Source: Haloferax larsenii JCM 13917 (GTDB lineage Archaea > Halobacteriota > Halobacteria > Halobacteriales > Haloferacaceae). Taken from it: a DNA stretch of 64,000 nucleotides. The stretch covers positions 12,164-76,163 of the forward strand of contig NZ_AOLI01000019.1 in the NCBI RefSeq assembly GCF_000336955.1, written 5' to 3'. This document shows positions 1 to 64,000 of the stretch, one piece after another. The position numbers and the translations under genes were made by a program. The notes beneath the pieces are model-generated. The model made no database searches. It was not told the DNA's origin and saw nothing but the letters and a program-made list of their open reading frames with translations. Each line of letters starts with the position of its first letter. Position 1 is the first letter of the stretch.

Positions 1-4
1 GATG

Positions 5-1321
5 TCAGCTTTTCAGATGCATCTCTAATGAATGCAAGATAATCCCTGTGAACGATGAAAAGATACCTGCCAACGCGAAGAACACAGAGACAATCGCAAG
101 ACCAAGTGGGAAGGTCCCCGAGCTAAGATAGTTCGAGAACGTCCAATATCCGAACCCAATACCAACAACCGTACTCACAAAGCCGGGCACACCAAGAACC
201 GTCACCGGCCGTTCACGCTCGACCGTCCGCAAAATATTGTTCACCAAATGAAGCCCGTGTGAAATCGGATTGTGGCTACTCGCGTTGTCCACGTCGTAAT
301 CGATGGTCGTTCCGACCTCCTTCACCTCGTACCCGTTCTTGTGGGCATGGTACAGAATGTCAGTACTCGCACCCATTCTGTCACCGACGTCCTCGTCGTT
401 CGCGAGCGATTCGATAGCCTGCCGATTGTACGCACGAAAGCCACTTTGGGTGTCTTCGATACGCGACCGTTTGCGGACTACACCGAGACTCAGGTTCGTA
501 AGTGCGTTCACCACTCGCAATCCGACTCGCCGATACAGCGGTAGGTCAGTCTCTGACCCCTGCTCGAACCGACTACCGATGACGATAGCCGCCTCGTGAG
601 TCTGTTGGTGTGCTACTAATTCCGGGATATCCTTCGGGTCGTGTTGGCCGTCACCATCTAAAATCACCAAGTGAGACGCACCGGAGCGCTCTGCCTCAGA
701 AAACGCAGTTTTCAGTGCCCCACCGTATCCTTTGTTGACCTCGTGGACGATGACTGTCGCACCAGCAGACCGTGCTTCGGAGACCGTGTCGTCCGAACTC
801 CCGTCGTCGATGACGACCACCTGGTCAGCGTACTGTTTCGACTGGGCGACGACATCTGCAATCGTTTCGCCCTCGTTGTATGCAGGGATGGCGACCAGGA
901 CCTCCGGTTGACCCTGAACCCGTGGTTGATGCACCGGAGAGACAGCGTACGTGGACGCGTCAGATAAACTCTCGATGCTCTCCTCGTAGTCGATTGCCAG
1001 CGAGAGGTCCGTATGTCGAAGGAGTCCGGGGTACCCGTTCTTCCGAGCGATGGCCGCAAGTTCGTCCCAGGACTGCCGCGCACTGGATGCCTGTGACCCT
1101 CCCGTGACAATCGTCACATCGAGTTGATTCGCAAAGCGGAACGTTTCACTGTCGGAGTCCGATACTGCGACAATCGGTTCGCAATCGTGCTCACGCGCCC
1201 GCAGTATCGCTCCGGCAACTTCGTTCGCGTCCTCCCCTGTCGCGACGATGCCAACTGCGGGAGGTTCGTTCTGTTCGCTCTTTAGACCCCCTTCTTGCTG
1301 ATTGTAGCGTACCTTCGACAT
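5..1321 (-). CDS. GT2 family glycosyltransferase with C-terminal membrane segments
   Basis: The protein has 438 residues. Residues 1-138 form an extra N-terminal region of unclear function. A GT-A fold family 2 domain follows, with AYNEGE (147-152), DDGSSDD (172-178), the metal-binding DGDGQHD (222-228) and GSRF near 249. Two hydrophobic helices lie near 375-400 and 405-430. This layout fits membrane-bound polyprenyl-phosphate sugar transferases of the DPM1/AglD type, which make lipid-linked sugars for archaeal N-glycosylation or glycolipids; the exact sugar cannot be read from the sequence. The stop codon lies only 5 bases inside the window. The epimerase gene next to it points the other way and is a plausible partner in sugar metabolism. 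Confidence 0.85.
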   Translation of the reverse strand: MSKVRYNQQEGGLKSEQNEPPAVGIVATGEDANEVAGAILRAREHDCEPIVAVSDSDSETFRFANQLDVTIVTGGSQASSARQSWDELAAIARKNGYPGLLRHTDLSLAIDYEESIESLSDASTYAVSPVHQPRVQGQPEVLVAIPAYNEGETIADVVAQSKQYADQVVVIDDGSSDDTVSEARSAGATVIVHEVNKGYGGALKTAFSEAERSGASHLVILDGDGQHDPKDIPELVAHQQTHEAAIVIGSRFEQGSETDLPLYRRVGLRVVNALTNLSLGVVRKRSRIEDTQSGFRAYNRQAIESLANDEDVGDRMGASTDILYHAHKNGYEVKEVGTTIDYDVDNASSHNPISHGLHLVNNILRTVERERPVTVLGVPGFVSTVVGIGFGYWTFSNYLSSGTFPLGLAIVSVFFALAGIFSSFTGIILHSLEMHLKS

Positions 1322-1643
1322 ACTGCGTCTGTCCCTCCCACACCCCTGACTAAACCCGATACTGAGGGCTCAACGGAAGTGTGTTTACGTTAACTCAAAA
1401 CATCATTTGTACTGTAATAAGTGCTTTCGTCCGAATGATACCTGAAATCACTTAGCCAAATGGTGTAACACACATATTGCTGTTTCACCACTCTGCTGTA
1501 TGAGTACAGGTTCTCCCATCTCCCCATCCCAAATTCCAGACACCCAACGCTCTTTGAACGACGAACGTCGTTGACTTGTTCTCAGTAGCTGATTCGAACC
1601 GGTATACCCAAGAACACTCGTTCTGGTATATGATTCAATAGCG
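1322..1643. other. Intergenic region between divergent sugar genes
   Basis: This 322-base stretch holds no convincing gene. It is AT-richer than its surroundings. TATA-like sequences point to both sides: gtttagtc on the minus strand near 1350 for the glycosyltransferase, and ggtatacc near 1601 and ggtatatg near 1626 for the epimerase gene. A small inverted repeat (aacgac/gtcgtt) lies near 1558-1573. Confidence 0.5.
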
Positions 1644-2567
1644 ATGACACGAGGTTTGCAGTCGATAGACCGTGCAGTAGTCACGGGTGGGGCAGGATTT
1701 ATCGGGAGTCACATCGCCGAACAGTTGGCCGACACCTGTTCGGTAACTGTGTACGACAATTTTTCGTCGGGCAACCGAGACAACGTTCCCGAGGAGGCGA
1801 CTGTTCTCGAAGCAGACCTCGCAAACACTGACAAACTCACCACTGCTGTCGAAAACGCAGACGTCGTTTTTCACCATGCAGCGCAGGTGAGCGTTGAGCG
1901 GTCGGTCGAGAAGCCGACGACATCACACGAGACAAACCTCGAACCAAGTCTCCATATCCTCGAAGCGGCGAGGGGAACTGACACGCGAGTCATCTTCGCG
2001 TCGAGTGCCGCTATCTACGGACACCCAGAGTATGTCCCTATCGACGAATCCCACCCCAAACAGCCTTCGTCTCCGTACGGTCTCGAAAAGCTCACTGCCG
2101 ACCACTACTGCCACCTCTATCACGACCTCTACGGTGTCGAGACCACGGCGTTGAGATACTTCAACGCCTACGGCCCGCGACAACAGGGAGGAGATTACAG
2201 CGGTGTCATCAGCATCTTCCGCGACCAGGCTCGCTCTGGTGACGATATCACTGTCGAGGGAGATGGCGACCAGACACGCGATTTCGTCCACGTCGACGAC
2301 ATCGTCCAAGCGAACCTGCTCGCTGCAACGACCGACGAGGCTGTCGGTGAGAGCTTCAATATCGGCACTGGTGAGAGTATCTCGATTCGGGGACTGGCCG
2401 AGACGATTCAGAACGTCACCGAGACAGACTCTGATATCGTCCACGTCGACCCACGAGAGGGGGATATCGACCGGAGCAGAGCAGATATTTCGAAGGCGCA
2501 GACTGTTCTCGGTTTCGAGCCAGAATACAGTATCACAGACGGTCTCGCGGAGTATCTAGGCGCATAA
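1644..2567 (+). CDS. NAD-dependent sugar-nucleotide epimerase/dehydratase (GalE-like)
   Basis: The 307-residue protein is an extended short-chain dehydrogenase. The NAD-binding motif TGGAGFIGSH is at 14-23, the catalytic serine region at 120-121, and Y145 and K149 form the YxxxK pair. The C-terminal half holds the usual FVHVDDIV and FNIGTGES elements. Enzymes of this type epimerise or dehydrate UDP- or dTDP-sugars in the cytoplasm; the family includes UDP-glucose 4-epimerase, and substrate choice cannot be settled from motifs. The ATG start is assumed. A TATA-like ggtatatg lies only about 15 bases before it, so a leaderless start at the in-frame TTG at 1656 is also possible. The neighbouring glycosyltransferase supports a role in glycan precursor supply. 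Confidence 0.85.
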   Translation: MTRGLQSIDRAVVTGGAGFIGSHIAEQLADTCSVTVYDNFSSGNRDNVPEEATVLEADLANTDKLTTAVENADVVFHHAAQVSVERSVEKPTTSHETNLEPSLHILEAARGTDTRVIFASSAAIYGHPEYVPIDESHPKQPSSPYGLEKLTADHYCHLYHDLYGVETTALRYFNAYGPRQQGGDYSGVISIFRDQARSGDDITVEGDGDQTRDFVHVDDIVQANLLAATTDEAVGESFNIGTGESISIRGLAETIQNVTETDSDIVHVDPREGDIDRSRADISKAQTVLGFEPEYSITDGLAEYLGA

Positions 2568-2885
2568 CGTCGCATCGGCCTGACCGACTCCGGTAGACCC
2601 AGGCTGAGGCTTGGATTACTCAACTCACGTAACACGGTCAGTCTGTTTTGCAAGGGTTCCCCACCGAAGTAGGTGAGAAGGCCGAGCACGACTTACCACC
2701 TCCTACCTCCCACCACGAAGCCACAGGAACAACCGTGACAATTCAAAACAGTTTTCAATTGTATTTGGTATAGGTTTGAGATGAATGCGGGTGGTGGGCA
2801 CCTGTACCACGAGATAGTGGGGCACATCACACAGTCTGGTCCCCAGTGGTCCCTCCCCGACATTTAGTGTAACTCATCTCACAAT
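2568..2885. other. Intergenic region upstream of the large surface protein
   Basis: This 318-base stretch has no convincing gene. The part near 2738-2775 is AT-rich and could hold a promoter. A TATA-like atttagtg lies near 2862-2869, about 21 bases before the next start codon. An open minus-strand stretch near 2570-2689 looked like it might be an insertion-sequence remnant, but nothing recognisable supports that. Confidence 0.4.
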
Positions 2886-5800
2886 ATGACAGACGGTAAC
2901 GACAGCCATCGATTACGTGCACTCGCCCTCTCTGCGCTGCTGGTGCTTTCGGTCTTCGGAAGCTCCATCGCGTTCACGGGGGCGACCGCCGCTGCACAGG
3001 CAACGGGTCCCGAGACGGTCTCCGACAAACACACGGACGCCGGGGAACTCGAAGCTGGTGACACGGCAGTCGTACAGACCATCGAGATAACCGACGCGGA
3101 CGAAAACGAGTCGAGCGCGCTGAACGTGACTGCGGTAACAGTCGCAGGCAGCAGCAACAACACCGCGTCAGCGAGTGACCTCTCGGAAGTCCGTCTCCTC
3201 GACGCCGACGGCAACGAAGTCGCCAGTGCGTCCCCCACGGACAGTCTCTTCGGGGCGGGCCAGACGTTCGACATCTCCACGATTACGGTCCCCGACGACG
3301 GGAGTACGACACTCCAAGTGTCGGTCACCGTCGCGTCCAACGTCTCCGAGTCTGCAGAACTGGGACTCGAAACGAGCGCCGACTGGACGGAAAACGGGAG
3401 TTCCGGTCAGACGGACGCTGTCGCCGACGGCGTGACCGAGACGCTCGCCGCGACCGACCAGACCGAAGACGAGACGACCGAGTCAACGAACGAGACCGAG
3501 ACGCCGACCGAGACGACGGACGAACCGACGAACGAAACCACGGACGAACCAACGAACGAGACGACCGACACACCAACCAACGAAACCACAGAGGAACCAA
3601 CCAACGAAACCACGGACGAACCGACCACCGAAACCACAGACACACCAACCACCGAGTCGGTACAGACCACGGCGACGAACGAGACCACGGACAACACGAC
3701 AGACACCGAGTCGTCGCCGACGCTCGACAACTCGTCTGACGCGCCGGACCTCCAGGTCGTCTCGCCGACCAACCAGACCATCGTCGAGTCGGACGACCTG
3801 CTCGACGTGACGTACGGCTACGTCGAGGACGTACCGAGTAACGTCACGACGACCGAACTCACGCTCACAGACGGGCAGAACACGTACACCTACGCGGTCG
3901 ACAAGACCGACTACGTCGCGGGTGCGACTGTCACCATTCCCCTCGACCTCGACAAGCCGGCGGGCAATCTGACCGACGGTGCATACGACATCGAGGTGGC
4001 CGTGGCGAACGAGTCGGGCCACACGGAGACGGCCCGGACCGCCTCGCCGGTCGTCGTGGTGAACGACGAGAACCCGACGGTCGGAAACGTCTCGATTGTG
4101 AGTCCCACGACCGATATCGCACCGAACGCGACGCTGAACCTCACCTACGACTACGGGTCGGCACCGAACGCCACCACCGCCACGGTGTGGGTCGTCGACG
4201 ACGAGAGCACCGCGAATTTCACCGCCGGTGACCTCGAAAACGCGTCGTACACGACCTACGAGCAGTCCGTCGACCACGGCGTCGTCGAAAACCACTCCCT
4301 GAGCGTCGACCTCGCCGACCGAATCTCGGACAACGCGAACTACAGCGTGTTCCTCACGGCGACCGACGCGACCGGCATGCAGAGCAACGCCAGCATGGCT
4401 GGCACGCTCGACGTGAACGCCGACGCTCCGCGTCTCGAATCGGTCGAAGCGACCGTCGGCAGCGACACGGTGACGCTGCAGTTCTCCGAAGTCGTCGTCG
4501 CTGGCGACGGCGACACCGCCCTCACTCGCGCCGACTTCGCCTACCAGGACGGCAACGGCGCTGGTCCGGGGTCGATTACCTCCGTCGTCGCACACAGCGG
4601 TGACACGGTGGTGCTTCGCCTCGATGCCAACGTCACCTTCGACGACCTCGGGACTGACCGAGTGAACGCCCGCAGCGGGCAACTCGTCGATTCGCACGAC
4701 ACTGACGCCCGTGCTGTCGGCACCGATGCCAGCGCACTCGCCGACACCACGCCGCCGACAATCTCGCTCGAAACCGTCCCCGACGTCAACACGCACAACA
4801 TCGAAAACTACAGTCTGGCGGTGCAGACGGGGACCGAACCCACCGACGTCGAGATGAACCTTACCGGGCCGAACGGCGCGTCCGTCTCCACGACGAAGGA
4901 CGCGACGAAAGGCACCGTGACGCTCACGGTGAACGCCTCCGCGTTCGCCGACGGCGCGACCACGCTCCACGTGACGGTGACGGACCGCGCCGGGAACGAG
5001 CAGACGGTGACACGAGACATCGTGACGGACACCGTCCCGCCGACGTTCGAGTTCGCGGAGACGAACGCGGGAACGAAAGAGGTCGCCCTCAAACTCTCCG
5101 AGTCGGTCGCAGACACCGACGCAGAGGACTTCGTCGTCAACAACCTCTCGCGTACGGTCAACACCTCACGCGTCATCGGGCCGTTCGTGACGCTCACGCT
5201 CAACGAGTCTGTGCCGCCGAGTGCGATTCGCAACGAGAGCGTGACCATCTCGGCCCCGAACGTGACCGACCGCGCCGGAAACAAGCTCACACAGGGACAG
5301 ACGCTCGTCGACGGGAGCACGCCGCGACTCTCCCGGGTCGAAGCCGAACCGGGCGACGAAGCACTCGTTCTCACGTTCACCGAGGCCGTCACGCCCGGTG
5401 ACGACGAGACGTTCACTCTCGACGACTTCGCGTACAGAGACCGAGACACGGGCGGCGTGACCGCCATCGAGTCGGTCACCCAGACCGGCCCGCAGACGGT
5501 CGTCCTCGAGACGAACGGCGTGCTCACGACCCAAGACCTCGACCAAGACATGGTCGGTGTCGAAGCCGACAGCGTCTACGACTCGGTCGGAAAGGCGGTC
5601 CGACAGACGAACGAGTCCATCGGTGTCAGGCCGGACCTCAGCATGACCGCCGATGACGGCACGCTGGTCGTCACGGTCGTCTCGCTGAGCGACATCACCA
5701 ACGCGACGAGCACGGGATACACCATCAGCAGGGTCAACCGAGAACTCGACTCGCTCGAAGGGTTCGAACTCGGCGCGCGCTACACGACCACGCTGAACGC

Positions 5801-6815
5801 ATCCGACTTCACGAAGACGGAATCGCACGTCTACCGCGCGACCGTCTCGGTGCCAACCCATCCTGACGGCGCAGACGGGCGCTACGAAATCACCGGGTCG
5901 GTCGATAGCCAGACGATGTCGGACCAGACCGTCGTCGATACGACTGCCCCGCACCCGACTGACGCGGTCCTGCTCGACGTGACTGCCGAAGCCCAACAGG
6001 ACGGCACCCGGAACACCACCAAGCTTCGCGTGCTGTTCAACGAACCAATCGACGCCAGCGACATCACGCCGCGTGACGTGTCTATCGAAGGCTTCGATGG
6101 CGAAGTCGTCGCGGTGCAAGACGCGGGCATCTTCGGGTCGGTCACTATCGTCACCGAAGGCAAGATACAGACAGGCAACAGCCCGACAGTGACCATCGAC
6201 GGCGACAGCTACGCCGACTTCGCTGGCACGAACGGGAAGGCCGACGGTAAGACGGTCATCCACACCGATACGCTCGAGTTGCAACAGGGCTGGAACTTCG
6301 TCTCCGTGCCCGCAGAGAGCGGAGAGGTTCCGCTTCACGAACTCGACCTCTCGGGCGTCGACGCCGTCTACTCGTACGACGCCGAGTCCGGGTCGTGGGA
6401 CGCCTTCGACCCGGATGCGTGGATAAACGACTTCTCGACGCTCGAAGGCGGTGACGGCTACATCTTCGTGATGGACCGCGCCGCGACCATCGAAGTCAAC
6501 GTCTACAACATGCCCGGCAGCGGCGAGAACGAAGACGACGTGTCGCCCGCGCCGACACAACAGCGACTCGCCGCGGGGTGGAACCTGGTCGGCCACTACC
6601 AGGAGTACGACCAGAACGTCACGATGGCGCTCTCGTCGGTCGATAGCGACTCCGTCTACAACCTCCTCGCACACGACGAGTCGAGCGAGGGAATCGCCTA
6701 TCACGCCTACATCGATGGCGACTTCGAGACGATGGAGCGCGGCGAAGCCTACTGGGTGTTCGTCCGCGACGACGAGGTCTACACTGGCGCGTCGCAGAAC
6801 ACCTCGGAGAACTAA
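2886..6815 (+). CDS. Large secreted surface protein with Ig-like and GWN repeats
   Basis: This 1309-residue protein starts with a Sec-type signal peptide (hydrophobic core about 13-32, cut probably after TAAA). A beta-rich domain follows, then a Thr/Glu/Pro linker at about 195-270 built of 8-residue units. After that come several Ig-like domains, including two related modules that both contain an LxFxE[AV]V strand and a DFAYxD motif (near 520-600 and 815-900). The C terminus has two GWN modules (GWNFVSVP and GWNLVGHY). There are many N-x-S/T glycosylation sequons. It has no C-terminal membrane helix or PGF-CTERM tail, so it is probably released or held by partners. It leads the block with the PGF-CTERM protein, the subtilase and the ABC exporter. 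Confidence 0.8.
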   Translation: MTDGNDSHRLRALALSALLVLSVFGSSIAFTGATAAAQATGPETVSDKHTDAGELEAGDTAVVQTIEITDADENESSALNVTAVTVAGSSNNTASASDLSEVRLLDADGNEVASASPTDSLFGAGQTFDISTITVPDDGSTTLQVSVTVASNVSESAELGLETSADWTENGSSGQTDAVADGVTETLAATDQTEDETTESTNETETPTETTDEPTNETTDEPTNETTDTPTNETTEEPTNETTDEPTTETTDTPTTESVQTTATNETTDNTTDTESSPTLDNSSDAPDLQVVSPTNQTIVESDDLLDVTYGYVEDVPSNVTTTELTLTDGQNTYTYAVDKTDYVAGATVTIPLDLDKPAGNLTDGAYDIEVAVANESGHTETARTASPVVVVNDENPTVGNVSIVSPTTDIAPNATLNLTYDYGSAPNATTATVWVVDDESTANFTAGDLENASYTTYEQSVDHGVVENHSLSVDLADRISDNANYSVFLTATDATGMQSNASMAGTLDVNADAPRLESVEATVGSDTVTLQFSEVVVAGDGDTALTRADFAYQDGNGAGPGSITSVVAHSGDTVVLRLDANVTFDDLGTDRVNARSGQLVDSHDTDARAVGTDASALADTTPPTISLETVPDVNTHNIENYSLAVQTGTEPTDVEMNLTGPNGASVSTTKDATKGTVTLTVNASAFADGATTLHVTVTDRAGNEQTVTRDIVTDTVPPTFEFAETNAGTKEVALKLSESVADTDAEDFVVNNLSRTVNTSRVIGPFVTLTLNESVPPSAIRNESVTISAPNVTDRAGNKLTQGQTLVDGSTPRLSRVEAEPGDEALVLTFTEAVTPGDDETFTLDDFAYRDRDTGGVTAIESVTQTGPQTVVLETNGVLTTQDLDQDMVGVEADSVYDSVGKAVRQTNESIGVRPDLSMTADDGTLVVTVVSLSDITNATSTGYTISRVNRELDSLEGFELGARYTTTLNASDFTKTESHVYRATVSVPTHPDGADGRYEITGSVDSQTMSDQTVVDTTAPHPTDAVLLDVTAEAQQDGTRNTTKLRVLFNEPIDASDITPRDVSIEGFDGEVVAVQDAGIFGSVTIVTEGKIQTGNSPTVTIDGDSYADFAGTNGKADGKTVIHTDTLELQQGWNFVSVPAESGEVPLHELDLSGVDAVYSYDAESGSWDAFDPDAWINDFSTLEGGDGYIFVMDRAATIEVNVYNMPGSGENEDDVSPAPTQQRLAAGWNLVGHYQEYDQNVTMALSSVDSDSVYNLLAHDESSEGIAYHAYIDGDFETMERGEAYWVFVRDDEVYTGASQNTSEN
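3513..3656 (+). repeat. 24-bp coding tandem repeat, six units
   Basis: Six consecutive 24-bp units encode the octapeptide TTDEPTNE and variants (TTDTPTNE, TTEEPTNE, TTDTPTTE). They form the glycosylation-prone stalk of the large surface protein. Third codon positions vary between units, so the repeat is not very recent. Confidence 0.9.
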
Positions 6816-6845
6816 CCCCACACCCACGTCTTTGTGCCAACTCAC

Positions 6846-7655
6846 ATGAACTCACGAGACACGAACACTCGACGCATGCCGACCACGGCAGCGGTGGCGC
6901 TCGTCGCGCTTCTCGTCGTCACCGGTGCCGCGGGCACGGCACTCGCATCCCCGCCGTCACCACCGCATCGGTTCTTCGGAACCGTCGAAGATGACGGCGA
7001 ACCACTGGCGGGAGCCACTGTCGAAGTGACCTACGAGGGCGCTGTCGTCGCGTCCAACACGACCAGCGACGACGGGAACTTCGACCTGAAGGTGCCCGAA
7101 GAGGAAATCGACCAGAACAAAGAGCGAACCGTGACGGTCACCGTCCGCAGCGAATCCAAACAGTTCGAATGGGAGTCGACGGGGTCGACCGAAGTGAACT
7201 TCGCCCTCGGCGACAGCGACGGCGGCGGTTCCGGTGGAGACAGTGACCCCGGCGGAGGCTCTGGCGGTGGCGGTTCCGGCGGTGCTGGAGGTTCTGGTGG
7301 CGGCGGTAGCTCCGGTGGCGACGGCGACAACAGTGGCAGCACCGGTGGCGGAAGCGCTGGCGGCGCAACCGCGGAGCCCACGACCACGACTGCCACCACT
7401 AACACGTCGACAGCGGTGGGAACGACGGCCACCAGCACAGACGCCTCGTCGTCGACGGTCGACCCCACGACGAGCGAGCCAGCACAGACGACCGAACCCA
7501 CCCCAGAGAAGACGACGACAGCGACAGAGACGACAGCAGACGAGTCAGTGACGGCCGGTGAATCGACGACGGGAACTGATGCCCCCGGATTCGGCGTGGG
7601 ACCCGCACTCGCTGCCGTTCTCGCGGCGGCACTGGTCGCACTCCGAATCGAGTAG
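6846..7655 (+). CDS. PGF-CTERM surface protein with carboxypeptidase-regulatory-like domain
   Basis: From the ATG the protein has 269 residues; an in-frame GTG twelve bases upstream is less likely. A signal peptide (hydrophobic core AAVALVALLVV, ending near ALA) is followed by a small beta-sandwich domain typical of carboxypeptidase regulatory-like folds (FFGTVEDDGEPLAGATVEV). Then come a Gly/Ser-rich stretch and a long Thr-rich stalk. The end, APGFG plus a hydrophobic helix and a short basic end, is a PGF-CTERM signal. Known members of this class are cut by archaeosortase A and attached to membrane lipid. It lies 30 bases after the large surface protein, probably in the same transcript. Confidence 0.8.
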   Translation: MNSRDTNTRRMPTTAAVALVALLVVTGAAGTALASPPSPPHRFFGTVEDDGEPLAGATVEVTYEGAVVASNTTSDDGNFDLKVPEEEIDQNKERTVTVTVRSESKQFEWESTGSTEVNFALGDSDGGGSGGDSDPGGGSGGGGSGGAGGSGGGGSSGGDGDNSGSTGGGSAGGATAEPTTTTATTNTSTAVGTTATSTDASSSTVDPTTSEPAQTTEPTPEKTTTATETTADESVTAGESTTGTDAPGFGVGPALAAVLAAALVALRIE

Positions 7656-7728
7656 TCACGAGACACCTCGCAGTATTTTTTCGGGCGACGGCGTCGATAT
7701 CGTCAGTCGTTGGCATGAACTTCGGTAA

Positions 7729-7740
7729 CAATAAATATGT
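7729..7740 (+). promoter_or_regulatory. TATA-like box of the subtilase gene
   Basis: The AT-rich sequence caataaatatgt is centred about 26 bases before the ATG at 7760. This is the usual distance for a leaderless haloarchaeal transcript. It suggests that the protease has its own promoter, and it supports the ATG over an upstream TTG. Confidence 0.6.
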
Positions 7741-7759
7741 TTAGCATTTGCTACGTCAC

Positions 7760-9520
7760 ATGAACCACACACGTCGAGATTTTATCAAGACTGCCGCGGC
7801 CGCAGTCGGTGGGCTGTCGGTCGCGACGTCGCCAGTCGTTGCGACTGGCGTCCGGGAGAATCAGTTCCTCGTCGACACGCGCTCGGCATCGTCGGACGCG
7901 TGGCGCGAGGCGGTCGAGGTCGTCGACGAAGCCGACACCGTGGGCTTTGCGTCGGTCAAGGGTGACGAACGCGACCTCGAAGGCTACGGCCTCGACTTCG
8001 CCCCCGAAATCGAACTCTCTATCGAACCGCCGGAAATCGAAGGCGTCTCTCCTGATTCGGTCCCGAACACGGTCCCCGAAGACGGGCAGTTCGACACGGC
8101 TTCCGAGGTCACCGACGAAGTCCCCGAACCACACCCGTATCAGTGGTCGAAGCACAGTCAGAACGTCGAATCCCTCCACGACGAGGGCGTCACGGGCGAG
8201 GGCGCGACGATTGCCATCGTCGATTCCGGTATCGACGCGAGCCATCCGGACCTCGTCGTCGACACGGAGCGCTCCGGCAACTTCTCGCTCGACGACGATA
8301 TCGGCACCAGCGACAACAGCAGCCACGGGACCCACTGCGCCGGTATCGCCGCCGCGAATGGAAGCCGCGTCTCCGAGGACGGTCCGTACGTCGTCGGCGT
8401 CGCACCCGACGCTGTCCTCTTGGACATGAAGGTGTTCCCGTTCAAGTCCAGCGCCTCGATTCTGAGCGCCGTGACGACCGCCGTCGACAACGGTGCGGAC
8501 GCGATTAACCTCAGTCTCGGCCCGGGTAGCCCAGGGTGGCCGAGCATCAGCCAGCACCTCAGCGTCAAATCCTACCGACGCGTCGGGGAGTACGCCCGCG
8601 ACAACGGCGCGATACTCGTCGAGTCCTCCGGGAACGACGACACGAACATCGACGACTTCGAGCCGCAGATTACGAACACCGGCAAGGGAAGCCACCCCGG
8701 GTGGCTGACGGTGTCGGCGACCGGCCCGCGCTCGGACGTGGAGCGACTCATCGACCTCCCGGATGATTCGAACGGCGACGGAAAGCCGGACTTCGGGTCG
8801 ATTGCACCCGAGCACACGCCGTCGGTCTACACGAACTACGGTCCCAACTCGGTCGACGTGAGTGCCCCCGGTGGAAACGTGCGCTCCGGCGGGTCGCTGT
8901 TCGATGGCGTGCTGAGCACGCTCTCGCCGAAGGTCAGCGGATACGGCTTCATCCGTATCGGCCCGGGCGGCGGCGAAGGCCTCTACGGTGGCTCCGGGAT
9001 GTACGGCACGCTCCACGGGACGAGCATGGCCGCCCCACACGTCACGGGACTCGCCGCGGTCATCATGGCCGCGAACCCGGACGCCGACCCCGAGCAAGTG
9101 AAAGCACACATCAAGAACACGGCGAGACACATCGACACCACGTACCCGGACGTCGATTACTTCACGGACCAACAGACCGACGAAGACGATTACGACGACT
9201 ACGAGCTAGAAGACCTGTACGACTCGGCGACGTTCCGCGGCGCGGGGCACATCGACATCGAACGAGCGGGGACCAAGCCGGTCCCGTTCCCCGGCGGCAT
9301 CGAAGTCGACGGCGAGGTCCACTTCCCGGCCGACCCCGACGACGACGGTCGTTACGAGGACGTAAACGGCGACGGCGTCGTCGACATGAAAGACGCCGAG
9401 TTGCTCTACCAAATCGCACTCGAAGGCACGGTCAGTGCCGGCGCGACGGCGTTCGACTTCAACGAGGACGGCGTGTTCGACATGCGGGACGTCCAAGAAC
9501 TGGTTCGACAAATCGAGTGA
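7760..9520 (+). CDS. Tat-exported subtilisin-like protease with dockerin-like tail
   Basis: The 586-residue precursor begins with a Tat signal (RRDFIK at 5-10, then an alanine-rich core). A propeptide region extends to about 140. The peptidase S8 domain has the catalytic triad D155 (IVDSG), H189 (HGTHCAG) and S423 (GTSMAAPH), with oxyanion N293. The last 60 residues hold two calcium-binding loops (DVNGDGVVDMKDA and DFNEDGVFDMRDV) arranged like a type I dockerin. Haloarchaeal secreted proteases of the halolysin type use the same export route and fold. The dockerin suggests docking to a cohesin-like domain on another surface protein, but no clear cohesin is seen here. An ABC exporter follows directly. 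Confidence 0.9.
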   Translation: MNHTRRDFIKTAAAAVGGLSVATSPVVATGVRENQFLVDTRSASSDAWREAVEVVDEADTVGFASVKGDERDLEGYGLDFAPEIELSIEPPEIEGVSPDSVPNTVPEDGQFDTASEVTDEVPEPHPYQWSKHSQNVESLHDEGVTGEGATIAIVDSGIDASHPDLVVDTERSGNFSLDDDIGTSDNSSHGTHCAGIAAANGSRVSEDGPYVVGVAPDAVLLDMKVFPFKSSASILSAVTTAVDNGADAINLSLGPGSPGWPSISQHLSVKSYRRVGEYARDNGAILVESSGNDDTNIDDFEPQITNTGKGSHPGWLTVSATGPRSDVERLIDLPDDSNGDGKPDFGSIAPEHTPSVYTNYGPNSVDVSAPGGNVRSGGSLFDGVLSTLSPKVSGYGFIRIGPGGGEGLYGGSGMYGTLHGTSMAAPHVTGLAAVIMAANPDADPEQVKAHIKNTARHIDTTYPDVDYFTDQQTDEDDYDDYELEDLYDSATFRGAGHIDIERAGTKPVPFPGGIEVDGEVHFPADPDDDGRYEDVNGDGVVDMKDAELLYQIALEGTVSAGATAFDFNEDGVFDMRDVQELVRQIE

Positions 9521-9604
9521 CGACCTCCCGATAGGACGTCGGTCGAACCGGCCGCTTTCGCACAGCGCAACACCTATCAAATCGCTATCCATCATCTCTT
9601 GCAA

Positions 9605-10369
9605 ATGGTCTCCACGGAGAGCGACACGGCCGACCCGATTCTCACTTGTGACGGCGTCACCCGGACCTTCACACGAGGGCGGTCCGGGTGGCTTTCGTCG
9701 CCGCAGGACGCTCAAACAGTCGTCGCCGTCGACGACGTCACCGCGACCATCAACACGGGTGACGTCGTCGGCCTCGCCGGACCGAGCGGCAGCGGCAAAT
9801 CGACCCTCCTCCACCTCCTCGCCGCGCTCGACACACCCACCGACGGCCGCGTCATCCTCGACGGCACCGACACCACGACGCTCTCGGAGAGCCAGCGCGC
9901 GAAACTCCGACTCGACGAGGTCGGCATCGTCTTCCAGCACTTCCACCTCCTGCCCTCCCTTTCGGCCCGTGCGAACGTCGCCCTCCCGCTCGTCCAGCGC
10001 GGCGTTCCCACGTCCACCCGCAGAGCCAAAGCAAACGACCTCCTCGACGCCGTGGGCCTCGCCGACCGCGCATCCCACAAGCCCGCCGAACTGAGCGGCG
10101 GCGAGCAACAGCGCGTCGCTATCGCCCGCGCGCTCGTCACCGACCCGTCGCTTCTCGTCGCCGACGAACCGACGGGCGAACTCGACAGCGAAACCGGCCG
10201 CCAGATTCTCGACCTTCTCACGAACGTCGCCGACGACCGCGCAGTCATCATCGCCTCGCACGACGAGGCAGTCCTTGACCGGGCGGACAGCGTGCTCCGA
10301 TTGCACGACGGGCGACTCCAATCCGAGTCGACCCCCAGTATGCACCGAGAGATTCCGCATGAGTCGTAA
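9605..10369 (+). CDS. ABC transporter ATPase, LolD/MacB type
   Basis: The 254-residue protein has every ABC ATPase motif: Walker A (GPSGSGKST), Q-loop (VFQHFHLLPSLS), signature (LSGGEQQR), Walker B (LLVADEPTGELD) and H-loop (ASHDE). The spacing and sequence match the LolD/MacB/FtsE group, whose members power FtsX-like permeases that work by mechanotransmission rather than classical transport. The ATG at 9605 is preferred to a TTG six bases upstream. Its end overlaps the first permease start by 11 bases, so the three genes form one operon. The placement after secreted proteins suggests a role in handling exported proteins or lipids; the substrate is unknown. Confidence 0.9.
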   Translation: MVSTESDTADPILTCDGVTRTFTRGRSGWLSSPQDAQTVVAVDDVTATINTGDVVGLAGPSGSGKSTLLHLLAALDTPTDGRVILDGTDTTTLSESQRAKLRLDEVGIVFQHFHLLPSLSARANVALPLVQRGVPTSTRRAKANDLLDAVGLADRASHKPAELSGGEQQRVAIARALVTDPSLLVADEPTGELDSETGRQILDLLTNVADDRAVIIASHDEAVLDRADSVLRLHDGRLQSESTPSMHREIPHES

Positions 10370-11597
10370 CCTGCGGCGACTGGCGGGCGTCGTCCGCCTC
10401 GGACTCGCACGCTTTACCGGGAGACTCTTCGGCGGCGACTCGCGCCAACTCTGGTCGAGTATCGCCGGCGTCGCCTTCGCGGTCATGCTCATGACGACCG
10501 TCGGCGGCATCTCGCTCGGCCTCGCCTCCCAGTCGGCAATCGAGAGCGAGGACGTTGACTACTGGGTCGTCCCGGACGCCGCGAGCGCCTCCGCAATCGC
10601 GGTCTCCGTCGACGCCCCTCGCTTGGGTGGCGTCCACTCGGTCACCGACCGACTCGGGGAAGACGACCGCGTCGACTACGCCACACCCGTGTTGATTCGG
10701 GTACTCGAACTCTCGAACCCACAGACCGGACACAGCGAGTACGTCCTCGTCGCCGGCGTCATCCCCGACTCGACCAATCGCTCGATTATCGGCCTTCCCA
10801 CTGCGCCCCTCGAACCCGGTGACCCACACTACGCCGATGGCAACTACGACGGCCGGTGGACAGGACAGGCCGTCCTCAGCAGTGGCGCTGCGACACTCCT
10901 CGACGCCGAACAGGGAACGACCCTCTCCCCGAAGACGGGGTCGGCCACGAACCGCTCGTTGACCGTCTCCGGCGTCGCCGAAAGCGAGTACACGACCGGC
11001 GTCGGCGAGGTCCCCGTCGCTCTCGTCCACCTCTCGGAGGCCCAGACCCTCTCGGGTGCGACGAGCGGCGACCAGGCCGACCAGATTCTCGTGAGCACCG
11101 ACGACGCCGCCGTCGCGGGCGATATCGAACAGCTCTACCCGCAGACGAACGTCGTCAAGCGAACCGGCTTCGCCCAACAGCAACTCTCCTCGTCGAGCCT
11201 GCCGCTCGCTATCGCCGTCGGCGCGGTCCTCACCGCCTTCGTCGTCGGCACGCTCTTCGTCGCGACGATGATGGGTCTCGAAGTCCTCTCCGAGCGCGCG
11301 TCACTCGCGACGCTCGCAGCAATCGGCTACAGTTCGTCCTCCCGCAGTCTGCTGCTCGTCGTCGAGACGCTCGGCGTGACGCTCAGTGGTGCAGTCGTCG
11401 GTCTCGGCCTCGGCATCGGCGGCATCGAACTCACGAACGTCCTCACGGAGCGGTATCTCGGCATCGCGTCGGTCGCCCGATTCGACCCACTCCTCGTCGC
11501 GGCGGCGTTCGTCGTCTCCGTGCTCATCGGCCTGTTCGCGTCGGTTTACCCCGTGTGGCTGAGCCATCGCGCGAACCCCGTGGAGGTGCTGCAATGA
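10359..11597 (+). CDS. FtsX/MacB-like ABC permease 1
   Basis: From the ATG that overlaps the ATPase gene, the protein has 412 residues. An N-terminal membrane helix (about 30-50) is followed by a large extracytoplasmic domain and three C-terminal helices starting near 285, 335 and 375. This is the MacB/FtsX topology. The long reading frame upstream of the start runs through the ATPase gene in another frame and is not used. It overlaps permease 2 by four bases (ATGA), a sign of translational coupling. Confidence 0.88.
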   Translation: MSRNLRRLAGVVRLGLARFTGRLFGGDSRQLWSSIAGVAFAVMLMTTVGGISLGLASQSAIESEDVDYWVVPDAASASAIAVSVDAPRLGGVHSVTDRLGEDDRVDYATPVLIRVLELSNPQTGHSEYVLVAGVIPDSTNRSIIGLPTAPLEPGDPHYADGNYDGRWTGQAVLSSGAATLLDAEQGTTLSPKTGSATNRSLTVSGVAESEYTTGVGEVPVALVHLSEAQTLSGATSGDQADQILVSTDDAAVAGDIEQLYPQTNVVKRTGFAQQQLSSSSLPLAIAVGAVLTAFVVGTLFVATMMGLEVLSERASLATLAAIGYSSSSRSLLLVVETLGVTLSGAVVGLGLGIGGIELTNVLTERYLGIASVARFDPLLVAAAFVVSVLIGLFASVYPVWLSHRANPVEVLQ

Positions 11598-12823
11598 AGT
11601 TCCTCTCGCGGCTCCGTGCCGTCGTCGGCATCGCGGGCGCACAAATCCGCACGCAACGACTCCGAAGCCTCCTCGCGGTCGTCGGCATCTGTCTCGCCGT
11701 CCTGTCGATGACGCTTCTCACGTCGCTCGGGATGGGCGTCGTCCAGACTGGCCAAGAGAAGTTCGATGCCTCCGGCCGCGACCTCTGGGTGACCGGCGGC
11801 CCCGTCAAACTCGCACCCGAGACCGGTGGCTTCCAGAACTCGCTGGACAACTCCCACCGCATCGCCGATGAAATCATGGCCCGAGACGACGTCTCGACTG
11901 CCTACGCGCTCGGCTTCCAGACGGTGTACGTCTCGCCCAATACGTCGGAGTTCGAGACTATCATCGGCGTCGGCGCACCCAGCGGCGGGCAGTCGGTGAC
12001 GGTCACTGAAGGGTCGCAGTACACGCCCGGCGACCCGCATTACAACGGCGGCAGCTACGACGGCCCGATGACTCACGAGGTCATCATCAGCCCGGAAGCC
12101 GCCGAGCGCTTCGACGTCGGCGTCAACGACACGCTCTACATCGGGAGCACTCTCGCCTCGGCCCGACAACACGAGTTCCGCATCACGGGAATCTCGCCGA
12201 CCTACTCGAACTTCCTCGGGTCGAGCAACGTCGTGTTGCACCTGAGCGAACTGCAGGAAGTCTCGGGGACGACGGGAACCGATACGGCGAGTCTGGTCAC
12301 TGTCAGACTCCGAGACGGCGCGAACCCCGACACGGTCGCAGCCGACCTCGAATCGACCTATCCGACCCTCGACGTTCGCACCAATCAGGAGCAACTCGAA
12401 GCGACGCTTCGTCAGCAGGCCGTCCTCATCGCCGCGGGCGTGGCGCTCGTCGCGCTCTCGATTATCACGGGCATCGCACTGACGCTTAACCTCGTGCTCT
12501 CGCTCATCTACCAGCAACGCCGCGAGTTCGCCGCCTTGCGCGCACAGGGACTCTCCGTGTGGACGCTCGTCGGCGTCGTCGGCACGCAGGCGTTCACCTA
12601 CGGACTGCTCGGCGGCCTGCTGGCGTCGGGGCTGACCTACCCTCTCGCGGACGTGCTCAACGTCGCTATCCAGCACCTCGTCGGCTTCGAGAACGTCGTC
12701 GTCGTCGACCAGCGAGTCGTCCTCGGTGGCTTCGCTATCGCGCTCGTCATCGGCCTCGCGAGCGCACTCGCCGGGTCGTGGAGTCTCGCACGACAGCCGG
12801 TGACGGACTTGCTCGACGGCTAA
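11594..12823 (+). CDS. FtsX/MacB-like ABC permease 2
   Basis: This 409-residue permease is a paralogue of permease 1: one N-terminal helix, an extracytoplasmic MacB-type core, and three C-terminal helices with an ALRAQGLS cytoplasmic loop. The two permeases share extracytoplasmic landmarks such as GDPHY and a serine-rich stretch before the final domain. They probably form a heterodimer with two copies of the ATPase. The gene starts at the ATGA overlap and closes the operon. Confidence 0.88.
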   Translation: MKFLSRLRAVVGIAGAQIRTQRLRSLLAVVGICLAVLSMTLLTSLGMGVVQTGQEKFDASGRDLWVTGGPVKLAPETGGFQNSLDNSHRIADEIMARDDVSTAYALGFQTVYVSPNTSEFETIIGVGAPSGGQSVTVTEGSQYTPGDPHYNGGSYDGPMTHEVIISPEAAERFDVGVNDTLYIGSTLASARQHEFRITGISPTYSNFLGSSNVVLHLSELQEVSGTTGTDTASLVTVRLRDGANPDTVAADLESTYPTLDVRTNQEQLEATLRQQAVLIAAGVALVALSIITGIALTLNLVLSLIYQQRREFAALRAQGLSVWTLVGVVGTQAFTYGLLGGLLASGLTYPLADVLNVAIQHLVGFENVVVVDQRVVLGGFAIALVIGLASALAGSWSLARQPVTDLLDG

Positions 12824-12845
12824 GCGGCGGCCGCTCTACTATCAT

Positions 12846-13376
12846 TTATGCCCCCTCGCCCCGCCATCGTCGCCGAATCACACTCGCTATCCACAGCACA
12901 CCCGCGAGCGCGAACAGCGCGTTCTGCACCCGAAATCGCGGGTCGCCAAGCGAGTTCACGACCCGAACCCACGGTGGAATAGCGTCGGCGTCGGGGTACA
13001 GAACCGTCGGGAACACCGGCCACAGCAGGAATCGCATCGTCCACCAGTCGCCCGCCAGCGCGAGTGCGTACACGTCGCCGACGTAGTGGGAGACGAAGCC
13101 CACACCCCACGCGATGGCGTGTTCGTCGTATCCCGCGTTGTGTGCCCACCACCCCACGCAGACGAGCAGCGGGACGGCGAAGAACAGTGAGTGGCCCAGT
13201 GTCCGCCCACTGGGGAGGACGCCCACGTAGGTCAGCGGCTTGTCGACGAGGTCCGGAAGTTGCGTCCCGAGGACGACACAGCCCACCAGCCAGCCCTGTG
13301 GAAGCGGTTGTCGTCGCGCGAGTCGCGTGAACACATACGAGAGATACCCGAACGCGAGGTGGCCGAATGGAAACAC
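12846..13376 (-). CDS. YdjM-like membrane protein (putative metal-dependent hydrolase)
   Basis: The 176-residue protein has about four membrane helices. Conserved polar residues occur in and near them: H6 in FPFGHLAFGYLSY, the QLPDLVDKP motif, GHSLFF and SHYVGDVYALAL. These His and Asp residues are typical of the DUF457/YdjM group, often named membrane-bound metal-dependent hydrolases, although no reaction is firmly established. Two more members lie at 49.8-51.1 kb. The gene is convergent with the ABC exporter operon. Confidence 0.7.
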   Translation of the reverse strand: MFPFGHLAFGYLSYVFTRLARRQPLPQGWLVGCVVLGTQLPDLVDKPLTYVGVLPSGRTLGHSLFFAVPLLVCVGWWAHNAGYDEHAIAWGVGFVSHYVGDVYALALAGDWWTMRFLLWPVFPTVLYPDADAIPPWVRVVNSLGDPRFRVQNALFALAGVLWIASVIRRRWRGEGA

Positions 13377-13442
13377 GTAGGCGACTGATTCGTGGCGCGG
13401 CTCTTGAATGTCCGGCTCTGTGGAGACGCTTGACAGCGACTT

Positions 13443-14477
13443 CTACGCACTCCCCGCCACCGTCACTCCATCGAGTCTCGCCTGCGACGACGACTGCGAC
13501 GACTGACTCACGTTCACCCACAGATGCACCTCGCGGTAGGCCGACTCGACCGTCGGCTCTCCCGCAGGCGCGCCTTTGTACAGCAGATACACCAGTCGCA
13601 GGCGCTCGCCCGTCATCGTGGGCGTCACCTCGTGCGTCGTCTGCCACGTCTCGTTGTGCGCGACGCGCGGTGAGAACCGCGTCAACTCGCGTTCTTCCAA
13701 CACGGTCGTGCTGTTGTTCTCGACCCGAACGCGCTGTAACTCGGCGACCACCGTGTAGTTCATCGGCTGGTGTTCCTGATTCCCGACGCCGACCACGAGT
13801 GGCTTCGACTCGCCGACGACGAACTCCTCGGGGTAGCCGTCGGCGACGAGTTCGCCGTCTTCGCCTTCGGTGAGGAGGTACAACTCGGTGAACGCCTCGC
13901 CGTCTTTCGGGACGGCGACGGCGTAGCCTACGCTACCGACTGCGAGGAGGATACTGACGACCAACAGGACGTTCAACACCGCGTCGGTCTGCGTCTCGGG
14001 GTCGAACAGTTCCTCACGCGCGGCCGAGAGCCACGTTTCGTACGGCACCGAGAAGCGCTCGGTGGGCGACAACTGATTCCGCCGCCGTGCTCCGAGGGCC
14101 ACCAATCCGAGTGTTAGGCCACTCATTGTGACCATAATCGGGACGAGGCGAATCCCCCACGGGGTGAAGTTGAGGAGGAGCACCGCGAGAGGCGAGAGTG
14201 AGATACTCCCGCCGAACGAAAGGGCGACGCGCTCGATGCCGTCGATACCCGAGACGTCGCCACCGGCTTCGGGAAACAGCGCCGCCATCAGTGCGTAGCC
14301 GGGGACGAACAACAAGAACGGGAGCCCGAGGACGGCCCGAAGCGGCGTCTCGCTCACGACCGGCAGGAAGGCCACGAGGTTGACGACCCCGACGAAGGCG
14401 ACGACTGCCGCCAAATCGGCGGGAAGCTCGCGCACCTGTCTGGGGAGGAGCAAGCGCCAATCCGGGTCGCGTGTCAT
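13443..14477 (-). CDS. DUF1616 membrane protein
   Basis: From the ATG of MTRDPDWRLLL the protein has 344 residues; the reading frame is open 42 codons further upstream, but that part is Arg-rich and crosses a tandem repeat. Five membrane helices fill the first 200 residues. A beta-rich extracytoplasmic part with several N-glycosylation sequons (NNST, NETW, NVS) follows. Haloarchaeal DUF1616 proteins have this layout; their function is not known. The gene lies after the DUF4129-like receptor gene, in the same direction, as part of the MoxR/DUF58 neighbourhood. Confidence 0.75.
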   Translation of the reverse strand: MTRDPDWRLLLPRQVRELPADLAAVVAFVGVVNLVAFLPVVSETPLRAVLGLPFLLFVPGYALMAALFPEAGGDVSGIDGIERVALSFGGSISLSPLAVLLLNFTPWGIRLVPIMVTMSGLTLGLVALGARRRNQLSPTERFSVPYETWLSAAREELFDPETQTDAVLNVLLVVSILLAVGSVGYAVAVPKDGEAFTELYLLTEGEDGELVADGYPEEFVVGESKPLVVGVGNQEHQPMNYTVVAELQRVRVENNSTTVLEERELTRFSPRVAHNETWQTTHEVTPTMTGERLRLVYLLYKGAPAGEPTVESAYREVHLWVNVSQSSQSSSQARLDGVTVAGSA

Positions 14478-14572
14478 CGTGATGAATCTGATTCGAGGGC
14501 GTACTAAAGTGAGTCGGTCGGGGAGAACGACTTGGGCGACCCGGGTAGGACGTTTCGGAGGCCCGAGTAGGA

Positions 14573-14641
14573 CGATACGAACGACCCGCTCAGGTCGATA
14601 CAAACGACCCGGTCAGGTCGATACGAACGACCCACTCAGGC
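14573..14641. repeat. 23-bp tandem repeat, three units
   Basis: Three head-to-tail 23-bp units (14573-14595, 14596-14618, 14619-14641) of the type cgatacgaacgaccc(g/a)ctcagg differ at only a few positions. The last unit contains the stop codon of the DUF4129-like gene, and the others lie just downstream of it. Confidence 0.9.
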
Positions 14642-16858
14642 CGACTCGACGAGCTCTCTCGCGAGGTCCAGCGCCCGAGACGCCTCCGCGTTGGTCACGC
14701 CAGACGGCGCGAACGCGACCTGCTCGTAGATTCCTACAAGGTCGTCGACCGCGTCGGCCTGCGATGTCTCGCCGTCCGAACGCACCCGGCGGGCGAGTTC
14801 CGTGTGGTTGAGTGCCGACCCGTACCCGAAGTCGGCCAGTAGTGACTGCCGAACCGCCTCGTACGCGACGACGACCGCCGACTCCGGGTTTTCGTCGATG
14901 CGACTCGCCGCGTCGTCGAGAGACGCCTCGATGGCCGAACTCACCGACTCCTCGGCTTCCAGCCCGGAATCCGAGTCGTCGTTTCTCACCGCCGCCGACT
15001 CGCCAGATTGCGGCGTGGCTGACTGCGCTGTGACACGCTCACCGACTCCTCCGACGCCGCTGCCGCTTTCTCCCCCGGTGTCCCGACGCCACCACCACCC
15101 CACGCCGACGCCACCCGCGACGACACCGAGGCCGACGACCAGAAGCACCGCCTGCACCGGGAAGCCGGACGACTCGCTCCCGAAGTCGATGTCGGTCGTC
15201 GCACTCGCCGCTTCGAGCAGCCCGCGGTCGGACTCGAACTGCGTCACGAGCGCCACCGTCCCCGTGTCGGGGAACGCCGAACTCGGGAGCTCAGACTCGA
15301 ACGTGCCGTTTTCGCTTGTCGTCGCCGTGCCGACGGTTTCGTTGCCGACGACGAACGCCACGGTTCGGTTCGGGATTGGCGTCCCCCGACTCGTCGCAAG
15401 CGTCCCGGCCACGACCACCGTGCTCTCGTTTCTGTCTTCGACGGCCACGTCGAGGTCGGTCGCAGTCGGCTCGACAGTCACCGTCGTCGTCGCCGCTGGA
15501 ATCGCGACCGCGGTGTCGTTGCTCCCGCCGACTGCGAGCGTCTGGGCACCAATCGAAGCGTTCGAATCGAGCACCAGCGAAACCGACGCGACTCCCTCAT
15601 CGCCCGTGACCAGCTCGTAACTATCTCCCACCGTCGAACGATTGCGGTCGAACCCCGTCGCCCGAAGGTCGAGAGGGGCGTCAGAAACCGGGACGCCGTC
15701 GACTGCGACGGTCGTCGTCACAGACACCGACTCGCCGTAGCTGACGGTCTGCGTGTCGGCCTCGACCGTCGTCGTCGCAGTCACCTGTTCGACAGTCACG
15801 GCGTGGCTATCGGCCGACCCGAGGTACACCGAGCTATCCTGCGGAACGTACGCGACCGAGAGGTTCGTCGCGTCGGCGGAGAGCAGCACCGGCCGATACG
15901 CGAGCGAAAACTGGCCTGTCCCGTCGGTTTCGGCCGAGAACAGTTGCCCGCCGACGCGAACCCGAATCGACTGGTTTGCGACCGCAGACCCGGTTTCGTC
16001 TCGGAGCACACCACGAACCCGAACCGGGCGGGCGAACCCGATTCGCGTCCGATTGAGTGAGACCGAAAGTCGCGTATCGGTGAGTTCTCGCTCTCGAATC
16101 TCTTCAGCCGCCGCGACTTGTGCCGTTGTCTGTTGGTCGAGCTCTTCGACCACTGGTGTAACATCCGTACTGGTGTTATTCCCAACTGCTCGAACGGTCG
16201 TCTGCAGCGTCGCCGAGGTGCCGTTCAACTCTCCCGCGAGGTCGACAAGTCGGCGCGCGAGTTCGCGGGCCCGCGTCTCGTTTCCGTTCTCTCGCGCCGT
16301 CTCGTAGGCGACGCGCAGGTCTTCGAACTGACGCGTCTGGTTCGAGTAGCGTTGTTGTGTCCGTCGAACCTCGTCGTACGCCTGTGCCGTCTGGTCGTCG
16401 CGCTCGGTGTCGGTCTGCTCGCTCAGCGTGACGTACTGTGAGACCCACTGCGGGTAGCTCTCGTTGCGTTGTGCACAGAGCGCTTCTTGGGTCGCGTTCA
16501 ACTCACCCGTACACTCCAGGACGTACTCGTTCATCCGGCCTTGGAGCCACGATTGCAGCGCCTGAAGGTCGCGGTCGCCCTCGACGCGGTCCGGTTTCTC
16601 GTGTTGCGGTGGTGTCGCTGACGCGTTCGCCGTCGAATTGTTCGTCGACTCGGCGGGTTCGACCTGTGCCAACTCGCTTCCGGCGACGAGCGAGCGGGGT
16701 TCTGTCGCGACAGTCGGCGCACCATCCGCGGGCGTCGCCGGACCGACTGCGCCGACAGCACCCACCACTGGTGCGGCGACCAGTCCACCGACGAGGACCG
16801 CGAACAGGCACGCACGAACCGCCGAGTTCAATCGCACATGCCGGCGTTTCGAGGCCAC
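14636..16858 (-). CDS. Surface receptor-like protein with beta domains and DUF4129-like tail
   Basis: The likely start is the GTG at 16858 (740 residues); a GTG at 16903 and a TTG at 16864 are alternatives. A signal-type hydrophobic segment (FAVLVGGLVAAPVVG) leads to a helical extracytoplasmic region, then Ig-like or carboxypeptidase-regulatory-like domains. One membrane helix (VQAVLLVVGLGVVAGGVG) is followed by a cytoplasmic tail with a helical domain resembling DUF4129 (YEAVRQSLLADFG, then FAPSGVTNAEAS). DUF4129 domains occur with transglutaminases, DUF58 and MoxR in many prokaryotes. The outside-in architecture suggests that it senses or assembles something at the cell surface; this is inference. 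Confidence 0.7.
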   Translation of the reverse strand: MASKRRHVRLNSAVRACLFAVLVGGLVAAPVVGAVGAVGPATPADGAPTVATEPRSLVAGSELAQVEPAESTNNSTANASATPPQHEKPDRVEGDRDLQALQSWLQGRMNEYVLECTGELNATQEALCAQRNESYPQWVSQYVTLSEQTDTERDDQTAQAYDEVRRTQQRYSNQTRQFEDLRVAYETARENGNETRARELARRLVDLAGELNGTSATLQTTVRAVGNNTSTDVTPVVEELDQQTTAQVAAAEEIRERELTDTRLSVSLNRTRIGFARPVRVRGVLRDETGSAVANQSIRVRVGGQLFSAETDGTGQFSLAYRPVLLSADATNLSVAYVPQDSSVYLGSADSHAVTVEQVTATTTVEADTQTVSYGESVSVTTTVAVDGVPVSDAPLDLRATGFDRNRSTVGDSYELVTGDEGVASVSLVLDSNASIGAQTLAVGGSNDTAVAIPAATTTVTVEPTATDLDVAVEDRNESTVVVAGTLATSRGTPIPNRTVAFVVGNETVGTATTSENGTFESELPSSAFPDTGTVALVTQFESDRGLLEAASATTDIDFGSESSGFPVQAVLLVVGLGVVAGGVGVGWWWRRDTGGESGSGVGGVGERVTAQSATPQSGESAAVRNDDSDSGLEAEESVSSAIEASLDDAASRIDENPESAVVVAYEAVRQSLLADFGYGSALNHTELARRVRSDGETSQADAVDDLVGIYEQVAFAPSGVTNAEASRALDLARELVESA

Positions 16859-16901
16859 GGACAAAACCGCTTCTGTCCGAGAAAACGCCCGACTCCACAC
16901 C

Positions 16902-16909
16902 ACTTAAGT
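16902..16909. promoter_or_regulatory. Shared palindromic TATA-like box between divergent genes
   Basis: The 8-bp palindrome acttaagt is centred 27-28 bases before the DUF58 ATG, fitting a leaderless transcript. As a palindrome it could also serve the divergent receptor gene, giving a leader of 14-20 bases to the TTG or GTG starts. Confidence 0.55.
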
Positions 16910-16932
16910 CGCCATACCACCCGTCGTCTGAT

Positions 16933-18378
16933 ATGCAGGCGACACGCCGATACTGGGAGATGGCCGCCCTCGCAGGGTTCCTCGCCACCTTCGGCGTCGC
17001 CATCGACTCGTCCGTCTTCCTCCTCGGCGGAGTGGCGGCCGCCACGTGGCTGCTCGCCGCCCAGTATCGGTTCTACGTCGGCGTCCGCGACGTTCGCTCG
17101 TCGCTCGACGTGACGCTGTCGCCGCTCCGAACACAGGTCGGTGCGGAAGAACCGTTCTCCGTCAGACTCACCGCGTCGGCGTCGCTTTCGACCCCGTGTT
17201 CGGTGACGATAACGCCCGACTCTCCGGTCGGTATCGACGACGCCGACGAGTGGCCCACGGTGTCTCTCACCCCCGACTCCGATTCAGCCACGCACGTCGG
17301 GACCTTCCGCGCTCCCATCGCGGGGGAGTTCTCGTTCGACGCGCCGGACGTTCGCGTCGAAGACGACTTCGGCCTGTTCGCGGAGTCGTTCACGCAGGGC
17401 GGCGGCTTCGACATCCGAGTCGAACCGCGGGCGTCGGACAAGCTCTTCGTCGGCAAGGGCGGCATGGAAATCTCCGCCGGATTCGGCGAACACGAGTCCG
17501 GCCAACGCGGCCCGGGCGTCGGCGCGGCCGACCTCCGCGAGTACATGCCGGGCGACGATATCAGCCGTATCGACTGGAAGGCGACCGCCCGGCTCAACAA
17601 ACCTCACATCCGCGAACACGACGTGGAGACGACTCGCGAGGTCGGACTCATCGTCGACGAGCGCTCGTCGATGTGGGACGGGCCCGCCGGACGCAGGAAA
17701 ATCGACTTCGTCCGCGAAGTCGCGCTCGCGTTCGCCAACAGCGCGGCATCCATGAGCGACCCACTCGGTCTCTACACCGTCTCGGAAGACGACGTGCAGT
17801 CGGTTCGCGCGAGTCAGGCCGCAGACGTGCAGTACGCGACGATTCGCTCGCTGTTCTCTGCTGTCGGTGGCACCGCGATGACGACCCGCAGTGGCGGCGA
17901 CGACTCCCGACTGTCCGTGCCGGAACGGGCCAACGACCTGCGGGCGTCACTCGACGGCGACTCGTCTGCCTACGCTCGGACGCTCCGGCCGTACTTCCAG
18001 ACGATGCGTCCGTACGTCGAGAAGGTCGAATCCAGCCCGTTTTTCACCGCGACGCGACGCGTTATCACCGACCGCTCTGAGAACCTCTGGCTCGTCTTCT
18101 TCACCGACGACACCCACCGAGAGGAACTCCTCGAATCCGCGAAGTTCGCCAGTAACCGCGGGGTGCAACTGCTCGTGTTCGTCGCCCCGACCACGCTCTT
18201 CGACCCCGAATCGACGCCCGAACAGAGCTACGACGCCTACCTCGACTTCGAGTCGTTCCGAAAGCGCCTCGACCGCCTCACCAACGTCTCGGCGATGGAA
18301 CTCAGCCCGAAAGACAAACGCGAGACGCTCCTCCGCGGCTCACAGCCCGTTCGAAATCGGGCAGGAGGGAGCCGATGA
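16933..18378 (+). CDS. DUF58 domain protein
   Basis: The 481-residue protein starts at an ATG placed a leaderless distance after the TATA-like box. Two N-terminal hydrophobic segments (about 10-42) are followed by a beta domain and the DUF58 core with its hallmark around 210-230, GDDISRIDWKATARLNKPH, then a von Willebrand A-like region (VGLIVDERSSMW). DUF58 proteins are nearly always linked with MoxR ATPases, and the pair is thought to act as a chaperone for membrane or metal-containing complexes. The MoxR gene lies 1.4 kb further on, on the other strand. Confidence 0.88.
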   Translation: MQATRRYWEMAALAGFLATFGVAIDSSVFLLGGVAAATWLLAAQYRFYVGVRDVRSSLDVTLSPLRTQVGAEEPFSVRLTASASLSTPCSVTITPDSPVGIDDADEWPTVSLTPDSDSATHVGTFRAPIAGEFSFDAPDVRVEDDFGLFAESFTQGGGFDIRVEPRASDKLFVGKGGMEISAGFGEHESGQRGPGVGAADLREYMPGDDISRIDWKATARLNKPHIREHDVETTREVGLIVDERSSMWDGPAGRRKIDFVREVALAFANSAASMSDPLGLYTVSEDDVQSVRASQAADVQYATIRSLFSAVGGTAMTTRSGGDDSRLSVPERANDLRASLDGDSSAYARTLRPYFQTMRPYVEKVESSPFFTATRRVITDRSENLWLVFFTDDTHREELLESAKFASNRGVQLLVFVAPTTLFDPESTPEQSYDAYLDFESFRKRLDRLTNVSAMELSPKDKRETLLRGSQPVRNRAGGSR

Positions 18379-18917
18379 GCGATGAGTCGGCCGCGGCTGG
18401 TCATGGCGAGTCGGACGTGTCCAGTCATGACGAATCGGACGCGGCCAGTCGGCCAGCATCGCGCCCACCGTCGCGCTCGTGGGCCGTCGTCGCGCTCGCT
18501 GGCGCTCTCCTCGTCGGCGTCACCACGTGGTCCTCTGTGGGCCTCCTCGCTATCCCGCTCGTCGGGAGCATCCTCGCTGCCATGTGGTTCCTTCCACTCC
18601 CGTACGCGCTGGGTACTGCCTTCGTCGTCGCCGCGGCAGCCGTGGGCAACGACGCCGGTAGCCGTCAGGTTGTGGGTGTCACGCTCGGTCTCGCAACGCT
18701 CGTCGGCGCGGCGTCGCTTCGTGAGGGAACCTTCGACGGACGCACCGTCGCAGGCTATCTCGCGCTCACGGCCGGTGTGAGCGCGGTTGTCGTCGTCGCG
18801 CTCGCGTCGGCGTCTTTCGAAGCCGTCGCCTTCGGAACGACACTCGGGCTCGGGCTCGCGGCGTACGGACTCCACCGATACGAACTCGTCGCGCTCGACC
18901 TCCTCCCAGACTCCTAA
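18375..18917 (+). CDS. Hypothetical multi-pass membrane protein
   Basis: The 180-residue protein starts inside the DUF58 stop (ATGA overlap), so it is translationally coupled. An acidic, Ser-rich N terminus of about 35 residues precedes four to five hydrophobic helices. I do not recognise the family. Its coupling to DUF58 suggests a membrane partner of the MoxR/DUF58 system. Confidence 0.75.
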   Translation: MSDESAAAGHGESDVSSHDESDAASRPASRPPSRSWAVVALAGALLVGVTTWSSVGLLAIPLVGSILAAMWFLPLPYALGTAFVVAAAAVGNDAGSRQVVGVTLGLATLVGAASLREGTFDGRTVAGYLALTAGVSAVVVVALASASFEAVAFGTTLGLGLAAYGLHRYELVALDLLPDS

Positions 18918-18919
18918 CC

Positions 18920-19756
18920 ATGCAGGAAGAGACACACGCTCCGGACACTGAGGACGCGCAGTTAGACACCGACGCGGAGATTGCGGCGCTCCGCGCCGAC
19001 AACCGACGACTCCGCCGTGAGTATCTCCGGGCTCGACAGAGCCAGTACCGAACGAGCGCGCTCGCACTCGGTGCCATCGGTGCCGTGGCGCTCGTCGCCG
19101 CCGCCCTGCTCCCGGCGCTCAGGACCGTCTTCGTCGTCCTCGGGAGTATCGGTATCTTCGGCGGCGTCCTCCTGTATTTCCTCACGCCGGACCGACTCGT
19201 CCCCGTGAGTGTCGGCGAATCGGCGTATCACGCCCACAGAGAGACGGGAACACACCTGCGCGAGGAACTCGGCCTCGCCGACGAGTCGGTGTACGTGCCC
19301 ACTGGCGACGACACCGGCCCCGAAGCCAAACTGTTCGTCCCCCAACTCCACGACTACGAGGTTCCGTCACGTGAGTCGCTGTCGGAGTTCTTCGTCGACG
19401 CCGGAACCCCGCAGTCGCGTGGTGTCGCCCTCACGCCGACCGGACAGCGTCTCGTCGACGAACTCTCGGTGGCCGCGACAGGCGACGACACCGACCCCGA
19501 AGCCCGCTTCGAGACGCTCGGCGACGCCCTCGTCGAACAGTTCGAACTCGTCGACGACGTGGACCTCGACATCGACGCCGACGGCGGCCGTGCAACGGCG
19601 CGACTCTCCGACCCCGCATACGGCGAAGCTGACCAGTTCGACCACCCTTCGATATCCGTTCTCGCGGTCGGCCTCGCTACGACACTCGGAACGCCGGTTC
19701 GCGTGGGCGAACTGCTCACGAACGACAGCGGGACGCTCGTGACGTTCCGGTTCTGA
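18920..19756 (+). CDS. Hypothetical protein with coiled coil and two membrane helices
   Basis: This 278-residue protein starts two bases after the previous stop. Residues 15-45 form a short coiled coil (IAALRADNRRLRREYLRAR). Two helices (about 48-88) follow, then a soluble acidic domain of 180 residues that includes an ADQFDHPSISVL strand. The layout is common in the haloarchaeal MoxR/DUF58 locus, but I cannot assign a function. It ends the plus-strand operon and is convergent with the MoxR gene. Confidence 0.75.
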   Translation: MQEETHAPDTEDAQLDTDAEIAALRADNRRLRREYLRARQSQYRTSALALGAIGAVALVAAALLPALRTVFVVLGSIGIFGGVLLYFLTPDRLVPVSVGESAYHAHRETGTHLREELGLADESVYVPTGDDTGPEAKLFVPQLHDYEVPSRESLSEFFVDAGTPQSRGVALTPTGQRLVDELSVAATGDDTDPEARFETLGDALVEQFELVDDVDLDIDADGGRATARLSDPAYGEADQFDHPSISVLAVGLATTLGTPVRVGELLTNDSGTLVTFRF

Positions 19757-19793
19757 GGAAAACGAGTCTGGCTTAGGAAAACGAGTCCGGCTT
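19756..19793. repeat. 19-bp tandem duplication between convergent genes
   Basis: Two adjacent 19-bp units (aggaaaacgagtctggctt and aggaaaacgagtccggctt) differ at one base. They begin at the stop of the upstream plus-strand gene and end within the stop codon of the minus-strand MoxR gene. Confidence 0.92.
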
Positions 19794-20778
19794 AGGCTTC
19801 GACTTCGGGCGCGTCGAGCGTGTCGAGCACGTCGTCGGCGTCGGGGGCAGCAACCGAGTCGAGGACTTCCTCGATGACCTCGCGCGGCGTCACGTTACTC
19901 AACTCCGCGTTCGTACTGAGGACGAGTCGATGCGAGAGTGCGTCTGCGGCGAGTTGCTTGATGTCGTCGGGGACGACGTACTCGCGGCCGTCGATGGAGG
20001 CGTATGCCTGTGCGGCGCGGAGTGTCGCGATGCCTGCACGGGGTGAGGCACCGTGTTCGACGTACTCGTTTTCGCGCGTCGCCTCGATGATGTCGAGCAG
20101 ATACGACCGGACTGGCTGCGCGATGTGGACCTCGGTCACGGTGGCTTTGGCCTCCTCGACGTCGCCGCTTTCGACCACCGAGTCGATGCTGGCACTCGTC
20201 AGCGACGGGTCGTTCGTAAAGCGGTCGAGAATGGCCGCCTCCTCGTCGCGGTTCGGGAGGTCGACGGTCAACTTGAACTGGAAGCGGTCGCGCTGCGCCT
20301 CGGGAAGCCCGAACGTCCCGTCCATCTCGATGGGGTTCTGCGTCGCAATCACGAGAAACGGCTCGGGAAGCGAGAGGGTCTTGCCCTCGATAGTGACCTG
20401 CCGTTCTTGCATCGCTTCGAGCAGCGCCGACTGCGTCTTCGGCGTCGCCCGGTTGATTTCGTCTGCGACGATGACGTTTCCGAATATCGGGCCGCGCTGA
20501 AGCTGGAACTCGCCGATGTTCTCCCGATAGACGTTCGTGCCCGTCACGTCGGCCGGGAGGAGGTCCGGCGTCATCTGAATCCGCTGGAAGTCGAGACCGA
20601 GCGCTCGCGCGAAGAGGTTCGCGATAGTGGTCTTCGCGACGCCGGGAATGCCTTCGAGAAGAACGTGTCCGTCGGTCAAAAGTGAGATAGTGAGACGCTC
20701 GACGATGTCTTCGTTCCCGATGAGAACCGAGCTCGCCTCGTCTCGAATCGCAGCGTAGAGCTCTTGGGGCGCAGCCAT
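19792..20778 (-). CDS. MoxR family AAA+ ATPase
   Basis: The 328-residue protein carries an AAA+ core with Walker A (GIPGVAKT, near 43-50), Walker B (VIVADEINRATPKTQ), sensor 1 (FLVIATQNPIEMDGTFGLPEAQRDRF) split over the usual loop, and a C-terminal helical lid (ASPRAGIATLRAAQAYA). MoxR ATPases use ATP to remodel or mature membrane and secreted complexes together with DUF58 or VWA proteins. It leads the protein order here with a DUF4350 protein just upstream, on the same strand. Confidence 0.93.
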   Translation of the reverse strand: MAAPQELYAAIRDEASSVLIGNEDIVERLTISLLTDGHVLLEGIPGVAKTTIANLFARALGLDFQRIQMTPDLLPADVTGTNVYRENIGEFQLQRGPIFGNVIVADEINRATPKTQSALLEAMQERQVTIEGKTLSLPEPFLVIATQNPIEMDGTFGLPEAQRDRFQFKLTVDLPNRDEEAAILDRFTNDPSLTSASIDSVVESGDVEEAKATVTEVHIAQPVRSYLLDIIEATRENEYVEHGASPRAGIATLRAAQAYASIDGREYVVPDDIKQLAADALSHRLVLSTNAELSNVTPREVIEEVLDSVAAPDADDVLDTLDAPEVEA

Positions 20779-20788
20779 CTTCTGCGGG

Positions 20789-21823
20789 TTATCTGTCCGT
20801 GTTGATAACTTCTTTTATCACTTCACGAACGTCATCCGCGTCCCATTCGGGGTTCGACGCCGCGACCGACTGCGCGAGTGCATCGACCGGAATTCGGTCG
20901 TCCGGGTCGTCCTCACGAACGCGCTTTCGAACCCACTCGATGCCACCGTGTCGAAGGAGGAGACCGAGTCCTCCGACTCCGAGGAGGCCGACGAACCCGG
21001 TGAGAAGCGGACGCTCCTCGATAGCGAGGAGCGCTGCGGCCAGCGGTGGCACCGTCTTCTGGTGTGAAGCGTCGACGAGAACTTGCTCTTCGTCGGCGAC
21101 GAGATTCCGGACGAACTGGCGATTGTCCGGGCGGTCGACCATCGCGTTGATGAAGAGACTCGGGTCGCTCACGACGACGACGGTGCCGTTTCCGACCGAC
21201 TCACGGGTGACGACCGCTCGACTCCCCAGTGACTCTGACGCATCTATCTCGCCGTTGGCGTTGGTGTCCAGATACGAGAAGTTCGACGACGATGCGAGCA
21301 CCGTGGCGTTTCCGGGGTCGATGGCGGTCCCGTAGTTGAGCGTGAGTTGCGACACGTTCGTCGTCACCGACTGGTTGCGGACGTTGGTAGCGACGGTGAG
21401 GTTCGGCGAGCGGTAGTAGTGCTGCTCGTCGCGCAACAGTCGCCCGTTGAGCCGAGACTCGGTTCCGAGCCCGCGAAGCAACTCGTTCGCCGGGCGCGAG
21501 AAGTCGCCGGCGACGACCAGTGTCCCCCCTTCGGCCACGTACGACCGAATCGTCCGAATCTCCGATTGCGAGTAGCTCGTTTCGGGGGCGACGACGAACG
21601 CCGTCGACGCGTCGGTCGTGTTGTACCGGGCGGGAGTCGTCGCCACGACGATGTCCGAACCCGCGTCGGTCGCCACGTCCTGTAAGCCAGCGCTTCCGTC
21701 CCACCCGCTGTTGTAGGTGCTGAAGCTCGCTGCCGACGTTGACAGCCCGACGCCCGCGACGACCACGACGACGAGTGCGAACGCGGCGATAGCGAGCCGG
21801 AACCGACGGTCGAGTCGAGCCAT
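20789..21823 (-). CDS. DUF4350-type membrane-anchored protein
   Basis: The ATG of MARLDRRFRL (21823) gives 344 residues; the frame is open further upstream over the preceding gene and is not used. One N-terminal helix (10-30) is followed by an extracytoplasmic GATase-like domain (VVAPETSYSQSEIRTIRSYV, then GGTLVVAGDF) with N-glycosylation sequons. A second helix (LLTGFVGLLGVGGLGLLL) leads to a cytoplasmic tail. DUF4350 proteins have this topology and usually lie beside MoxR and DUF58. It starts two bases after the small membrane protein and is followed ten bases later by moxR, so the three form an operon. Confidence 0.78.
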   Translation of the reverse strand: MARLDRRFRLAIAAFALVVVVVAGVGLSTSAASFSTYNSGWDGSAGLQDVATDAGSDIVVATTPARYNTTDASTAFVVAPETSYSQSEIRTIRSYVAEGGTLVVAGDFSRPANELLRGLGTESRLNGRLLRDEQHYYRSPNLTVATNVRNQSVTTNVSQLTLNYGTAIDPGNATVLASSSNFSYLDTNANGEIDASESLGSRAVVTRESVGNGTVVVVSDPSLFINAMVDRPDNRQFVRNLVADEEQVLVDASHQKTVPPLAAALLAIEERPLLTGFVGLLGVGGLGLLLRHGGIEWVRKRVREDDPDDRIPVDALAQSVAASNPEWDADDVREVIKEVINTDR

Positions 21824-21825
21824 TC

Positions 21826-22101
21826 TCAGAAGACCCCCGGCGGCAGAATCGAGAGAATCCGTCGAATCACGATGTAGCCAAAGCCGACCAGCCCGGCCGC
21901 GATGACCCACAACAGTCGCCGCCGCCACGCTGGCGTCACGCGGAACGGTGCGGTCAGTTCGGTCACGACGAGAAAGCCGATGAGCGAGACGACGAAGAAC
22001 AGTTCGAGTGTGAGCGACTCCACGAGGACTAACAGCAGCGTCGCGCCCAGCATCCACCCCATCTGGGCGAACACGAATCGCTGTCGCTTGGTCGCTCCCA
22101 T
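21826..22101 (-). CDS. Small membrane protein of the MoxR operon
   Basis: The 91-residue protein has three helices, two in a long hydrophobic N-terminal stretch (MLGATLLLVLVES, then LELFFVVSLIGFLVV) and one near the C terminus. The family is not recognised. It is the first gene of the minus-strand operon with the DUF4350 protein and MoxR, separated by only two bases from the next start, so it probably works with them in the membrane. Confidence 0.75.
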   Translation of the reverse strand: MGATKRQRFVFAQMGWMLGATLLLVLVESLTLELFFVVSLIGFLVVTELTAPFRVTPAWRRRLLWVIAAGLVGFGYIVIRRILSILPPGVF

Positions 22102-22231
22102 ATCTCCCTTGTTGCAAAACAGCGCATTAGAATGTACCGGGTTTTCGACTCGGTGCGGTGGAACTGCGCACCTACGACTCGTCGTCGGTTACGGCTCGAA
22201 AACGAGACGAGAGAAGAGAGATTCGGCCGAG

Positions 22232-24337
22232 TTAGTCGCGTCGGAGTGCGACGAGGGCAACTGCGATGAGTGCCAGCACGGAGACCGTGGCACCGAAGCC
22301 GGGGATGCCCGTCCCGGACGTGGTCGTCGGTTCGTCAGTTGTCGGCTCGTCGGTCGTCGGCTCGTCGGTCATCGTCGTCGGTTCGGCAGTCGTGGTCGTG
22401 GCTGGTTCGGTCGTCGTAGTCGTCACCTGCTGTTTCTTCGTGCCGATTGCGAAGACGGAGAAGCCGGGCGTCTCGGCTTCGAACTCGCCGTCACCGAGGT
22501 ACGTCGTTTCGAGTTCCTGCCACTCGCCGTCGTGGTGACGGTAGAGGACGATGTCCTCGGGCGCTGCCTCGATTTCGTCGAGGCGCTCTTGGCTGACCGA
22601 GAACGTAAAGCGCGCACTGTTGACGTCGTCGTCATCGTCGACACCCTCGACGTCGACTTGCACGTAGCCGACCGTCTTGTCACTCGGGTCTTCCGTGATG
22701 TCGTCCGGACGCTTGTCCAGGTTCTTGACGCTCACGTTGACTTTCTCTGCGCTCTTCGAGAGGTTGAGACCGAGCTTGGTGACTTTCGCACCAGTGTCGT
22801 TGGCTTCGGTCTCGTCCCCTTCTTCGTCGTCGGTTCCGAGGTCAATCTCGAACTCCTTGTTGACGCCGGGGTTCTCGATGGAGACCTTGACCGAGCCGTT
22901 CTTCCGGTCGACTTCCTTCGTCACGTCGGGTCTGTCGACCGGCGGAGTCGTGTCGCTGTCGTCGTCATCGTCGTCGCGGTCGTCGTCATCGTCGCCGCCG
23001 TCACCGCCGCCGCCACCACCACCGCCACCGCTTGGCGGACCGGTCGGCGAATCAGATTCGAGTTCGAACGTTCCAGACACCGTGGCGAGTTCGGTCGAGT
23101 CCGACCCACCGGCGATGTAGATGTAGCGGTAGTCACCGGTCTCCCAGTCGTCCTGGGTGTCGACCGTGACGCTGTTTAGGCTCTGGCCCGCGTAGGTGTA
23201 GACCGCGCCGTCGAGTTCGGTCGGGTTCGGGAGCAGGCTGTTCTGCGGTCGCTCGGTTCCAGCCGAGTCGACGAGGTAGTCGATTGCCGTGCTCACCGAG
23301 ACGGGACCGCTATCGGAGCCTGCCCCGATGGTCGCACCGCCAATCGTGACCTCTTGGGCGTTCTCGACCGGGCCGTTGAGCTTCGAAATCTCGTGTTCGA
23401 TTTCGATGTCGTCGGCTTCGAGGTCGCGGGAGATGTTCGGCGAGTTGATTTCGGTTCGGGCGTTCTCGAACGTCTCTTCGTGGTACACCACGAGCGTGTG
23501 GTTCGGCGTGCTGTCCGAGAGGCCGGACGCATCGACGTCGATAGTGACCGTCTCGCCCTGTTCGGCATCGTTCGCGGACGCCGTCGCAGACGTCGACTGC
23601 ACGGCGACTGCGTCCATCCCGATAACCTGCGTCTGACCGGTTACCGAGAGCTGGCCGTTGGAATCGACTTCGAAGCCGTCGTTCGCGTCGTTGCTGGCAC
23701 TAGTGTTGTTCTGAACGAGGAAGAACATGTACTGGCCGGAGCCGCGCTGCATTGCGTTGTTCGTCCCCGACGCAGAGAGGTCGTAGTTGATCGACGTCTC
23801 ACCGGAGCCGTCGAGCGACCCGGCGTCGATCATCTCGAACGTGGCGTTGTTGTTCGCGTTCGGGACCGTCACGAGGTCGATAGCCTCGGACACGGTCAGT
23901 CCCGTGTAGTCTTCGTCGAGAATCGAGTGGTCGGCGTCGAGCTTGGCGACGAGCAGTTCGACGTCCTCAGTTGCGAAGTTTGAGGTTCCTGCAAGGGTTG
24001 TGTCCTCAAAGTCAAGCGTGACTGTGTCGTCGCTGTTGTATACGGCGAGTTTGTCTTTCCTGATAGGGGCCTCGCTGAGGCTCTGGTCTTCGATGCTCAC
24101 GAACACGTTCGTGTTGTCGACGGTCGTTGCAGCGTTCGACGTGTCTGCTCGGAACGGCAGCCCTGCGCGTTCCCAGACCTTGACGTCGTCACTTGCGTCG
24201 AGTAACTGGTCTTCATCGACTCCGGCAGCCACGTCCCCGGTGACTCCCACGTATCCTGCGACACTCCCAGTATATACCGATACTACAAGTAGTAACAGGA
24301 GGCCTATCCGGCCGATATCTCTAATTGTGTCGGGCAT
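22232..24337 (-). CDS. PGF-pre-PGF domain surface protein with PGF-CTERM tail
   Basis: The 701-residue protein has a signal peptide (IGLLLLLVVSVYTGSVAG), a long acidic extracytoplasmic region, and a Gly/Asp-rich low-complexity stretch near 435-470. The domain before the stalk (ARFTFSVSQERLDEIEAAP, then VLYRHHDGEWQELET and FSVFAIG) is the PGF-pre-PGF type that usually precedes this anchor. A Thr-rich stalk ends in IPGFG plus a hydrophobic helix and RRD. Proteins with this tail are lipid-anchored after archaeosortase A cleavage. A minus-strand AT-rich box near 24361-24372 sits about 26-30 bases before the start. Confidence 0.85.
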   Translation of the reverse strand: MPDTIRDIGRIGLLLLLVVSVYTGSVAGYVGVTGDVAAGVDEDQLLDASDDVKVWERAGLPFRADTSNAATTVDNTNVFVSIEDQSLSEAPIRKDKLAVYNSDDTVTLDFEDTTLAGTSNFATEDVELLVAKLDADHSILDEDYTGLTVSEAIDLVTVPNANNNATFEMIDAGSLDGSGETSINYDLSASGTNNAMQRGSGQYMFFLVQNNTSASNDANDGFEVDSNGQLSVTGQTQVIGMDAVAVQSTSATASANDAEQGETVTIDVDASGLSDSTPNHTLVVYHEETFENARTEINSPNISRDLEADDIEIEHEISKLNGPVENAQEVTIGGATIGAGSDSGPVSVSTAIDYLVDSAGTERPQNSLLPNPTELDGAVYTYAGQSLNSVTVDTQDDWETGDYRYIYIAGGSDSTELATVSGTFELESDSPTGPPSGGGGGGGGGDGGDDDDDRDDDDDDSDTTPPVDRPDVTKEVDRKNGSVKVSIENPGVNKEFEIDLGTDDEEGDETEANDTGAKVTKLGLNLSKSAEKVNVSVKNLDKRPDDITEDPSDKTVGYVQVDVEGVDDDDDVNSARFTFSVSQERLDEIEAAPEDIVLYRHHDGEWQELETTYLGDGEFEAETPGFSVFAIGTKKQQVTTTTTEPATTTTAEPTTMTDEPTTDEPTTDEPTTTSGTGIPGFGATVSVLALIAVALVALRRD

Positions 24338-24476
24338 TAAGTTCGCATTTCATGTCTCAGATAATAGTATTTTCGTCTAGCGAAACTAAACCCGAGAAAT
24401 GTACGAAGATAAAACAGAAACAGTAATTCTGCTGTCAGTTTTTCGGTCACCTGTTTCTCGATAGTCCCTGACCGAA

Positions 24477-24493
24477 CGACAAAGCATTTGTCG
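24477..24493. promoter_or_regulatory. Inverted repeat in the promoter of a surface protein
   Basis: A perfect 7-bp inverted repeat with a 3-base centre (cgacaaa-gca-tttgtcg) lies 22-38 bases before the ATG at 24515, overlapping the likely TATA region. A second palindrome, gcatatgc, is at 24503-24510. The position suggests an operator, but no regulator is identified. Confidence 0.5.
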
Positions 24494-24514
24494 GCTTATC
24501 GAGCATATGCTTGT

Positions 24515-25576
24515 ATGTCTCTTCGGTCTCTCGTTTCCGGTATCCTCGTCGTTGCCCTCCTCTGCGGCGGCGTTGCGCCGTCTGCACTTGGCGCGGCTGA
24601 CTACTCGATATCGACGGCGAACGATATCGACACGCCCAATCGAACCGTGACGATAGAGGGCGACGAATACGAGGTCTCGTCGGTCGGTCAAGTCGAGAAA
24701 AACGACACGCTCACCGTCAACACCGAAGCACCGTCTGGTACCGAATACGATATCTACATCTACAACGGCGACCGCGACATCGTCGATACGGCCGCCGTAG
24801 AGGGGGACGACTCGGAAACCTTCGATACGACCTACTTCGGGAATCCCGGTTCCTACGTCGCTGCTCTCTACGTCGATGGGAACATCGAGCGAATCCAACC
24901 AGTCGTCGTCTCCGCGTACCGTGTCTCTGCCGACCTGCCCGAGCAAACTACGGTCGGCGAGGACGTGACCGTCGACGTGTCGCTGTCGAAAGTCACGGAG
25001 ATACCCGACCCGCACTCGGTCGAAGTCGTCGTCTCGCAGAACGACTCTCTCGTGTCTCGCGTGGACGCAAGCGAAACTGACTCACTCTCGTACGAGGCGT
25101 CTCTCTCGTCTGACCTTGAGGCAGGGACCTACGATGTCTACGCAGTCGTCCGCAACGAGACGACTGTCGAAGGGAAACACGAACTCGTCGGCATAAGCAA
25201 CACGCAGTCACTCACTGTCGAGGAGTCGGACTCGGAGACATCTGCCCCCGGCGGTGGTGGGTCGGACTCGGAGACGTCGACACCCGACACGACCACCGCG
25301 ACGCAGACTCCCGCAGAGACGACTCAGTCGCCGACGAACACGACCACGTCGGCCACGACGTCGTCTCCATCGACGACTGAAACCACCACGACGACTGCAC
25401 CCACGTCGACACAAACACCGCAGACGACGACTGACGATGGCGTCCTCACTCCGAACACCGAGTCAGCGACGCCCGAACAGACTTCCACGTCACTCCCCGG
25501 CCCGTGGCTTCCAGCCCTCGGTGTGCTTCTGCTGGGGACGGCTCTCGCCGTCTGGACTCGACGCGACGGGCAGTAA
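24515..25576 (+). CDS. Secreted surface protein with Thr-rich stalk and C-terminal helix
   Basis: From ATG 24515 the protein has 353 residues; an upstream in-frame start adds nine residues that do not look like a signal peptide. The signal peptide (LVSGILVVALLCGGVAPSAL) is followed by two beta-rich domains, then a Thr/Ser/Pro-rich stalk of about 80 residues. The end is a membrane helix (LPALGVLLLGTALAVW) followed by TRRDGQ. The tail lacks PGF, so it may be a simple membrane anchor rather than an archaeosortase substrate. Function unknown; probably a cell-surface component. Confidence 0.75.
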   Translation: MSLRSLVSGILVVALLCGGVAPSALGAADYSISTANDIDTPNRTVTIEGDEYEVSSVGQVEKNDTLTVNTEAPSGTEYDIYIYNGDRDIVDTAAVEGDDSETFDTTYFGNPGSYVAALYVDGNIERIQPVVVSAYRVSADLPEQTTVGEDVTVDVSLSKVTEIPDPHSVEVVVSQNDSLVSRVDASETDSLSYEASLSSDLEAGTYDVYAVVRNETTVEGKHELVGISNTQSLTVEESDSETSAPGGGGSDSETSTPDTTTATQTPAETTQSPTNTTTSATTSSPSTTETTTTTAPTSTQTPQTTTDDGVLTPNTESATPEQTSTSLPGPWLPALGVLLLGTALAVWTRRDGQ

Positions 25577-25861
25577 TTCAAATATAGAACACAACTAAAT
25601 TTGACAGCAAGTATTTTCCGAGCTCTGAATTGAGATTCAAATATTGTATAGTCTATTTTCACCCTGATCGTGTGAAGATAAGGAGATAAAAATATAATAG
25701 GAATCTCTATTCAATATGGTTGTTCGAAAATCCATCAAAATATCTAGTTTCTGAGCCTCGTAATCGCCGTACCGCGTTAGGGGTTGTCGTTGCATCTTCC
25801 TGTCGATGTAATGAGGTAATATTTACAACTGGGGCACTGAGAGTGGACTGTACAGACAGCA
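25577..25861. other. AT-rich intergenic region upstream of rdfA
   Basis: This 285-base stretch is strikingly AT-rich in its first two thirds compared with the GC-rich genes on both sides. The 10-mer attcaaatat occurs twice, at 25576 and 25635. A TATA-like ggtaatatttac lies near 25816-25828, about 40 bases before the rdfA ATG, which would give a short leader. No gene is supported. Confidence 0.6.
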
Positions 25862-26509
25862 ATGCCAAATTCAGGCGACACCGTCTCCCGTCGGGGAGGC
25901 ACCGGACCAAAAATCGAGCGCGTCGCCGAGCGCTACGGGCTGTCCGGACTCGGCGACGAACTCGTCGCTGCCTGGCTGGGCGAGGGACGCGAGCAGCGGA
26001 GCCTCCGCGAACTCGAAACCGACGTCAACAAGCGACTCATCCGGGCAGCACTCGACGAGGCTGGCGCGCACGTCCTCGACGGTGAAGTCGACAACTTCTA
26101 TCGACTCTTGACCGACGACGACGTGAGCGCCGGCAGTCGGACCGCGGCGCGGAACTCCCTCCGGGAGAACGGTGTCGACGTCGAGCAGTTGGAAGCGGAC
26201 ATCATCTCCTACCAATCCGTCTATAACTATCTCAAGCGACACAGAAACGTCGAACGCGAATCGACCGAGGAAGACGACGAAACCGCGACGAAATCCGGGC
26301 TGGATACGATTCGAAAGTTGCGGGCGCGTCTTCGGGTCGTCACGACCGACGTGGTCGACCGACTTGTCGATTCGGGGGCGGTGTTCATCGGCCCGTTCGA
26401 GGTCGACGTCGATATCCGAATCACGTGTACAGACTGCGAAACGCGCCTGACGCCGACAGAGCTACTCACCACCGGGCACTGTCGCTGTGAGCACACAGCA
26501 GATGAGTAG
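25862..26509 (+). CDS. rdfA: Rod-determining factor RdfA family protein
   Basis: The 215-residue protein is mainly helical, with an N-terminal HTH-like part (ERVAERYGLSGLGDELVAAW) and a second helical part to about 150. It ends with a probable zinc-binding knuckle, CTDC (178-181 region) and CRCEH. This pattern fits the haloarchaeal RdfA family; in Haloferax volcanii RdfA is needed for rod-shaped cells. The assignment is from memory of the family and its neighbour, since RdfA-like proteins typically sit next to an SMC-related ATPase, as here, 36 bases downstream. Confidence 0.72.
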   Translation: MPNSGDTVSRRGGTGPKIERVAERYGLSGLGDELVAAWLGEGREQRSLRELETDVNKRLIRAALDEAGAHVLDGEVDNFYRLLTDDDVSAGSRTAARNSLRENGVDVEQLEADIISYQSVYNYLKRHRNVERESTEEDDETATKSGLDTIRKLRARLRVVTTDVVDRLVDSGAVFIGPFEVDVDIRITCTDCETRLTPTELLTTGHCRCEHTADE

Positions 26510-26545
26510 CGGCGGCGAGGCACAGCACACTCTCTCAGACACACT

Positions 26546-28492
26546 ATGACGAACTCAGAGGCACCCACGGACGCAACTGTCAGACTACAGCATATCGGTG
26601 GCATCGACACGCGAGACGTGACACTCTCTCCGGGTGTGACGGTGCTTACCGGTCGGAACGCAACGAACCGAACCTCGTTCCTGCGGGGACTCATGGGCGT
26701 CTGCGGCAGCGACGCGGTGAGTCTCAAGAGCGACGCAGACGAGGGACTGGTCGAACTCGAACTGGACGGTCGGACGTACACGCGTCATCTCTCTCGGAAA
26801 AACGGCCGCGTCGTATTCGACGGCACGCCGTACTTACAGGACGCATCGACCGCGGAGTTGTTCGCGTTCCTTCTCGGGTCGAACGAGGCGCGGCAGGCGG
26901 TCGTCACGAACCGTGACCTCCACGACGTCATCATGGCCCCGGTCGATACGGAGGCCATCAATGCCGAAATTCGAACGCTACAGCGCGAGCGAAAGCAGAC
27001 AGAACAGGAGCTTTCCAAGTTAGAATCGCTCGAATCGGAGCAGCGACGACTCGAATCGCGGCGCTCCGAACTGGAAGCCGAAATTTCCGAACTCGAATCT
27101 GAACGAGACCGCCTCGCAGAACGAATCGACGCCGAAGACCAGACTGTCGAGACTCAGCACGCACAGCGCGACGAACTGGACGAGACGCTGCGCGAACTGC
27201 AGGATGCGCGGTCGGAGTTGGAGACGGTTCGGTTCAGACTACAGAGCCAACGCGAGAGCGTCGAGTCGCTCAGAACCGAACGCGCCGAACTCGAATCCGA
27301 ACTGGAGTCCGCCGAGGCCGCCGACATCGACCGCGACGAAGTGACGGCCCGCGTCGAGCAGATTCGAGGAGAAATCGAATCGCTCAACACCACGATTGCG
27401 GACCTCCAGACGGTTATCCAGTACACCGAAGACGTCTTGGACGGGAAGACGGACCTCATCGAGGACACGCTCGTCGAATCGACCAGCAGCGGGTCGGTGA
27501 CGGACCAACTCGTCTCCTCGGAGACGATTACCTGCTGGACCTGTGGCACGGAGGTCGAAGAGAGTCAAATCGAGGAGACGACGACCCGACTCCGTGGCGT
27601 TCGCGACGAGCGACGCGAGCGACGCACGGAACTCCGACGGGAACTCGACGAACTCGAACGCGACCTCCGGTCGGCCGACGAGACGCAGTCCAAACGGCAG
27701 TCACTCCGGCGAAAACTCGACCGATTGGAAGGCGAACTCGACAACCGCACGGAGCAAATCGACTCGCTGACCGAGGAGCGCGACGAACTCGCCGCCCGCG
27801 TCGAGCAGTTGGAACGCGAGGCCGAAGACAAGCGGGGGCAAGCGAACGAGACGCTCATCGAACTCCACAAGGACCGCAACGAGGTCGAATTCTCGCTCGA
27901 CCGCACCCGCGACGAACTGGCCGACGTCAACGACGAACTCGACGCTCTCGACGAACAGTTCGACCGCCGTGAGGAACTCGAAGCCCAACGCGAGCAACTG
28001 ACGGCCGACCTCGAAGCGGCCCGCACGCGAATCCAATCGCTCACCTCGTCGGCCGTCGAGGCGTTCAACGAGGAGATGGAGACGGTTCTCGACCTCCTCG
28101 AATACGAGAACATCGAGCGCGTGTGGTTAGAGCGCGTCGAGCGCCGCGTTCGCGAGGGACGGCAGAAGGTGATGCAAACGCAGTTCGAACTGCACATCGT
28201 CAGAACGGCCGACAGCGGCGCGGTGTACGAAGACACCATCGACCACCTCAGCGAGAGCGAACGGGAGGTCATCGGCCTCGTGTTCGCCCTCGCGGGCTAC
28301 CTCGTCCACGACGTCCACGAGGACGTTCCGTTCATGCTTCTCGATTCGGTGGAGGCCATCGACTCGGACCGAATCGCCGCCTTGGTCGACCACTTCGAGG
28401 CATTTCCGCAGTTCCTCGTGGTCGCGCTGCTCCCCGAGGACGCACAGGCGCTCGACGACTCGTACGACCGCGTCGAGTGGGGCGACGAGTAA
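26546..28492 (+). CDS. Archaea-specific SMC-related ATPase (Sph3-like)
   Basis: The 648-residue protein has a Rad50/SMC layout. An N-terminal ABC half carries a degenerate P-loop, G36-RNAT-N41-R42-T43, where the usual GK[ST] is replaced by NRT. A first coiled coil (about 145-300) leads to a CWTC zinc-hook-like turn at 330-333, then a returning coiled coil to about 520. The C-terminal half has a signature LSESE (568-572) and a Walker B MLLDSVE (597-603). Such proteins are described as archaea-specific SMC-related proteins. It follows rdfA in the same direction and probably shares its transcript. Role in chromosome or shape control is inferred from this link. Confidence 0.82.
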   Translation: MTNSEAPTDATVRLQHIGGIDTRDVTLSPGVTVLTGRNATNRTSFLRGLMGVCGSDAVSLKSDADEGLVELELDGRTYTRHLSRKNGRVVFDGTPYLQDASTAELFAFLLGSNEARQAVVTNRDLHDVIMAPVDTEAINAEIRTLQRERKQTEQELSKLESLESEQRRLESRRSELEAEISELESERDRLAERIDAEDQTVETQHAQRDELDETLRELQDARSELETVRFRLQSQRESVESLRTERAELESELESAEAADIDRDEVTARVEQIRGEIESLNTTIADLQTVIQYTEDVLDGKTDLIEDTLVESTSSGSVTDQLVSSETITCWTCGTEVEESQIEETTTRLRGVRDERRERRTELRRELDELERDLRSADETQSKRQSLRRKLDRLEGELDNRTEQIDSLTEERDELAARVEQLEREAEDKRGQANETLIELHKDRNEVEFSLDRTRDELADVNDELDALDEQFDRREELEAQREQLTADLEAARTRIQSLTSSAVEAFNEEMETVLDLLEYENIERVWLERVERRVREGRQKVMQTQFELHIVRTADSGAVYEDTIDHLSESEREVIGLVFALAGYLVHDVHEDVPFMLLDSVEAIDSDRIAALVDHFEAFPQFLVVALLPEDAQALDDSYDRVEWGDE

Positions 28493-28508
28493 CCCGGCGA
28501 CCTGCGTC

Positions 28509-28562
28509 GACTATTGACTTACTTCGGCTAGCCCCTCGACTATTGACCTGACTTGACTATTG
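28509..28562. repeat. Repeated gactattg motif after the SMC-related gene
   Basis: The 8-mer gactattg occurs three times just after the stop codon (28509, 28538, 28555), twice inside the longer tcgactattgac. Spacing is uneven (29 and 17 bases). Confidence 0.7.
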
Positions 28563-28751
28563 GCGCACCACACGAGGGGGGTCAGGGTACTGTTTTTGCC
28601 GTGGTGCAGTCCCGTTCCGTTTGCACTGTCGAGATTATGTAGACTCATTGATATCCCATATCGAACATTCTGTCGGCGTATACTGCTGGTACGCAAGAAA
28701 TATAACAGGTAGTGGCAGTACTGTACTCTATACAGTCTGGGGGGATACACT

Positions 28752-29054
28752 ATCAGCACACTCACCACTCACCGACGAGACGAGACAGAGCAGACTCGGG
28801 TTTGGTACGACTGCGACCGATCTGAGACGATTTCCGAGGCGATACTGTTCGCTGCGGCGGAGCACAGAGATTGTGACCCGACGGAACTCCCCCCACTCAG
28901 CGAGTACGTCGATATCGACGCGCTGAACGTGCTGTTCGGCGAGGACTCGCCGATGTCGCCAGCACTCTCCCGTGGCACGCTCGAATTCGACTACGGAGAC
29001 CTCGTCGTCGACGTCGACACGGTCGGCACGGTCGAGGTTCGCGACGCCGAGTGA
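28752..29054 (+). CDS. HalOD1 output-domain protein with apparent ATC start
   Basis: A 100-residue frame ending in TGA at 29052-29054 encodes a HalOD1-type domain: SETISEAILFAAAEHRDCDP, then TELPPLSEYVDIDALNVLF, then LEFDYGDLVVDV. HalOD1 is a haloarchaeal output domain found alone or on signalling proteins. No ATG, GTG or TTG exists between the in-frame stop at 28710 and the conserved core. ATC at 28752 begins a peptide reading ISTLTTH, as if an ATG had changed to ATC. A G-rich stretch lies 7 bases upstream, and TATA-like boxes are at 28698-28705 and 28729-28732. It may be translated from ATC, or it may be a recent start-codon loss or a sequencing error. Confidence 0.65.
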   Translation: MSTLTTHRRDETEQTRVWYDCDRSETISEAILFAAAEHRDCDPTELPPLSEYVDIDALNVLFGEDSPMSPALSRGTLEFDYGDLVVDVDTVGTVEVRDAE

Positions 29055-29149
29055 GTGCGGGTTCGGACGGCTGTTTGGTGCTAGGTGGGACCCTCGCCGG
29101 ACGAGTATCGGTGGCTTCACTTACCGATTCGGTGAACGTGTAGACTATC

Positions 29150-30187
29150 ATGGTCCTCGGTGGATTACTCCCGAGTACGCCCGCCACGAACGTGCTCCTC
29201 GTCCTCGTCGCGACGGGGGTCATCTGGCTCGGTAGTGGGTGGCTCGAACACGCGGCAGACCGTCTCGCAGCCTACTACGGACTCCCGGCGGTCGTCCAGG
29301 GGTCTGTCATCGTCGCGCTCGGGTCGAGTTTCCCGGAGTTCACGAGTGTCCTGTTCGCCTCCCTCGCCGGCGTGTTCGACATGGGCGTCGGCGCAATCGT
29401 AGGTTCGGCCATCTTCAACATCCTCGTCATCCCCGCTCTCTCGGGGTTGTCTACCGAAGGCGACCTCGAAACGAGTCGCGTCATCGTCTACAAGGAAGCG
29501 CAGTTCTACATGGTCGCGGTCGCGACTCTCGTGGTCACGTTCGCACTCGCGGTCATCTACATCCCCGTGGCTGACGCCCCGCCGTTGACCGGCCTCATCA
29601 CCCGCCCCCTCGCCGCGATTCCACTCCTCTTGTACGGCTTGTACCTCTTCATTCAATGGCAGGACGTAGACGATTACGACGGCGACACGTCTTCCGACGA
29701 CGACATCGCGGTCGCTCGGGAGTGGGGCCGTCTGGCGCTCGGCTTGGTTCTCATCCTCGTCGCCGTCGAGCAGTTGGTCGGAAGCGTCGAATCGCTCGGT
29801 GCGACGTTCGGCATCCCGACGTTCCTCGCGGGTGTGACGATTATCGCCGCGGCGACGAGCCTCCCCGACCTGCTCGTCAGTGTTCGGTCGGCACAGAACG
29901 GAAACAGTGCGACGAGTCTCGGCAACGTCCTCGGGTCGAACACGTTCGACCTACTGGTCGCGATTCCCGTCGGCGTCCTCATCGTCGGTAGCGTCCCTAT
30001 CGACTTCGCGGTCGCCGTTCCGATGATGGGCGTGCTCACGCTCGCGACCGTCCTTCTGTTTACGCTCCTTCGGACGGAACTCTCGCTCACCCGCCCGGAA
30101 GCGTACGTGCTCCTCGTCGCCTATTTCGTGTTCGTCGTCTGGGCTATCGCCGAAAGCGCCGGAGTGACGCAGTTGGTCAGGGGATAG
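29150..30187 (+). CDS. Sodium/calcium exchanger (CaCA family)
   Basis: The 345-residue membrane protein has ten or so helices and the two inverted alpha repeats of CaCA exchangers. Alpha-1 reads VIVALGSSFPEFTSVLFAS and GAIVGSAIFNI; alpha-2 reads TIIAAATSLPDLLVSV and NVLGSNTFDLL. The conserved acidic residues E (in SFPEF) and D (in SLPDL) bind the ions. Such proteins export Ca2+ in exchange for Na+ across the cytoplasmic membrane. An acidic loop (DVDDYDGDTSSDDD) separates the halves. It lies after the HalOD1 gene. Confidence 0.88.
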   Translation: MVLGGLLPSTPATNVLLVLVATGVIWLGSGWLEHAADRLAAYYGLPAVVQGSVIVALGSSFPEFTSVLFASLAGVFDMGVGAIVGSAIFNILVIPALSGLSTEGDLETSRVIVYKEAQFYMVAVATLVVTFALAVIYIPVADAPPLTGLITRPLAAIPLLLYGLYLFIQWQDVDDYDGDTSSDDDIAVAREWGRLALGLVLILVAVEQLVGSVESLGATFGIPTFLAGVTIIAAATSLPDLLVSVRSAQNGNSATSLGNVLGSNTFDLLVAIPVGVLIVGSVPIDFAVAVPMMGVLTLATVLLFTLLRTELSLTRPEAYVLLVAYFVFVVWAIAESAGVTQLVRG

Positions 30188-30217
30188 ACGGAAAAATCAG
30201 ACCGAATCGGGTGGGGA

Positions 30218-32179
30218 CTACACGCCTTCCAGTTGCACCGGGAGTTCACGTTTGTAGTACCGGTAGATAGTGGCCACAATCAGCAGCCACAGGAGTACCA
30301 ACAGGTACGCAACCGGGTTGTTGGCTTGGGTGCTGACAGTCTCTTGGAGGTTGCTCCCCGATGGTGCGAGTATATCTTCGATATCGGGGTTGGTCGAGGC
30401 AGGTGGCTCCGCTGCGGTGGTCACTGATTGGTCGGCCGACCCGCTGGCGTCGTCACTCCCGGTGTCGGTGCTGATGATTCCGCCCCCCGAAAGTGACTCG
30501 CGCGAATCGGGAGCAGTGGGAGCCGACGGGGGTGACTGGGCGGACGCGGAAGCCGAACTCGAACCGCCACCTCCGCTTCCTTTGTTCGACTCGCCTGCGC
30601 TGGCTCCTGAAGTCCCATCATTCGACGATGTGCTGTCGTCGGACGACGAAGTCTCATCGCCGGTGCCTGCTGTCGTGTCGTCTTGCGAGGGCCCAGTTGC
30701 AGTGCTGTCGTTGGCCCCAGTGTCGCCACCGTCAGCAGAGTCGTCGTTGCTCGCGTCGGTGCCGTCAGTACTGCTGTCGGTGGTGCCGTCAGTACTGCCG
30801 TCGGTGGTGTCGCCAGCACTTCCGTCAGTATTTTCGGCGTCGTCAGTACCGCTCGTGTCGCCAGTGTTGTCGGAGCCAGTGGTGGTATCGCTGCTGTCGG
30901 AACCAGTGGTGCTATCGCTGTCGTCTGAGCTGCCGGTGTCGGTTCCATCGTTGCCGTCAGTCCCGTCTACGCCGTCAGTGTCGCCAGCATCACCATCGGA
31001 ACCATCGGTGCTATCGGAACCACCGGCGTCGGTTCCATCAGTGCCATCGGAACCATCACTGTCGCCGGTGTCATCACTGCCGTCGCTTCCGTCGCTCCCA
31101 TCGTCACCGGCCCCGCCGTCGTCGGAGCAGTCGTTCGAGTCAGCGGCTCCCGAATCGTGGGACTCGTCGAGGAGCTTTGCGACGTAGGCGGAGACCTGCT
31201 CGCCGATAGTCCCAGCCGAATCTCCGTCTTCCGGCGGAAGCGTGCACTCGGAGACCTCCTCACAGTCTGCGGGCGTAGTTTTGGCACGGTCGTTACCGAG
31301 GAGACTGCCGACGAACGCCGAGACCTGCTGTCCGACCGTCGCCTTCGGTGGCTTGCAGATGTCGGCTGGACGCTTGTCGGTTCGAGCGTGGTCACTGCCG
31401 TTTCGAGCGTGGTCGGTTGCAGGAGTATCGTCGTTTTGAGCGACGTCACTCGCTGGAGTGTCGTCGGTCGCTGACCCACCAGCGTTCGCCGGGGGCGCGT
31501 CGTTCTTGGCACTGTTTTCGGCCGGGGTGTTGTCGTTCTTCGGTGTGTCTTCGCTCGTCGATGTCTGGCTAGGTTGTTGCTTCGCTGGTGTCTCGCCGGT
31601 GTTTGCAGGTTTCTTGTCGGTGTTTGGAGGTGCTTTGTCGGTGCTTTCGGATGTCTCGTTGGGGGTGTGCTCGCTTGCAGTGGCGCTTTCGTTCTGTGGG
31701 CTCTCGGTCGCTGGCGTCGTCTCGCCGGACTCGTTACCGGAAGTACCTTCGTTCCCTTCCGTTCCTGTTTGGCTCTCGTTTACGGGAGACGCATCGTCGT
31801 TCGCCGGTTCAGGGGTGGGGGTGGTGCCGTTCGCGGTCTCAGTTCCGTTACTGGTATCTTTCTCGTTTTTCGCCTTCTCGTTCGCAGGTGCGTTTCCGTT
31901 CTTCGCGTTCTCGTCCTTCGCGCTCCCGTTCTTCGAAGCCGGTTCGTTCTGTGGAGGCGTCGGGGTCGATGCCGAGCCGTTGGAAGGTGCCGATTCAGGG
32001 GTGTTTCTCTGGGAGGGTTGGTTTGCCGTGGCCCCGTCTGTGGAGGCTGTCGCGTCCGTGTTGGAGGACGTGTCCCTGAACACGTCGTCGACGGACTGCG
32101 TGGAGACAGCGGAGACCATCGGCGCCGCCAGTACGACCACCGTGATGGCGAGTACTGCGGCTATTCTGAGCGAGACCAT
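30218..32179 (-). CDS. Low-complexity acidic surface protein with two QVSA motifs
   Basis: The 653-residue protein has a signal peptide (IAAVLAITVVVLAAPMVSAV), a long disordered region rich in Asn, Thr, Pro and Glu, and then two short structured islands with related sequence: VGQQVSAFVGSLLGND and IGEQVSAYVAKLLDES. Each has a cysteine pair nearby (CKPP with PADCEEVSEC, and NDCSD). An Asp/Gly/Ser/Thr-rich stretch of about 180 residues follows. A membrane helix (VAYLLVLLWLLIVATIY) and a short basic tail end the protein. Only the islands look folded. It is probably a surface-exposed stalk; the function is unknown. Confidence 0.7.
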   Translation of the reverse strand: MVSLRIAAVLAITVVVLAAPMVSAVSTQSVDDVFRDTSSNTDATASTDGATANQPSQRNTPESAPSNGSASTPTPPQNEPASKNGSAKDENAKNGNAPANEKAKNEKDTSNGTETANGTTPTPEPANDDASPVNESQTGTEGNEGTSGNESGETTPATESPQNESATASEHTPNETSESTDKAPPNTDKKPANTGETPAKQQPSQTSTSEDTPKNDNTPAENSAKNDAPPANAGGSATDDTPASDVAQNDDTPATDHARNGSDHARTDKRPADICKPPKATVGQQVSAFVGSLLGNDRAKTTPADCEEVSECTLPPEDGDSAGTIGEQVSAYVAKLLDESHDSGAADSNDCSDDGGAGDDGSDGSDGSDDTGDSDGSDGTDGTDAGGSDSTDGSDGDAGDTDGVDGTDGNDGTDTGSSDDSDSTTGSDSSDTTTGSDNTGDTSGTDDAENTDGSAGDTTDGSTDGTTDSSTDGTDASNDDSADGGDTGANDSTATGPSQDDTTAGTGDETSSSDDSTSSNDGTSGASAGESNKGSGGGGSSSASASAQSPPSAPTAPDSRESLSGGGIISTDTGSDDASGSADQSVTTAAEPPASTNPDIEDILAPSGSNLQETVSTQANNPVAYLLVLLWLLIVATIYRYYKRELPVQLEGV

Positions 32180-32378
32180 ATCCTATCGGCTATATCTATG
32201 TTTCATACAGACATTGTAACGAGTTTATTAACTTCAGTTAGACAAGGAATATCGCATAGAATGGTCTTCTACGGCGCAATTTCAGCATCTACAGAATGTC
32301 GGGAGTCGGCCGCAACACACCTCTCCTCACAGCGACGAATCGCCACGGCGCTCCCGTGGGTGTGCGTCACCGCGACGT

Positions 32379-32388
32379 ACCTTTTTGT
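32379..32388 (+). promoter_or_regulatory. TATA-like box of the SAMP3 gene
   Basis: The T-rich sequence cctttttgtt is centred about 27 bases before the ATG at 32411, the distance expected for a leaderless transcript, so SAMP3 probably has its own promoter. Confidence 0.5.
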
Positions 32389-32410
32389 TTCACCGCCGCC
32401 GAAGTGGTAT

Positions 32411-32689
32411 ATGGAATTGGAACTGCGCTTCTTTGCGACCTTCCGTGAGGCAGTTGGACAGAAGACGCTTCACTGGCAGGTCGAAGACGGCGCGACGGTG
32501 GGTGACGTACTCCACGCGCTCGAATCCGAGTACGAGGGACTCACCGGCAGCCTCCTCGAAGGAGGCGAGATACGACCGCACGTGAACATCCTGAAAAACG
32601 GGCGCGAGGTGGTCCACCTCGACGGTCTCGAAACCGCACTCGACGAGGGAGACACGGTCAGTGTCTTCCCACCGGTGGCGGGTGGATGA
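32411..32689 (+). CDS. samp3: Ubiquitin-like small archaeal modifier SAMP3 (MoaD family)
   Basis: The 92-residue protein has a beta-grasp fold of the MoaD/ThiS type and ends in VAGG, the diglycine needed for adenylation by an E1-like enzyme. Sequence blocks such as LRFFATFREAVGQKT and VFPPVAGG fit the SAMP3 group of Haloferax. SAMP proteins are attached to lysines of target proteins and some also carry sulfur for tRNA or molybdopterin synthesis. The ATG is at a leaderless distance from a T-rich box. The next gene starts one base after the stop. Confidence 0.85.
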   Translation: MELELRFFATFREAVGQKTLHWQVEDGATVGDVLHALESEYEGLTGSLLEGGEIRPHVNILKNGREVVHLDGLETALDEGDTVSVFPPVAGG

Positions 32690-32690
32690 G

Positions 32691-32948
32691 ATGGCTCGCC
32701 GGGAGCGTGCGTTTCGCGGAATCTCGCCGCGACTCGTGAGACACTACTTGACGAACCTCGGCGGGGACGTAGAGAGCGACACGCGCGTGGTCGGCCCCGA
32801 TTGGACAGTCGACATCGAAACCGAGGCGGTCTCCATCACGAGCAGTATCGAACTCACCGAGGTCCAACTCACCTTCGAGGGCTCCGAAGAGACGCTCGAC
32901 GACCTCGTCGAGCAGTTCGCACAGAAGGCCATGCGCGCCGGTGGATGA
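32691..32948 (+). CDS. Small MoaD-partner-like protein
   Basis: The 85-residue protein (start ATG one base after the SAMP3 stop) is an alpha/beta domain with the pattern FRGISPRLVRHYLTNLGG, then VVGPDWTVDI and VQLTFEGSEETLDDLVEQF. It resembles the C-terminal domain of bacterial MoaD-related proteins (DUF1952), here as a separate gene right after a MoaD-family modifier. That similarity is from memory and needs a profile search. Like SAMP3 it ends in two glycines (RAGG), which may be chance. Confidence 0.6.
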   Translation: MARRERAFRGISPRLVRHYLTNLGGDVESDTRVVGPDWTVDIETEAVSITSSIELTEVQLTFEGSEETLDDLVEQFAQKAMRAGG

Positions 32949-33454
32949 CGATGGGTGCAGACCACAACGACAACTCGAACGACGACCCGAACGACGGCCC
33001 GAGCGACGAGCAGAACGACGACCACGAACGACTCCGCGACCACCTCGTCCCGGACGCGACGAGTGACGACCCGCGGGGTGGCGCAGTCGACGGAACGGCA
33101 ATCATGCTCGCCGCGGCGAAGGCGAGCGTCCCGGCAGACCAGGTCCCCCTGCTTCTCGACCGCGCACAGTTGTACCTCGACACCCACGCCGACGAGTACG
33201 ACCGCGAGTTCGAGTGCGTCTACGAAGACGACGAGACGGCCGTCTACTTCGTCCCGCTCGGCCACTGGGACACGAAAGGCCTCGAAATCGGCTTCTCACA
33301 CCGCGAACTTGACGCCGTCCGGCGGGCGCACACCGAGCATCTCCGCCGCGTCGGGACGAAGTCCGACCGCCGCGACGAGTTCGAGACGGCGCTCGAAATC
33401 CGGGAGGTTGCGGTCGTCAATCGCAGCGAGAGCCGGCAACCAGCGCACGGATAG
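32945..33454 (+). CDS. Conserved hypothetical protein in the SAMP3 operon
   Basis: The 169-residue protein starts at an ATGA overlap with the previous gene; a second ATG two codons on is also possible. A disordered Asn/Asp-rich stretch of about 30 residues precedes an alpha/beta domain (GGAVDGTAIMLAAAKASVP, then VYFVPLGHWDTKGLEIGFSH). I do not recognise the family. The overlaps with SAMP3 and its follower indicate one operon and perhaps a shared pathway. Confidence 0.72.
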   Translation: MTMGADHNDNSNDDPNDGPSDEQNDDHERLRDHLVPDATSDDPRGGAVDGTAIMLAAAKASVPADQVPLLLDRAQLYLDTHADEYDREFECVYEDDETAVYFVPLGHWDTKGLEIGFSHRELDAVRRAHTEHLRRVGTKSDRRDEFETALEIREVAVVNRSESRQPAHG

Positions 33455-33490
33455 ACGCCTATTTCGGGCGCGACGCCCTGCATCTGACAG

Positions 33491-34186
33491 ATGCCTACGC
33501 TCCCATCCGACTTCGTCGACGGTGTCCGCGATGCGGCCCCGCTGCACCTCGGCATCGTGCCGTTCGGTCTCGTCGCGGGCGTCGCCGCCGTCGAGCAGGG
33601 ACTGTCGATTTTCCACGCAATCGGCTTTTCGACCGTGGTCTTCGCCGGTGCCTCGCAACTGGCGATGATAGAACTGCTCGGCTCGGACGCGCCACTCGCC
33701 ATCGTCGTCGGCACGGCCGTCGTCGTCAACCTCCGGATGCTGATGTACTCGGCCTCGATTGCGCCGTACTTCCGTGACTTCGCGGCCCGCTCGAAGACCA
33801 TCGCCTCGTACCTCTTGACCGACCAGGCGTTCGCGCTCTCGCTCGCTCGATACAACCGCGAGACGGGGACTGATCGCTTCGCGTACTACATCGGCGTCGC
33901 CGTCTCGCTGTGGGCCGTCTGGCAGGTTGCCACCGTCGCCGGCGCGGTACTCGGGACGGGTCTCCCGCCGGAGTGGGGTCTCGGATTCGCCGCGCCGCTA
34001 GTCTTTCTCGCGCTTCTCGTTCCGGCGCTGAAAGACCGGGCATCGGCGGCGTCGGGAGTCGTCGGCGGCATCGTCGCCGTCGCCGTCGTCGCGGCGGGAA
34101 TCCCGTACCACCTCGACATCATCGTCGCCGCCGTCGCGGGCGTCGCCGCCGGTCTCGCGGTGGAGTCCTTCGGAGGTGACGCGTAG
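33491..34186 (+). CDS. azlC: AzlC-type branched-chain amino acid exporter subunit
   Basis: The 231-residue protein has the AzlC pattern: DAAPLHLGIVPFGLVAGVAA near the start, the conserved AGASQLAMIELL, and NLRMLMYSASIAPYF. AzlC and AzlD form a membrane exporter for branched-chain amino acids. Six or so helices are visible. The next gene, an AzlD homologue, starts directly after its stop, so the pair is an operon. Confidence 0.9.
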   Translation: MPTLPSDFVDGVRDAAPLHLGIVPFGLVAGVAAVEQGLSIFHAIGFSTVVFAGASQLAMIELLGSDAPLAIVVGTAVVVNLRMLMYSASIAPYFRDFAARSKTIASYLLTDQAFALSLARYNRETGTDRFAYYIGVAVSLWAVWQVATVAGAVLGTGLPPEWGLGFAAPLVFLALLVPALKDRASAASGVVGGIVAVAVVAAGIPYHLDIIVAAVAGVAAGLAVESFGGDA

Positions 34187-34525
34187 GTGGCGACGAGTTA
34201 CGACCCGGTCACCGTCTGGGGCGTCATCGTCGTCGCCGGCGTCCTCACCTTCGGTATCCGGGCGTCGTTCATCTACCTCTTCGGGCACATCGACACGGTC
34301 CCGCCGCGAGTCAAATCGGCACTCGAATACGTCCCGGCGGCCGTCTTCGCCGCGCTCGTCTTTCCCGCCGTCGTCGCTCCCGCCGGGGACGTCGCGCTCT
34401 CGCTCGGGAACGAACGTCTCGTTGCGGGTGTTCTCGCGGCACTTGCGGCGTGGTACACAGAGCGCGTCTTCGTCACTATCGCCGTGGGCATGGGTGCGCT
34501 CTGGTTCCTGCGGTTCGTCGTCTGA
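34187..34525 (+). CDS. azlD: AzlD-type exporter subunit
   Basis: The 112-residue protein has four helices and the AzlD features: GVLTFGIRASFIYLFG near residue 20 and VKSALEYVPAAVFAALVFP. Its start is a GTG immediately after the azlC stop, since no ATG is available, which implies coupled translation. It pairs with AzlC in export of branched-chain amino acids. Confidence 0.88.
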   Translation: MATSYDPVTVWGVIVVAGVLTFGIRASFIYLFGHIDTVPPRVKSALEYVPAAVFAALVFPAVVAPAGDVALSLGNERLVAGVLAALAAWYTERVFVTIAVGMGALWFLRFVV

Positions 34526-34570
34526 GCGACCCCCAAAATACTCGTTTCGTCGGTGACCACACGCCAACAC

Positions 34571-35251
34571 ATGCCTTCCTCGCCCCCGTACCTCTACTCG
34601 CGTCCCCGTGACGACGCGGGTCGTGCCCTCCTCACGACCGGGTTCGTTGCGGGCGTCGCCGCGTTCGTCGCTGGCACCGTCGCCGTCGCCGGATGGCTCG
34701 CGCTCGCGACCGACGGCCCGTTTTCGACGCTCGACGCCGTAACCACGATGACCGCTGGCGAACCCGTTCCGGCGGTTTTCACCCCCGTCTGGACGTTCTG
34801 CGGCGCGATGGGTCTCCCAGTCCAACTCGTCGAGACGACCGGTCACGGACGCGCGATTGTCTCACGAAACCTCGTCGACGTGTTCGACGGCGCTGGCGAC
34901 GCGTGGGTCTGGATGGGTGCGATTCCGCCTGCGTGCCTCGTTCTCGCGGGGGCCGCCACGGCCCGTCTCACGACGTGGAACCGACGCCCTGCGGAGGGCT
35001 TCGCCACGGGAGCGTCGGTTGCGCTCGGGTTCGCCGCTGTGGTGGCCGCCGTCGCGCTCGTCGCTCGTTTCGGACTCGGTGACATCCCGCCGACCTCCGA
35101 GGGAGTCGTCCGCATCGGGGCGACGGGATTCCCGCCGTCCGACCTCGACGGCGACTCGGTCGGAATCCCACTGTGGGGGGTCGTTTCTGGGCTGGTGTTC
35201 GGCCTCGTCTTCGGTGGACTCGGTGGGGCCGCAGCGTCGCTCCGTAGCTGA
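34571..35251 (+). CDS. Hypothetical haloarchaeal membrane protein
   Basis: The 226-residue protein (from the ATG of MPSSPPYLYSRP) has five to six helices separated by short acidic loops (for example ARFGLGDIPPTSEG). The C terminus is a Gly-rich hydrophobic stretch (VVSGLVFGLVFGGLGGAA). I do not recognise a function. It is convergent with the aldehyde ferredoxin oxidoreductase gene. Confidence 0.7.
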   Translation: MPSSPPYLYSRPRDDAGRALLTTGFVAGVAAFVAGTVAVAGWLALATDGPFSTLDAVTTMTAGEPVPAVFTPVWTFCGAMGLPVQLVETTGHGRAIVSRNLVDVFDGAGDAWVWMGAIPPACLVLAGAATARLTTWNRRPAEGFATGASVALGFAAVVAAVALVARFGLGDIPPTSEGVVRIGATGFPPSDLDGDSVGIPLWGVVSGLVFGLVFGGLGGAAASLRS

Positions 35252-35345
35252 ATCATCAGAGACTACCTCGACGCGTCGCTCATGGAGCGAGCGTCGAAAA
35301 AGAAGGTCGGTTGCGTGTCGCGCAGGGCGACTCCACCCTAACTGC

Positions 35346-37277
35346 TCAGTCGTCTGCCGGTGCCGCGGAGTCGCCGCGGGAGACGCCCGTACCGGGGCCG
35401 AGGTCGATACCGAGTTCGTCGAGACGCTCGTCGGGGACGACGCCGTCGACCCACTTGCGCCGCGCGTAGTACTCTTCTTTCATCTCGTCGAGTTCGCAGA
35501 GTTGGCCTTCGGACGCGCCCTGTCCGGGCACTGCCTCGTCGCCTTCGACGAAGCGCCCCGGTAGCGAGTCGTCGCTCCCGTCGAATCCTGCGAGATTGTT
35601 GTAGTACCGCTCCAGCGTGTAGATGCGGTCGCCGGTCTCCAGCAGTTCGTCTTCGGTGACGTCGAGGCCGGTCATGCCGTTGTACTGCAGGACGTACTCC
35701 TCGATGCCCTCCGCGAAGGCGTTGAACTTGCAGATGTCGAAGGAGTCCGAGATAGCGTGCATGTCCTGAAAGAGGGCCGCGAGTTCGCCCTTTCCTTCCC
35801 ACTGGTAGGGGTCGTGTTTCTCCGGGATGCCCAGAATCTCGGCCGACGGCGTGTAGGCCCGCAGGTGGCACGCACCGCGGTTCGAGGTGGCGTAGCCGAT
35901 GCCCATACCCTTCATGCAGCGCGGGTCGTACGCCGGGATGGTCTGTCCCTTGACGGCCAGCGAGTTCTCGTGGGCGTCGAAGCGTTCGGCGAGGCCGTTG
36001 GCACCCTCGGCGAGGGCGTCGGCGAGTTCTCCCTCGCGGTTGGCAACCTCGTCGATGAGGTCTATCATGCGCTCGGTGTCGCCCCAGTCCAGTTGTTCGT
36101 CGAGGCTGTCGAGTTTGCCCTCCTCGGACATCTCCATCGCCATCGCCATCATGTTCCCCATCTCGATGGTGTCGACACCCATGTCGTTACAGCGGTCGAT
36201 CATGACGGCGATTTCGTCGCGTTCGGTGTGTCCCGAGTTCGGACCCAGCGCGTAGGCGGACTCGTACTCGTAGGACTCGCCGCGAACGTTCATCTCCTCG
36301 CCCTTGTGCATTATCGACACCTCGACTTCCTTCTTACAGGCGACCGGACAGGAGTGACAGGTCGGTTCGTCGACGAGGATGTTCTCGCGAACGTTCTCAC
36401 CGGAGACTTCTTCGGCGTCGATGCTTCCACCCTCGGCGTCGCGCATCGCACCCGTCGAGGTGTACTTCCCGTTCTTCGTCGGGAGACCGTCGAGTTCCTC
36501 GCCCGCGTTCATCAGGACGTTCGTCCCGTACAGTGAGAGGCCGCCCTCGTTTGGGGCAGTGACTTCCGATTCGCGGATGAGTTCCATCGCCTGCTGGTAG
36601 CCCTGCTTGAACGTCTCGGGTTCGGCGGGCTTGGGCATCCGAGTGCCGGATTTGACGACGACCGCCTTGAGGTTCTTCGACCCCATGACCGCGCCTGTGC
36701 CGCCGCGACCGGACGCGCGGTCGTCTTCGTTGACGATGCAGCCGAAGCGGACTTCGTTCTCCCCACCCGGGCCGATAGCCATCACCGAGAGGTTCTTGCC
36801 GAGTTGGCCGTCGACCTCGTTTTCGAGTTCGTCGATGGTGTCGTGGATGCCCCAGCCCCAGATGTGGCTGGCGTCGCGGAGTTCGACTTCGCCGTCTTCG
36901 ACGACGGCGTAGACCGGATGTTCGGATTTGCCAGTAAACAGCAGGCCGTCCATGCCGGACCACTTGAGTCGAGCGCCACTCCACCCCCCGTGGTGGGAGT
37001 CCGTGACGGTGCCCGTGAGGGGAGACTTCGTCACGACCGCGATACGGCCGCTCATCACTGTCTGTGTGCCCGTTAGCGGTCCGGTCATGAACGCGAGCAA
37101 GTTGTCTGGTCCGAGCGGGTCCACGTCCGGACCCTGCTCGAACACGTACTTGACGCCGAGTCCGCGTGCGCCGATGTACTTCTTTGCGTCCTCGTCGTCG
37201 ATGCCCTCGTACTGCACCTCCTCCGCCGAAAGGTCAACCCGTGCAACTCTGTCGTGATACCCGCCGAGTTCAGTCAT
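35346..37277 (-). CDS. aor: Aldehyde ferredoxin oxidoreductase (tungsten/molybdenum enzyme)
   Basis: The 643-residue protein is a full-length AOR-family enzyme. The N-terminal domain has the pterin-binding MTGPLTGTQ and DSHHGGWSGARLKWSG. The 4Fe-4S cluster ligands are C307, C310 and C314 (CHSCPVAC) plus C516 (DICKFNAF). These enzymes oxidise aldehydes to carboxylic acids with ferredoxin as acceptor, using a tungsto- or molybdo-bis-pterin cofactor. The exact aldehyde is unclear. A minus-strand TATA-like ttatatac lies 16-23 bases before the ATG, closer than usual. The SAMP3/MoaD-type genes 3 kb away could be relevant to its cofactor, but they are not in the same operon. Confidence 0.92.
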   Translation of the reverse strand: MTELGGYHDRVARVDLSAEEVQYEGIDDEDAKKYIGARGLGVKYVFEQGPDVDPLGPDNLLAFMTGPLTGTQTVMSGRIAVVTKSPLTGTVTDSHHGGWSGARLKWSGMDGLLFTGKSEHPVYAVVEDGEVELRDASHIWGWGIHDTIDELENEVDGQLGKNLSVMAIGPGGENEVRFGCIVNEDDRASGRGGTGAVMGSKNLKAVVVKSGTRMPKPAEPETFKQGYQQAMELIRESEVTAPNEGGLSLYGTNVLMNAGEELDGLPTKNGKYTSTGAMRDAEGGSIDAEEVSGENVRENILVDEPTCHSCPVACKKEVEVSIMHKGEEMNVRGESYEYESAYALGPNSGHTERDEIAVMIDRCNDMGVDTIEMGNMMAMAMEMSEEGKLDSLDEQLDWGDTERMIDLIDEVANREGELADALAEGANGLAERFDAHENSLAVKGQTIPAYDPRCMKGMGIGYATSNRGACHLRAYTPSAEILGIPEKHDPYQWEGKGELAALFQDMHAISDSFDICKFNAFAEGIEEYVLQYNGMTGLDVTEDELLETGDRIYTLERYYNNLAGFDGSDDSLPGRFVEGDEAVPGQGASEGQLCELDEMKEEYYARRKWVDGVVPDERLDELGIDLGPGTGVSRGDSAAPADD

Positions 37278-37403
37278 TGTAATCGTCGTTGATTATATAC
37301 GGTCGGAATAGGGTTAGTGATTCTCACACGATGGTAACTAGATTCGGTTACGTCCTCGTCACGGGGCTCTTTCGCGTCCCGGAATCCGACAACGCGGGGC
37401 GAA

Positions 37404-38474
37404 TCATCCTGGTTGCGGTCCTGCGGCCGTTAACGAGAGGCTACCGGTGGCATCCACGGCGAGTGTCGCAGGTCCTCGCGGCGGACACGACCACCACGTA
37501 CCAGACACTGACGTCCCGGTTTCGAGACTCGCATCGACGCGGTGCGGGCCGGACTCGACGACGGGGACGAGCGTACGGACCGCTCCTGCCGCAAGGTCGA
37601 TGTCGCGGTCGAACACACCGGATACGGTCTCGATGCGCAGTGAGAGTCTGTGTGCGACGTCGTCTCGGTTGGCTACCGTCAGTGTGGTGTTCGCCGGACC
37701 GCACCCCGTCGTTCCGCTCGTCACGTCCACGTACTTCGCCGGCTCGTTGGGCACCTGCCACGTCACGTCGATGTCCCGGTCCGCCGTCTCGACGCTCACC
37801 TGGTAGTCCCCGGTTCGATACGTGACGGGAACCGACAGTCTCGTTCCCGCCGGAAGCCGGAACCGTCGGTCGATGAGCGTCGCATCTCGGAGGTCGACGC
37901 GGATACTGGCCTCGGTCTCTCCCCCGGGGTTTTCGACGACGAGGGCGGCTGGAGCGTACCACCGTGACAGGCCGTCCCCGACCAGCGGGAGGTCGGCCTC
38001 GTCGCCTCCGGTCGCGAGACCGCACTCACCGTCTCCGGAACACGTGCTGGCGCGCCAGAACACCGCGTTCGACCTGTTCAACACGACTTCGAGCCCATCG
38101 AGCGGTTCTGTGACGCGCCACGTCGTCTCCTCTCGGATGCCGGTGTCGGTTTCGACGACGACAGCGAGGTCGGCACGCGGAACCTCGATGCGACTGCTCG
38201 TTCGCTCGCCGGGCAGCAGGTCCACGTTGCGGAAGAACACGTCGCGCCCGCCACGCATCCCGACGACCGTCGCGAACACCGGGTCTGGCGTCGGGTTCCA
38301 GACCGTGAGGCGCTGGCCGAGCCGCGCCGCTGCAGCGGTGGTCGTCGCTTGGGGCGACCGCTCCTCGGGAGTCGCGGTCGCGGTTGCGGTACCGACCTCG
38401 TTGTCCGGAGTGCTACACCCGGCGAGACCGGCGATGCCGCCCGCGACGACCGAGAGGAGGGTTCGGCGGTCCAT
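37404..38474 (-). CDS. Tat-type lipoprotein of unknown function
   Basis: The 356-residue protein (ATG at 38474) begins MDRRTLLSVVAGGIAGLAGC. The twin arginines and LAGC lipobox mark a Tat-exported, lipid-anchored protein, with C20 as the modified cysteine. The mature part is made of two or three beta-sandwich domains with paired cysteines (CSGDGEC, TGCGP, WSCPP). No enzyme motif is seen, so it is likely a surface binding or structural protein. The reading frame upstream of the start is open but not used. Confidence 0.75.
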   Translation of the reverse strand: MDRRTLLSVVAGGIAGLAGCSTPDNEVGTATATATPEERSPQATTTAAAARLGQRLTVWNPTPDPVFATVVGMRGGRDVFFRNVDLLPGERTSSRIEVPRADLAVVVETDTGIREETTWRVTEPLDGLEVVLNRSNAVFWRASTCSGDGECGLATGGDEADLPLVGDGLSRWYAPAALVVENPGGETEASIRVDLRDATLIDRRFRLPAGTRLSVPVTYRTGDYQVSVETADRDIDVTWQVPNEPAKYVDVTSGTTGCGPANTTLTVANRDDVAHRLSLRIETVSGVFDRDIDLAAGAVRTLVPVVESGPHRVDASLETGTSVSGTWWSCPPRGPATLAVDATGSLSLTAAGPQPG

Positions 38475-38575
38475 GGCACGACCTACGGACGCGGAGCATA
38501 TAGGATGCGTGCGAACCAGCGGCACGCGCACGCTAGACGAAGCGGCTTTACGCCACCATCCGATAGGAGAGTTCA

Positions 38576-39658
38576 ATGAGTAAGCCGAGCCCCGAGGTCT
38601 ACGAACGGGGACGCGGGATGGACGCGCACAACAAGGTGATGCGCGACATCCGTTCGCAAAAGCAGAAGACCTACGACCCCCACGAGCCGACGCGGGTGTG
38701 GATAGACGAGGACAACACCCCCGACGGCGTCTACGACTCGCTCACGATTATCCTCAACACCGGTGGCTGCCGCTGGGCGCGCGCCGGTGGGTGTACGATG
38801 TGTGGCTACGTCGCCGAGTCCGTCGAAGGCGGCAGCGTCTCTCACGAGGCGCTGATGGACCAGATTCAGGTCTGTCTCGACCACGAGACCGAGCACATGG
38901 ACGACGGCGAGAAAGCCGGACTCATCAAAATCTACACCTCCGGGTCGTTCCTCGACGAGCGCGAAGTGCCCGCCGAGACGCGCGACGCCATCGCCGAGAC
39001 GTTCGCCGACCGCGACCGCATGGTCGTCGAGTCGCTGCCGGACTTCGTCACGCGCGAGAAACTCGAAGACTTCACCGACCGCGGCATCGAGACGGACGTC
39101 GCTATCGGCCTCGAAACCGCGACCGACCGCGTCCGCCACGACTGCGTGAACAAGTACTTCGACTTCGCCGACTTCGAAGACGCCTGCGACGAGGCCGCCG
39201 AGGCGGGCGGTGGCGTGAAGGCCTATCTCCTCATGAAGCCGCCGTTCCTCTCGGAGCCCGAGGCGCTCGAAGACATGAAATCGTCCATTCGCCGGTGTGC
39301 AGCCGTCGACAACTGCCACACCGTCTCGATGAACCCGACGAACGTCCAGCGGTACACGATGGTCGACGAACTCCACTTCGCGGGCGGCTACCGCCCGCCG
39401 TGGCTCTGGTCGGTCGCCGAAGCACTTCGTGACACCGCCGACGTCGACGCCATCGTCGTCTCCGACCCCGTCGGCGGCGGCCAAGAACGCGGCGCGCACA
39501 ACTGCGGCGAGTGCGACGAACTCGTGTTCAAGGCCATCAAGGACTTCGACCTGCGGCAGGACCCGAGCGTCTTCGACCAGGTGTCCTGTGAGTGCGAGGC
39601 CACGTGGGAGTACGTCCTCGACGCGGAGACGAGCTACAACATGCCGCTGGTCAAGTAG
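38576..39658 (+). CDS. Archaeosine radical SAM protein RaSEA
   Basis: The 360-residue protein has the atypical radical SAM cluster C65-x7-C73-x2-C76 (GCRWARAGGCTMCGY), then the S-adenosylmethionine-binding TSGSFLDEREVP region. This pattern is specific for the Elp3-like archaeal group that includes RaSEA, the partner of archaeosine synthase. It converts the lysine adduct of preQ0 at position 15 of tRNA to archaeosine. The C terminus has a cysteine set (CGECDE, CECEA) likely to bind metal. A GCTTTA box about 26 bases upstream suggests a leaderless transcript. Confidence 0.9.
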   Translation: MSKPSPEVYERGRGMDAHNKVMRDIRSQKQKTYDPHEPTRVWIDEDNTPDGVYDSLTIILNTGGCRWARAGGCTMCGYVAESVEGGSVSHEALMDQIQVCLDHETEHMDDGEKAGLIKIYTSGSFLDEREVPAETRDAIAETFADRDRMVVESLPDFVTREKLEDFTDRGIETDVAIGLETATDRVRHDCVNKYFDFADFEDACDEAAEAGGGVKAYLLMKPPFLSEPEALEDMKSSIRRCAAVDNCHTVSMNPTNVQRYTMVDELHFAGGYRPPWLWSVAEALRDTADVDAIVVSDPVGGGQERGAHNCGECDELVFKAIKDFDLRQDPSVFDQVSCECEATWEYVLDAETSYNMPLVK

Positions 39659-39891
39659 CGCACGCGACTCATCGCCCACGCTGAACGGGGTGAAACCTGC
39701 AATTAGAAGTGGACATTTGTCTGCTAGTTCATCACAATCGGACCTGTTTCTTCACGCACACACAGGGTTAATGTGTCATATAGGGTGGTAATTGGAACCT
39801 AACCGAATTGATAGGATACTCGTATCAAATAGGATGGCACACGTTGACACATTTGGTAGTTCGGACGGGTTCGCTCGAACTGCCTGCCATC

Positions 39892-40008
39892 ATGACGACA
39901 CACACGTACAAGACCGTCTACTACGCGGATGGGTGGTTCGAGATTCGTGAAGAGGAGAACACCGAGGCGTGGATTGCCACGGACTCCCCACACGCTCTCG
40001 TCTCATAG
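39892..40008 (+). CDS. Very small conserved haloarchaeal protein
   Basis: A 38-residue frame starting MTTHTYKTVYYADGWFEI has the ending NTEAWIATDSPHALVS, similar in shape to the NPxAWIxSD ending of small haloarchaeal proteins of unknown function. The frame is open upstream for 28 more codons, but that part is not protein-like. An inverted repeat (ttgata and tatcaa, 9-base gap) lies near 39807-39827. The small size makes the call tentative. Confidence 0.5.
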   Translation: MTTHTYKTVYYADGWFEIREEENTEAWIATDSPHALVS

Positions 40009-40110
40009 AACGCGGTATGCGGGTCGGAAAACCTCCAACCATCGCTCATGCCACGTCGCCACTCGCATCGACCCTGTACCGCCCGCCATCGCAGCGGACG
40101 GTCTTGTTAT

Positions 40111-40788
40111 TTAGTACCCCTCGAAGCCGGCCAGCACACCGCGACCGTCGGTGTTGCCGAGCGTCGGAAGCGCCGCCCGCTCAGGGTGGGGCATCAACAC
40201 GGCCACTGACGCCGACTCGCCGAGGATACCTGCCACGTTTCCACGTGACCCGTTGGGATTCGCCTCCTCGGTGACGTTGCCGTCTTCGTCGCAGTAGCGA
40301 AAGAGGATGCGGTCCTCGGACTCCAGTTTCTCGTAGCCCTCGTCGTCGATTTCGAAGCGCCCCTCGCCGTGGGCGATGGGGAGTTCGATAACGTCGCCTT
40401 CCTCGTACGCCTGCGTCCACGGCGTGTCCGCGTTCTCGACGCGGAGGTAGGCGTGTTCACACTGGAAGCGAGCACTGGCGTTCGTCGTGAACGCGCCGGG
40501 GGTGAGACCGGACTCACAGCCGACTTGTGCTCCGTTGCAGACGCCGAGCACGGGCGTTCCCGCTTCGATTTCCTCGCGCACGGACTCCATGATGGGCGAG
40601 CGCGCGGCCATCGCACCGCCGCGGAGGTAGTCGCCGTAGGAGAATCCGCCGGGGAGCATGATGCCCGTCGTGTCCTCCGGAAGCGAGTCTTCGTGCCAGA
40701 CGCGTTCGGCCTCGAAGCCGAGGTCTTCGAGCGCGCGGACGGCGTCTCGGTCGCAGTTCGACCCGCCGAACTGCACGACTGCAATCAT
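40111..40788 (-). CDS. purQ: Phosphoribosylformylglycinamidine synthase subunit PurQ
   Basis: The 225-residue protein is a class I glutamine amidotransferase. The nucleophile C84 is in GVCNGAQVG, and the His/Glu pair is in LMPHPERAALP near the C terminus. PurQ supplies ammonia to PurL for the fourth step of purine synthesis, together with PurS. The start codon lies one base after the purS stop codon, so the two genes are translated together. Confidence 0.95.
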   Translation of the reverse strand: MIAVVQFGGSNCDRDAVRALEDLGFEAERVWHEDSLPEDTTGIMLPGGFSYGDYLRGGAMAARSPIMESVREEIEAGTPVLGVCNGAQVGCESGLTPGAFTTNASARFQCEHAYLRVENADTPWTQAYEEGDVIELPIAHGEGRFEIDDEGYEKLESEDRILFRYCDEDGNVTEEANPNGSRGNVAGILGESASVAVLMPHPERAALPTLGNTDGRGVLAGFEGY

Positions 40789-40789
40789 C

Positions 40790-41041
40790 TTAGGCCTCGG
40801 CGACCTCGACCTCGTAGTCGTGGATGGTCGGGTTCGCCAGCAGACGTTCGGCCATGTCGTCGGCGCGGTCGGCCGCCTCGTCGGCGTCGGCGGCGTCGAG
40901 GTCGACTTCGTACCGTTCGGTAAAGCGCAGCGCGTCGAGTTCGAACCCGAGTCGTTCCAGCGCGCGCTTCGTCGTCTCCGCCTCCGGGTCGAGGACGCCC
41001 TGCTTGAGGCGTACCGTCACCGTCGCGGTGTAGGTGGTCAT
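40790..41041 (-). CDS. purS: Phosphoribosylformylglycinamidine synthase subunit PurS
   Basis: The 83-residue protein matches the small PurS family: TATVTVRLKQGVLDPEAETTK, then LDALRFTERYEVDL, and a helical rest. PurS bridges PurQ and PurL. The ATG was chosen because upstream codons are not protein-like and a GCAAAAACGG box lies about 26 bases before it on the minus strand, fitting a leaderless transcript. Confidence 0.92.
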   Translation of the reverse strand: MTTYTATVTVRLKQGVLDPEAETTKRALERLGFELDALRFTERYEVDLDAADADEAADRADDMAERLLANPTIHDYEVEVAEA

Positions 41042-41127
41042 CGAGTGGTGATGCGTAGTGATGTGCAAAAACGGTTTTGGGTCGTGTTTGATATACACGA
41101 ATGTGTGTATGGTCGGCGAGCGGCCTC

Positions 41128-42015
41128 CTATTCGGCCGGAGACCGTGCCACGTCGAGGACGTTCAGGTCCTCGTCGATGCGGAGTGTGAGGGTGTCGTCG
41201 TCGACTTCGAATGTCACTTCGGCGCGAAGCGGGTCGTCGGAGACGGTTTCGATGTCTGGCATTGTGCGCCATGCGGTCCCCCACAGATGAGGCTGTGACA
41301 GGTCGATGTCGTGGTCGTAGTAAAAGGAGACGACAGCGGGGTGGTCGAGATAGACCATCCCGACACCTGTGACGAGTTCGTCGTTACACCGGTCACAGCT
41401 GTAGGCCGCGTGGACATCGTCGAAAATAACGTCGTTGTGACTGTCGTCGCCACTCCTCACCAGTCGCCCCTCGAACGTGCCGCGACAGGTGATACAGAAT
41501 CCGGCACGGGCTTGCGAGAACAGTGTTCGAGTGTAGCGGTCGGCGACCGCTGGCAGTTCTTCGATATCGTAGCCCTCGAATACACCCGGCGGGATGCCGA
41601 CGTCCACCAACGGCTTGTCGCACTCGGTACACTGGACGGTGATTCGTTCGTCTGCGTAGGTCGCTTCGATGTCGCCGCCACATATCGGACACGGCGGGTC
41701 GAGCGGAATCGGGCCAACGTCGTCGCCGCGGCTGTACGACCCCGCGAGAATAGCCCCAAAGACGAGTTGCCCCGCGAGTCGCAGTTCGTAGCCGTCGTCC
41801 GTCTTCTCGACGAACCGCCCGGTGAGTTTGCCGAGGTGGTAGTTGAACCGGCCACTGTCGATGGTGCCGACGCGCTCGCGGAGTTCCGAGAACGTAAGCG
41901 GCGTGTCCGTCGCGTTCGCGAGCGCGCGAACGATAGCGAGTCGTGTCTCGTCGGCGAGCAGCGAGAACGCCGATTCGGCGTTCGATTCGACCGCCGACGA
42001 GGAATCGTTCGACAT
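41128..42015 (-). CDS. ArsR-type winged-helix regulator with zinc ribbons
   Basis: The 295-residue protein has an N-terminal winged helix (LLADETRLAIVRALAN, then GRFNYHLGKLTG) and two cysteine clusters that look like zinc ribbons: CPICGG with CTEC, and CITC with CDRC. The C terminus is a beta domain. Haloarchaeal proteins of this type are probably transcription regulators; the ligand is unknown. It is divergent from the purU gene, so the 170-base gap between them may be controlled by it. Confidence 0.8.
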   Translation of the reverse strand: MSNDSSSAVESNAESAFSLLADETRLAIVRALANATDTPLTFSELRERVGTIDSGRFNYHLGKLTGRFVEKTDDGYELRLAGQLVFGAILAGSYSRGDDVGPIPLDPPCPICGGDIEATYADERITVQCTECDKPLVDVGIPPGVFEGYDIEELPAVADRYTRTLFSQARAGFCITCRGTFEGRLVRSGDDSHNDVIFDDVHAAYSCDRCNDELVTGVGMVYLDHPAVVSFYYDHDIDLSQPHLWGTAWRTMPDIETVSDDPLRAEVTFEVDDDTLTLRIDEDLNVLDVARSPAE

Positions 42016-42128
42016 GGTCCGTGCTACGTAGCTGTCGAGTATAATACATTCGTGGGGGAAACAAAACCGGCCGGAATCGGCACTTCGACACGGTCTTTCG
42101 CCATAATTTGTTGCGGAGAACGACAGGG

Positions 42129-42135
42129 GTTTACC
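42129..42135 (+). promoter_or_regulatory. TATA-like box before the purU leader
   Basis: The sequence ggtttac is centred about 26 bases before the ATG at 42158, which starts the 11-codon leader frame, and about 22 bases before an in-frame GTG at 42154. The spacing suggests that transcription begins at or near that leader ATG. Confidence 0.45.
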
Positions 42136-42157
42136 GTTCGACCACGCAGGGCGGTGT

Positions 42158-42193
42158 ATGTTCAGCCTCGAACAGCTGGAGGTGACGGTATGA
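42158..42193 (+). CDS. Possible 11-residue leader peptide overlapping purU
   Basis: An ATG at 42158 opens a frame of eleven codons (MFSLEQLEVTV) that stops at TGA 42191-42193. This overlaps the purU ATG at 42190 as ATGA, the arrangement used for translational coupling. The leader ATG lies at a leaderless distance from a TATA-like box. The purU Shine-Dalgarno sequence is inside this frame. The alternative is that GTG 42154 extends purU by 12 residues. Confidence 0.45.
   Translation: MFSLEQLEVTV
42178..42185 (+). promoter_or_regulatory. Strong Shine-Dalgarno sequence of purU
   Basis: The octamer ggaggtga is a full match to the 3' end of archaeal 16S rRNA and lies four bases before the purU ATG. 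Such a perfect site is unusual in this window, where many genes look leaderless. It decides for ATG 42190. Confidence 0.8.
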
Positions 42194-43176
42194 CGCGAGA
42201 ACTAACCGAAATCACGGTCATCGGAGGAGACAAGACCGGACTCATCGCGAACGTGACCACCCTGCTGTTCGAGCGCGGAATCAACGTCGAGGACCTCGAC
42301 CAGGCGGTCCGCGAGGGAATCTTCCGAATGACGCTCCACGCGGACACCGCGGAGATGACCTGCACTCGCGACGAACTCCGCGAGGCGCTTTCCGACCTCG
42401 GTGACGACCTCGGCGTCGACGTGCAGGTTCGCTTCCCGTCGGACCGCGAGACCCGCGAGATTGCCGTTCTCGTCACGAAAGAATCCCACTGTCTCGAAGC
42501 GCTGTTCGAGGCGTGGGCCAACGACGAACTCGGCGCTGAAATCTCGGTCGTCATCGGCAATCACGACACGCTCGAACCGCTGGCGAGCCACTACGACGTT
42601 CCGTTCTACGACATCGGCGACGAGAAGGGGACCCCCGACGAGGACGAACTCCTCGACCTGCTCGAAGAGTACGACGTGGACCTCATCGTCCTCGCGCGCT
42701 ACATGCGCATCCTCGGCCCCAACGTGGTCTTCCGCTACGAGGACCGCATCATCAACATCCACCCGTCGCTCCTACCCGCCTTCCCCGGCGCGGCCGCCTA
42801 CCGACAGGCCAAGGAAGGCGGCGTCCGCATCGCGGGCGTCACCGCCCACTACGTGACGACGGACCTCGACCAAGGGCCGATTATCACCCAGCGGGCGTTC
42901 GACGTCCCCGACGACGCGAGCATCGACGAAATCAAAGCCCGCGGCCAGCCCGTCGAGGCCGACGCGCTCCTCGAAGCCGTCAATCTGCACCTCGACGACG
43001 CCATCTCGGTCCACCGCGGGCGTACCAGCCTTCGTGAGAACGCCGACGCCGACGACTACCAACTCGGTCTGACGCGCGAAGCGCAGACTGCCAACCCCGA
43101 CCGCCCGGTCGACGGCATCGTCGACGCGCTCGGCGAGACGGAGTCGGCCGTCCCCCCGCAGTCGGACGACGACTGA
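42190..43176 (+). CDS. purU: Formyltetrahydrofolate deformylase PurU
   Basis: The 328-residue protein has an N-terminal ACT domain (ITVIGGDKTGLIANVTTLLF) and a C-terminal formyltransferase-like hydrolase domain. The catalytic signature INIHPSLLPAFPGAAAYRQA and the later TDLDQGPII, with the key aspartate, are present. PurU hydrolyses 10-formyl-tetrahydrofolate to formate and tetrahydrofolate, linking one-carbon and purine metabolism. A ~45-residue C-terminal extension goes beyond the usual length. The gene begins after a strong Shine-Dalgarno sequence and an overlapping short frame, and is close to purS/purQ and purC. Confidence 0.9.
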   Translation: MTRELTEITVIGGDKTGLIANVTTLLFERGINVEDLDQAVREGIFRMTLHADTAEMTCTRDELREALSDLGDDLGVDVQVRFPSDRETREIAVLVTKESHCLEALFEAWANDELGAEISVVIGNHDTLEPLASHYDVPFYDIGDEKGTPDEDELLDLLEEYDVDLIVLARYMRILGPNVVFRYEDRIINIHPSLLPAFPGAAAYRQAKEGGVRIAGVTAHYVTTDLDQGPIITQRAFDVPDDASIDEIKARGQPVEADALLEAVNLHLDDAISVHRGRTSLRENADADDYQLGLTREAQTANPDRPVDGIVDALGETESAVPPQSDDD

Positions 43177-43204
43177 TATATACTCACTCCGCCTCCACGG
43201 AGTG

Positions 43205-43690
43205 ATGACAGATTCTTCTGCTCCCGGTATCCCCGACCGACCCGACAGCCCCGGCGCCGCCCGCGCCCTCGGAGAGTTCGCCCTGCGCGTCGAAGACTTC
43301 GAGACGATGCGTGAGTTCTACCGCGATGTGGTCGGACTCGGCGAGCCAATCGGTGACTTCGGCTTTGCGACGTTCTTCAGCCTCGGCGAGAGCCACGCCG
43401 GTCACGAGGCTGTCTTCGCACTCTTCGACCGCACTGACGAGGCGGACTACGAAGGCCTCGACCAGACGTTCACGACGCTGGACCACCTCGCGTTTTCCAT
43501 CTCGCCCGACGACTTCGACGCCGAAGTCGAGCGCCTGCGCGGGCACGACCTCGAACTCGACTTCGCGTACCACGAGTGGGTCGAGTGGCGCTCGCTGTAC
43601 TTCGCCGACCCCGAGGGCAACCGCGTCGAGTTGGTCTGCCGCGACCCGAAGGGCGCGGGGAAAAACGAGCAGTACGAAACGAACGAGTAG
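43205..43690 (+). CDS. VOC superfamily (glyoxalase-like) protein
   Basis: The 161-residue protein shows the VOC fold: LGEFALRVEDFETMREFYRDV, then LDHLAFSI and EWRSLYFADPEGNRVELVCR. Metal ligands are likely the His of LDHLAF and the Glu of NRVELV. Members include glyoxalase I, dioxygenases and resistance proteins, so the substrate cannot be told. ATG at 43205 is used; a GTG just before is also in frame. Confidence 0.8.
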   Translation: MTDSSAPGIPDRPDSPGAARALGEFALRVEDFETMREFYRDVVGLGEPIGDFGFATFFSLGESHAGHEAVFALFDRTDEADYEGLDQTFTTLDHLAFSISPDDFDAEVERLRGHDLELDFAYHEWVEWRSLYFADPEGNRVELVCRDPKGAGKNEQYETNE

Positions 43691-43735
43691 GACAACCGAG
43701 ACGACACTGAGGTCGTCGTCGTGTTGCTACCGATG

Positions 43736-43775
43736 TTGCTGTTAACCGCTTACAGTTGCTGTTGACCGCTTACAG
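43736..43775. repeat. 20-bp tandem duplication at the purC stop
   Basis: Two adjacent 20-bp units (ttgctgttaaccgcttacag and ttgctgttgaccgcttacag) differ at one base. The second contains the purC stop codon; the first lies just downstream of it. Confidence 0.92.
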
Positions 43776-44840
43776 GTCCTGCACGCGCGCCACCGCATCC
43801 TCGATGTCCGGTGCGTCGAACCAGTCGTGGCCGACGTAGGCGTTCGCCCCGGCGCGGTAGAGGTCCGACAGCGCCGCGACGATTTCCTCGGGCAGGTGTT
43901 CGGGTGCAACCTCGCACTTCTCGCGCCAGTTGGGTTCGCCCGTCTCGATGGCTTCCTGCTTCGCATCGGAGACGGCGTCGACCCACTCGGGCTGGACGCG
44001 CTTGTAGTACTGCCGGACGACCTCTTTCGAGACCTGCTGGCCGTCGTACGAAAAGCGGTTCTCGTCGAACGTGCCGACTACGTCTGCGACCTTCACGGTC
44101 CCGTCGTGGTACAGACACTCGATTTTCCCGTCTTCGTGGGTAAATCCGGCGTCTGCGGCCTGTTGGTTGAGGACGTGGTTGACGGCGAGCGCGAGTTCTT
44201 CGAGGCGGTCGAGGTCGACCGCGCCCGCGACGTAGTCGGCCTCCTCGCGGTCGAGATAGCGGTCCTGTTCTTCGTACTTCGTGGAGAACTCGACCACTGG
44301 CTCCGACAGGTCGAGCGGTTCGTCCGGCCACTCGTCGAGGTCGAGTCCGTAGTCGGCGGGCTCACCGCGCTTGCGGAGGCTCGACCCCACCGGGACGGTG
44401 TTTCGGAAGACGATTTCGAGCGGGATGAGGTAGTTCTCGCCCGCGGCGTCGTGGTAGGCCTCGTAGTCGTACTCGCCGTCTTCGTGGGGCAGGTCGGGCA
44501 CCTGCGTCAGGTCGATAGCCATCTCCGTCGGTGGCGACTCGCACTCGCCGAGGTCTTTGACCTCGCCGTCTTCGACGACGTCGCCAGAACTCGACGAGTT
44601 CTGGCTGCCCGTCGAGCTACGCTCGACGACGCCGCGGTAGTGGGTCGGGATGTGGTTCACGTCCAAGAGTTCGAAGTTGTACGCGCCCATCAGACAGAGG
44701 CTCGCGCCCTTACCCGGGATGTGGTCGGGCATCTCGCCCCAGTCGAACACAGAGTAGCGGTCGGAGAAGACGAAGCGGCCCCGGCCGAGGTCGGTCGCCG
44801 TCGCGTCCTCCTCGACACGGAAGTCCTTCACGCTGGTCAT
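43770..44840 (-). CDS. purC: SAICAR synthase PurC
   Basis: The 356-residue protein is a haloarchaeal Pur[20 protein letters not shown] at the start, the substrate loop DHIPGKG, then [19 protein letters not shown] and a C-terminal [15 protein letters not shown]. PurC joins aspartate to CAIR with ATP in purine synthesis. Residues near 72-88 form a Ser/Asn-rich insert ([12 protein letters not shown]) encoded by two DNA hairpins, in frame, that breaks an otherwise conserved region. A minus-strand ggttcttagt box lies about 28 bases before the start. Confidence 0.93.
44583..44628. repeat. Two hairpins inside purC (in-frame insert)
   Basis: An 11-bp perfect inverted repeat with a single-base centre (44583-44593 and 44595-44605, gccagaactcg) is followed by an 8-bp inverted repeat with a 3-base loop (44610-44617 and 44621-44628, cgtcgagc). 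Together they encode the Ser/Asn-rich loop of PurC. Confidence 0.9.
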
Positions 44841-44980
44841 GCTCCCACGTCTGCGCCCCTCCCACTAAGAACCTTCCACTTGTGTGCGCATATTGGGTAG
44901 AATATCCCTACAGATATGCACGATTTTGCGTATTTGTGGCGACCACGGCGCTTTTTCGCCCCCACCACGTCAGTTTGGAC

Positions 44981-45739
44981 ATGGACGCGGATTTCGACAC
45001 CGACGCCGACTGGGTTGCCAGCCGTCTCCGCGATGCGGACGTTGCGGTCGCGTTGACTGGCGCTGGGATGAGCACCGCTTCGGGAATCCCGGACTTCCGC
45101 GGCGACGACGGCATCTGGAACACCGAGTTCGACCCCGCGTCGTTCCACCGCGACCGATTCCTCAACGACCCCGCGGGCTTCTGGCGTGACCGTCTTCGCC
45201 TGCACGAACGGATGTTTCCCGACGAGGTCGGCCCGAACGCCGGCCACGACGCGCTCGCTACCCTCGAATCACGGGACGTTCTCGACGCCGTCATCACCCA
45301 GAACACGGACGGACTCCATCGCGCCGCCGGGTCAGAACGCGTGGTCGAACTCCACGGCAACGCCGCCGACGTGGTCTGTGAGTCCTGCGGGTGCAGGTTC
45401 GATGCCGAGTTGGCGTTCGAACAGGTGCGAGACGACGCCGTCCCTGCGACCTGCCGAACCTGCGACGGCGTCCTGAAACCTGACGTCGTCCTCTTCGGTG
45501 AGCAACTCCCGCGTGCAGCCTACGCCGAGGCGACGACGCTCGCCGACGACGCCGACATTATGCTCGCACTCGGGTCGTCGCTGACGGTCCACCCCGCAGC
45601 CGGGCTCGCGGGCCGGACGGCCGAAAACGGCTCGCTCGTCGTGGTCAACTTCGACGAGACGGAGTACGATAGGAGCGCAGACGTGGTCGTCCGCGCCGAC
45701 CTCACCGAGTTTCTTCCGGCGGTCGAAAAACGCGTTTGA
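44981..45739 (+). CDS. Sir2 family NAD-dependent deacetylase
   Basis: The 252-residue protein has the sirtuin motifs: GAGMSTASGIPDFRG (27-41), TQNTDGLH (106-113), the catalytic H125 (VELHGN), and a zinc site with C133, C136, C158 and C161. Archaeal sirtuins remove acyl groups from lysines of proteins such as Alba, using NAD. The ATG is preferred over an upstream start because a GCTTTTTCG box sits about 27 bases before it. Confidence 0.92.
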   Translation: MDADFDTDADWVASRLRDADVAVALTGAGMSTASGIPDFRGDDGIWNTEFDPASFHRDRFLNDPAGFWRDRLRLHERMFPDEVGPNAGHDALATLESRDVLDAVITQNTDGLHRAAGSERVVELHGNAADVVCESCGCRFDAELAFEQVRDDAVPATCRTCDGVLKPDVVLFGEQLPRAAYAEATTLADDADIMLALGSSLTVHPAAGLAGRTAENGSLVVVNFDETEYDRSADVVVRADLTEFLPAVEKRV

Positions 45740-45800
45740 CGACACCTGACAGCTCATAATAACTATCGGGAACGAGAGACATGAATTCTACCGGACGGAC

Positions 45801-45810
45801 CATTAAATAC
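45801..45810 (+). promoter_or_regulatory. TATA-like box of the sensor kinase gene
   Basis: The sequence cattaaatac is centred 27 bases before ATG 45833, the usual leaderless spacing, and supports that start over a GTG at 45818. Confidence 0.6.
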
Positions 45811-45832
45811 TGTAACTGTGTCATGGATAAAC

Positions 45833-47788
45833 ATGGCGCGCACTGGTCGGACGGGTGAGCCCGACGGGGTAGAACCGACCGTTCTCTTCGTCGCTCCCAG
45901 CCCGTCACTCGCTGAGGCAGCGAGCGCGGCACTCGAACGACAGGGGGTGGCCGTCTCCGTCGAATACGACCTCGGCGTGACGATAGAACGGCTCCGCGAA
46001 CAGGACGCCGACTGCCTCGTCGCACCGACGCCGATTGCCGGACTGACAGCCACGGAACTCGTCGAGATAGTTCGTGAACGAAACATAGCGGTTCCGCTCG
46101 TCCTCCTCGTCTCCGAGGCTGACGAGGACCGCGTCGCCGAACTGGAGGAGGCCGACGGTGCCGACTACGTTCTCGCCGACGTCGACTCCGTCTCGTACGG
46201 TCGTCTCGCCGACCGAATTCGAGCCGCCGTTGCGAAATACCACTCCTCGCGCGCCCAGCAGTCCGAACGCGACATCGTCTCGCGCCTCGAACACCGCATT
46301 CAGCGGACCGAACGAAAGATTACGTCGCTCCACGGCGTCGCGATGGAACTCAGTTCCGCGTCCACAGTCGACGACATCTACGAACAGACGGTCGACGCGG
46401 CCGAACAGATTCTCGACCTCGACATCTGTTTCGCGTTCGAAGCCGAAGCCGACCGATTCGTCCCGCGGGCGAAGTCTTCGACGCCAACCGACCGCGCTCT
46501 CGAACCGGTTCCCCTCGACGCGGGCGTGATGGGCGAGACGTATCGAACCGGCGACTCCCACCGCGCCGTCGACATGGACCTCCACGCGCTGGCCGAACCC
46601 GAGTTCGGTGAGTACCGTTCGGGGCTCAGCGTCGCTATCGGCTCTTTCGGCGTGTTTCAAGCGGTCTCGAAACAAACCGGCGCGTTCGACGAAATCGACC
46701 TCGAACTCACGGAACTCCTCGTCGCACACACGACCGCCGCCCTGCAACGACTGGAGTACCAACAACAACTTCGCGTCGAGCGCGACCAGTTCGCTGCTCT
46801 CTTCGACAACAGCACCGACTGTATCGTCGAAGCGACGTTCGACGACGGCGAGCCAATCGTTCAGGCGGTCAATCCGGCATTCGAGGAGACGTTCGGCTAC
46901 GACGAGTCCGAAGTCGTTGGCGTCCCTATCGACGATATCGTCGCGCCGGACGAGCGTCACGAGGAGGCAGTGCAGTTGACAAGGCAGGTCCGTGCCGGAG
47001 ATTACGTCCAGACCGAGGTCAGACGACAGACCAACGACGGCGAGAAGGACTTTCTCCTTCGGTCGGTGCCACTCAGCGACGACGCGATGTACGCGGTGTA
47101 TACCGACATCACAGAGCGCAGAGACCTCCAACGCGGTGTCGAAGCACAGAACGAACGGCTCGAAGAGTTCGTCAGCGTCATCTCTCACGACCTGCGCAAC
47201 CCGCTGAACGTCGCCCAAGGTCGCCTCGACCTCGCTCGCGAAGAGACTGACAACGAACACCTCCAAGCAGTCTCCCGCTCGCTGGACCGAATGGCAGACC
47301 TGACGGACGAACTGCTGGAGTTCGCCCGCGAGGGGGCCGCAGCACTCGACCCGGAGCCGACGAACCTCGAAACGGTCGCACACCGCTCGTGGGAGCACGT
47401 CGATACGGCCGAGGCGACACTCGACGTCGACGCCGACCTGACTATCGACGCCGACGAGGGACGACTCCAGCAACTCTTCGAAAACCTGTTCCGAAACTCG
47501 GTCGAACACGCCGCAGACGACGTGACAATCACGGTCGGTACGCTCGACACAGGGACGGGGTTCTTCGTCGAGGACGACGGTCCAGGCATCCCGGCGGAGA
47601 TTCGAACAGAGGTCTTCGACGCAGGCTTTTCCACGGCGGAGATGGGTAGCGGATTCGGGCTGACTATCGTCGCAAGCGTCGCCGAGGCACACGAATGGAA
47701 CGTCGAAATCTGCGAGGGCGACGCTGGCGGGGCGCGATTCGAGTTTACGCTTTATCGCGGGGAGGATGTCAATAGCGTAGCCGAGTGA
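45833..47788 (+). CDS. Soluble sensor histidine kinase (receiver-like, GAF, PAS)
   Basis: The 651-residue protein has no membrane helix. Residues 15-125 form a receiver-like domain (VLFVAPSPSLAEAASAALER) followed by a coiled linker, a GAF domain (ELSSASTVDDIYEQTVDAAE), and a PAS domain (FAALFDNSTDCIVEATF). The kinase core has the H-box ISHDLRNPLNVAQGRL, an N-box FRNSVEHAA and G-boxes DDGPGIP and GSGFGLT. It probably autophosphorylates on the H-box histidine in response to a cytoplasmic or redox signal. No response regulator is next to it. Confidence 0.88.
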   Translation: MARTGRTGEPDGVEPTVLFVAPSPSLAEAASAALERQGVAVSVEYDLGVTIERLREQDADCLVAPTPIAGLTATELVEIVRERNIAVPLVLLVSEADEDRVAELEEADGADYVLADVDSVSYGRLADRIRAAVAKYHSSRAQQSERDIVSRLEHRIQRTERKITSLHGVAMELSSASTVDDIYEQTVDAAEQILDLDICFAFEAEADRFVPRAKSSTPTDRALEPVPLDAGVMGETYRTGDSHRAVDMDLHALAEPEFGEYRSGLSVAIGSFGVFQAVSKQTGAFDEIDLELTELLVAHTTAALQRLEYQQQLRVERDQFAALFDNSTDCIVEATFDDGEPIVQAVNPAFEETFGYDESEVVGVPIDDIVAPDERHEEAVQLTRQVRAGDYVQTEVRRQTNDGEKDFLLRSVPLSDDAMYAVYTDITERRDLQRGVEAQNERLEEFVSVISHDLRNPLNVAQGRLDLAREETDNEHLQAVSRSLDRMADLTDELLEFAREGAAALDPEPTNLETVAHRSWEHVDTAEATLDVDADLTIDADEGRLQQLFENLFRNSVEHAADDVTITVGTLDTGTGFFVEDDGPGIPAEIRTEVFDAGFSTAEMGSGFGLTIVASVAEAHEWNVEICEGDAGGARFEFTLYRGEDVNSVAE

Positions 47789-47812
47789 CGCCGCGAGCGG
47801 AGGCGCAGGCGA

Positions 47813-48313
47813 CTACTGGAACTCTTCGCGGAGATACGGACCGAGGTAGCCACCGAGCGCGCCGAGCCCGACAGTGTACGCGAGGGCGACGACCAGACCG
47901 AACAGGACGACGAGACCGATTCCGAGGATGCCGAGCCCGACGCCCAAACGCGGCGCACCGACGAGGGCGAACACGCTGACGAAGCCGAATCCGACGAGTG
48001 CGAAGAGAACAACGACGAGGCTCACGAAGACGCCCGAAAGCGCTCCCGCTTTGACACCCACGTTGCGGTCGGTACCGGTGAGATAGCCTGCCAGCGCGCC
48101 GCCGAGAACGGTCGACCCGGGCAGTGGCGAGAGAACGATGCTGACGACCGCGCCGACGAGCGCCGAAAAGAGGACGCTCTCACCGTCGTCGTCCAGTCCC
48201 GACTTCGCCGACTCCACGACGCCGTCTCCTGAGGATGCCGAAACGCTGTCTCCCGAGGACGTCCTGTCGGTGGCTGATTCGGGGTCAGTGTCTCCCGACG
48301 AGGGGTGTTCCAT
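47813..48313 (-). CDS. DUF5518-like haloarchaeal membrane protein
   Basis: The ATG at 48313 gives 166 residues. A Ser/Asp-rich N terminus of about 45 residues is followed by four helices with Gly-rich turns (SPLPGSTVLGGALAGYLTG, then GVKAGALSGVF). This pattern matches small haloarchaeal membrane proteins of the DUF5518 group, of unknown function. The assignment is from memory. Confidence 0.6.
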   Translation of the reverse strand: MEHPSSGDTDPESATDRTSSGDSVSASSGDGVVESAKSGLDDDGESVLFSALVGAVVSIVLSPLPGSTVLGGALAGYLTGTDRNVGVKAGALSGVFVSLVVVLFALVGFGFVSVFALVGAPRLGVGLGILGIGLVVLFGLVVALAYTVGLGALGGYLGPYLREEFQ

Positions 48314-48424
48314 ACTGGGAACGAGACTGTCTGAGCGGGTAATCCTTTCTCCGGTTCCAACGGGCTTCGATTCTACTTCCGCTACCGCCCCGTTTTTTAC
48401 CGCCGTAGCGCGTTCTCCACAACC

Positions 48425-49795
48425 ATGACCGGTGCCGCCCGCGACGACTTCGGGTTCGACCACGTCCCGGAGACCGACCAGTCGTTCGAAGAGGCCTTAC
48501 AGAAGGCACGAGCGGGCGAGCGCCTCAGCGTCGCCGACGGCGTCGAACTAATGACGACCGGTACCGACAGTGCCGGAATCGACGCCCGGCGAAAGGAACT
48601 CGTCCTCGAAGCGGCCGACCGCCGCCGCGCCGAGATGGTCGGTGACGAGGTGACGTTCGTCGCCAACCTCAACAACAACGTGACGACGGCCTGTACCACC
48701 GGCTGTCTCTTTTGTAACTTCAAGAACACTGCCCACCTGTTCGAGTCGGACTCCGATGTCGACCACCAGGGATTCACGAAGACGCCCGCCGAATCCCGCG
48801 ATATCGTCGCCGACGCCGTCGAGATGGGTATCTACGAAGTCACCTCCGTCTCTGGCCTCCACCCGGCGCTCGTCCTCGACGAGGAACACCGCGAGATTCT
48901 CCAGTCGTACGACAATCCCGCCGCCGAGGTGAACTACAAGCCACCCGAGGTCTACGACGCCGACCCCGGCACGTACGCCGAGCAACTCGCGGCGATGTCG
49001 GTCGACGGCGTCCACGTCCACTCGATGACACCCGAAGAGGCTCACCACGCCAAGCGCGGGACCGATTGGACCTACGAGGAAGTCTACCGCCGCCTCGACG
49101 CGGCCGGTCTCGACAGCGCACCCGGCACTGCGGCGGAGATTCTCGTCCCGGAAGTCCGCGACGTTATCTGCCCCGGAAAAATCGGCACCGACGAGTGGGT
49201 CGCTGGGATGGAAGGCGCGATGCAAGCCGGCCTCGACGTGACGGCGACCATCATGTACGGCCACGTCGAAAACGAGATGCATCGCGTGATGCACCTCGAC
49301 GTCGTCCGCGACTTGCAGGACCGATACGGCGGCATCACCGAGTTTGTCCCGCTGTCGTTCGTCCACCAGAACACGCCGCTGTACGACCGCGGCCTCGTCA
49401 CCGGCGGCGCGACAGACGACGAAGACGAACTGATGGTCGCCGTCGCGCGGCTCTATCTCGACAACGTCGACCACATCCAGTCGTCGTGGGTGAAGTTCGG
49501 CAACGCGAAGGCGCTCAAACTGCTCAACTGCGGGGCCGACGACCTGATGGGGACGATTCTCTCCGAGGAGATTACGAAGCGCGCCGGCGGCGAGTTCGGC
49601 GAGTTCCGCTCGTTCGACGAGTACGTCGATATGATTACCGCAATCGGCCGCCAGCCGGTCGAACGCTCGACGGACTACCGGACTCGCCGCCCGCTGGATA
49701 TCGACGCCGACACACACGGTCCGATGCTCGGGCCGCATGCGGACGGGACACCGCTGTTGGAGCGCAGTCGCGACCCCGCGCTCGCAGACGACTGA
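48425..49795 (+). CDS. cofH: F420 biosynthesis protein CofH
   Basis: The 456-residue radical SAM enzyme has the cluster C90-x3-C94-x2-C97 (CTTGCLFCNF). CofH and CofG build the deazaflavin ring (FO) of coenzyme F420 from tyrosine and a ribityl-pyrimidine. Conserved blocks include GLHPAL, VHVHSMTPEEAHHAK and STDYRTR. It is longer than many bacterial CofH proteins at both ends. It lies 3-5 kb from cofG and cofC but is separated by other genes. The following gene starts one base after its stop. Confidence 0.92.
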   Translation: MTGAARDDFGFDHVPETDQSFEEALQKARAGERLSVADGVELMTTGTDSAGIDARRKELVLEAADRRRAEMVGDEVTFVANLNNNVTTACTTGCLFCNFKNTAHLFESDSDVDHQGFTKTPAESRDIVADAVEMGIYEVTSVSGLHPALVLDEEHREILQSYDNPAAEVNYKPPEVYDADPGTYAEQLAAMSVDGVHVHSMTPEEAHHAKRGTDWTYEEVYRRLDAAGLDSAPGTAAEILVPEVRDVICPGKIGTDEWVAGMEGAMQAGLDVTATIMYGHVENEMHRVMHLDVVRDLQDRYGGITEFVPLSFVHQNTPLYDRGLVTGGATDDEDELMVAVARLYLDNVDHIQSSWVKFGNAKALKLLNCGADDLMGTILSEEITKRAGGEFGEFRSFDEYVDMITAIGRQPVERSTDYRTRRPLDIDADTHGPMLGPHADGTPLLERSRDPALADD

Positions 49796-49796
49796 G

Positions 49797-50345
49797 ATGA
49801 TGGCGACCACCCACGCGGCGGTGGGACTGGCACTCGCCGCGCCGCTCGTGTGGATTGCACCCGAACTCGCACCAGTCGCTGCCGTCGGCGCGCTCGTCGG
49901 CGGCGTCGTCCCCGACGTGGACCTCTTCGTCGGCACCCATCGCAAGAGCCTGCACTTCCCCGTCTACTACACGATCGCGGCCGTGTTGGTTGGCCTCGTC
50001 GCGGTCGTCGCACCCAGTGCGGTGGTCGTCGCTATCGCGTTTTTCCTCCTCTCGGCAGGTGTCCACTCCATCTCGGATTGGTTCGGCGCGGGCGACGAAC
50101 TCCGGCCGTGGCATCGGACCTCCGACCGTGCCGTGTACGTGCACCCGGCCAAGCGCTGGCTTCGCCCTCGCTACGTCGTCCGCTACGACGGAGCGCCGGA
50201 AGACCTCGTGTTGACGCTCCTGTTTTCGATTCCGGGCTACCTCGCGTTCGATGGCGGACTTCGACTTGTCGTCCTCGTCGGTGTCGCTGTCGCCGTCTTC
50301 TACACCGGCTTTCGAAAGCGGATGCCGGAGTGGTTCAATATCTGA
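49797..50345 (+). CDS. YdjM-like membrane protein, first of a tandem pair
   Basis: The 182-residue protein has four or five helices and the DUF457/YdjM residues MATTHAAVGLALAAPL, GGVVPDVDLFVGTHRKSLH and HSISDW. His and Asp groups near the membrane suggest metal binding. It begins directly after cofH, with two adjacent ATGs as possible starts. It is clearly related to the next gene and more distantly to the protein at 12.8 kb. Confidence 0.75.
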   Translation: MMATTHAAVGLALAAPLVWIAPELAPVAAVGALVGGVVPDVDLFVGTHRKSLHFPVYYTIAAVLVGLVAVVAPSAVVVAIAFFLLSAGVHSISDWFGAGDELRPWHRTSDRAVYVHPAKRWLRPRYVVRYDGAPEDLVLTLLFSIPGYLAFDGGLRLVVLVGVAVAVFYTGFRKRMPEWFNI

Positions 50346-50346
50346 G

Positions 50347-50401
50347 TCACCATCTCCCCCTGACCGTCACCTCACCATCTCCCCCTGACCGTCACCTCAC
50401 C
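50347..50401. repeat. 25-bp tandem duplication after the stop
   Basis: A perfect 25-bp direct repeat (50347-50371 and 50372-50396) of pyrimidine-rich tcaccatctccccctgacc type is followed by a partial third unit of five bases. It begins one base after the stop codon of the YdjM-like gene. Confidence 0.93.
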
Positions 50402-50538
50402 ACCACCATAGCCAGACGCCCGTCTCAACACTTGTCACCGTATCTATGTACCAGACGGACCACGGCACTGAAGCGTCTCCGCGACGGAGAGTAGCGAAGG
50501 ATGTCAACTTCGCCGACGCAGTGGGAGGTGACGACCCG

Positions 50539-51144
50539 ATGATGGCACCCACGCATGCCGCCATGAGCATCGCGTTTGCTGCCGTCGTCGCGGCCGTCGT
50601 CCCCGAAGCGACGCCGCTCGTCGTCGCTGCTGCGCTGGTCGGCGGACTCGCGCCCGACCTCGACATGGTCGTCGGCGTCCACCGCAAGACGCTCCACCAA
50701 CTCGAAGTGTTCGTCGGCGGCGCAGTCGTCGCCGGTGTCGTCGCGGTCGCGACGGGCGACGTGACGCCGGTGCTCGCGGCGACCGGATTCGCCGCTGCGG
50801 CGCTGCACTGCCTCGCCGACCTCGCGGGCGGGAGCAGCGAACCGAACCCGTGGGAGGCGGCTACCGACCGCGGCGTCTATGTTCGGTCTGCGGGTGGTTG
50901 GGTCGCACCACGTCGCTGGGCCGCCTATGACGGGTCGCCCGGCGACCTCGCATTCGCCGCGGTGCTGTCGATTCCGGGGTTTCTCGTCTTCGGTGGCGAC
51001 GTGCATCTCGTCCTCGTCGGGAGTCTCATTGTGGCTATCGGGTATACGACCGTTCGAAAACGCGTCCCGCAACTCTCCGGGCGGACGCCCGCGATGTACG
51101 CGGCGCTCGTCGCACTGTTTTCGGTGTTGGTGCGACGCCGATGA
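50539..51144 (+). CDS. YdjM-like membrane protein, second of a tandem pair
   Basis: The start MMAPTHAAMSIAFAA matches the start of the paralogue upstream and gives 201 residues; an ATG at 50446 would add 31 polar residues. Shared landmarks are GGLAPDLDMVVGVHRKTLH, HCLADLAGG and a WEAATDRGVYV segment. Like its neighbour it is a multi-pass membrane protein with conserved His and Asp; the role is unknown. The pair probably arose by tandem duplication and has diverged. Confidence 0.72.
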   Translation: MMAPTHAAMSIAFAAVVAAVVPEATPLVVAAALVGGLAPDLDMVVGVHRKTLHQLEVFVGGAVVAGVVAVATGDVTPVLAATGFAAAALHCLADLAGGSSEPNPWEAATDRGVYVRSAGGWVAPRRWAAYDGSPGDLAFAAVLSIPGFLVFGGDVHLVLVGSLIVAIGYTTVRKRVPQLSGRTPAMYAALVALFSVLVRRR

Positions 51145-51202
51145 CGGACTGTCACCGTCACAGCCCGAGTACCTCGATTATTGATTCTCCGCTGGCTGTG
51201 AC

Positions 51203-51604
51203 TCAGTCACCGTCTAACTCGGTAGCCGCACTCTCGACTTCGTATTCTACGATCCACTGGTAGAGGTCCTCGAAAATCGGCGTGAGCGAGTGCGTCTTCT
51301 CGGTGGCGACGTACTCTACACGTGGCGGAATCTCGTCGTACGAGTAGCGTTCGATGAATCCCGCGTCCGTAAGTTCGGCGAGTCGGTTCGAGAGGGTCGT
51401 CGACGAGATGCCGAGTCGTTCTTCGAGGTCTTTGAACCGAAGTCCCGAGTCGCTGAACGCGAACTCGTGCATGATTGCGAGCGTGTGCTTCTTGCCGAAA
51501 AGCGAGAGCACGTCGCTGATTTCGCTGCTGGCGTCGAGTTCGGCTAGCTGACCACAGTCTTCCGGTTCCTCGCTGTCTTTGTCCATCCCGCGTGGCGTAC
51601 TCAT
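51203..51604 (-). CDS. HxlR family winged-helix regulator
   Basis: The 133-residue protein carries an HxlR-type winged helix: ISDVLSLFGKKHTLAIMHEF, then RFKDLEERLGISSTTLSNRL and GFIERYSYDEIPPRVEY. HxlR proteins usually sense redox or aldehyde stress and control a neighbouring gene. The ATG at 51604 lies 27 bases from a minus-strand agtattatact box. It is divergent from the SDR gene, and concentric inverted repeats lie between them. Confidence 0.85.
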   Translation of the reverse strand: MSTPRGMDKDSEEPEDCGQLAELDASSEISDVLSLFGKKHTLAIMHEFAFSDSGLRFKDLEERLGISSTTLSNRLAELTDAGFIERYSYDEIPPRVEYVATEKTHSLTPIFEDLYQWIVEYEVESAATELDGD

Positions 51605-51626
51605 GGTCCGATGGTTGTGGCCGGTA

Positions 51627-51688
51627 GTATAATACTTTAACTTCTGCACTATTGGCAACCACTCCGAATATTAGGAGTTAGTCCAATA
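51627..51688. promoter_or_regulatory. Divergent promoter with concentric inverted repeats
   Basis: The box agtataatact (51627-51637) fits the HxlR gene, and cttttca near 51706 fits the SDR gene. Between them lie two inverted repeats with nearly the same centre: tattgg/ccaata (51650-51655 and 51683-51688) and actcc/ggagt (51661-51665 and 51674-51678). This is the expected shape of a dimeric regulator site. Confidence 0.6.
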
Positions 51689-51736
51689 CTCGCTACTCGA
51701 CAGCTTTTCACTCCACATTCCAAAGCGATAGCCACA

Positions 51737-52519
51737 ATGACCCACTCCGACACGCAGACGGCGCTCGTCACGGGTGCATCAAGCGGTATCGGCGCACAGT
51801 TAGCACGGCAGTTCGCCGCCGATGGGTACGACGTCGTGTTGACGGCCAGACGTCGCGCGCGGCTCGAAACGCTCGCCGAAGACCTCGAATCGACTCACGA
51901 TGTCTCGGCGTCGGTCTATACGGCCGACCTCGCCGACCCCGACGCACCGGCGGCGCTCGCCGACGAACTGGCGGACGCCGAAATCGAAATCGACGCGCTC
52001 GTGAACAACGCCGGTTTTTCGTCGCACGGTCGATTCGACCAGACGTCCCTGTCGACCGACCTCGACATGATTCAGGTCAACCTCGTCGCGCTGACTGAGC
52101 TGACAAAGCGCTTTGCGAAGCCCATGGTCGAGCGTGGACACGGCGAGATACTCAACACGGCGTCGATGGCTGCGATGGCTCCGACGCCGAAGCTGGCGGT
52201 TTACGCGGCCACGAAGTCCTACGTCCTCTCGTTCACCGAGGCCATCGCGGACGAACTCGAAGCCGTCGGTGTCACCGTCAGCGCGCTGTGTCCCGGCCCC
52301 GTCGACACCGAACTCGTGTCGCTCGACGGGATGGACGGCTCCGGTGCCGCCGACCAGCGTCTCAACGACCCCGAATCGGTCGCCAGAGCCGGCTATCGCG
52401 GGCTGAAAAATGGGAAACGCATCATCGTCCCGTCGATGCGGATGAAGGCGCTCGCGCAAGCGACGCGCGTGCTCCCCCGGAACCGCGTCGTCTCGATTGC
52501 CGGGTCGTTTTACGACTGA
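51737..52519 (+). CDS. Short-chain dehydrogenase/reductase
   Basis: The 260-residue protein has the classical SDR motifs: TGASSGIG (11-18), the NNAG element, the active-site serine in LNTASMAAM, and YAATK with Y and K. It uses NAD(P) to reduce or oxidise small carbonyl compounds. The cofactor choice is probably NADP, since two Arg follow the second strand (TARRRARLETL). It is likely controlled by the divergent HxlR regulator. Its 3' end overlaps the convergent cofG by ten bases. Confidence 0.9.
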   Translation: MTHSDTQTALVTGASSGIGAQLARQFAADGYDVVLTARRRARLETLAEDLESTHDVSASVYTADLADPDAPAALADELADAEIEIDALVNNAGFSSHGRFDQTSLSTDLDMIQVNLVALTELTKRFAKPMVERGHGEILNTASMAAMAPTPKLAVYAATKSYVLSFTEAIADELEAVGVTVSALCPGPVDTELVSLDGMDGSGAADQRLNDPESVARAGYRGLKNGKRIIVPSMRMKALAQATRVLPRNRVVSIAGSFYD

Positions 52520-53673
52520 GTACGATTCGCTTGGTCCGGCACCGACAGCGGCCCGTCACCGCGTGCAACGCTCCGAAGCCGTTCTCCGTGAACGTCGTCC
52601 GTGCGAAGTCGCTCGACGATGGGGCCTCGAAGCCACTCACACTCGTCTCCCGTTCCGACCGCGCTGTCTTCGCTCGGCAAGAACCGCTCGTAGACTGGCA
52701 GCCGCTCGTGAAGCGAAACGCCCGCTTCGTCGGCGATATCGGCGAGTTCTTGCAGCGCCGGCCACGCGTAGTCGGGGTTGACGTAGTCGTCCGTGACGGG
52801 CGAGACGCCGCCGAGGTCGTCGACGCCGCAGTCCACGAGCGACGCGGCTTCCGAGAGATTCGGCGGAACCTGCACCGACACCTCCGCTGGAAGCGCCGCG
52901 CGCGCCATCGAGACGACGCGGCGCATCGTCTCGATAGACGGGCGCTCGAAGTCAGACCGCTCGTTCGGCACGACGTTCTGAACGATGACTTCTTGGACGT
53001 GCCCGTAACGCTCGTGCAGGTCGCGGATGGCGAGCAGGCTCTCCGCGCGGTCGCGCCACGACTCGCCGATACCGACGAGGATGCCCGTGGTGAATGGCAT
53101 GCCAACCTCGCCCGCGGCGCGGATGGTGTTGAGTCGCTGCCCCGGCGTCTTTCGACGGTTTCCGGCGTGTGCGTCCACGTCGGCGGTGGTCTCCAGCATC
53201 ACGCCCATACTCGCGTTCAGTGGCGCGAGGTCGGCCAGCTGCTCGCGCGTAAGGTCGCCGGGGTTCGAATGCGGGAGGAGGCCTTCGTCGAGTGCGACCT
53301 CGCACGCGGCCGCGAGGTAGTCGAGGATGTCGTCGTATCCCCACTCGTCGAGTTGGCGATGAATCTCGGTGTACCGGTCGTCGGGTTCGTCGCCGAAGGT
53401 AAACAGCGCCTCCGTGCATCCGGCGTCAGCACCCATGCGAACCACGTCGCGAACCTCGTCGAGCGACATGAGCGTCGCCTGCCCGGGGATGTCGTAGTAC
53501 GTGCAGTAGGTACAGGTGTACCGGCACGCGGTCGTCAACGGCACGAACACGTTCCGCGAGAACGACACGGACTGTGGCTTCTCGACGTCGTCGGGGCCGA
53601 CCGAGAGGAGTCGGTCGACTTCGTCGGCGTCCACGTCGACTCCGACTCCGTACTCGTCGGCTCCGGGGAACAT
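52510..53673 (-). CDS. cofG: F420 biosynthesis protein CofG
   Basis: The 387-residue radical SAM enzyme has its cluster at C50-x3-C54-x2-C57 (CRYTCTYCTY). Conserved CofG blocks include GDEPDDRYTEI, LLPHSNPGDLTREQL and GILVGIGESWRDR. It makes one half of the FO ring system with CofH. The ATG MFPGADEYG is used; 78 more in-frame open codons lie upstream but are Arg-rich. The next gene upstream on the strand is cofC, 304 bases away. Confidence 0.92.
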   Translation of the reverse strand: MFPGADEYGVGVDVDADEVDRLLSVGPDDVEKPQSVSFSRNVFVPLTTACRYTCTYCTYYDIPGQATLMSLDEVRDVVRMGADAGCTEALFTFGDEPDDRYTEIHRQLDEWGYDDILDYLAAACEVALDEGLLPHSNPGDLTREQLADLAPLNASMGVMLETTADVDAHAGNRRKTPGQRLNTIRAAGEVGMPFTTGILVGIGESWRDRAESLLAIRDLHERYGHVQEVIVQNVVPNERSDFERPSIETMRRVVSMARAALPAEVSVQVPPNLSEAASLVDCGVDDLGGVSPVTDDYVNPDYAWPALQELADIADEAGVSLHERLPVYERFLPSEDSAVGTGDECEWLRGPIVERLRTDDVHGERLRSVARGDGPLSVPDQANRTQS

Positions 53674-53977
53674 ACCACTCGGTCTGTGGTGGAGGACAAA
53701 AAACGTGTCAGTCGCGGGGCTCACTGGTCGGAACCGATTGGCGAGAACGAAGTCGGAGTGTTGGTGCCAGACACTACTCCGACTCCTCCGTAAACCCGCC
53801 ACACACCTGAGAGACTCTTTGTAAGCGTCGGTCAGGTCGTAGCGTGGCGGCCGGAGTTTCACTGCCTCCCGCACCGCCGACAGACGGTTCGGAAGGGCGC
53901 GGCGCACGTGGCCTCAGTTCCCGCCGGCGCACAGACACACCGCGCCAAGCTACTGTTTACCGTGGAACATTATGGTC
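53674..53977. other. 304-base gap between cofC and cofG
   Basis: No gene is firmly supported here. On the minus strand the frame of cofG stays open for 78 codons, with one stretch (LRPPRYDLTDAYKESL) that looks somewhat protein-like. A T-rich cgttttttg box lies about 25-30 bases before the cofG ATG and could give a leaderless transcript. Confidence 0.4.
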
Positions 53978-54598
53978 CTATCGGCGCGCGCGAACTACGC
54001 CGACCCGGCCGTCGCCACGTTGGAGGCGGATTCCAGCGTCGACGACCCACTCGTGAGCGCGCCCTTCTCCGTGAAGGAGCACGTCGACGAAATCGGCGGG
54101 TTCGTCCACGTCGACGGCGAGGCGCAGTGAATCGACTTCGACGAACGTCGCCCCCGCCTCGTCGGCGAGGCGTCGGTGGTCGGCGATGGACGCACCGTGG
54201 TAATCGACCGAAAAGTCCGGGTGGCGGACGACGAGCGCGTTCGTGCCGCCACCGAGTCCGGGCGCAGCGACTACATCTCCCGCTGTCTCGAAGAGCCGAG
54301 CGAGAGCTTCGGGTGTCGCGAGCGCCAAATCCGCCATCACGACGGCGACAGGCGTGCCCGCCGCGAGTTGGTTGTTCACCGCGTCCGTGAGCGGGCGGTC
54401 GTCGACTGCGACGGGCGCGTCGATGGGTGCGTCGAGGGGAGCATCTGCGAGAACGAGTGGTGTCCCGCCGGCGTCACACACCGCATCGAGGACGTCTCGA
54501 AGCATCGCGACTGCGAAGTCGCGTCGCTCGGCGCCGTCGAGTAGTGGAGCGAGTCGCGTCTTCGGGGACTGTGCCCCGAAGGGAACGACCACTCGCAC
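53978..54598 (-). CDS. cofC: 2-phospho-L-lactate guanylyltransferase CofC
   Basis: The 206-residue protein has the CofC nucleotidyltransferase pattern: [19 protein letters not shown] at the start, then [14 protein letters not shown] and [14 protein letters not shown]. CofC activates 2-phospholactate with GTP to build the side chain of F420. It lies six bases after the membrane-protein gene that overlaps cetZ1, so F420 synthesis and cell-shape genes probably share a transcript. Confidence 0.92.
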
Positions 54599-54604
54599 GG
54601 AGAA

Positions 54605-55399
54605 TCAGCCCAGTTTGTCGTAGGTCTGCTGCTGGGACTTCCAGTAGAGGAAGCCACCGGCGAGCAGTGCGACGACGACGAGCCCACCTGCTGCGTAGAT
54701 GAGCAGTTGGGTCGTCTGGCTCGACTGCTTCGCTTTGTTCGCGCGGGTCTCCGCTTCTTCGGCCAGCGTCGTCGCGAGGTCGAAGTTGCCGCTGTTGTAG
54801 GCGTCAACTGCGTTGTCGAACGACTGCTGTGCCTCCTTCGTGTTCGCGCCACTCACCGAACTGATGGTCGCCTGCGCGCTGTCGAGTTTGGCGCGCGCGG
54901 CGGCACTGTCTTCGGTGTAGTGGTTCACGTCCCACGTCTGGATGTGGTTGCTAGAGCCACCTTCGCGGGTCTGGTTGAGCGAGACTGCGGTGAACGTCTG
55001 TGCGGGGTCGTAGGAGTACTCCTCGACCGACGGCACCGTTCCGGTCACCTTGACTTCGACTTCGCTCGTCCCGTCGTCAGCGACGACCTGTGCGCCACTG
55101 AAGTTCTGCCCGTCGAAGGACTGCTGGTCGACTTTTGCGCCCGTCTGGTCGTAGTACGTGACGGTCCACGTCACGTCTTCGAGCTCAGTGCTTCCGGCGA
55201 GCGACCACGATTCGAGTTGTGGGTTCTTGTACAGTTCGTCGAGCGTGACCGACGCGGTCACTTTCGAGTCGGCCTGTGCTTCGCTCGGGACGTCGTCGGA
55301 CGCGACGCTCACGGCTCCTGCCGGGGCCACGAGGGCCGACAGCAGCACGACGAGCGCGAGCGCCAGCTTAGAAGAGCGACTCCAGCTCGTCTTCGTCAT
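54605..55399 (-). CDS. Membrane-anchored surface protein overlapping cetZ1
   Basis: The 264-residue protein has a signal peptide (LALALVVLLSALVAPAGA), an extracytoplasmic beta domain with a helical second part (SAQATISSVSGANTKEAQQ, then FDNAVDAYNSGNFDLA, TPR-like), one membrane helix (LLIYAAGGLVVVALLAGGFL) and the short tail YWKSQQQTYDKLG inside the cell. Its start lies 32 bases inside the cetZ1 coding region, so translation is coupled. I do not recognise the family. The arrangement suggests a membrane partner for CetZ1 that could link the cytoskeleton to the envelope; this is inference. Confidence 0.8.
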   Translation of the reverse strand: MTKTSWSRSSKLALALVVLLSALVAPAGAVSVASDDVPSEAQADSKVTASVTLDELYKNPQLESWSLAGSTELEDVTWTVTYYDQTGAKVDQQSFDGQNFSGAQVVADDGTSEVEVKVTGTVPSVEEYSYDPAQTFTAVSLNQTREGGSSNHIQTWDVNHYTEDSAAARAKLDSAQATISSVSGANTKEAQQSFDNAVDAYNSGNFDLATTLAEEAETRANKAKQSSQTTQLLIYAAGGLVVVALLAGGFLYWKSQQQTYDKLG

Positions 55400-56555
55400 C
55401 GTTTATGAGGTTCTCCAAGTTCGAATCGCTCTCCTGACGGATCTCTTCGATGTTGTCTTGCGCCTCGATGGCGACCTGCTGGAGCTCCTTGATGCGTGGC
55501 ACGTTGGTCACGCCCGAAAGGAGGATGACACTGGCGACTTTTCCGGCGCCCGGAATCGGGTAGTCGCCGCCGCGAACTTCCATGGACCCGGTCTGCTCCT
55601 CGATCCATTTCCGCCCGCGCTCTATGCCTTTCCGGTTCAGATGCTCCGGCGGGCCAGCGAGTACGAGCAGCGCGCGCTCGGCACCTTCGATCTCACACGG
55701 GAGTGTGAGGCGGCCGAGTGCAGCCTTGCGTACGAGGCTGGTGATGCGGTTCGTCGTGTGGGCGGTGTCGAGGTTGTCGTCGGGTTCGTCACCGCCAGTG
55801 AGTCGCGACAGGAGGCCGCTACTCTTGTTCTCTCGCGGTTCGACACCCTCGGAGGCGTAGCCGACGGTCGAGACGCCGCCGCCAGCCAGTGTGTTGATAA
55901 TCTCCGAGGAGTCGACGACAGATTCTGCGACTTCCTGTCCGTCCTTGACCTCGCCGGCGCCGAAGAGGACGCCGAAGCGGTTGACGATTTCCTGGTTAAT
56001 CTCGTCGTAGCCGCCCTGCACCGATTCGCCGGTCTTTCGCCACGCGTCGTTGTCGAACACGAGGAGGTTGTCGACCTCGCGGACGAACGTCTGGAACGAG
56101 CGTGCGGCGTTGAGAGTGTAGATACCACCCTCGTCGGACCCCGGCAGGATGCCGAGGCCGTAGACAGGCTCAGTGTAGATGCGTTTGAGGTGTTTCGCGA
56201 GGACCGGCGCGCCGCCGGACCCGGTACCGCCACCGAGTCCAGAGACCACGAGGAAGGCATCGACTTCGTGAACTGGGATGCTATCGATTGCACCCTGCAC
56301 TTCGTCGATGTCTTCTTCGGCGATTTCCGCGCCTAGTTCGTTGTCCGCACCGACGCCATGCCCCTTCACGCGGGACTGGCCGATGAGGACGCGCTGGTCC
56401 TTCGGGATGTTTTCGAGTCCGAGCAAGTCGGCTTTCGCCGAGTTGACTGCAACTGCTGCACGGACGATGTCCGAGTTGCGTTGCCGGTCGTACTCGACGA
56501 ATTTGTCGACGATCTTTCCCCCGGCTTGCCCGAATCCGATCATTGCGAGCTTCAT
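55368..56555 (-). CDS. cetZ1: Tubulin-like cell-shape protein CetZ1
   Basis: The 395-residue protein has the tubulin/FtsZ GTP-binding core: MIGFGQAGGKIVDKF at the start and the signature LGGGTGSG at 107-114. E218, in the T7-type catalytic loop region, matches the site of the published E218A mutant of Haloferax CetZ1. CetZ1 controls the change from plate to rod cells and motility, and is not needed for division. The C terminus is an acidic tail (INDDEDELESLF). A cttatg box with flanking inverted repeats lies about 50 bases upstream. Confidence 0.93.
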   Translation of the reverse strand: MKLAMIGFGQAGGKIVDKFVEYDRQRNSDIVRAAVAVNSAKADLLGLENIPKDQRVLIGQSRVKGHGVGADNELGAEIAEEDIDEVQGAIDSIPVHEVDAFLVVSGLGGGTGSGGAPVLAKHLKRIYTEPVYGLGILPGSDEGGIYTLNAARSFQTFVREVDNLLVFDNDAWRKTGESVQGGYDEINQEIVNRFGVLFGAGEVKDGQEVAESVVDSSEIINTLAGGGVSTVGYASEGVEPRENKSSGLLSRLTGGDEPDDNLDTAHTTNRITSLVRKAALGRLTLPCEIEGAERALLVLAGPPEHLNRKGIERGRKWIEEQTGSMEVRGGDYPIPGAGKVASVILLSGVTNVPRIKELQQVAIEAQDNIEEIRQESDSNLENLINDDEDELESLF

Positions 56556-56593
56556 AGGTTCGGTCCCCTCGCCATTGCGTGAAAGCCAGTACG

Positions 56594-56611
56594 AACGCAG
56601 ACATAAGCGTT
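56594..56611. promoter_or_regulatory. Putative cetZ1 promoter with inverted repeat
   Basis: On the minus strand a TATA-like cttatg (56602-56607) lies about 50 bases before the cetZ1 ATG and would give a leader of about 24 bases. It is flanked by the 5-bp inverted repeat aacgc/gcgtt (56594-56598 and 56607-56611), a possible regulator site. Confidence 0.4.
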
Positions 56612-56818
56612 GTGATGGCCAGGTGTCAACCCAGGAACAGATTAGCTGGAAAAAACGGCGGACGGAGGCGGAATTTTAAGCAATCATTATTCTGGCTGAC
56701 GGACGCGTGACATTATCAATATTCGTGATTTATATATGATTAACAGGGTTTCTCGGTGTTTGGACCCGAGAAACGACCCGATTGTTCAGTTCGGTCGGGT
56801 CGGCCGCACGGCGTGTTC

Positions 56819-57724
56819 TCAGTTCCGTTTCGAGAGGAACTCCCCGAACGTCTTCAGCGACGATTTGTCGACGCCGAAGGAACCGATGTCGTTGTTTGCG
56901 ACCGCGTTGTCGATTTTGAGTGACCGGTACTGGTCGGCACCCATCGGGAAGCCGGGGACGAACCCGAGCGTCGTGAGACCGACCCGAGCCAGCGGCATCG
57001 GCAGCGGCACGATGGTGATGGACTTCCCTTCAGACTCGTATATCATCTCTGTCACGTCCCGGAGCGTGAGTATCTCCGGGCCGCCGATTTCGTAGGTCTC
57101 ACCCACGTGCGCGTCGTCTTCGATGGCTTCGCCGAACATGGGCGTGAGGTCGTCAATCCAGATTGGCTGGAACCGCGTCCGGCCGTTCCCGGGCAGCGGG
57201 TACAGGGGGACGCCGGGCGCGAACATCCCCTTGAGCTTCTTCGTGAAGTCGATTATCTCCGCGCCCTCGCCGAAGATAATCGACGGCCGGAAGATGGTCC
57301 AGTCGAGGCCGGACGACTTCACCGCGTTTTCGGCTTTTCCTTTCGACCGGATGTACGCCGTGTCTGCGTCCGGGTCCGCGCCGAGCGCACTCATCTGCAC
57401 TAGGCGGGGCACGTCGTGTGCCTCGGCGGCTTTCACGACGTTCTCGGTGCCTTGCCAGTTGACGATGTCGTGCATCCGGTAGCCGCCGTCCGGCTTGAAC
57501 AGCGGCGAGAGGGCGACGAGGTTCACGACGGCGTCTTTCCCCTCGAACGCGTCGGTGATGGAGTCGTAATCCGTGACGTCGCCGACGGCCGTCTCGACGC
57601 CCTCCGGGAGGTCCTCGCTAGTGGGGTTGCGTGACATCGCAGTCACGCTGTGCCCGCGCGACTTCAGCTCTCGGCAGAGGTTACTACCGACGAATCCGCT
57701 TCCGCCGACAACAAGGACTTTCAT
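56819..57724 (-). CDS. NDUFA9-like NAD(P)-binding protein (atypical SDR)
   Basis: The 301-residue protein starts with the Rossmann motif VVGGSGFVGSNLCREL and resembles the group named after the NDUFA9 subunit of complex I: RLVQMSALGADPDA, then YIRSKGKAENAVKSSGLDW and FRPSIIFGEG. Members bind NAD(P)H but their reaction is uncertain. It is on the same strand as cetZ1 but separated from it by 263 bases that include the cetZ1 promoter and a hairpin (cgacccga/tcgggtcg) that may end this transcript. Confidence 0.82.
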   Translation of the reverse strand: MKVLVVGGSGFVGSNLCRELKSRGHSVTAMSRNPTSEDLPEGVETAVGDVTDYDSITDAFEGKDAVVNLVALSPLFKPDGGYRMHDIVNWQGTENVVKAAEAHDVPRLVQMSALGADPDADTAYIRSKGKAENAVKSSGLDWTIFRPSIIFGEGAEIIDFTKKLKGMFAPGVPLYPLPGNGRTRFQPIWIDDLTPMFGEAIEDDAHVGETYEIGGPEILTLRDVTEMIYESEGKSITIVPLPMPLARVGLTTLGFVPGFPMGADQYRSLKIDNAVANNDIGSFGVDKSSLKTFGEFLSKRN

Positions 57725-57849
57725 AGCGAATTATTCGGCGGAGCGAGCCTAAAGCTAACGGGAGTTCGAGGTGGATTTCGCCGGAGTAGTTGCCGACGAC
57801 AAGAGTGTTCGGTAGACCGAGGATTCGAGTCAGTTCGGCGGTGTGTCTG

Positions 57850-58122
57850 TCACGCCAATATCGGTGGCATAAGCGGACCATCTGTCCGCTTAATCATCTT
57901 CCCGCCTTCGTCGTAGACGACGACTTCCTCGTGTTCGTAGTGCCATTCGTCGGGGGCCTCACACGGTGTTGCAACCTCTCGAAGCTTGGTTGCGAAGCCT
58001 TCGTCTCCCAGTGGCACCGTCTCGTCGTACCAGACGACACTGTACGGTAACGACACTGGGAGGAGTGCATCCCATCGGTTACTCACGGAACAACACATGT
58101 GGTCATCGTGTTGGGTTGACAT
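57850..58122 (-). CDS. Small conserved hypothetical protein
   Basis: The ATG at 58122 gives 90 residues: a short polar start with CC, a WYDETVPLGDEGFATKLREV element, then WHYEHEEVVVYDEGGKMIKR. A compact beta protein is likely. I do not recognise a function. It is divergent from tmk, and the reading frame open further upstream is not protein-like. Confidence 0.68.
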   Translation of the reverse strand: MSTQHDDHMCCSVSNRWDALLPVSLPYSVVWYDETVPLGDEGFATKLREVATPCEAPDEWHYEHEEVVVYDEGGKMIKRTDGPLMPPILA

Positions 58123-58133
58123 TATCGTTACGG

Positions 58134-58208
58134 CAGTTTGTGGCGCGTGTCGCCCCGGCAGTTCGGGGTGAGTATCGCTGCGCCAGTTCGGGGCGCTTTT
58201 TTCGCAGG
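58134..58208. repeat. 25-bp periodic repeat in the tmk promoter region
   Basis: Three 25-bp units begin at 58134, 58159 and 58184 with cagttt or cagttcgggg; units 2 and 3 share an identical first ten bases, and units 1 and 2 agree at 17 of 25. The third contains the T-run used as the tmk promoter. Confidence 0.7.
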
Positions 58209-58225
58209 GGCGACTCGGGGGACGT

Positions 58226-58819
58226 ATGCTCGTCACCCTCGAGGGACTCGACGGAAGTGGGAAGACCACCGTCTGGGAGGCGCTCCGTGACACGTATTCG
58301 GACGCGGTCTTCACACGAGAACCAACCGACGATTCGTGGTACGGTGAGGCGGTCAACCGCGCTATCGGCGACGACGACGCCGACCCGCTCGCGACGCTGT
58401 TTCTGTTCACCGCCGACCACGCCGACCATCTCTCGCGCGTCGTTCGACCCGCCCTCGACGCGGGTGAACTCGTTATCTCTGACCGGTACTCCGACTCTCG
58501 GTACGCCTATCAGGGTGCCTCGCTCCGCGACAGCGACCTGAAGCGCCCGATGGAGTACATCAGGGGAATTCACTCGGCGTTCACTCGCCCGCCGGACAAG
58601 ACCATCTTCCTCGACGTCGACCCCGAGACGGCCGCCGCTCGGAGTGGGTCGACGAACAAGTTCGAACAGGCGGCGTACCTCGCCGAGGTGCGCGCGAACT
58701 ACGAGCGACTCATCGAGGCGGAGCCGGACCGGTTCGTCAGAATCGACGCCACACAGTCACCCGAAGAGGTTCTCGACGAAGTCGAAGCGGCCCTGGACGA
58801 CATTCTCGCCGACGCGTAG
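58226..58819 (+). CDS. tmk: Thymidylate kinase
   Basis: The 197-residue protein has the P-loop [11 protein letters not shown], the DR-Y motif [13 protein letters not shown] and the lid region [15 protein letters not shown]. It phosphorylates dTMP to dTDP for DNA synthesis. A gcttttttc box centred 27 bases before the ATG suggests a leaderless transcript. It is slightly shorter than many bacterial enzymes, mainly in the lid. Confidence 0.93.
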
Positions 58820-58859
58820 GGCCTTCAGTCGTACCCCTCACGCCCGAAGTGGTGTCCCG

Positions 58860-59180
58860 CTACCGCGACTCGGGAAGGTTCTCGTACTCTTCCGGGGGTG
58901 GGACGTACAGCGTGTCGATGGTGAAACCGAGGACCAGCGGCATCCCAATCATCACGCCGAACGCCGCCGCGGCACTGCCGAGGTTCACGCCGATACCGAG
59001 CACGCCCGAGAAGACGAGCGTGGACACGAACAGTACCAGCGGGATGAGGAACAGGGCGTAGAGGATGTACCCCCACTGCGTCTTCAATCGGAGGCGGAAG
59101 AAGCGCGTCATGACCGCCGCGATGAGGGTGTGAAGCACGAGTACGACGCCCATCAGCGCGAGGTTGACCACCGAGACCAT
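58860..59180 (-). CDS. Small hypothetical membrane protein
   Basis: The 106-residue protein has three helices (MGVVLVLHTLIAAVMTRFF, then YALFLIPLVLFVSTLVFSGVL and FGVMIGMPLVLGFTID) and a polar tail ending PPPEEYENLPESR. The pattern is common in haloarchaea, but I cannot assign a function. It lies between the convergent tmk and the TSP3 protein. Confidence 0.7.
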   Translation of the reverse strand: MVSVVNLALMGVVLVLHTLIAAVMTRFFRLRLKTQWGYILYALFLIPLVLFVSTLVFSGVLGIGVNLGSAAAAFGVMIGMPLVLGFTIDTLYVPPPEEYENLPESR

Positions 59181-59228
59181 ACCGGGGGTTAGTATCGGGG
59201 CGTCTTTTCCCTGTCGCTCCCGGCGGGG

Positions 59229-60602
59229 CTATTCGGCGCGGAAGGGGTTGGTTCCCGCGTCGAGTTCGTCGGTGTTCGAGACACCGTCGTCGTCGAAGTC
59301 GTCGTCCACGACGCGATTTTCGGGGTCGGTCGGGTCGAGACCCGCTTCGAGTTCGACGCGGTCACTCAGCCCGTCGCCGTCGGTGTCGTGGTCGCTCGCG
59401 TCCAGGCCGATAGCCTGCTCGTAGTCGTTGGCGAGTCCGTCGCCGTCCCAATCGTCGATTTGCGCGTCGTCGCTGGCGTCAGTCGGGTCCGTTCCGGCCT
59501 CGATTTCGACGCCGTCGTACGCCCCGCCACCGTCGGTGTCGGGGTCCTTCGGGTCGGTCGTGTAGCGTTCGTACACCTCGTCGCCGTCGAGGTAGCCGTC
59601 ACCGTCGTAATCGGGGTCGGCGGGGTTGAGCCCGCCTTGCTGCTCGCTGTCGTCTTCGAGGCCATCGCCGTCGGTGTCTGACTGTTGGATGCTCACGTCA
59701 CCATCGACCGGGTCGCCGCCGAGACTGTTCCACTCGGCGAGGTCGCTGCTCCCGTCGCCGTCGGTGTCGGGATTGTACGGGTCCGTCGGCGCAGTCCGTT
59801 CGAGGGCGTCGCCCACCTTGTCACGGTCGCTGTCGCGGTCATTGTAGTTCGGCAGTCCGTCGCCGTCGGTGTCGGTGTCGTACCACGCGGGCGCGCCGTC
59901 GTTGTCCACGTCTGACGGCCAGGTGTCGAAGCGCTCGCGGGCCGTCGAGATGCCGTCGCCGTCGTCGTCCCAGTCCTCCACGTTGGGGACGCCGTCGCCG
60001 TCGAGGTCACCCGCGCGCTCGTCGCTGTCAGGGATACCGTCGCTGTCTGTGTCCGTCGGTCCTGCCGACTCGACCGTTTCAGAGTCCTCCGCGGGCGTGG
60101 CGTCTGCTGTCTCGTCGGTGGCTGTCGAATCGTCAGCCGTCGTTTCGTCTCCCTGGTCCGCGTCGTCAGTCTCGTCGCTGTCGTCACCGCCCGAAGCAAC
60201 TGCGTCGTCCGTGTCGTCCGTGTCCGCGTCGTCCGTATCATCCGAATCGTCCGACTCACCTGCTTCGTCTCCACTCGTCGCCCCGTCTGTACTCCCCGTC
60301 GATTCGACGGTCGTATTCTCACCGTCCTCCGTCGATTCGTCTGTCGAGTTCGCTTCTGTCTCGGTCGGGGTGTTCGTCTCGTCCGTCTCGTCTGTCTCGG
60401 TAGTCGTCGTCTCGTTGTCTCCGATGGCACCGACGCTCTCCGAATCGTCGAGTGAACCAGTCGAGCCAGCGCCCGACTCGGTGTCGGTCGCGGGCACGAG
60501 AGGACCACCGAAGCCAGCACCGCCGAGGGCGGCGAGCATGACGACCGCCCCGAGCGCCGTCGCGGCGATAGCCTTCGCGCTCTCCTGCAGACGTGGATAC
60601 AT
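59229..60602 (-). CDS. Secreted TSP3-type calcium-binding repeat protein
   Basis: The ATG at 60602 gives 457 residues. A signal peptide (AIAATALGAVVMLAALGGAG) is followed by a Thr/Asp/Glu-rich disordered region of about 130 residues. Then come eight or so TSP3-type repeats with DTDGDGLxD or similar calcium-binding loops (for example DTDGDGLPNYNDRDSD). Such repeats coat the cell surface and bind calcium. It ends DAGTNPFRAE with no anchor, so it is probably released or linked through other proteins. Confidence 0.82.
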   Translation of the reverse strand: MYPRLQESAKAIAATALGAVVMLAALGGAGFGGPLVPATDTESGAGSTGSLDDSESVGAIGDNETTTTETDETDETNTPTETEANSTDESTEDGENTTVESTGSTDGATSGDEAGESDDSDDTDDADTDDTDDAVASGGDDSDETDDADQGDETTADDSTATDETADATPAEDSETVESAGPTDTDSDGIPDSDERAGDLDGDGVPNVEDWDDDGDGISTARERFDTWPSDVDNDGAPAWYDTDTDGDGLPNYNDRDSDRDKVGDALERTAPTDPYNPDTDGDGSSDLAEWNSLGGDPVDGDVSIQQSDTDGDGLEDDSEQQGGLNPADPDYDGDGYLDGDEVYERYTTDPKDPDTDGGGAYDGVEIEAGTDPTDASDDAQIDDWDGDGLANDYEQAIGLDASDHDTDGDGLSDRVELEAGLDPTDPENRVVDDDFDDDGVSNTDELDAGTNPFRAE

Positions 60603-60796
60603 AGCCCAGTCGAGACAGAGGAGGTGAATTGCTATCCAGTCGCTACGTCGCATTAATAGATTATTTTTGAAGCACGTTACGCGCGAGTCGCCAGGCCGCG
60701 TGGCGACGCGAATTGACCGACCCAACCGGAGTCAGTCGAGTGACACCAGGGTCCAAACCGGGGACGTTTATCACGAAGGACCGTGACCCTCCGCGC

Positions 60797-61843
60797 ATGC
60801 ATCGACTCATCGCCGAGCACGGGTTGGACGACACGGACTTCACCGAAGACGACGCCCGTGCCGCCCTCCGCGACATGATTCGAGCGCGCCGGTTCGACGA
60901 ACGTGCACTCGCCCTCCAGCGACGCGGGTGGATGAGTGGCTACCCGCCGTTCAAGGGACAGGAAGCGTCACAAATCGGTGCCGCGCACGCGATGCGCGAA
61001 GACGACGTGCTCCTCCCGACGTATCGGTCGAACGCGCTGCAGATTGCTCGCGGCGTGCCGCCGAGCGACCTCTTTCTCTTCCGCCGCGGCTACGCCGAAT
61101 ACGAGTCCGACCACGACGTTCCGGTGTTCCCGCAGGCCGTCCCGATTGCCAGCCAGATTCCCCACGCTGCCGGGGTTGGCATGGCCAGCACCTACCGCGG
61201 CGACGACTACGCAGCGCTCGTCTGCTTCGGCGACGGCGCGACTTCCGAGGGCGACTTCCACGAGGGACTCAACTTCGCGGGCGTCTTCGACGCACCAGTC
61301 GTCTTCTTCTGTGAGAACAACGGTTGGGCCATCTCGCTCCCCCGCGACCGCCAGACTGCGAGTGACTCTATCGCGGTGAAGGCCGAGGCCTACGGCATCG
61401 AAGGCGTGCAAGTCGACGGGAACGACCCGCTCGCCGTTCGGGAAGTCGTCAGCGACGCGCTCGAAAAGGCCCGACAGGGCAAGCCGGTGCTCGTCGAGAG
61501 CCTGACGTACCGACAGGGCGCACACACCACCGCAGACGACCCGACGCGCTACCGAGACGACGACCCCGACCTCCCCGAGTGGCGGACTGCCGACCCCCTC
61601 GAACGGTTCGAGGAGTTCTGTCTCGACGCGGGCATCGTCGACGAGGACGAACTCGACGCGATGTACGAGGACGCGAACGAGGAACTCCGCGAAGCCAAAG
61701 AGACGGCAGAAGAGACGCCGGAACCCGGTCCGGACGAGTTGTTCGACTACGTGTACGAGGACCTCACGCCGGAACTCGCCGAACAGCGGGCCGAGCACAT
61801 GGCGCACGTCGACGAACACGGACCGTTCCACATCGAGCGCTGA
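60797..61843 (+). CDS. 2-oxoacid dehydrogenase E1 component, alpha subunit
   Basis: The 348-residue protein has the thiamine diphosphate motif GDGATSEGDFHEGLNFA and CENN, and the phosphorylation-loop type YRDDDPDLPEW. It matches the alpha subunit of pyruvate or branched-chain 2-oxoacid dehydrogenases. The beta subunit, E2 and E3 genes are not adjacent, which is unusual. The ATG at 60797 is preferred, as a gtttatc box is centred 27 bases before it. Confidence 0.85.
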   Translation: MHRLIAEHGLDDTDFTEDDARAALRDMIRARRFDERALALQRRGWMSGYPPFKGQEASQIGAAHAMREDDVLLPTYRSNALQIARGVPPSDLFLFRRGYAEYESDHDVPVFPQAVPIASQIPHAAGVGMASTYRGDDYAALVCFGDGATSEGDFHEGLNFAGVFDAPVVFFCENNGWAISLPRDRQTASDSIAVKAEAYGIEGVQVDGNDPLAVREVVSDALEKARQGKPVLVESLTYRQGAHTTADDPTRYRDDDPDLPEWRTADPLERFEEFCLDAGIVDEDELDAMYEDANEELREAKETAEETPEPGPDELFDYVYEDLTPELAEQRAEHMAHVDEHGPFHIER

Positions 61844-61879
61844 CGCCGCAGCCGACCTGTCGGTGACGGCGTCGGCGAC

Positions 61880-62113
61880 TCAGTCGTCGAGTGAAATGTA
61901 CGTCTTCGTCTCGGAGACGCCCTGTAACCCCTGAATGCGCGTCGATGCCGTCTTCAGGACTTCGTACACCGCTTCGGTGTCGACCTCCGCGATGATGTCG
62001 TACGCCCCGGCGACGATGTGGGCCTCTGCAACCGTCTCGAAGTCGCGAATCGGACCGAGCAACTGTTCTGATTCCCCGGCACCGGTCTTCACCATGATGA
62101 AGGCGTGAACCAT
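61880..62113 (-). CDS. Stand-alone Lrp/AsnC ligand-binding (RAM) domain protein
   Basis: The 77-residue protein consists of the RAM domain only: MVHAFIMVKTGAGESEQLL, then EAHIVAGAYDIIAEVD. It lacks a DNA-binding helix-turn-helix. Such proteins bind amino acids or adenylate ligands as dimers. It is divergent from trkA, and a related domain follows trkA. Confidence 0.85.
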   Translation of the reverse strand: MVHAFIMVKTGAGESEQLLGPIRDFETVAEAHIVAGAYDIIAEVDTEAVYEVLKTASTRIQGLQGVSETKTYISLDD

Positions 62114-62134
62114 GTGTGGGATATTCTATCACAC

Positions 62135-62199
62135 GATGCAAAAGCCTTGCTCCGTTCGATGTCCGGTGGTTCGACCGAAACCGGGGTAAGGTTATTTGC
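62135..62199. promoter_or_regulatory. Divergent promoters between the RAM-domain gene and trkA
   Basis: A minus-strand ggcttttgc box near 62139 lies about 26 bases before the RAM gene start. A plus-strand ggttatttg (62191-62199) lies about 28 bases before the trkA ATG. Both suit leaderless transcripts. Confidence 0.5.
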
Positions 62200-62222
62200 C
62201 TTCGCCGACATACCGTACTTCC

Positions 62223-62906
62223 ATGCGGTTCGTTATCATTGGTTCTGGACGGGTGGGGCTACGGACAGCCCGGGTCCTTCGAGAGGAGGGTCACGACATC
62301 GTCCTCATCGAGTTAGACCGCGACCGGGTGAACCGGGCTCGTGAGAGGGACTTCGAGGTGGTGGAAGGTGATGGCTCCCGCGAGGAGGTGTTGCTGGAGG
62401 CCGGCATCGACGAGGCGGACGCCCTCGGCGCGCTCACAGCCGACCTCAACGTCAACTTCGCGGCGTGCATGATTGCCAAACACTTCGGCTGTCGGACGGT
62501 GCTCCGCGTCGACGAGGACTACCGCGAAGAAGTGTATCAGAAGTACGCCAGGGAAGTCGACGAAATCGTCTACCCCGAGCGACTGGGAGCGATTGGTGCG
62601 AAGAACGCCCTTCTCGGCGGGTCGATTCGCGCTATCGCGGATATCGCCCAGAACCTACAGGTCATCCTCGTGACGGTCACGGAGAGTTCGCCCATGAACG
62701 GGTACAGTATCGAAGAGGTTGCGCTGCCGGCCCACGCGCGCATCCTCGCGTTCGGGAAGAAAGACAGTCCGATGAGTCTCCCGCTGTCGGATGACTCACT
62801 CGAAACCGGCGACCGCGTCGCCGTTCTCGCCGACTTCGACGTCCTCGACGACGTGCGTCAACTCCTCGTCGGCGACGAAGTCGTCACTGCTGCAGGAGGT
62901 GCTTGA
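62223..62906 (+). CDS. TrkA-type potassium uptake regulator (RCK_N, RCK_C)
   Basis: From the ATG MRFVIIGSGRVG the protein has 227 residues. The RCK_N Rossmann fold shows GSGRVGLRTARVL and LIELDRDR; the RCK_C domain (MNGYSIEEVALPAHARILAF) covers the C terminus. TrkA-type proteins bind NAD(H) or nucleotides and gate a Trk/Ktr potassium channel, an important system in salt-in haloarchaea. No TrkH subunit is next to it. The following RAM gene starts one base after its stop. Confidence 0.88.
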   Translation: MRFVIIGSGRVGLRTARVLREEGHDIVLIELDRDRVNRARERDFEVVEGDGSREEVLLEAGIDEADALGALTADLNVNFAACMIAKHFGCRTVLRVDEDYREEVYQKYAREVDEIVYPERLGAIGAKNALLGGSIRAIADIAQNLQVILVTVTESSPMNGYSIEEVALPAHARILAFGKKDSPMSLPLSDDSLETGDRVAVLADFDVLDDVRQLLVGDEVVTAAGGA

Positions 62907-62907
62907 G

Positions 62908-63144
62908 ATGGTTCATGCATACATCATGGTGAAAGCCGCAACCGTCGCGAATGGTATCGACCAACTGAGAGAAGAACTCGTCGACGTCGACCACGGTATC
63001 GAGAGCGTCCACATCGTCGCGGGCGACGTCGATTTCATCGTGAAAGTCGACGTCGACTCGCCGGCCGACGTCAAGGAAGTCGCAAACGGCATCCAACAGG
63101 TCGAGGGAATCGAAGGCACACAGACGTACATCGCGATGGACTGA
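62908..63144 (+). CDS. Second stand-alone RAM-domain protein
   Basis: The 78-residue protein begins MVHAYIMVKAATVANGIDQL, nearly the same as the RAM protein on the other side of trkA, and contains VHIVAGDVDFIVKVDVD. It also lacks an HTH. It is coupled to trkA by a one-base gap. The two RAM proteins may form a ligand-sensing pair that controls TrkA; this is inference. Confidence 0.85.
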   Translation: MVHAYIMVKAATVANGIDQLREELVDVDHGIESVHIVAGDVDFIVKVDVDSPADVKEVANGIQQVEGIEGTQTYIAMD

Positions 63145-63188
63145 GTCGGCCGTCAGACGTGCTTCGTCCGCCGCTCGTACCGTCAGTT

Positions 63189-63692
63189 TCAGAATCCCGT
63201 TCCGGCGTTCTCCTGTGCTCGACTCAGGATACTCGTCACCGGTTCGGTGTAGTCGTACCCGGGGATGATTCCCTGGACGAACGTCCCCTCGACGTAGTCG
63301 ATGACCGCGCCAGCGTCGTCGACGCCGCGACGCTCGTTGATGTCCGCGAACGACGTTTCGACGAGTGCCTCGTCGTCCTGGCGCTCTACGGTCGGTTCGA
63401 GCTGGTGGTCGCCTGCGGTAACGCCGCCGGCGTCGTCCATCCGAAGTTCGAACGTCTCGAACCAGCCGTCTTCGACGATGTCGGCGACCCCGTCTTCGGT
63501 GACGGCCGACAGCATCGGGACGCGAACCGACACCTCGAACTCGATTTTCCCGTCGTCTCGCTGTGTGACGGTGACGCGGCCATCGAAGTGCGTCGTCGTC
63601 GAGACGAACGTTCGGTCGCCCTCGTGCTCGAACGAACCGTGGTCGCCGAACGCCCGGCGGACCCGACCGGGAAGCTCCTGCTGTTCACTCAT
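63189..63692 (-). CDS. DUF5813-like haloarchaeal protein
   Basis: The ATG at 63692 gives 167 residues. The protein is a compact alpha/beta domain with VRRAFGDHGSFEHEGDRTFV, then a FDGRVTVTQRDDG element and the ending EGTFVQGIIPGYDYTEPV. This fits a family found across haloarchaea (DUF5813, from memory) of unknown function. A minus-strand ggccttttct box lies about 26 bases before the start. Confidence 0.65.
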   Translation of the reverse strand: MSEQQELPGRVRRAFGDHGSFEHEGDRTFVSTTTHFDGRVTVTQRDDGKIEFEVSVRVPMLSAVTEDGVADIVEDGWFETFELRMDDAGGVTAGDHQLEPTVERQDDEALVETSFADINERRGVDDAGAVIDYVEGTFVQGIIPGYDYTEPVTSILSRAQENAGTGF

Positions 63693-63796
63693 GGCGAGAG
63701 GAAGGAACTGATGGGAGAAAAGGCCGTTGCGTCTCGGTCGGTTCGTGTTCGGTCCCCGAATCGCCCGATTCCGCCGGAATCGGCAGAATGGCGGCA

Positions 63797-63925
63797 TGTT
63801 TAAGTATCTCGCCGCACTCCGTTTAGGTGACGCTTCGCTTTGGAGGGCCGAAGCGTCAGCGGGGACCAATCTAGGGCGGCATTCGCCGCACGGGCCGCTC
63901 CCGTGCGGCTGCCTATCCCTTTCTG
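63797..63925 (+). ncRNA. Candidate structured RNA with its own promoter
   Basis: A TATA-like gtttaagt (63798-63805) would start transcription near 63827. Two strong hairpins follow: a 10-bp stem at 63828-63837/63849-63858 and a perfect 10-bp stem with a 5-base loop at 63885-63894/63900-63909. A short T-containing stretch (ccctttct) comes next. No protein frame covers it. The family is not recognised. The window ends soon after, so the full extent is unknown. Confidence 0.4.
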
Positions 63926-64000
63926 AAGAACTCGACCATCGAGCCGCCAGTCTATCGATTTTACCGGCTGTATCCGCATCGAGTGGCGACGCTGTGGTCG

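Follow-up and report, generated by a model that had tools for sequence, protein, structure and literature searches.

Genes for CetZ, the tubulin/FtsZ-like GTPases that give archaeal cells their shape, very probably form a conserved functional pair with a gene for a single-pass membrane protein, here called the CetZ partner. The pair was recognised in a window of 64,000 nucleotides of Haloferax larsenii JCM 13917, in which the partner gene begins inside cetZ1, and our survey found the same arrangement in other Halobacteria, in methanogens and as far as another phylum. We therefore favour the view that this protein represents the ancestral partner of CetZ at the membrane and that it probably binds CetZ through its short cytoplasmic tail. 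The mechanism by which CetZ acts on the cell envelope is described as unknown in PMC11621097, and the cetZ-linked membrane gene is a strong candidate for what connects the CetZ skeleton to the envelope.

All features of the window described below lie on the minus strand. The cetZ1 gene (55368..56555) encodes 395 aa with matches to Pfam Tubulin (2e-31) and CetZ_C (7e-82), and residues 1-395 of PDB entry 4B46 align to residues 1-395 of the protein from end to end. Membership in the CetZ1 subfamily is indicated by the combination of a tubulin GTPase domain with CetZ_C, the catalytic glutamate at position 218 and synteny with nolA and cof genes. E218 (codon 55902-55904), which the preliminary description had reported as intact, indeed reads as glutamate and is in register with 4B46. 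The protein ends in an acidic peptide, DDEDELESLF (55371..55400), which conforms to a [DE][IL]x[PS]LF pattern found in Halobacteria and outside. Upstream lies a nolA-like gene for an NAD-dependent epimerase (56819..57724; Pfam; PMC9856176, section 3.7), which occupies the same position in most of the halobacterial loci fetched. Downstream of the partner, the run continues with the F420 biosynthesis gene cofC (53978..54598; Pfam CofC, 1.4e-32), whose GTG start at 54598 stands 6 nt beyond the partner stop, the distance given earlier. A CetZ neighbourhood survey of 2023, as far as its main text goes, describes the cetZ1 region with nolA, cofC/G/H and pur genes (PMC9856176). That survey and the present work share this region, and the membrane gene is absent from the main text of the former. 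Our literature search, which covered PMC9856176 by its main text, likewise returned no published description of the partner.

The partner gene (54605..55399) encodes 264 aa, and its architecture was derived from sequence, alignment and an AlphaFold model (pLDDT 87). A signal peptide with one membrane helix had been proposed for it, and sequence and model agree on both. Residues 1-29 (55313..55399) constitute a Sec-type signal peptide, predicted to be cut between APAGA and VSV and carrying a PAAA motif that is conserved in the alignment. They are followed by an extracytoplasmic beta-sandwich (residues 31-161; 54917..55309), modelled in blocks mostly at pLDDT 87-98, and by a helical hairpin stalk (residues 163-205; 54785..54913), which leads into a long helix (206-257 in the model) bearing the hydrophobic transmembrane segment at residues 232-253 (54641..54706). 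Because the protein starts with a signal peptide, its C-terminus should lie inside the cell, leaving a cytoplasmic tail of 11 residues, KSQQQTYDKLG (54608..54640), which we propose as the CetZ-facing motif on account of its conservation in linked homologues. Signal peptide, beta-sandwich, helical stalk, one transmembrane helix and short tail recur across members, and a modelled methanogen partner is laid out in the same way except that its stalk is longer; beyond the modelled proteins, signal peptides and transmembrane helices were called by a simple hydrophobicity rule. Searches of Pfam, NCBIfam and PDB by sequence or fold for a known domain in the partner gave matches that were weak, generic or confined to helical and transmembrane segments, the fold matches in the PDB being generic Ig- or arrestin-like sandwiches. 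No Pfam family, SepF included, was assigned at E 0.001.

The overlap between the two genes is exactly the 32 nt first described (55368..55399), read in different frames: in the partner ATG (55399-55397), the AT comes from the GAT codon for Asp386 and the G is the first base of the Asp387 codon. This arrangement is conserved at other cetZ1 loci, since the partner starts inside cetZ1 in 107 of the 108 partner-bearing halobacterial loci, counting L174 as re-read. Overlaps of 32 nt (n=68) and 23 nt (n=33) predominate, followed by 11 nt (n=4, and a fifth once a misparsed stop was corrected) and 29 nt (n=1); in the genome G014, the partner starts 11 nt after the cetZ1 stop. All halobacterial overlaps (-32, -23, -11 and -29) share a single phase, phase 1. 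In nearly every partner-bearing locus, the aspartate codon that supplies the ATG at -32 or -23 is GAT, against a background of 7.3% GAT among the Asp codons of partner-bearing cetZ1 genes. Where the partner is absent, these positions are mostly GAC, with GAT in 0 of 49 genes at -32 and in 1 of 49 at -23, and 47 of the 49 genes have no start-frame ATG within their last 60 nt. On the cetZ1 tree, the partner changes between presence and absence nine times in all, six or more of them on branches with support, so that the upkeep of GAT and ATG does not go back to one historical accident. The overlapping start codon of the partner is thus under selective upkeep, and the position of the start inside cetZ1 in 107/108 loci together with the retention of a rare codon led us to reject a chance overlap. 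Conversely, the overlap does not explain the CetZ1 C-terminus. DDEDELE(S/P)LF is equally conserved with or without an overlapping partner, which rules out the overlap as the cause of its conservation and suggests that the peptide has other ligands.

Within Halobacteria, the partner is widespread and patchy. Homologues were detected in 201 of 391 species genomes, and 364 of the 391 have a protein matching at CetZ1 grade (E up to 1e-120). The conserved order is nolA-cetZ1-partner-cofC: among 157 parsed loci, the partner directly follows cetZ1 in 108 and is absent from 49. At GC-rich loci, a 'longest downstream ORF' rule gives counts that are too low: L387 (Halobellus rarus) was scored as lacking the partner, and L023, with which it overlaps in coordinates, holds a -32 pair. 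At the 49 partner-less loci, cofC or nothing recognisable comes next after cetZ1. Relocation of the partner in such genomes was considered and dismissed, as a profile search of 80 genomes returned three weak partial matches only. Most of family f4, genus g2 and other large groups carry a well-conserved CetZ1 and no detectable partner. CetZ1 therefore works without the partner, which is a dispensable, accessory link rather than a requirement. This bears on the initial suggestion that a membrane partner of CetZ1 would explain the shaping of the cell by its cytoskeleton: a membrane partner is the best reading of a pair conserved this broadly, but 'explain' is too strong a word where entire lineages keep CetZ1 alone.

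The pair extends well beyond the strain and the class in which it was noticed. A profile of 37 halobacterial partners was run over 295 genomes of the phylum and yielded additional, weak non-halobacterial matches (E 1e-4 to 2e-17). A CetZ gene lies directly upstream of nearly all of those fetched, with L237 as the exception and L233 cut by a contig end. CetZ played no part in this search, so the evidence is not circular. In the reverse survey, which started from CetZ_C matches and left out Thermococci, 53 of 60 CetZ genes outside Halobacteria were followed by a gene with a signal peptide and a C-terminal transmembrane helix. The distance was between -56 and +27 nt in 52 cases, and many had a -4 overlap or a spacing of 4-13 nt. 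The same crude rule was passed by 20 of 169 other ORFs in the surveyed loci. Four of the seven exceptions are CetZ copies in family f23, and the remaining three are of the Archaeoglobaceae type, one of them cut by a contig end. HHalign comparisons show that the partner groups are distant homologues (99.5%, E 1.8e-22; 99.3%, E 6.8e-21; 99.7%, E 1.2e-26).

A named scan located the pair in Methanoculleus, Methanoregula, Methanofollis, Methanolinea, Methanocalculus and Methanocorpusculum as well as in Archaeoglobales and Methanophagales/ANME-1. It also reaches Candidatus Pyrohabitans and a Hydrothermarchaeota record, in which the partner, with a tail ending in ELG, follows a tandem of cetZ and a cetZ-like gene. 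In L380:3001-6100 and L385:3001-6100, cetZ is followed after about 9 nt by a CetZ-like gene of 338 aa and, 15 nt further on, by the partner. This second gene had the appearance of an insertion in the Hydrothermarchaeota CetZ, a reading that was rejected, and the tandem is possibly a two-subunit CetZ. Not every CetZ gene has such a neighbour. No partner-type gene follows any of the other five CetZ genes of the H. larsenii genome (0/5) or the divergent second CetZ of Archaeoglobaceae (0/11), and the main CetZ genes of that family are mixed, with a partner in 5 of 11 whose tail reads WDELK or FDELK. At two of these main genes (L309, L312), a UbiX-like gene (MKLIVALTGASGQ..) at -4 or -1 nt takes the place of the partner. 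No cof neighbours were detected at the loci fetched outside Halobacteria, and CetZ and the partner were the only genes of the cluster whose adjacency was seen to persist from class to class and in a second phylum.

The tail is the sole portion of the partner that cytoplasmic CetZ could reach, and it is conserved in linked partners. These end in YDKLG, WDELG, WDELK or ELG. In Halobacteria, 91 of the 108 linked partners finish with D(K/R/E/P)L, followed by no more than one further residue, and leucine is the last or last-but-one residue in 107. DELG is the terminus of 44 of the 53 surveyed partners outside Halobacteria, and one more ends in DELF. Greater variability in some Halobacteria (YSKL, PSRLR, PTKLQ) and a different tail in ANME-1 (KRGIY) count against our reading of the tail. 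An alignment of 24 methanogen partners, chosen among those ending in DELG, has a mean column identity of 39% and 8 invariant columns, four of which are the final DELG. The motif is no general sorting tail, a possibility that we rejected because a YD(K/R)LG C-terminus occurs once in the H. larsenii genome.

Three Halococcus-like genomes (L115/G208, L116/G255 and L117/G249) have no CetZ, with only FtsZ-level matches, and keep the partner ectodomain between nolA and cofC; their tail now reads W(S/R)DR. The ectodomain hence has some use of its own. A second partner copy in G081 (L092; contig 7, minus strand) is unlinked to cetZ, again with the ectodomain kept, and ends in LPSEHR. In G316 (L052/L114), cetZ1 has been lost and the partner is a pseudogene with a stop, nolA and cofC remaining. 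The tail has thus changed where the linkage to cetZ is broken, in two independent events of tail loss, a pattern that is suggestive.

How, then, might the pair work? A single message would yield CetZ and, in step with it, the type I single-pass partner. Beyond the membrane, the beta-sandwich and helical stalk of the partner would be placed beneath or within the S-layer, and on the cytoplasmic side its short basic tail with the terminus (Y/W)D(K/E)LG would dock on CetZ polymers and thereby fix or recruit them at the envelope. The gene pair with its age and distribution, the constant architecture, the upkeep of the start codon and the conserved tail of linked copies are observations; that the tail touches CetZ directly, that the protein anchors or recruits CetZ and that the two genes share a transcript and are coupled in translation are inferences. 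In its widest form, the proposal holds that CetZ of Halobacteriota and Hydrothermarchaeota ancestrally came with a transmembrane partner whose (W/Y)D(E/K)LG tail binds the polymer and links it to the S-layer as a trans-envelope linker; we regard the chances of this as evenly balanced.

The same observations could be read with the dependence reversed, the partner being an envelope or S-layer protein (an adhesin, a receptor or a factor for archaellum or pilus sites) that a CetZ scaffold puts in place. The bulk of the protein is outside the cell, CetZ1 is kept where the partner is missing, and CetZ1 has been implicated in how archaellum and chemotaxis proteins are assembled and positioned (PMC11621097), all of which speaks for this reading; the ectodomain, however, has no functional match, and we consider this reading rather unlikely. 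Still less probable in our estimation is that the two genes are merely expressed together, co-regulated for envelope or shape physiology within the same pathway while their products work in different places and never touch. With cofC, cofG and nolA as neighbours, the cluster evidently includes genes whose products share no obvious complex, and the partner persists without CetZ in the three Halococcus-like genomes. Yet co-regulation alone sits poorly with the fact that it is CetZ and the partner, out of this cluster, that stay side by side across such distances, and with the concentration of half of the invariant methanogen columns in the one segment open to CetZ. Binding of CetZ by the tail remains our preferred account.

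Coupled translation, which the preliminary description took to be implied by the overlap, is plausible and, in our judgement, somewhat favoured as a possibility; the overlap itself does not establish it. In H. volcanii, complex subunits are 8-fold enriched among overlapping or closely spaced gene pairs (PMC10666635), which speaks for a partnership of the two proteins, and the termination-reinitiation pairs of this species are, like cetZ1 and its partner, unidirectional and overlapping, with complex subunits enriched among them (PMC6728339, PMC10666635). Reinitiation was measured there in native pairs with short overlaps, drops steeply with distance and is permitted from -8 to +6 nt, long overlaps being typically uncoupled at their origin (PMC10666635). 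The H. volcanii pairs are coupled at short overlaps or spacings, whereas cetZ1 and the partner share a long phase-1 overlap, and -32 nt lies outside the permissive window. At many methanogen loci, the spacing is -4 to +6 and falls within it. Other routes to the partner start found little support. A Shine-Dalgarno motif precedes it in 20 of 107 loci and is not conserved, which leaves a Shine-Dalgarno-driven start unsupported as a general feature. An independent leaderless promoter within cetZ1 is equally unsupported, as 7 of 107 loci carry a TATA-like motif at a suitable distance; upstream of cetZ1, such a motif occurs in 69 of 107, in a wider interval. RNA structure hiding the start gave no signal (z-scores -1.1 to 0.1, no conserved fold).

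For Halobacteria, it is accordingly conceivable, if somewhat doubtful, that the 32- or 23-nt overlap is frozen and has no function of its own, an explanation that competes with coupling only and leaves the pair untouched. The start would be hard to move since the signal peptide depends on its 10 N-terminal residues and 8 nt is the shortest overlap that phase 1 allows. The same argument has been made for long phase-1 overlaps retained in H. volcanii (PMC10666635), and all four overlap classes found here are phase 1. The scarcity of Shine-Dalgarno motifs and the missing conserved RNA fold fit as well, as do the shifts of the start, which has moved between positions -32 and -23 and in one case (G014) lies 11 nt past the stop. 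Against a general role for freezing, Methanomicrobiales have independently arrived at tight spacings, including many canonical -4 overlaps, which suggests recurring selection for coupling.

Known membrane attachments of tubulin-like polymers offer a useful comparison. SepF is small and cytoplasmic and lacks an ectodomain. In archaea, it serves as the membrane anchor of FtsZ (PMC8187382, PMC8178401). The job proposed for the CetZ partner is similar, namely tying a tubulin-superfamily polymer to the membrane, and SepF too is kept with its polymer across archaea; the partner differs from it in having a signal peptide, beta-sandwich, stalk, transmembrane helix and short C-terminal tail, and no sequence relation between the two was found. 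ZipA of gammaproteobacteria crosses the membrane once and contacts a tubulin-like polymer; its transmembrane helix is N-terminal and its cytoplasmic domain is large. The CetZ partner shares the single-pass plan in reversed topology, with only about 11 residues inside. If our proposal is correct, archaeal tubulin relatives would gain a transmembrane link whose topology is unlike that of either of these FtsZ anchors. The partner, found next to cetZ in haloarchaea as well as in methanogens, Archaeoglobales and ANME-1, also provides a concrete gene for work in the genetic model Haloferax volcanii, the short conserved tail is open to study at the peptide level, and the repeated natural losses amount to a ready comparative experiment.

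Finally, the -11 class of overlaps coincides with one genus in which CetZ is only ~61% identical and has a different C-terminus. This genus is probably Natronomonas, judged by gene content, as are our assignments to Halococcus and Halorubrum. The Natronomonas CetZ has been suggested to derive from CetZ1 in the main text of PMC9856176, and a linked partner in the -11 class supports such a derivation. In the same genus (L072, L084, L172-L174, L239 and L240), the CetZ1 C-terminus YGDDEE replaces the PLF/SLF peptide and the partner tails read PSRL(R/K/Q), so that both tails have changed in one lineage.
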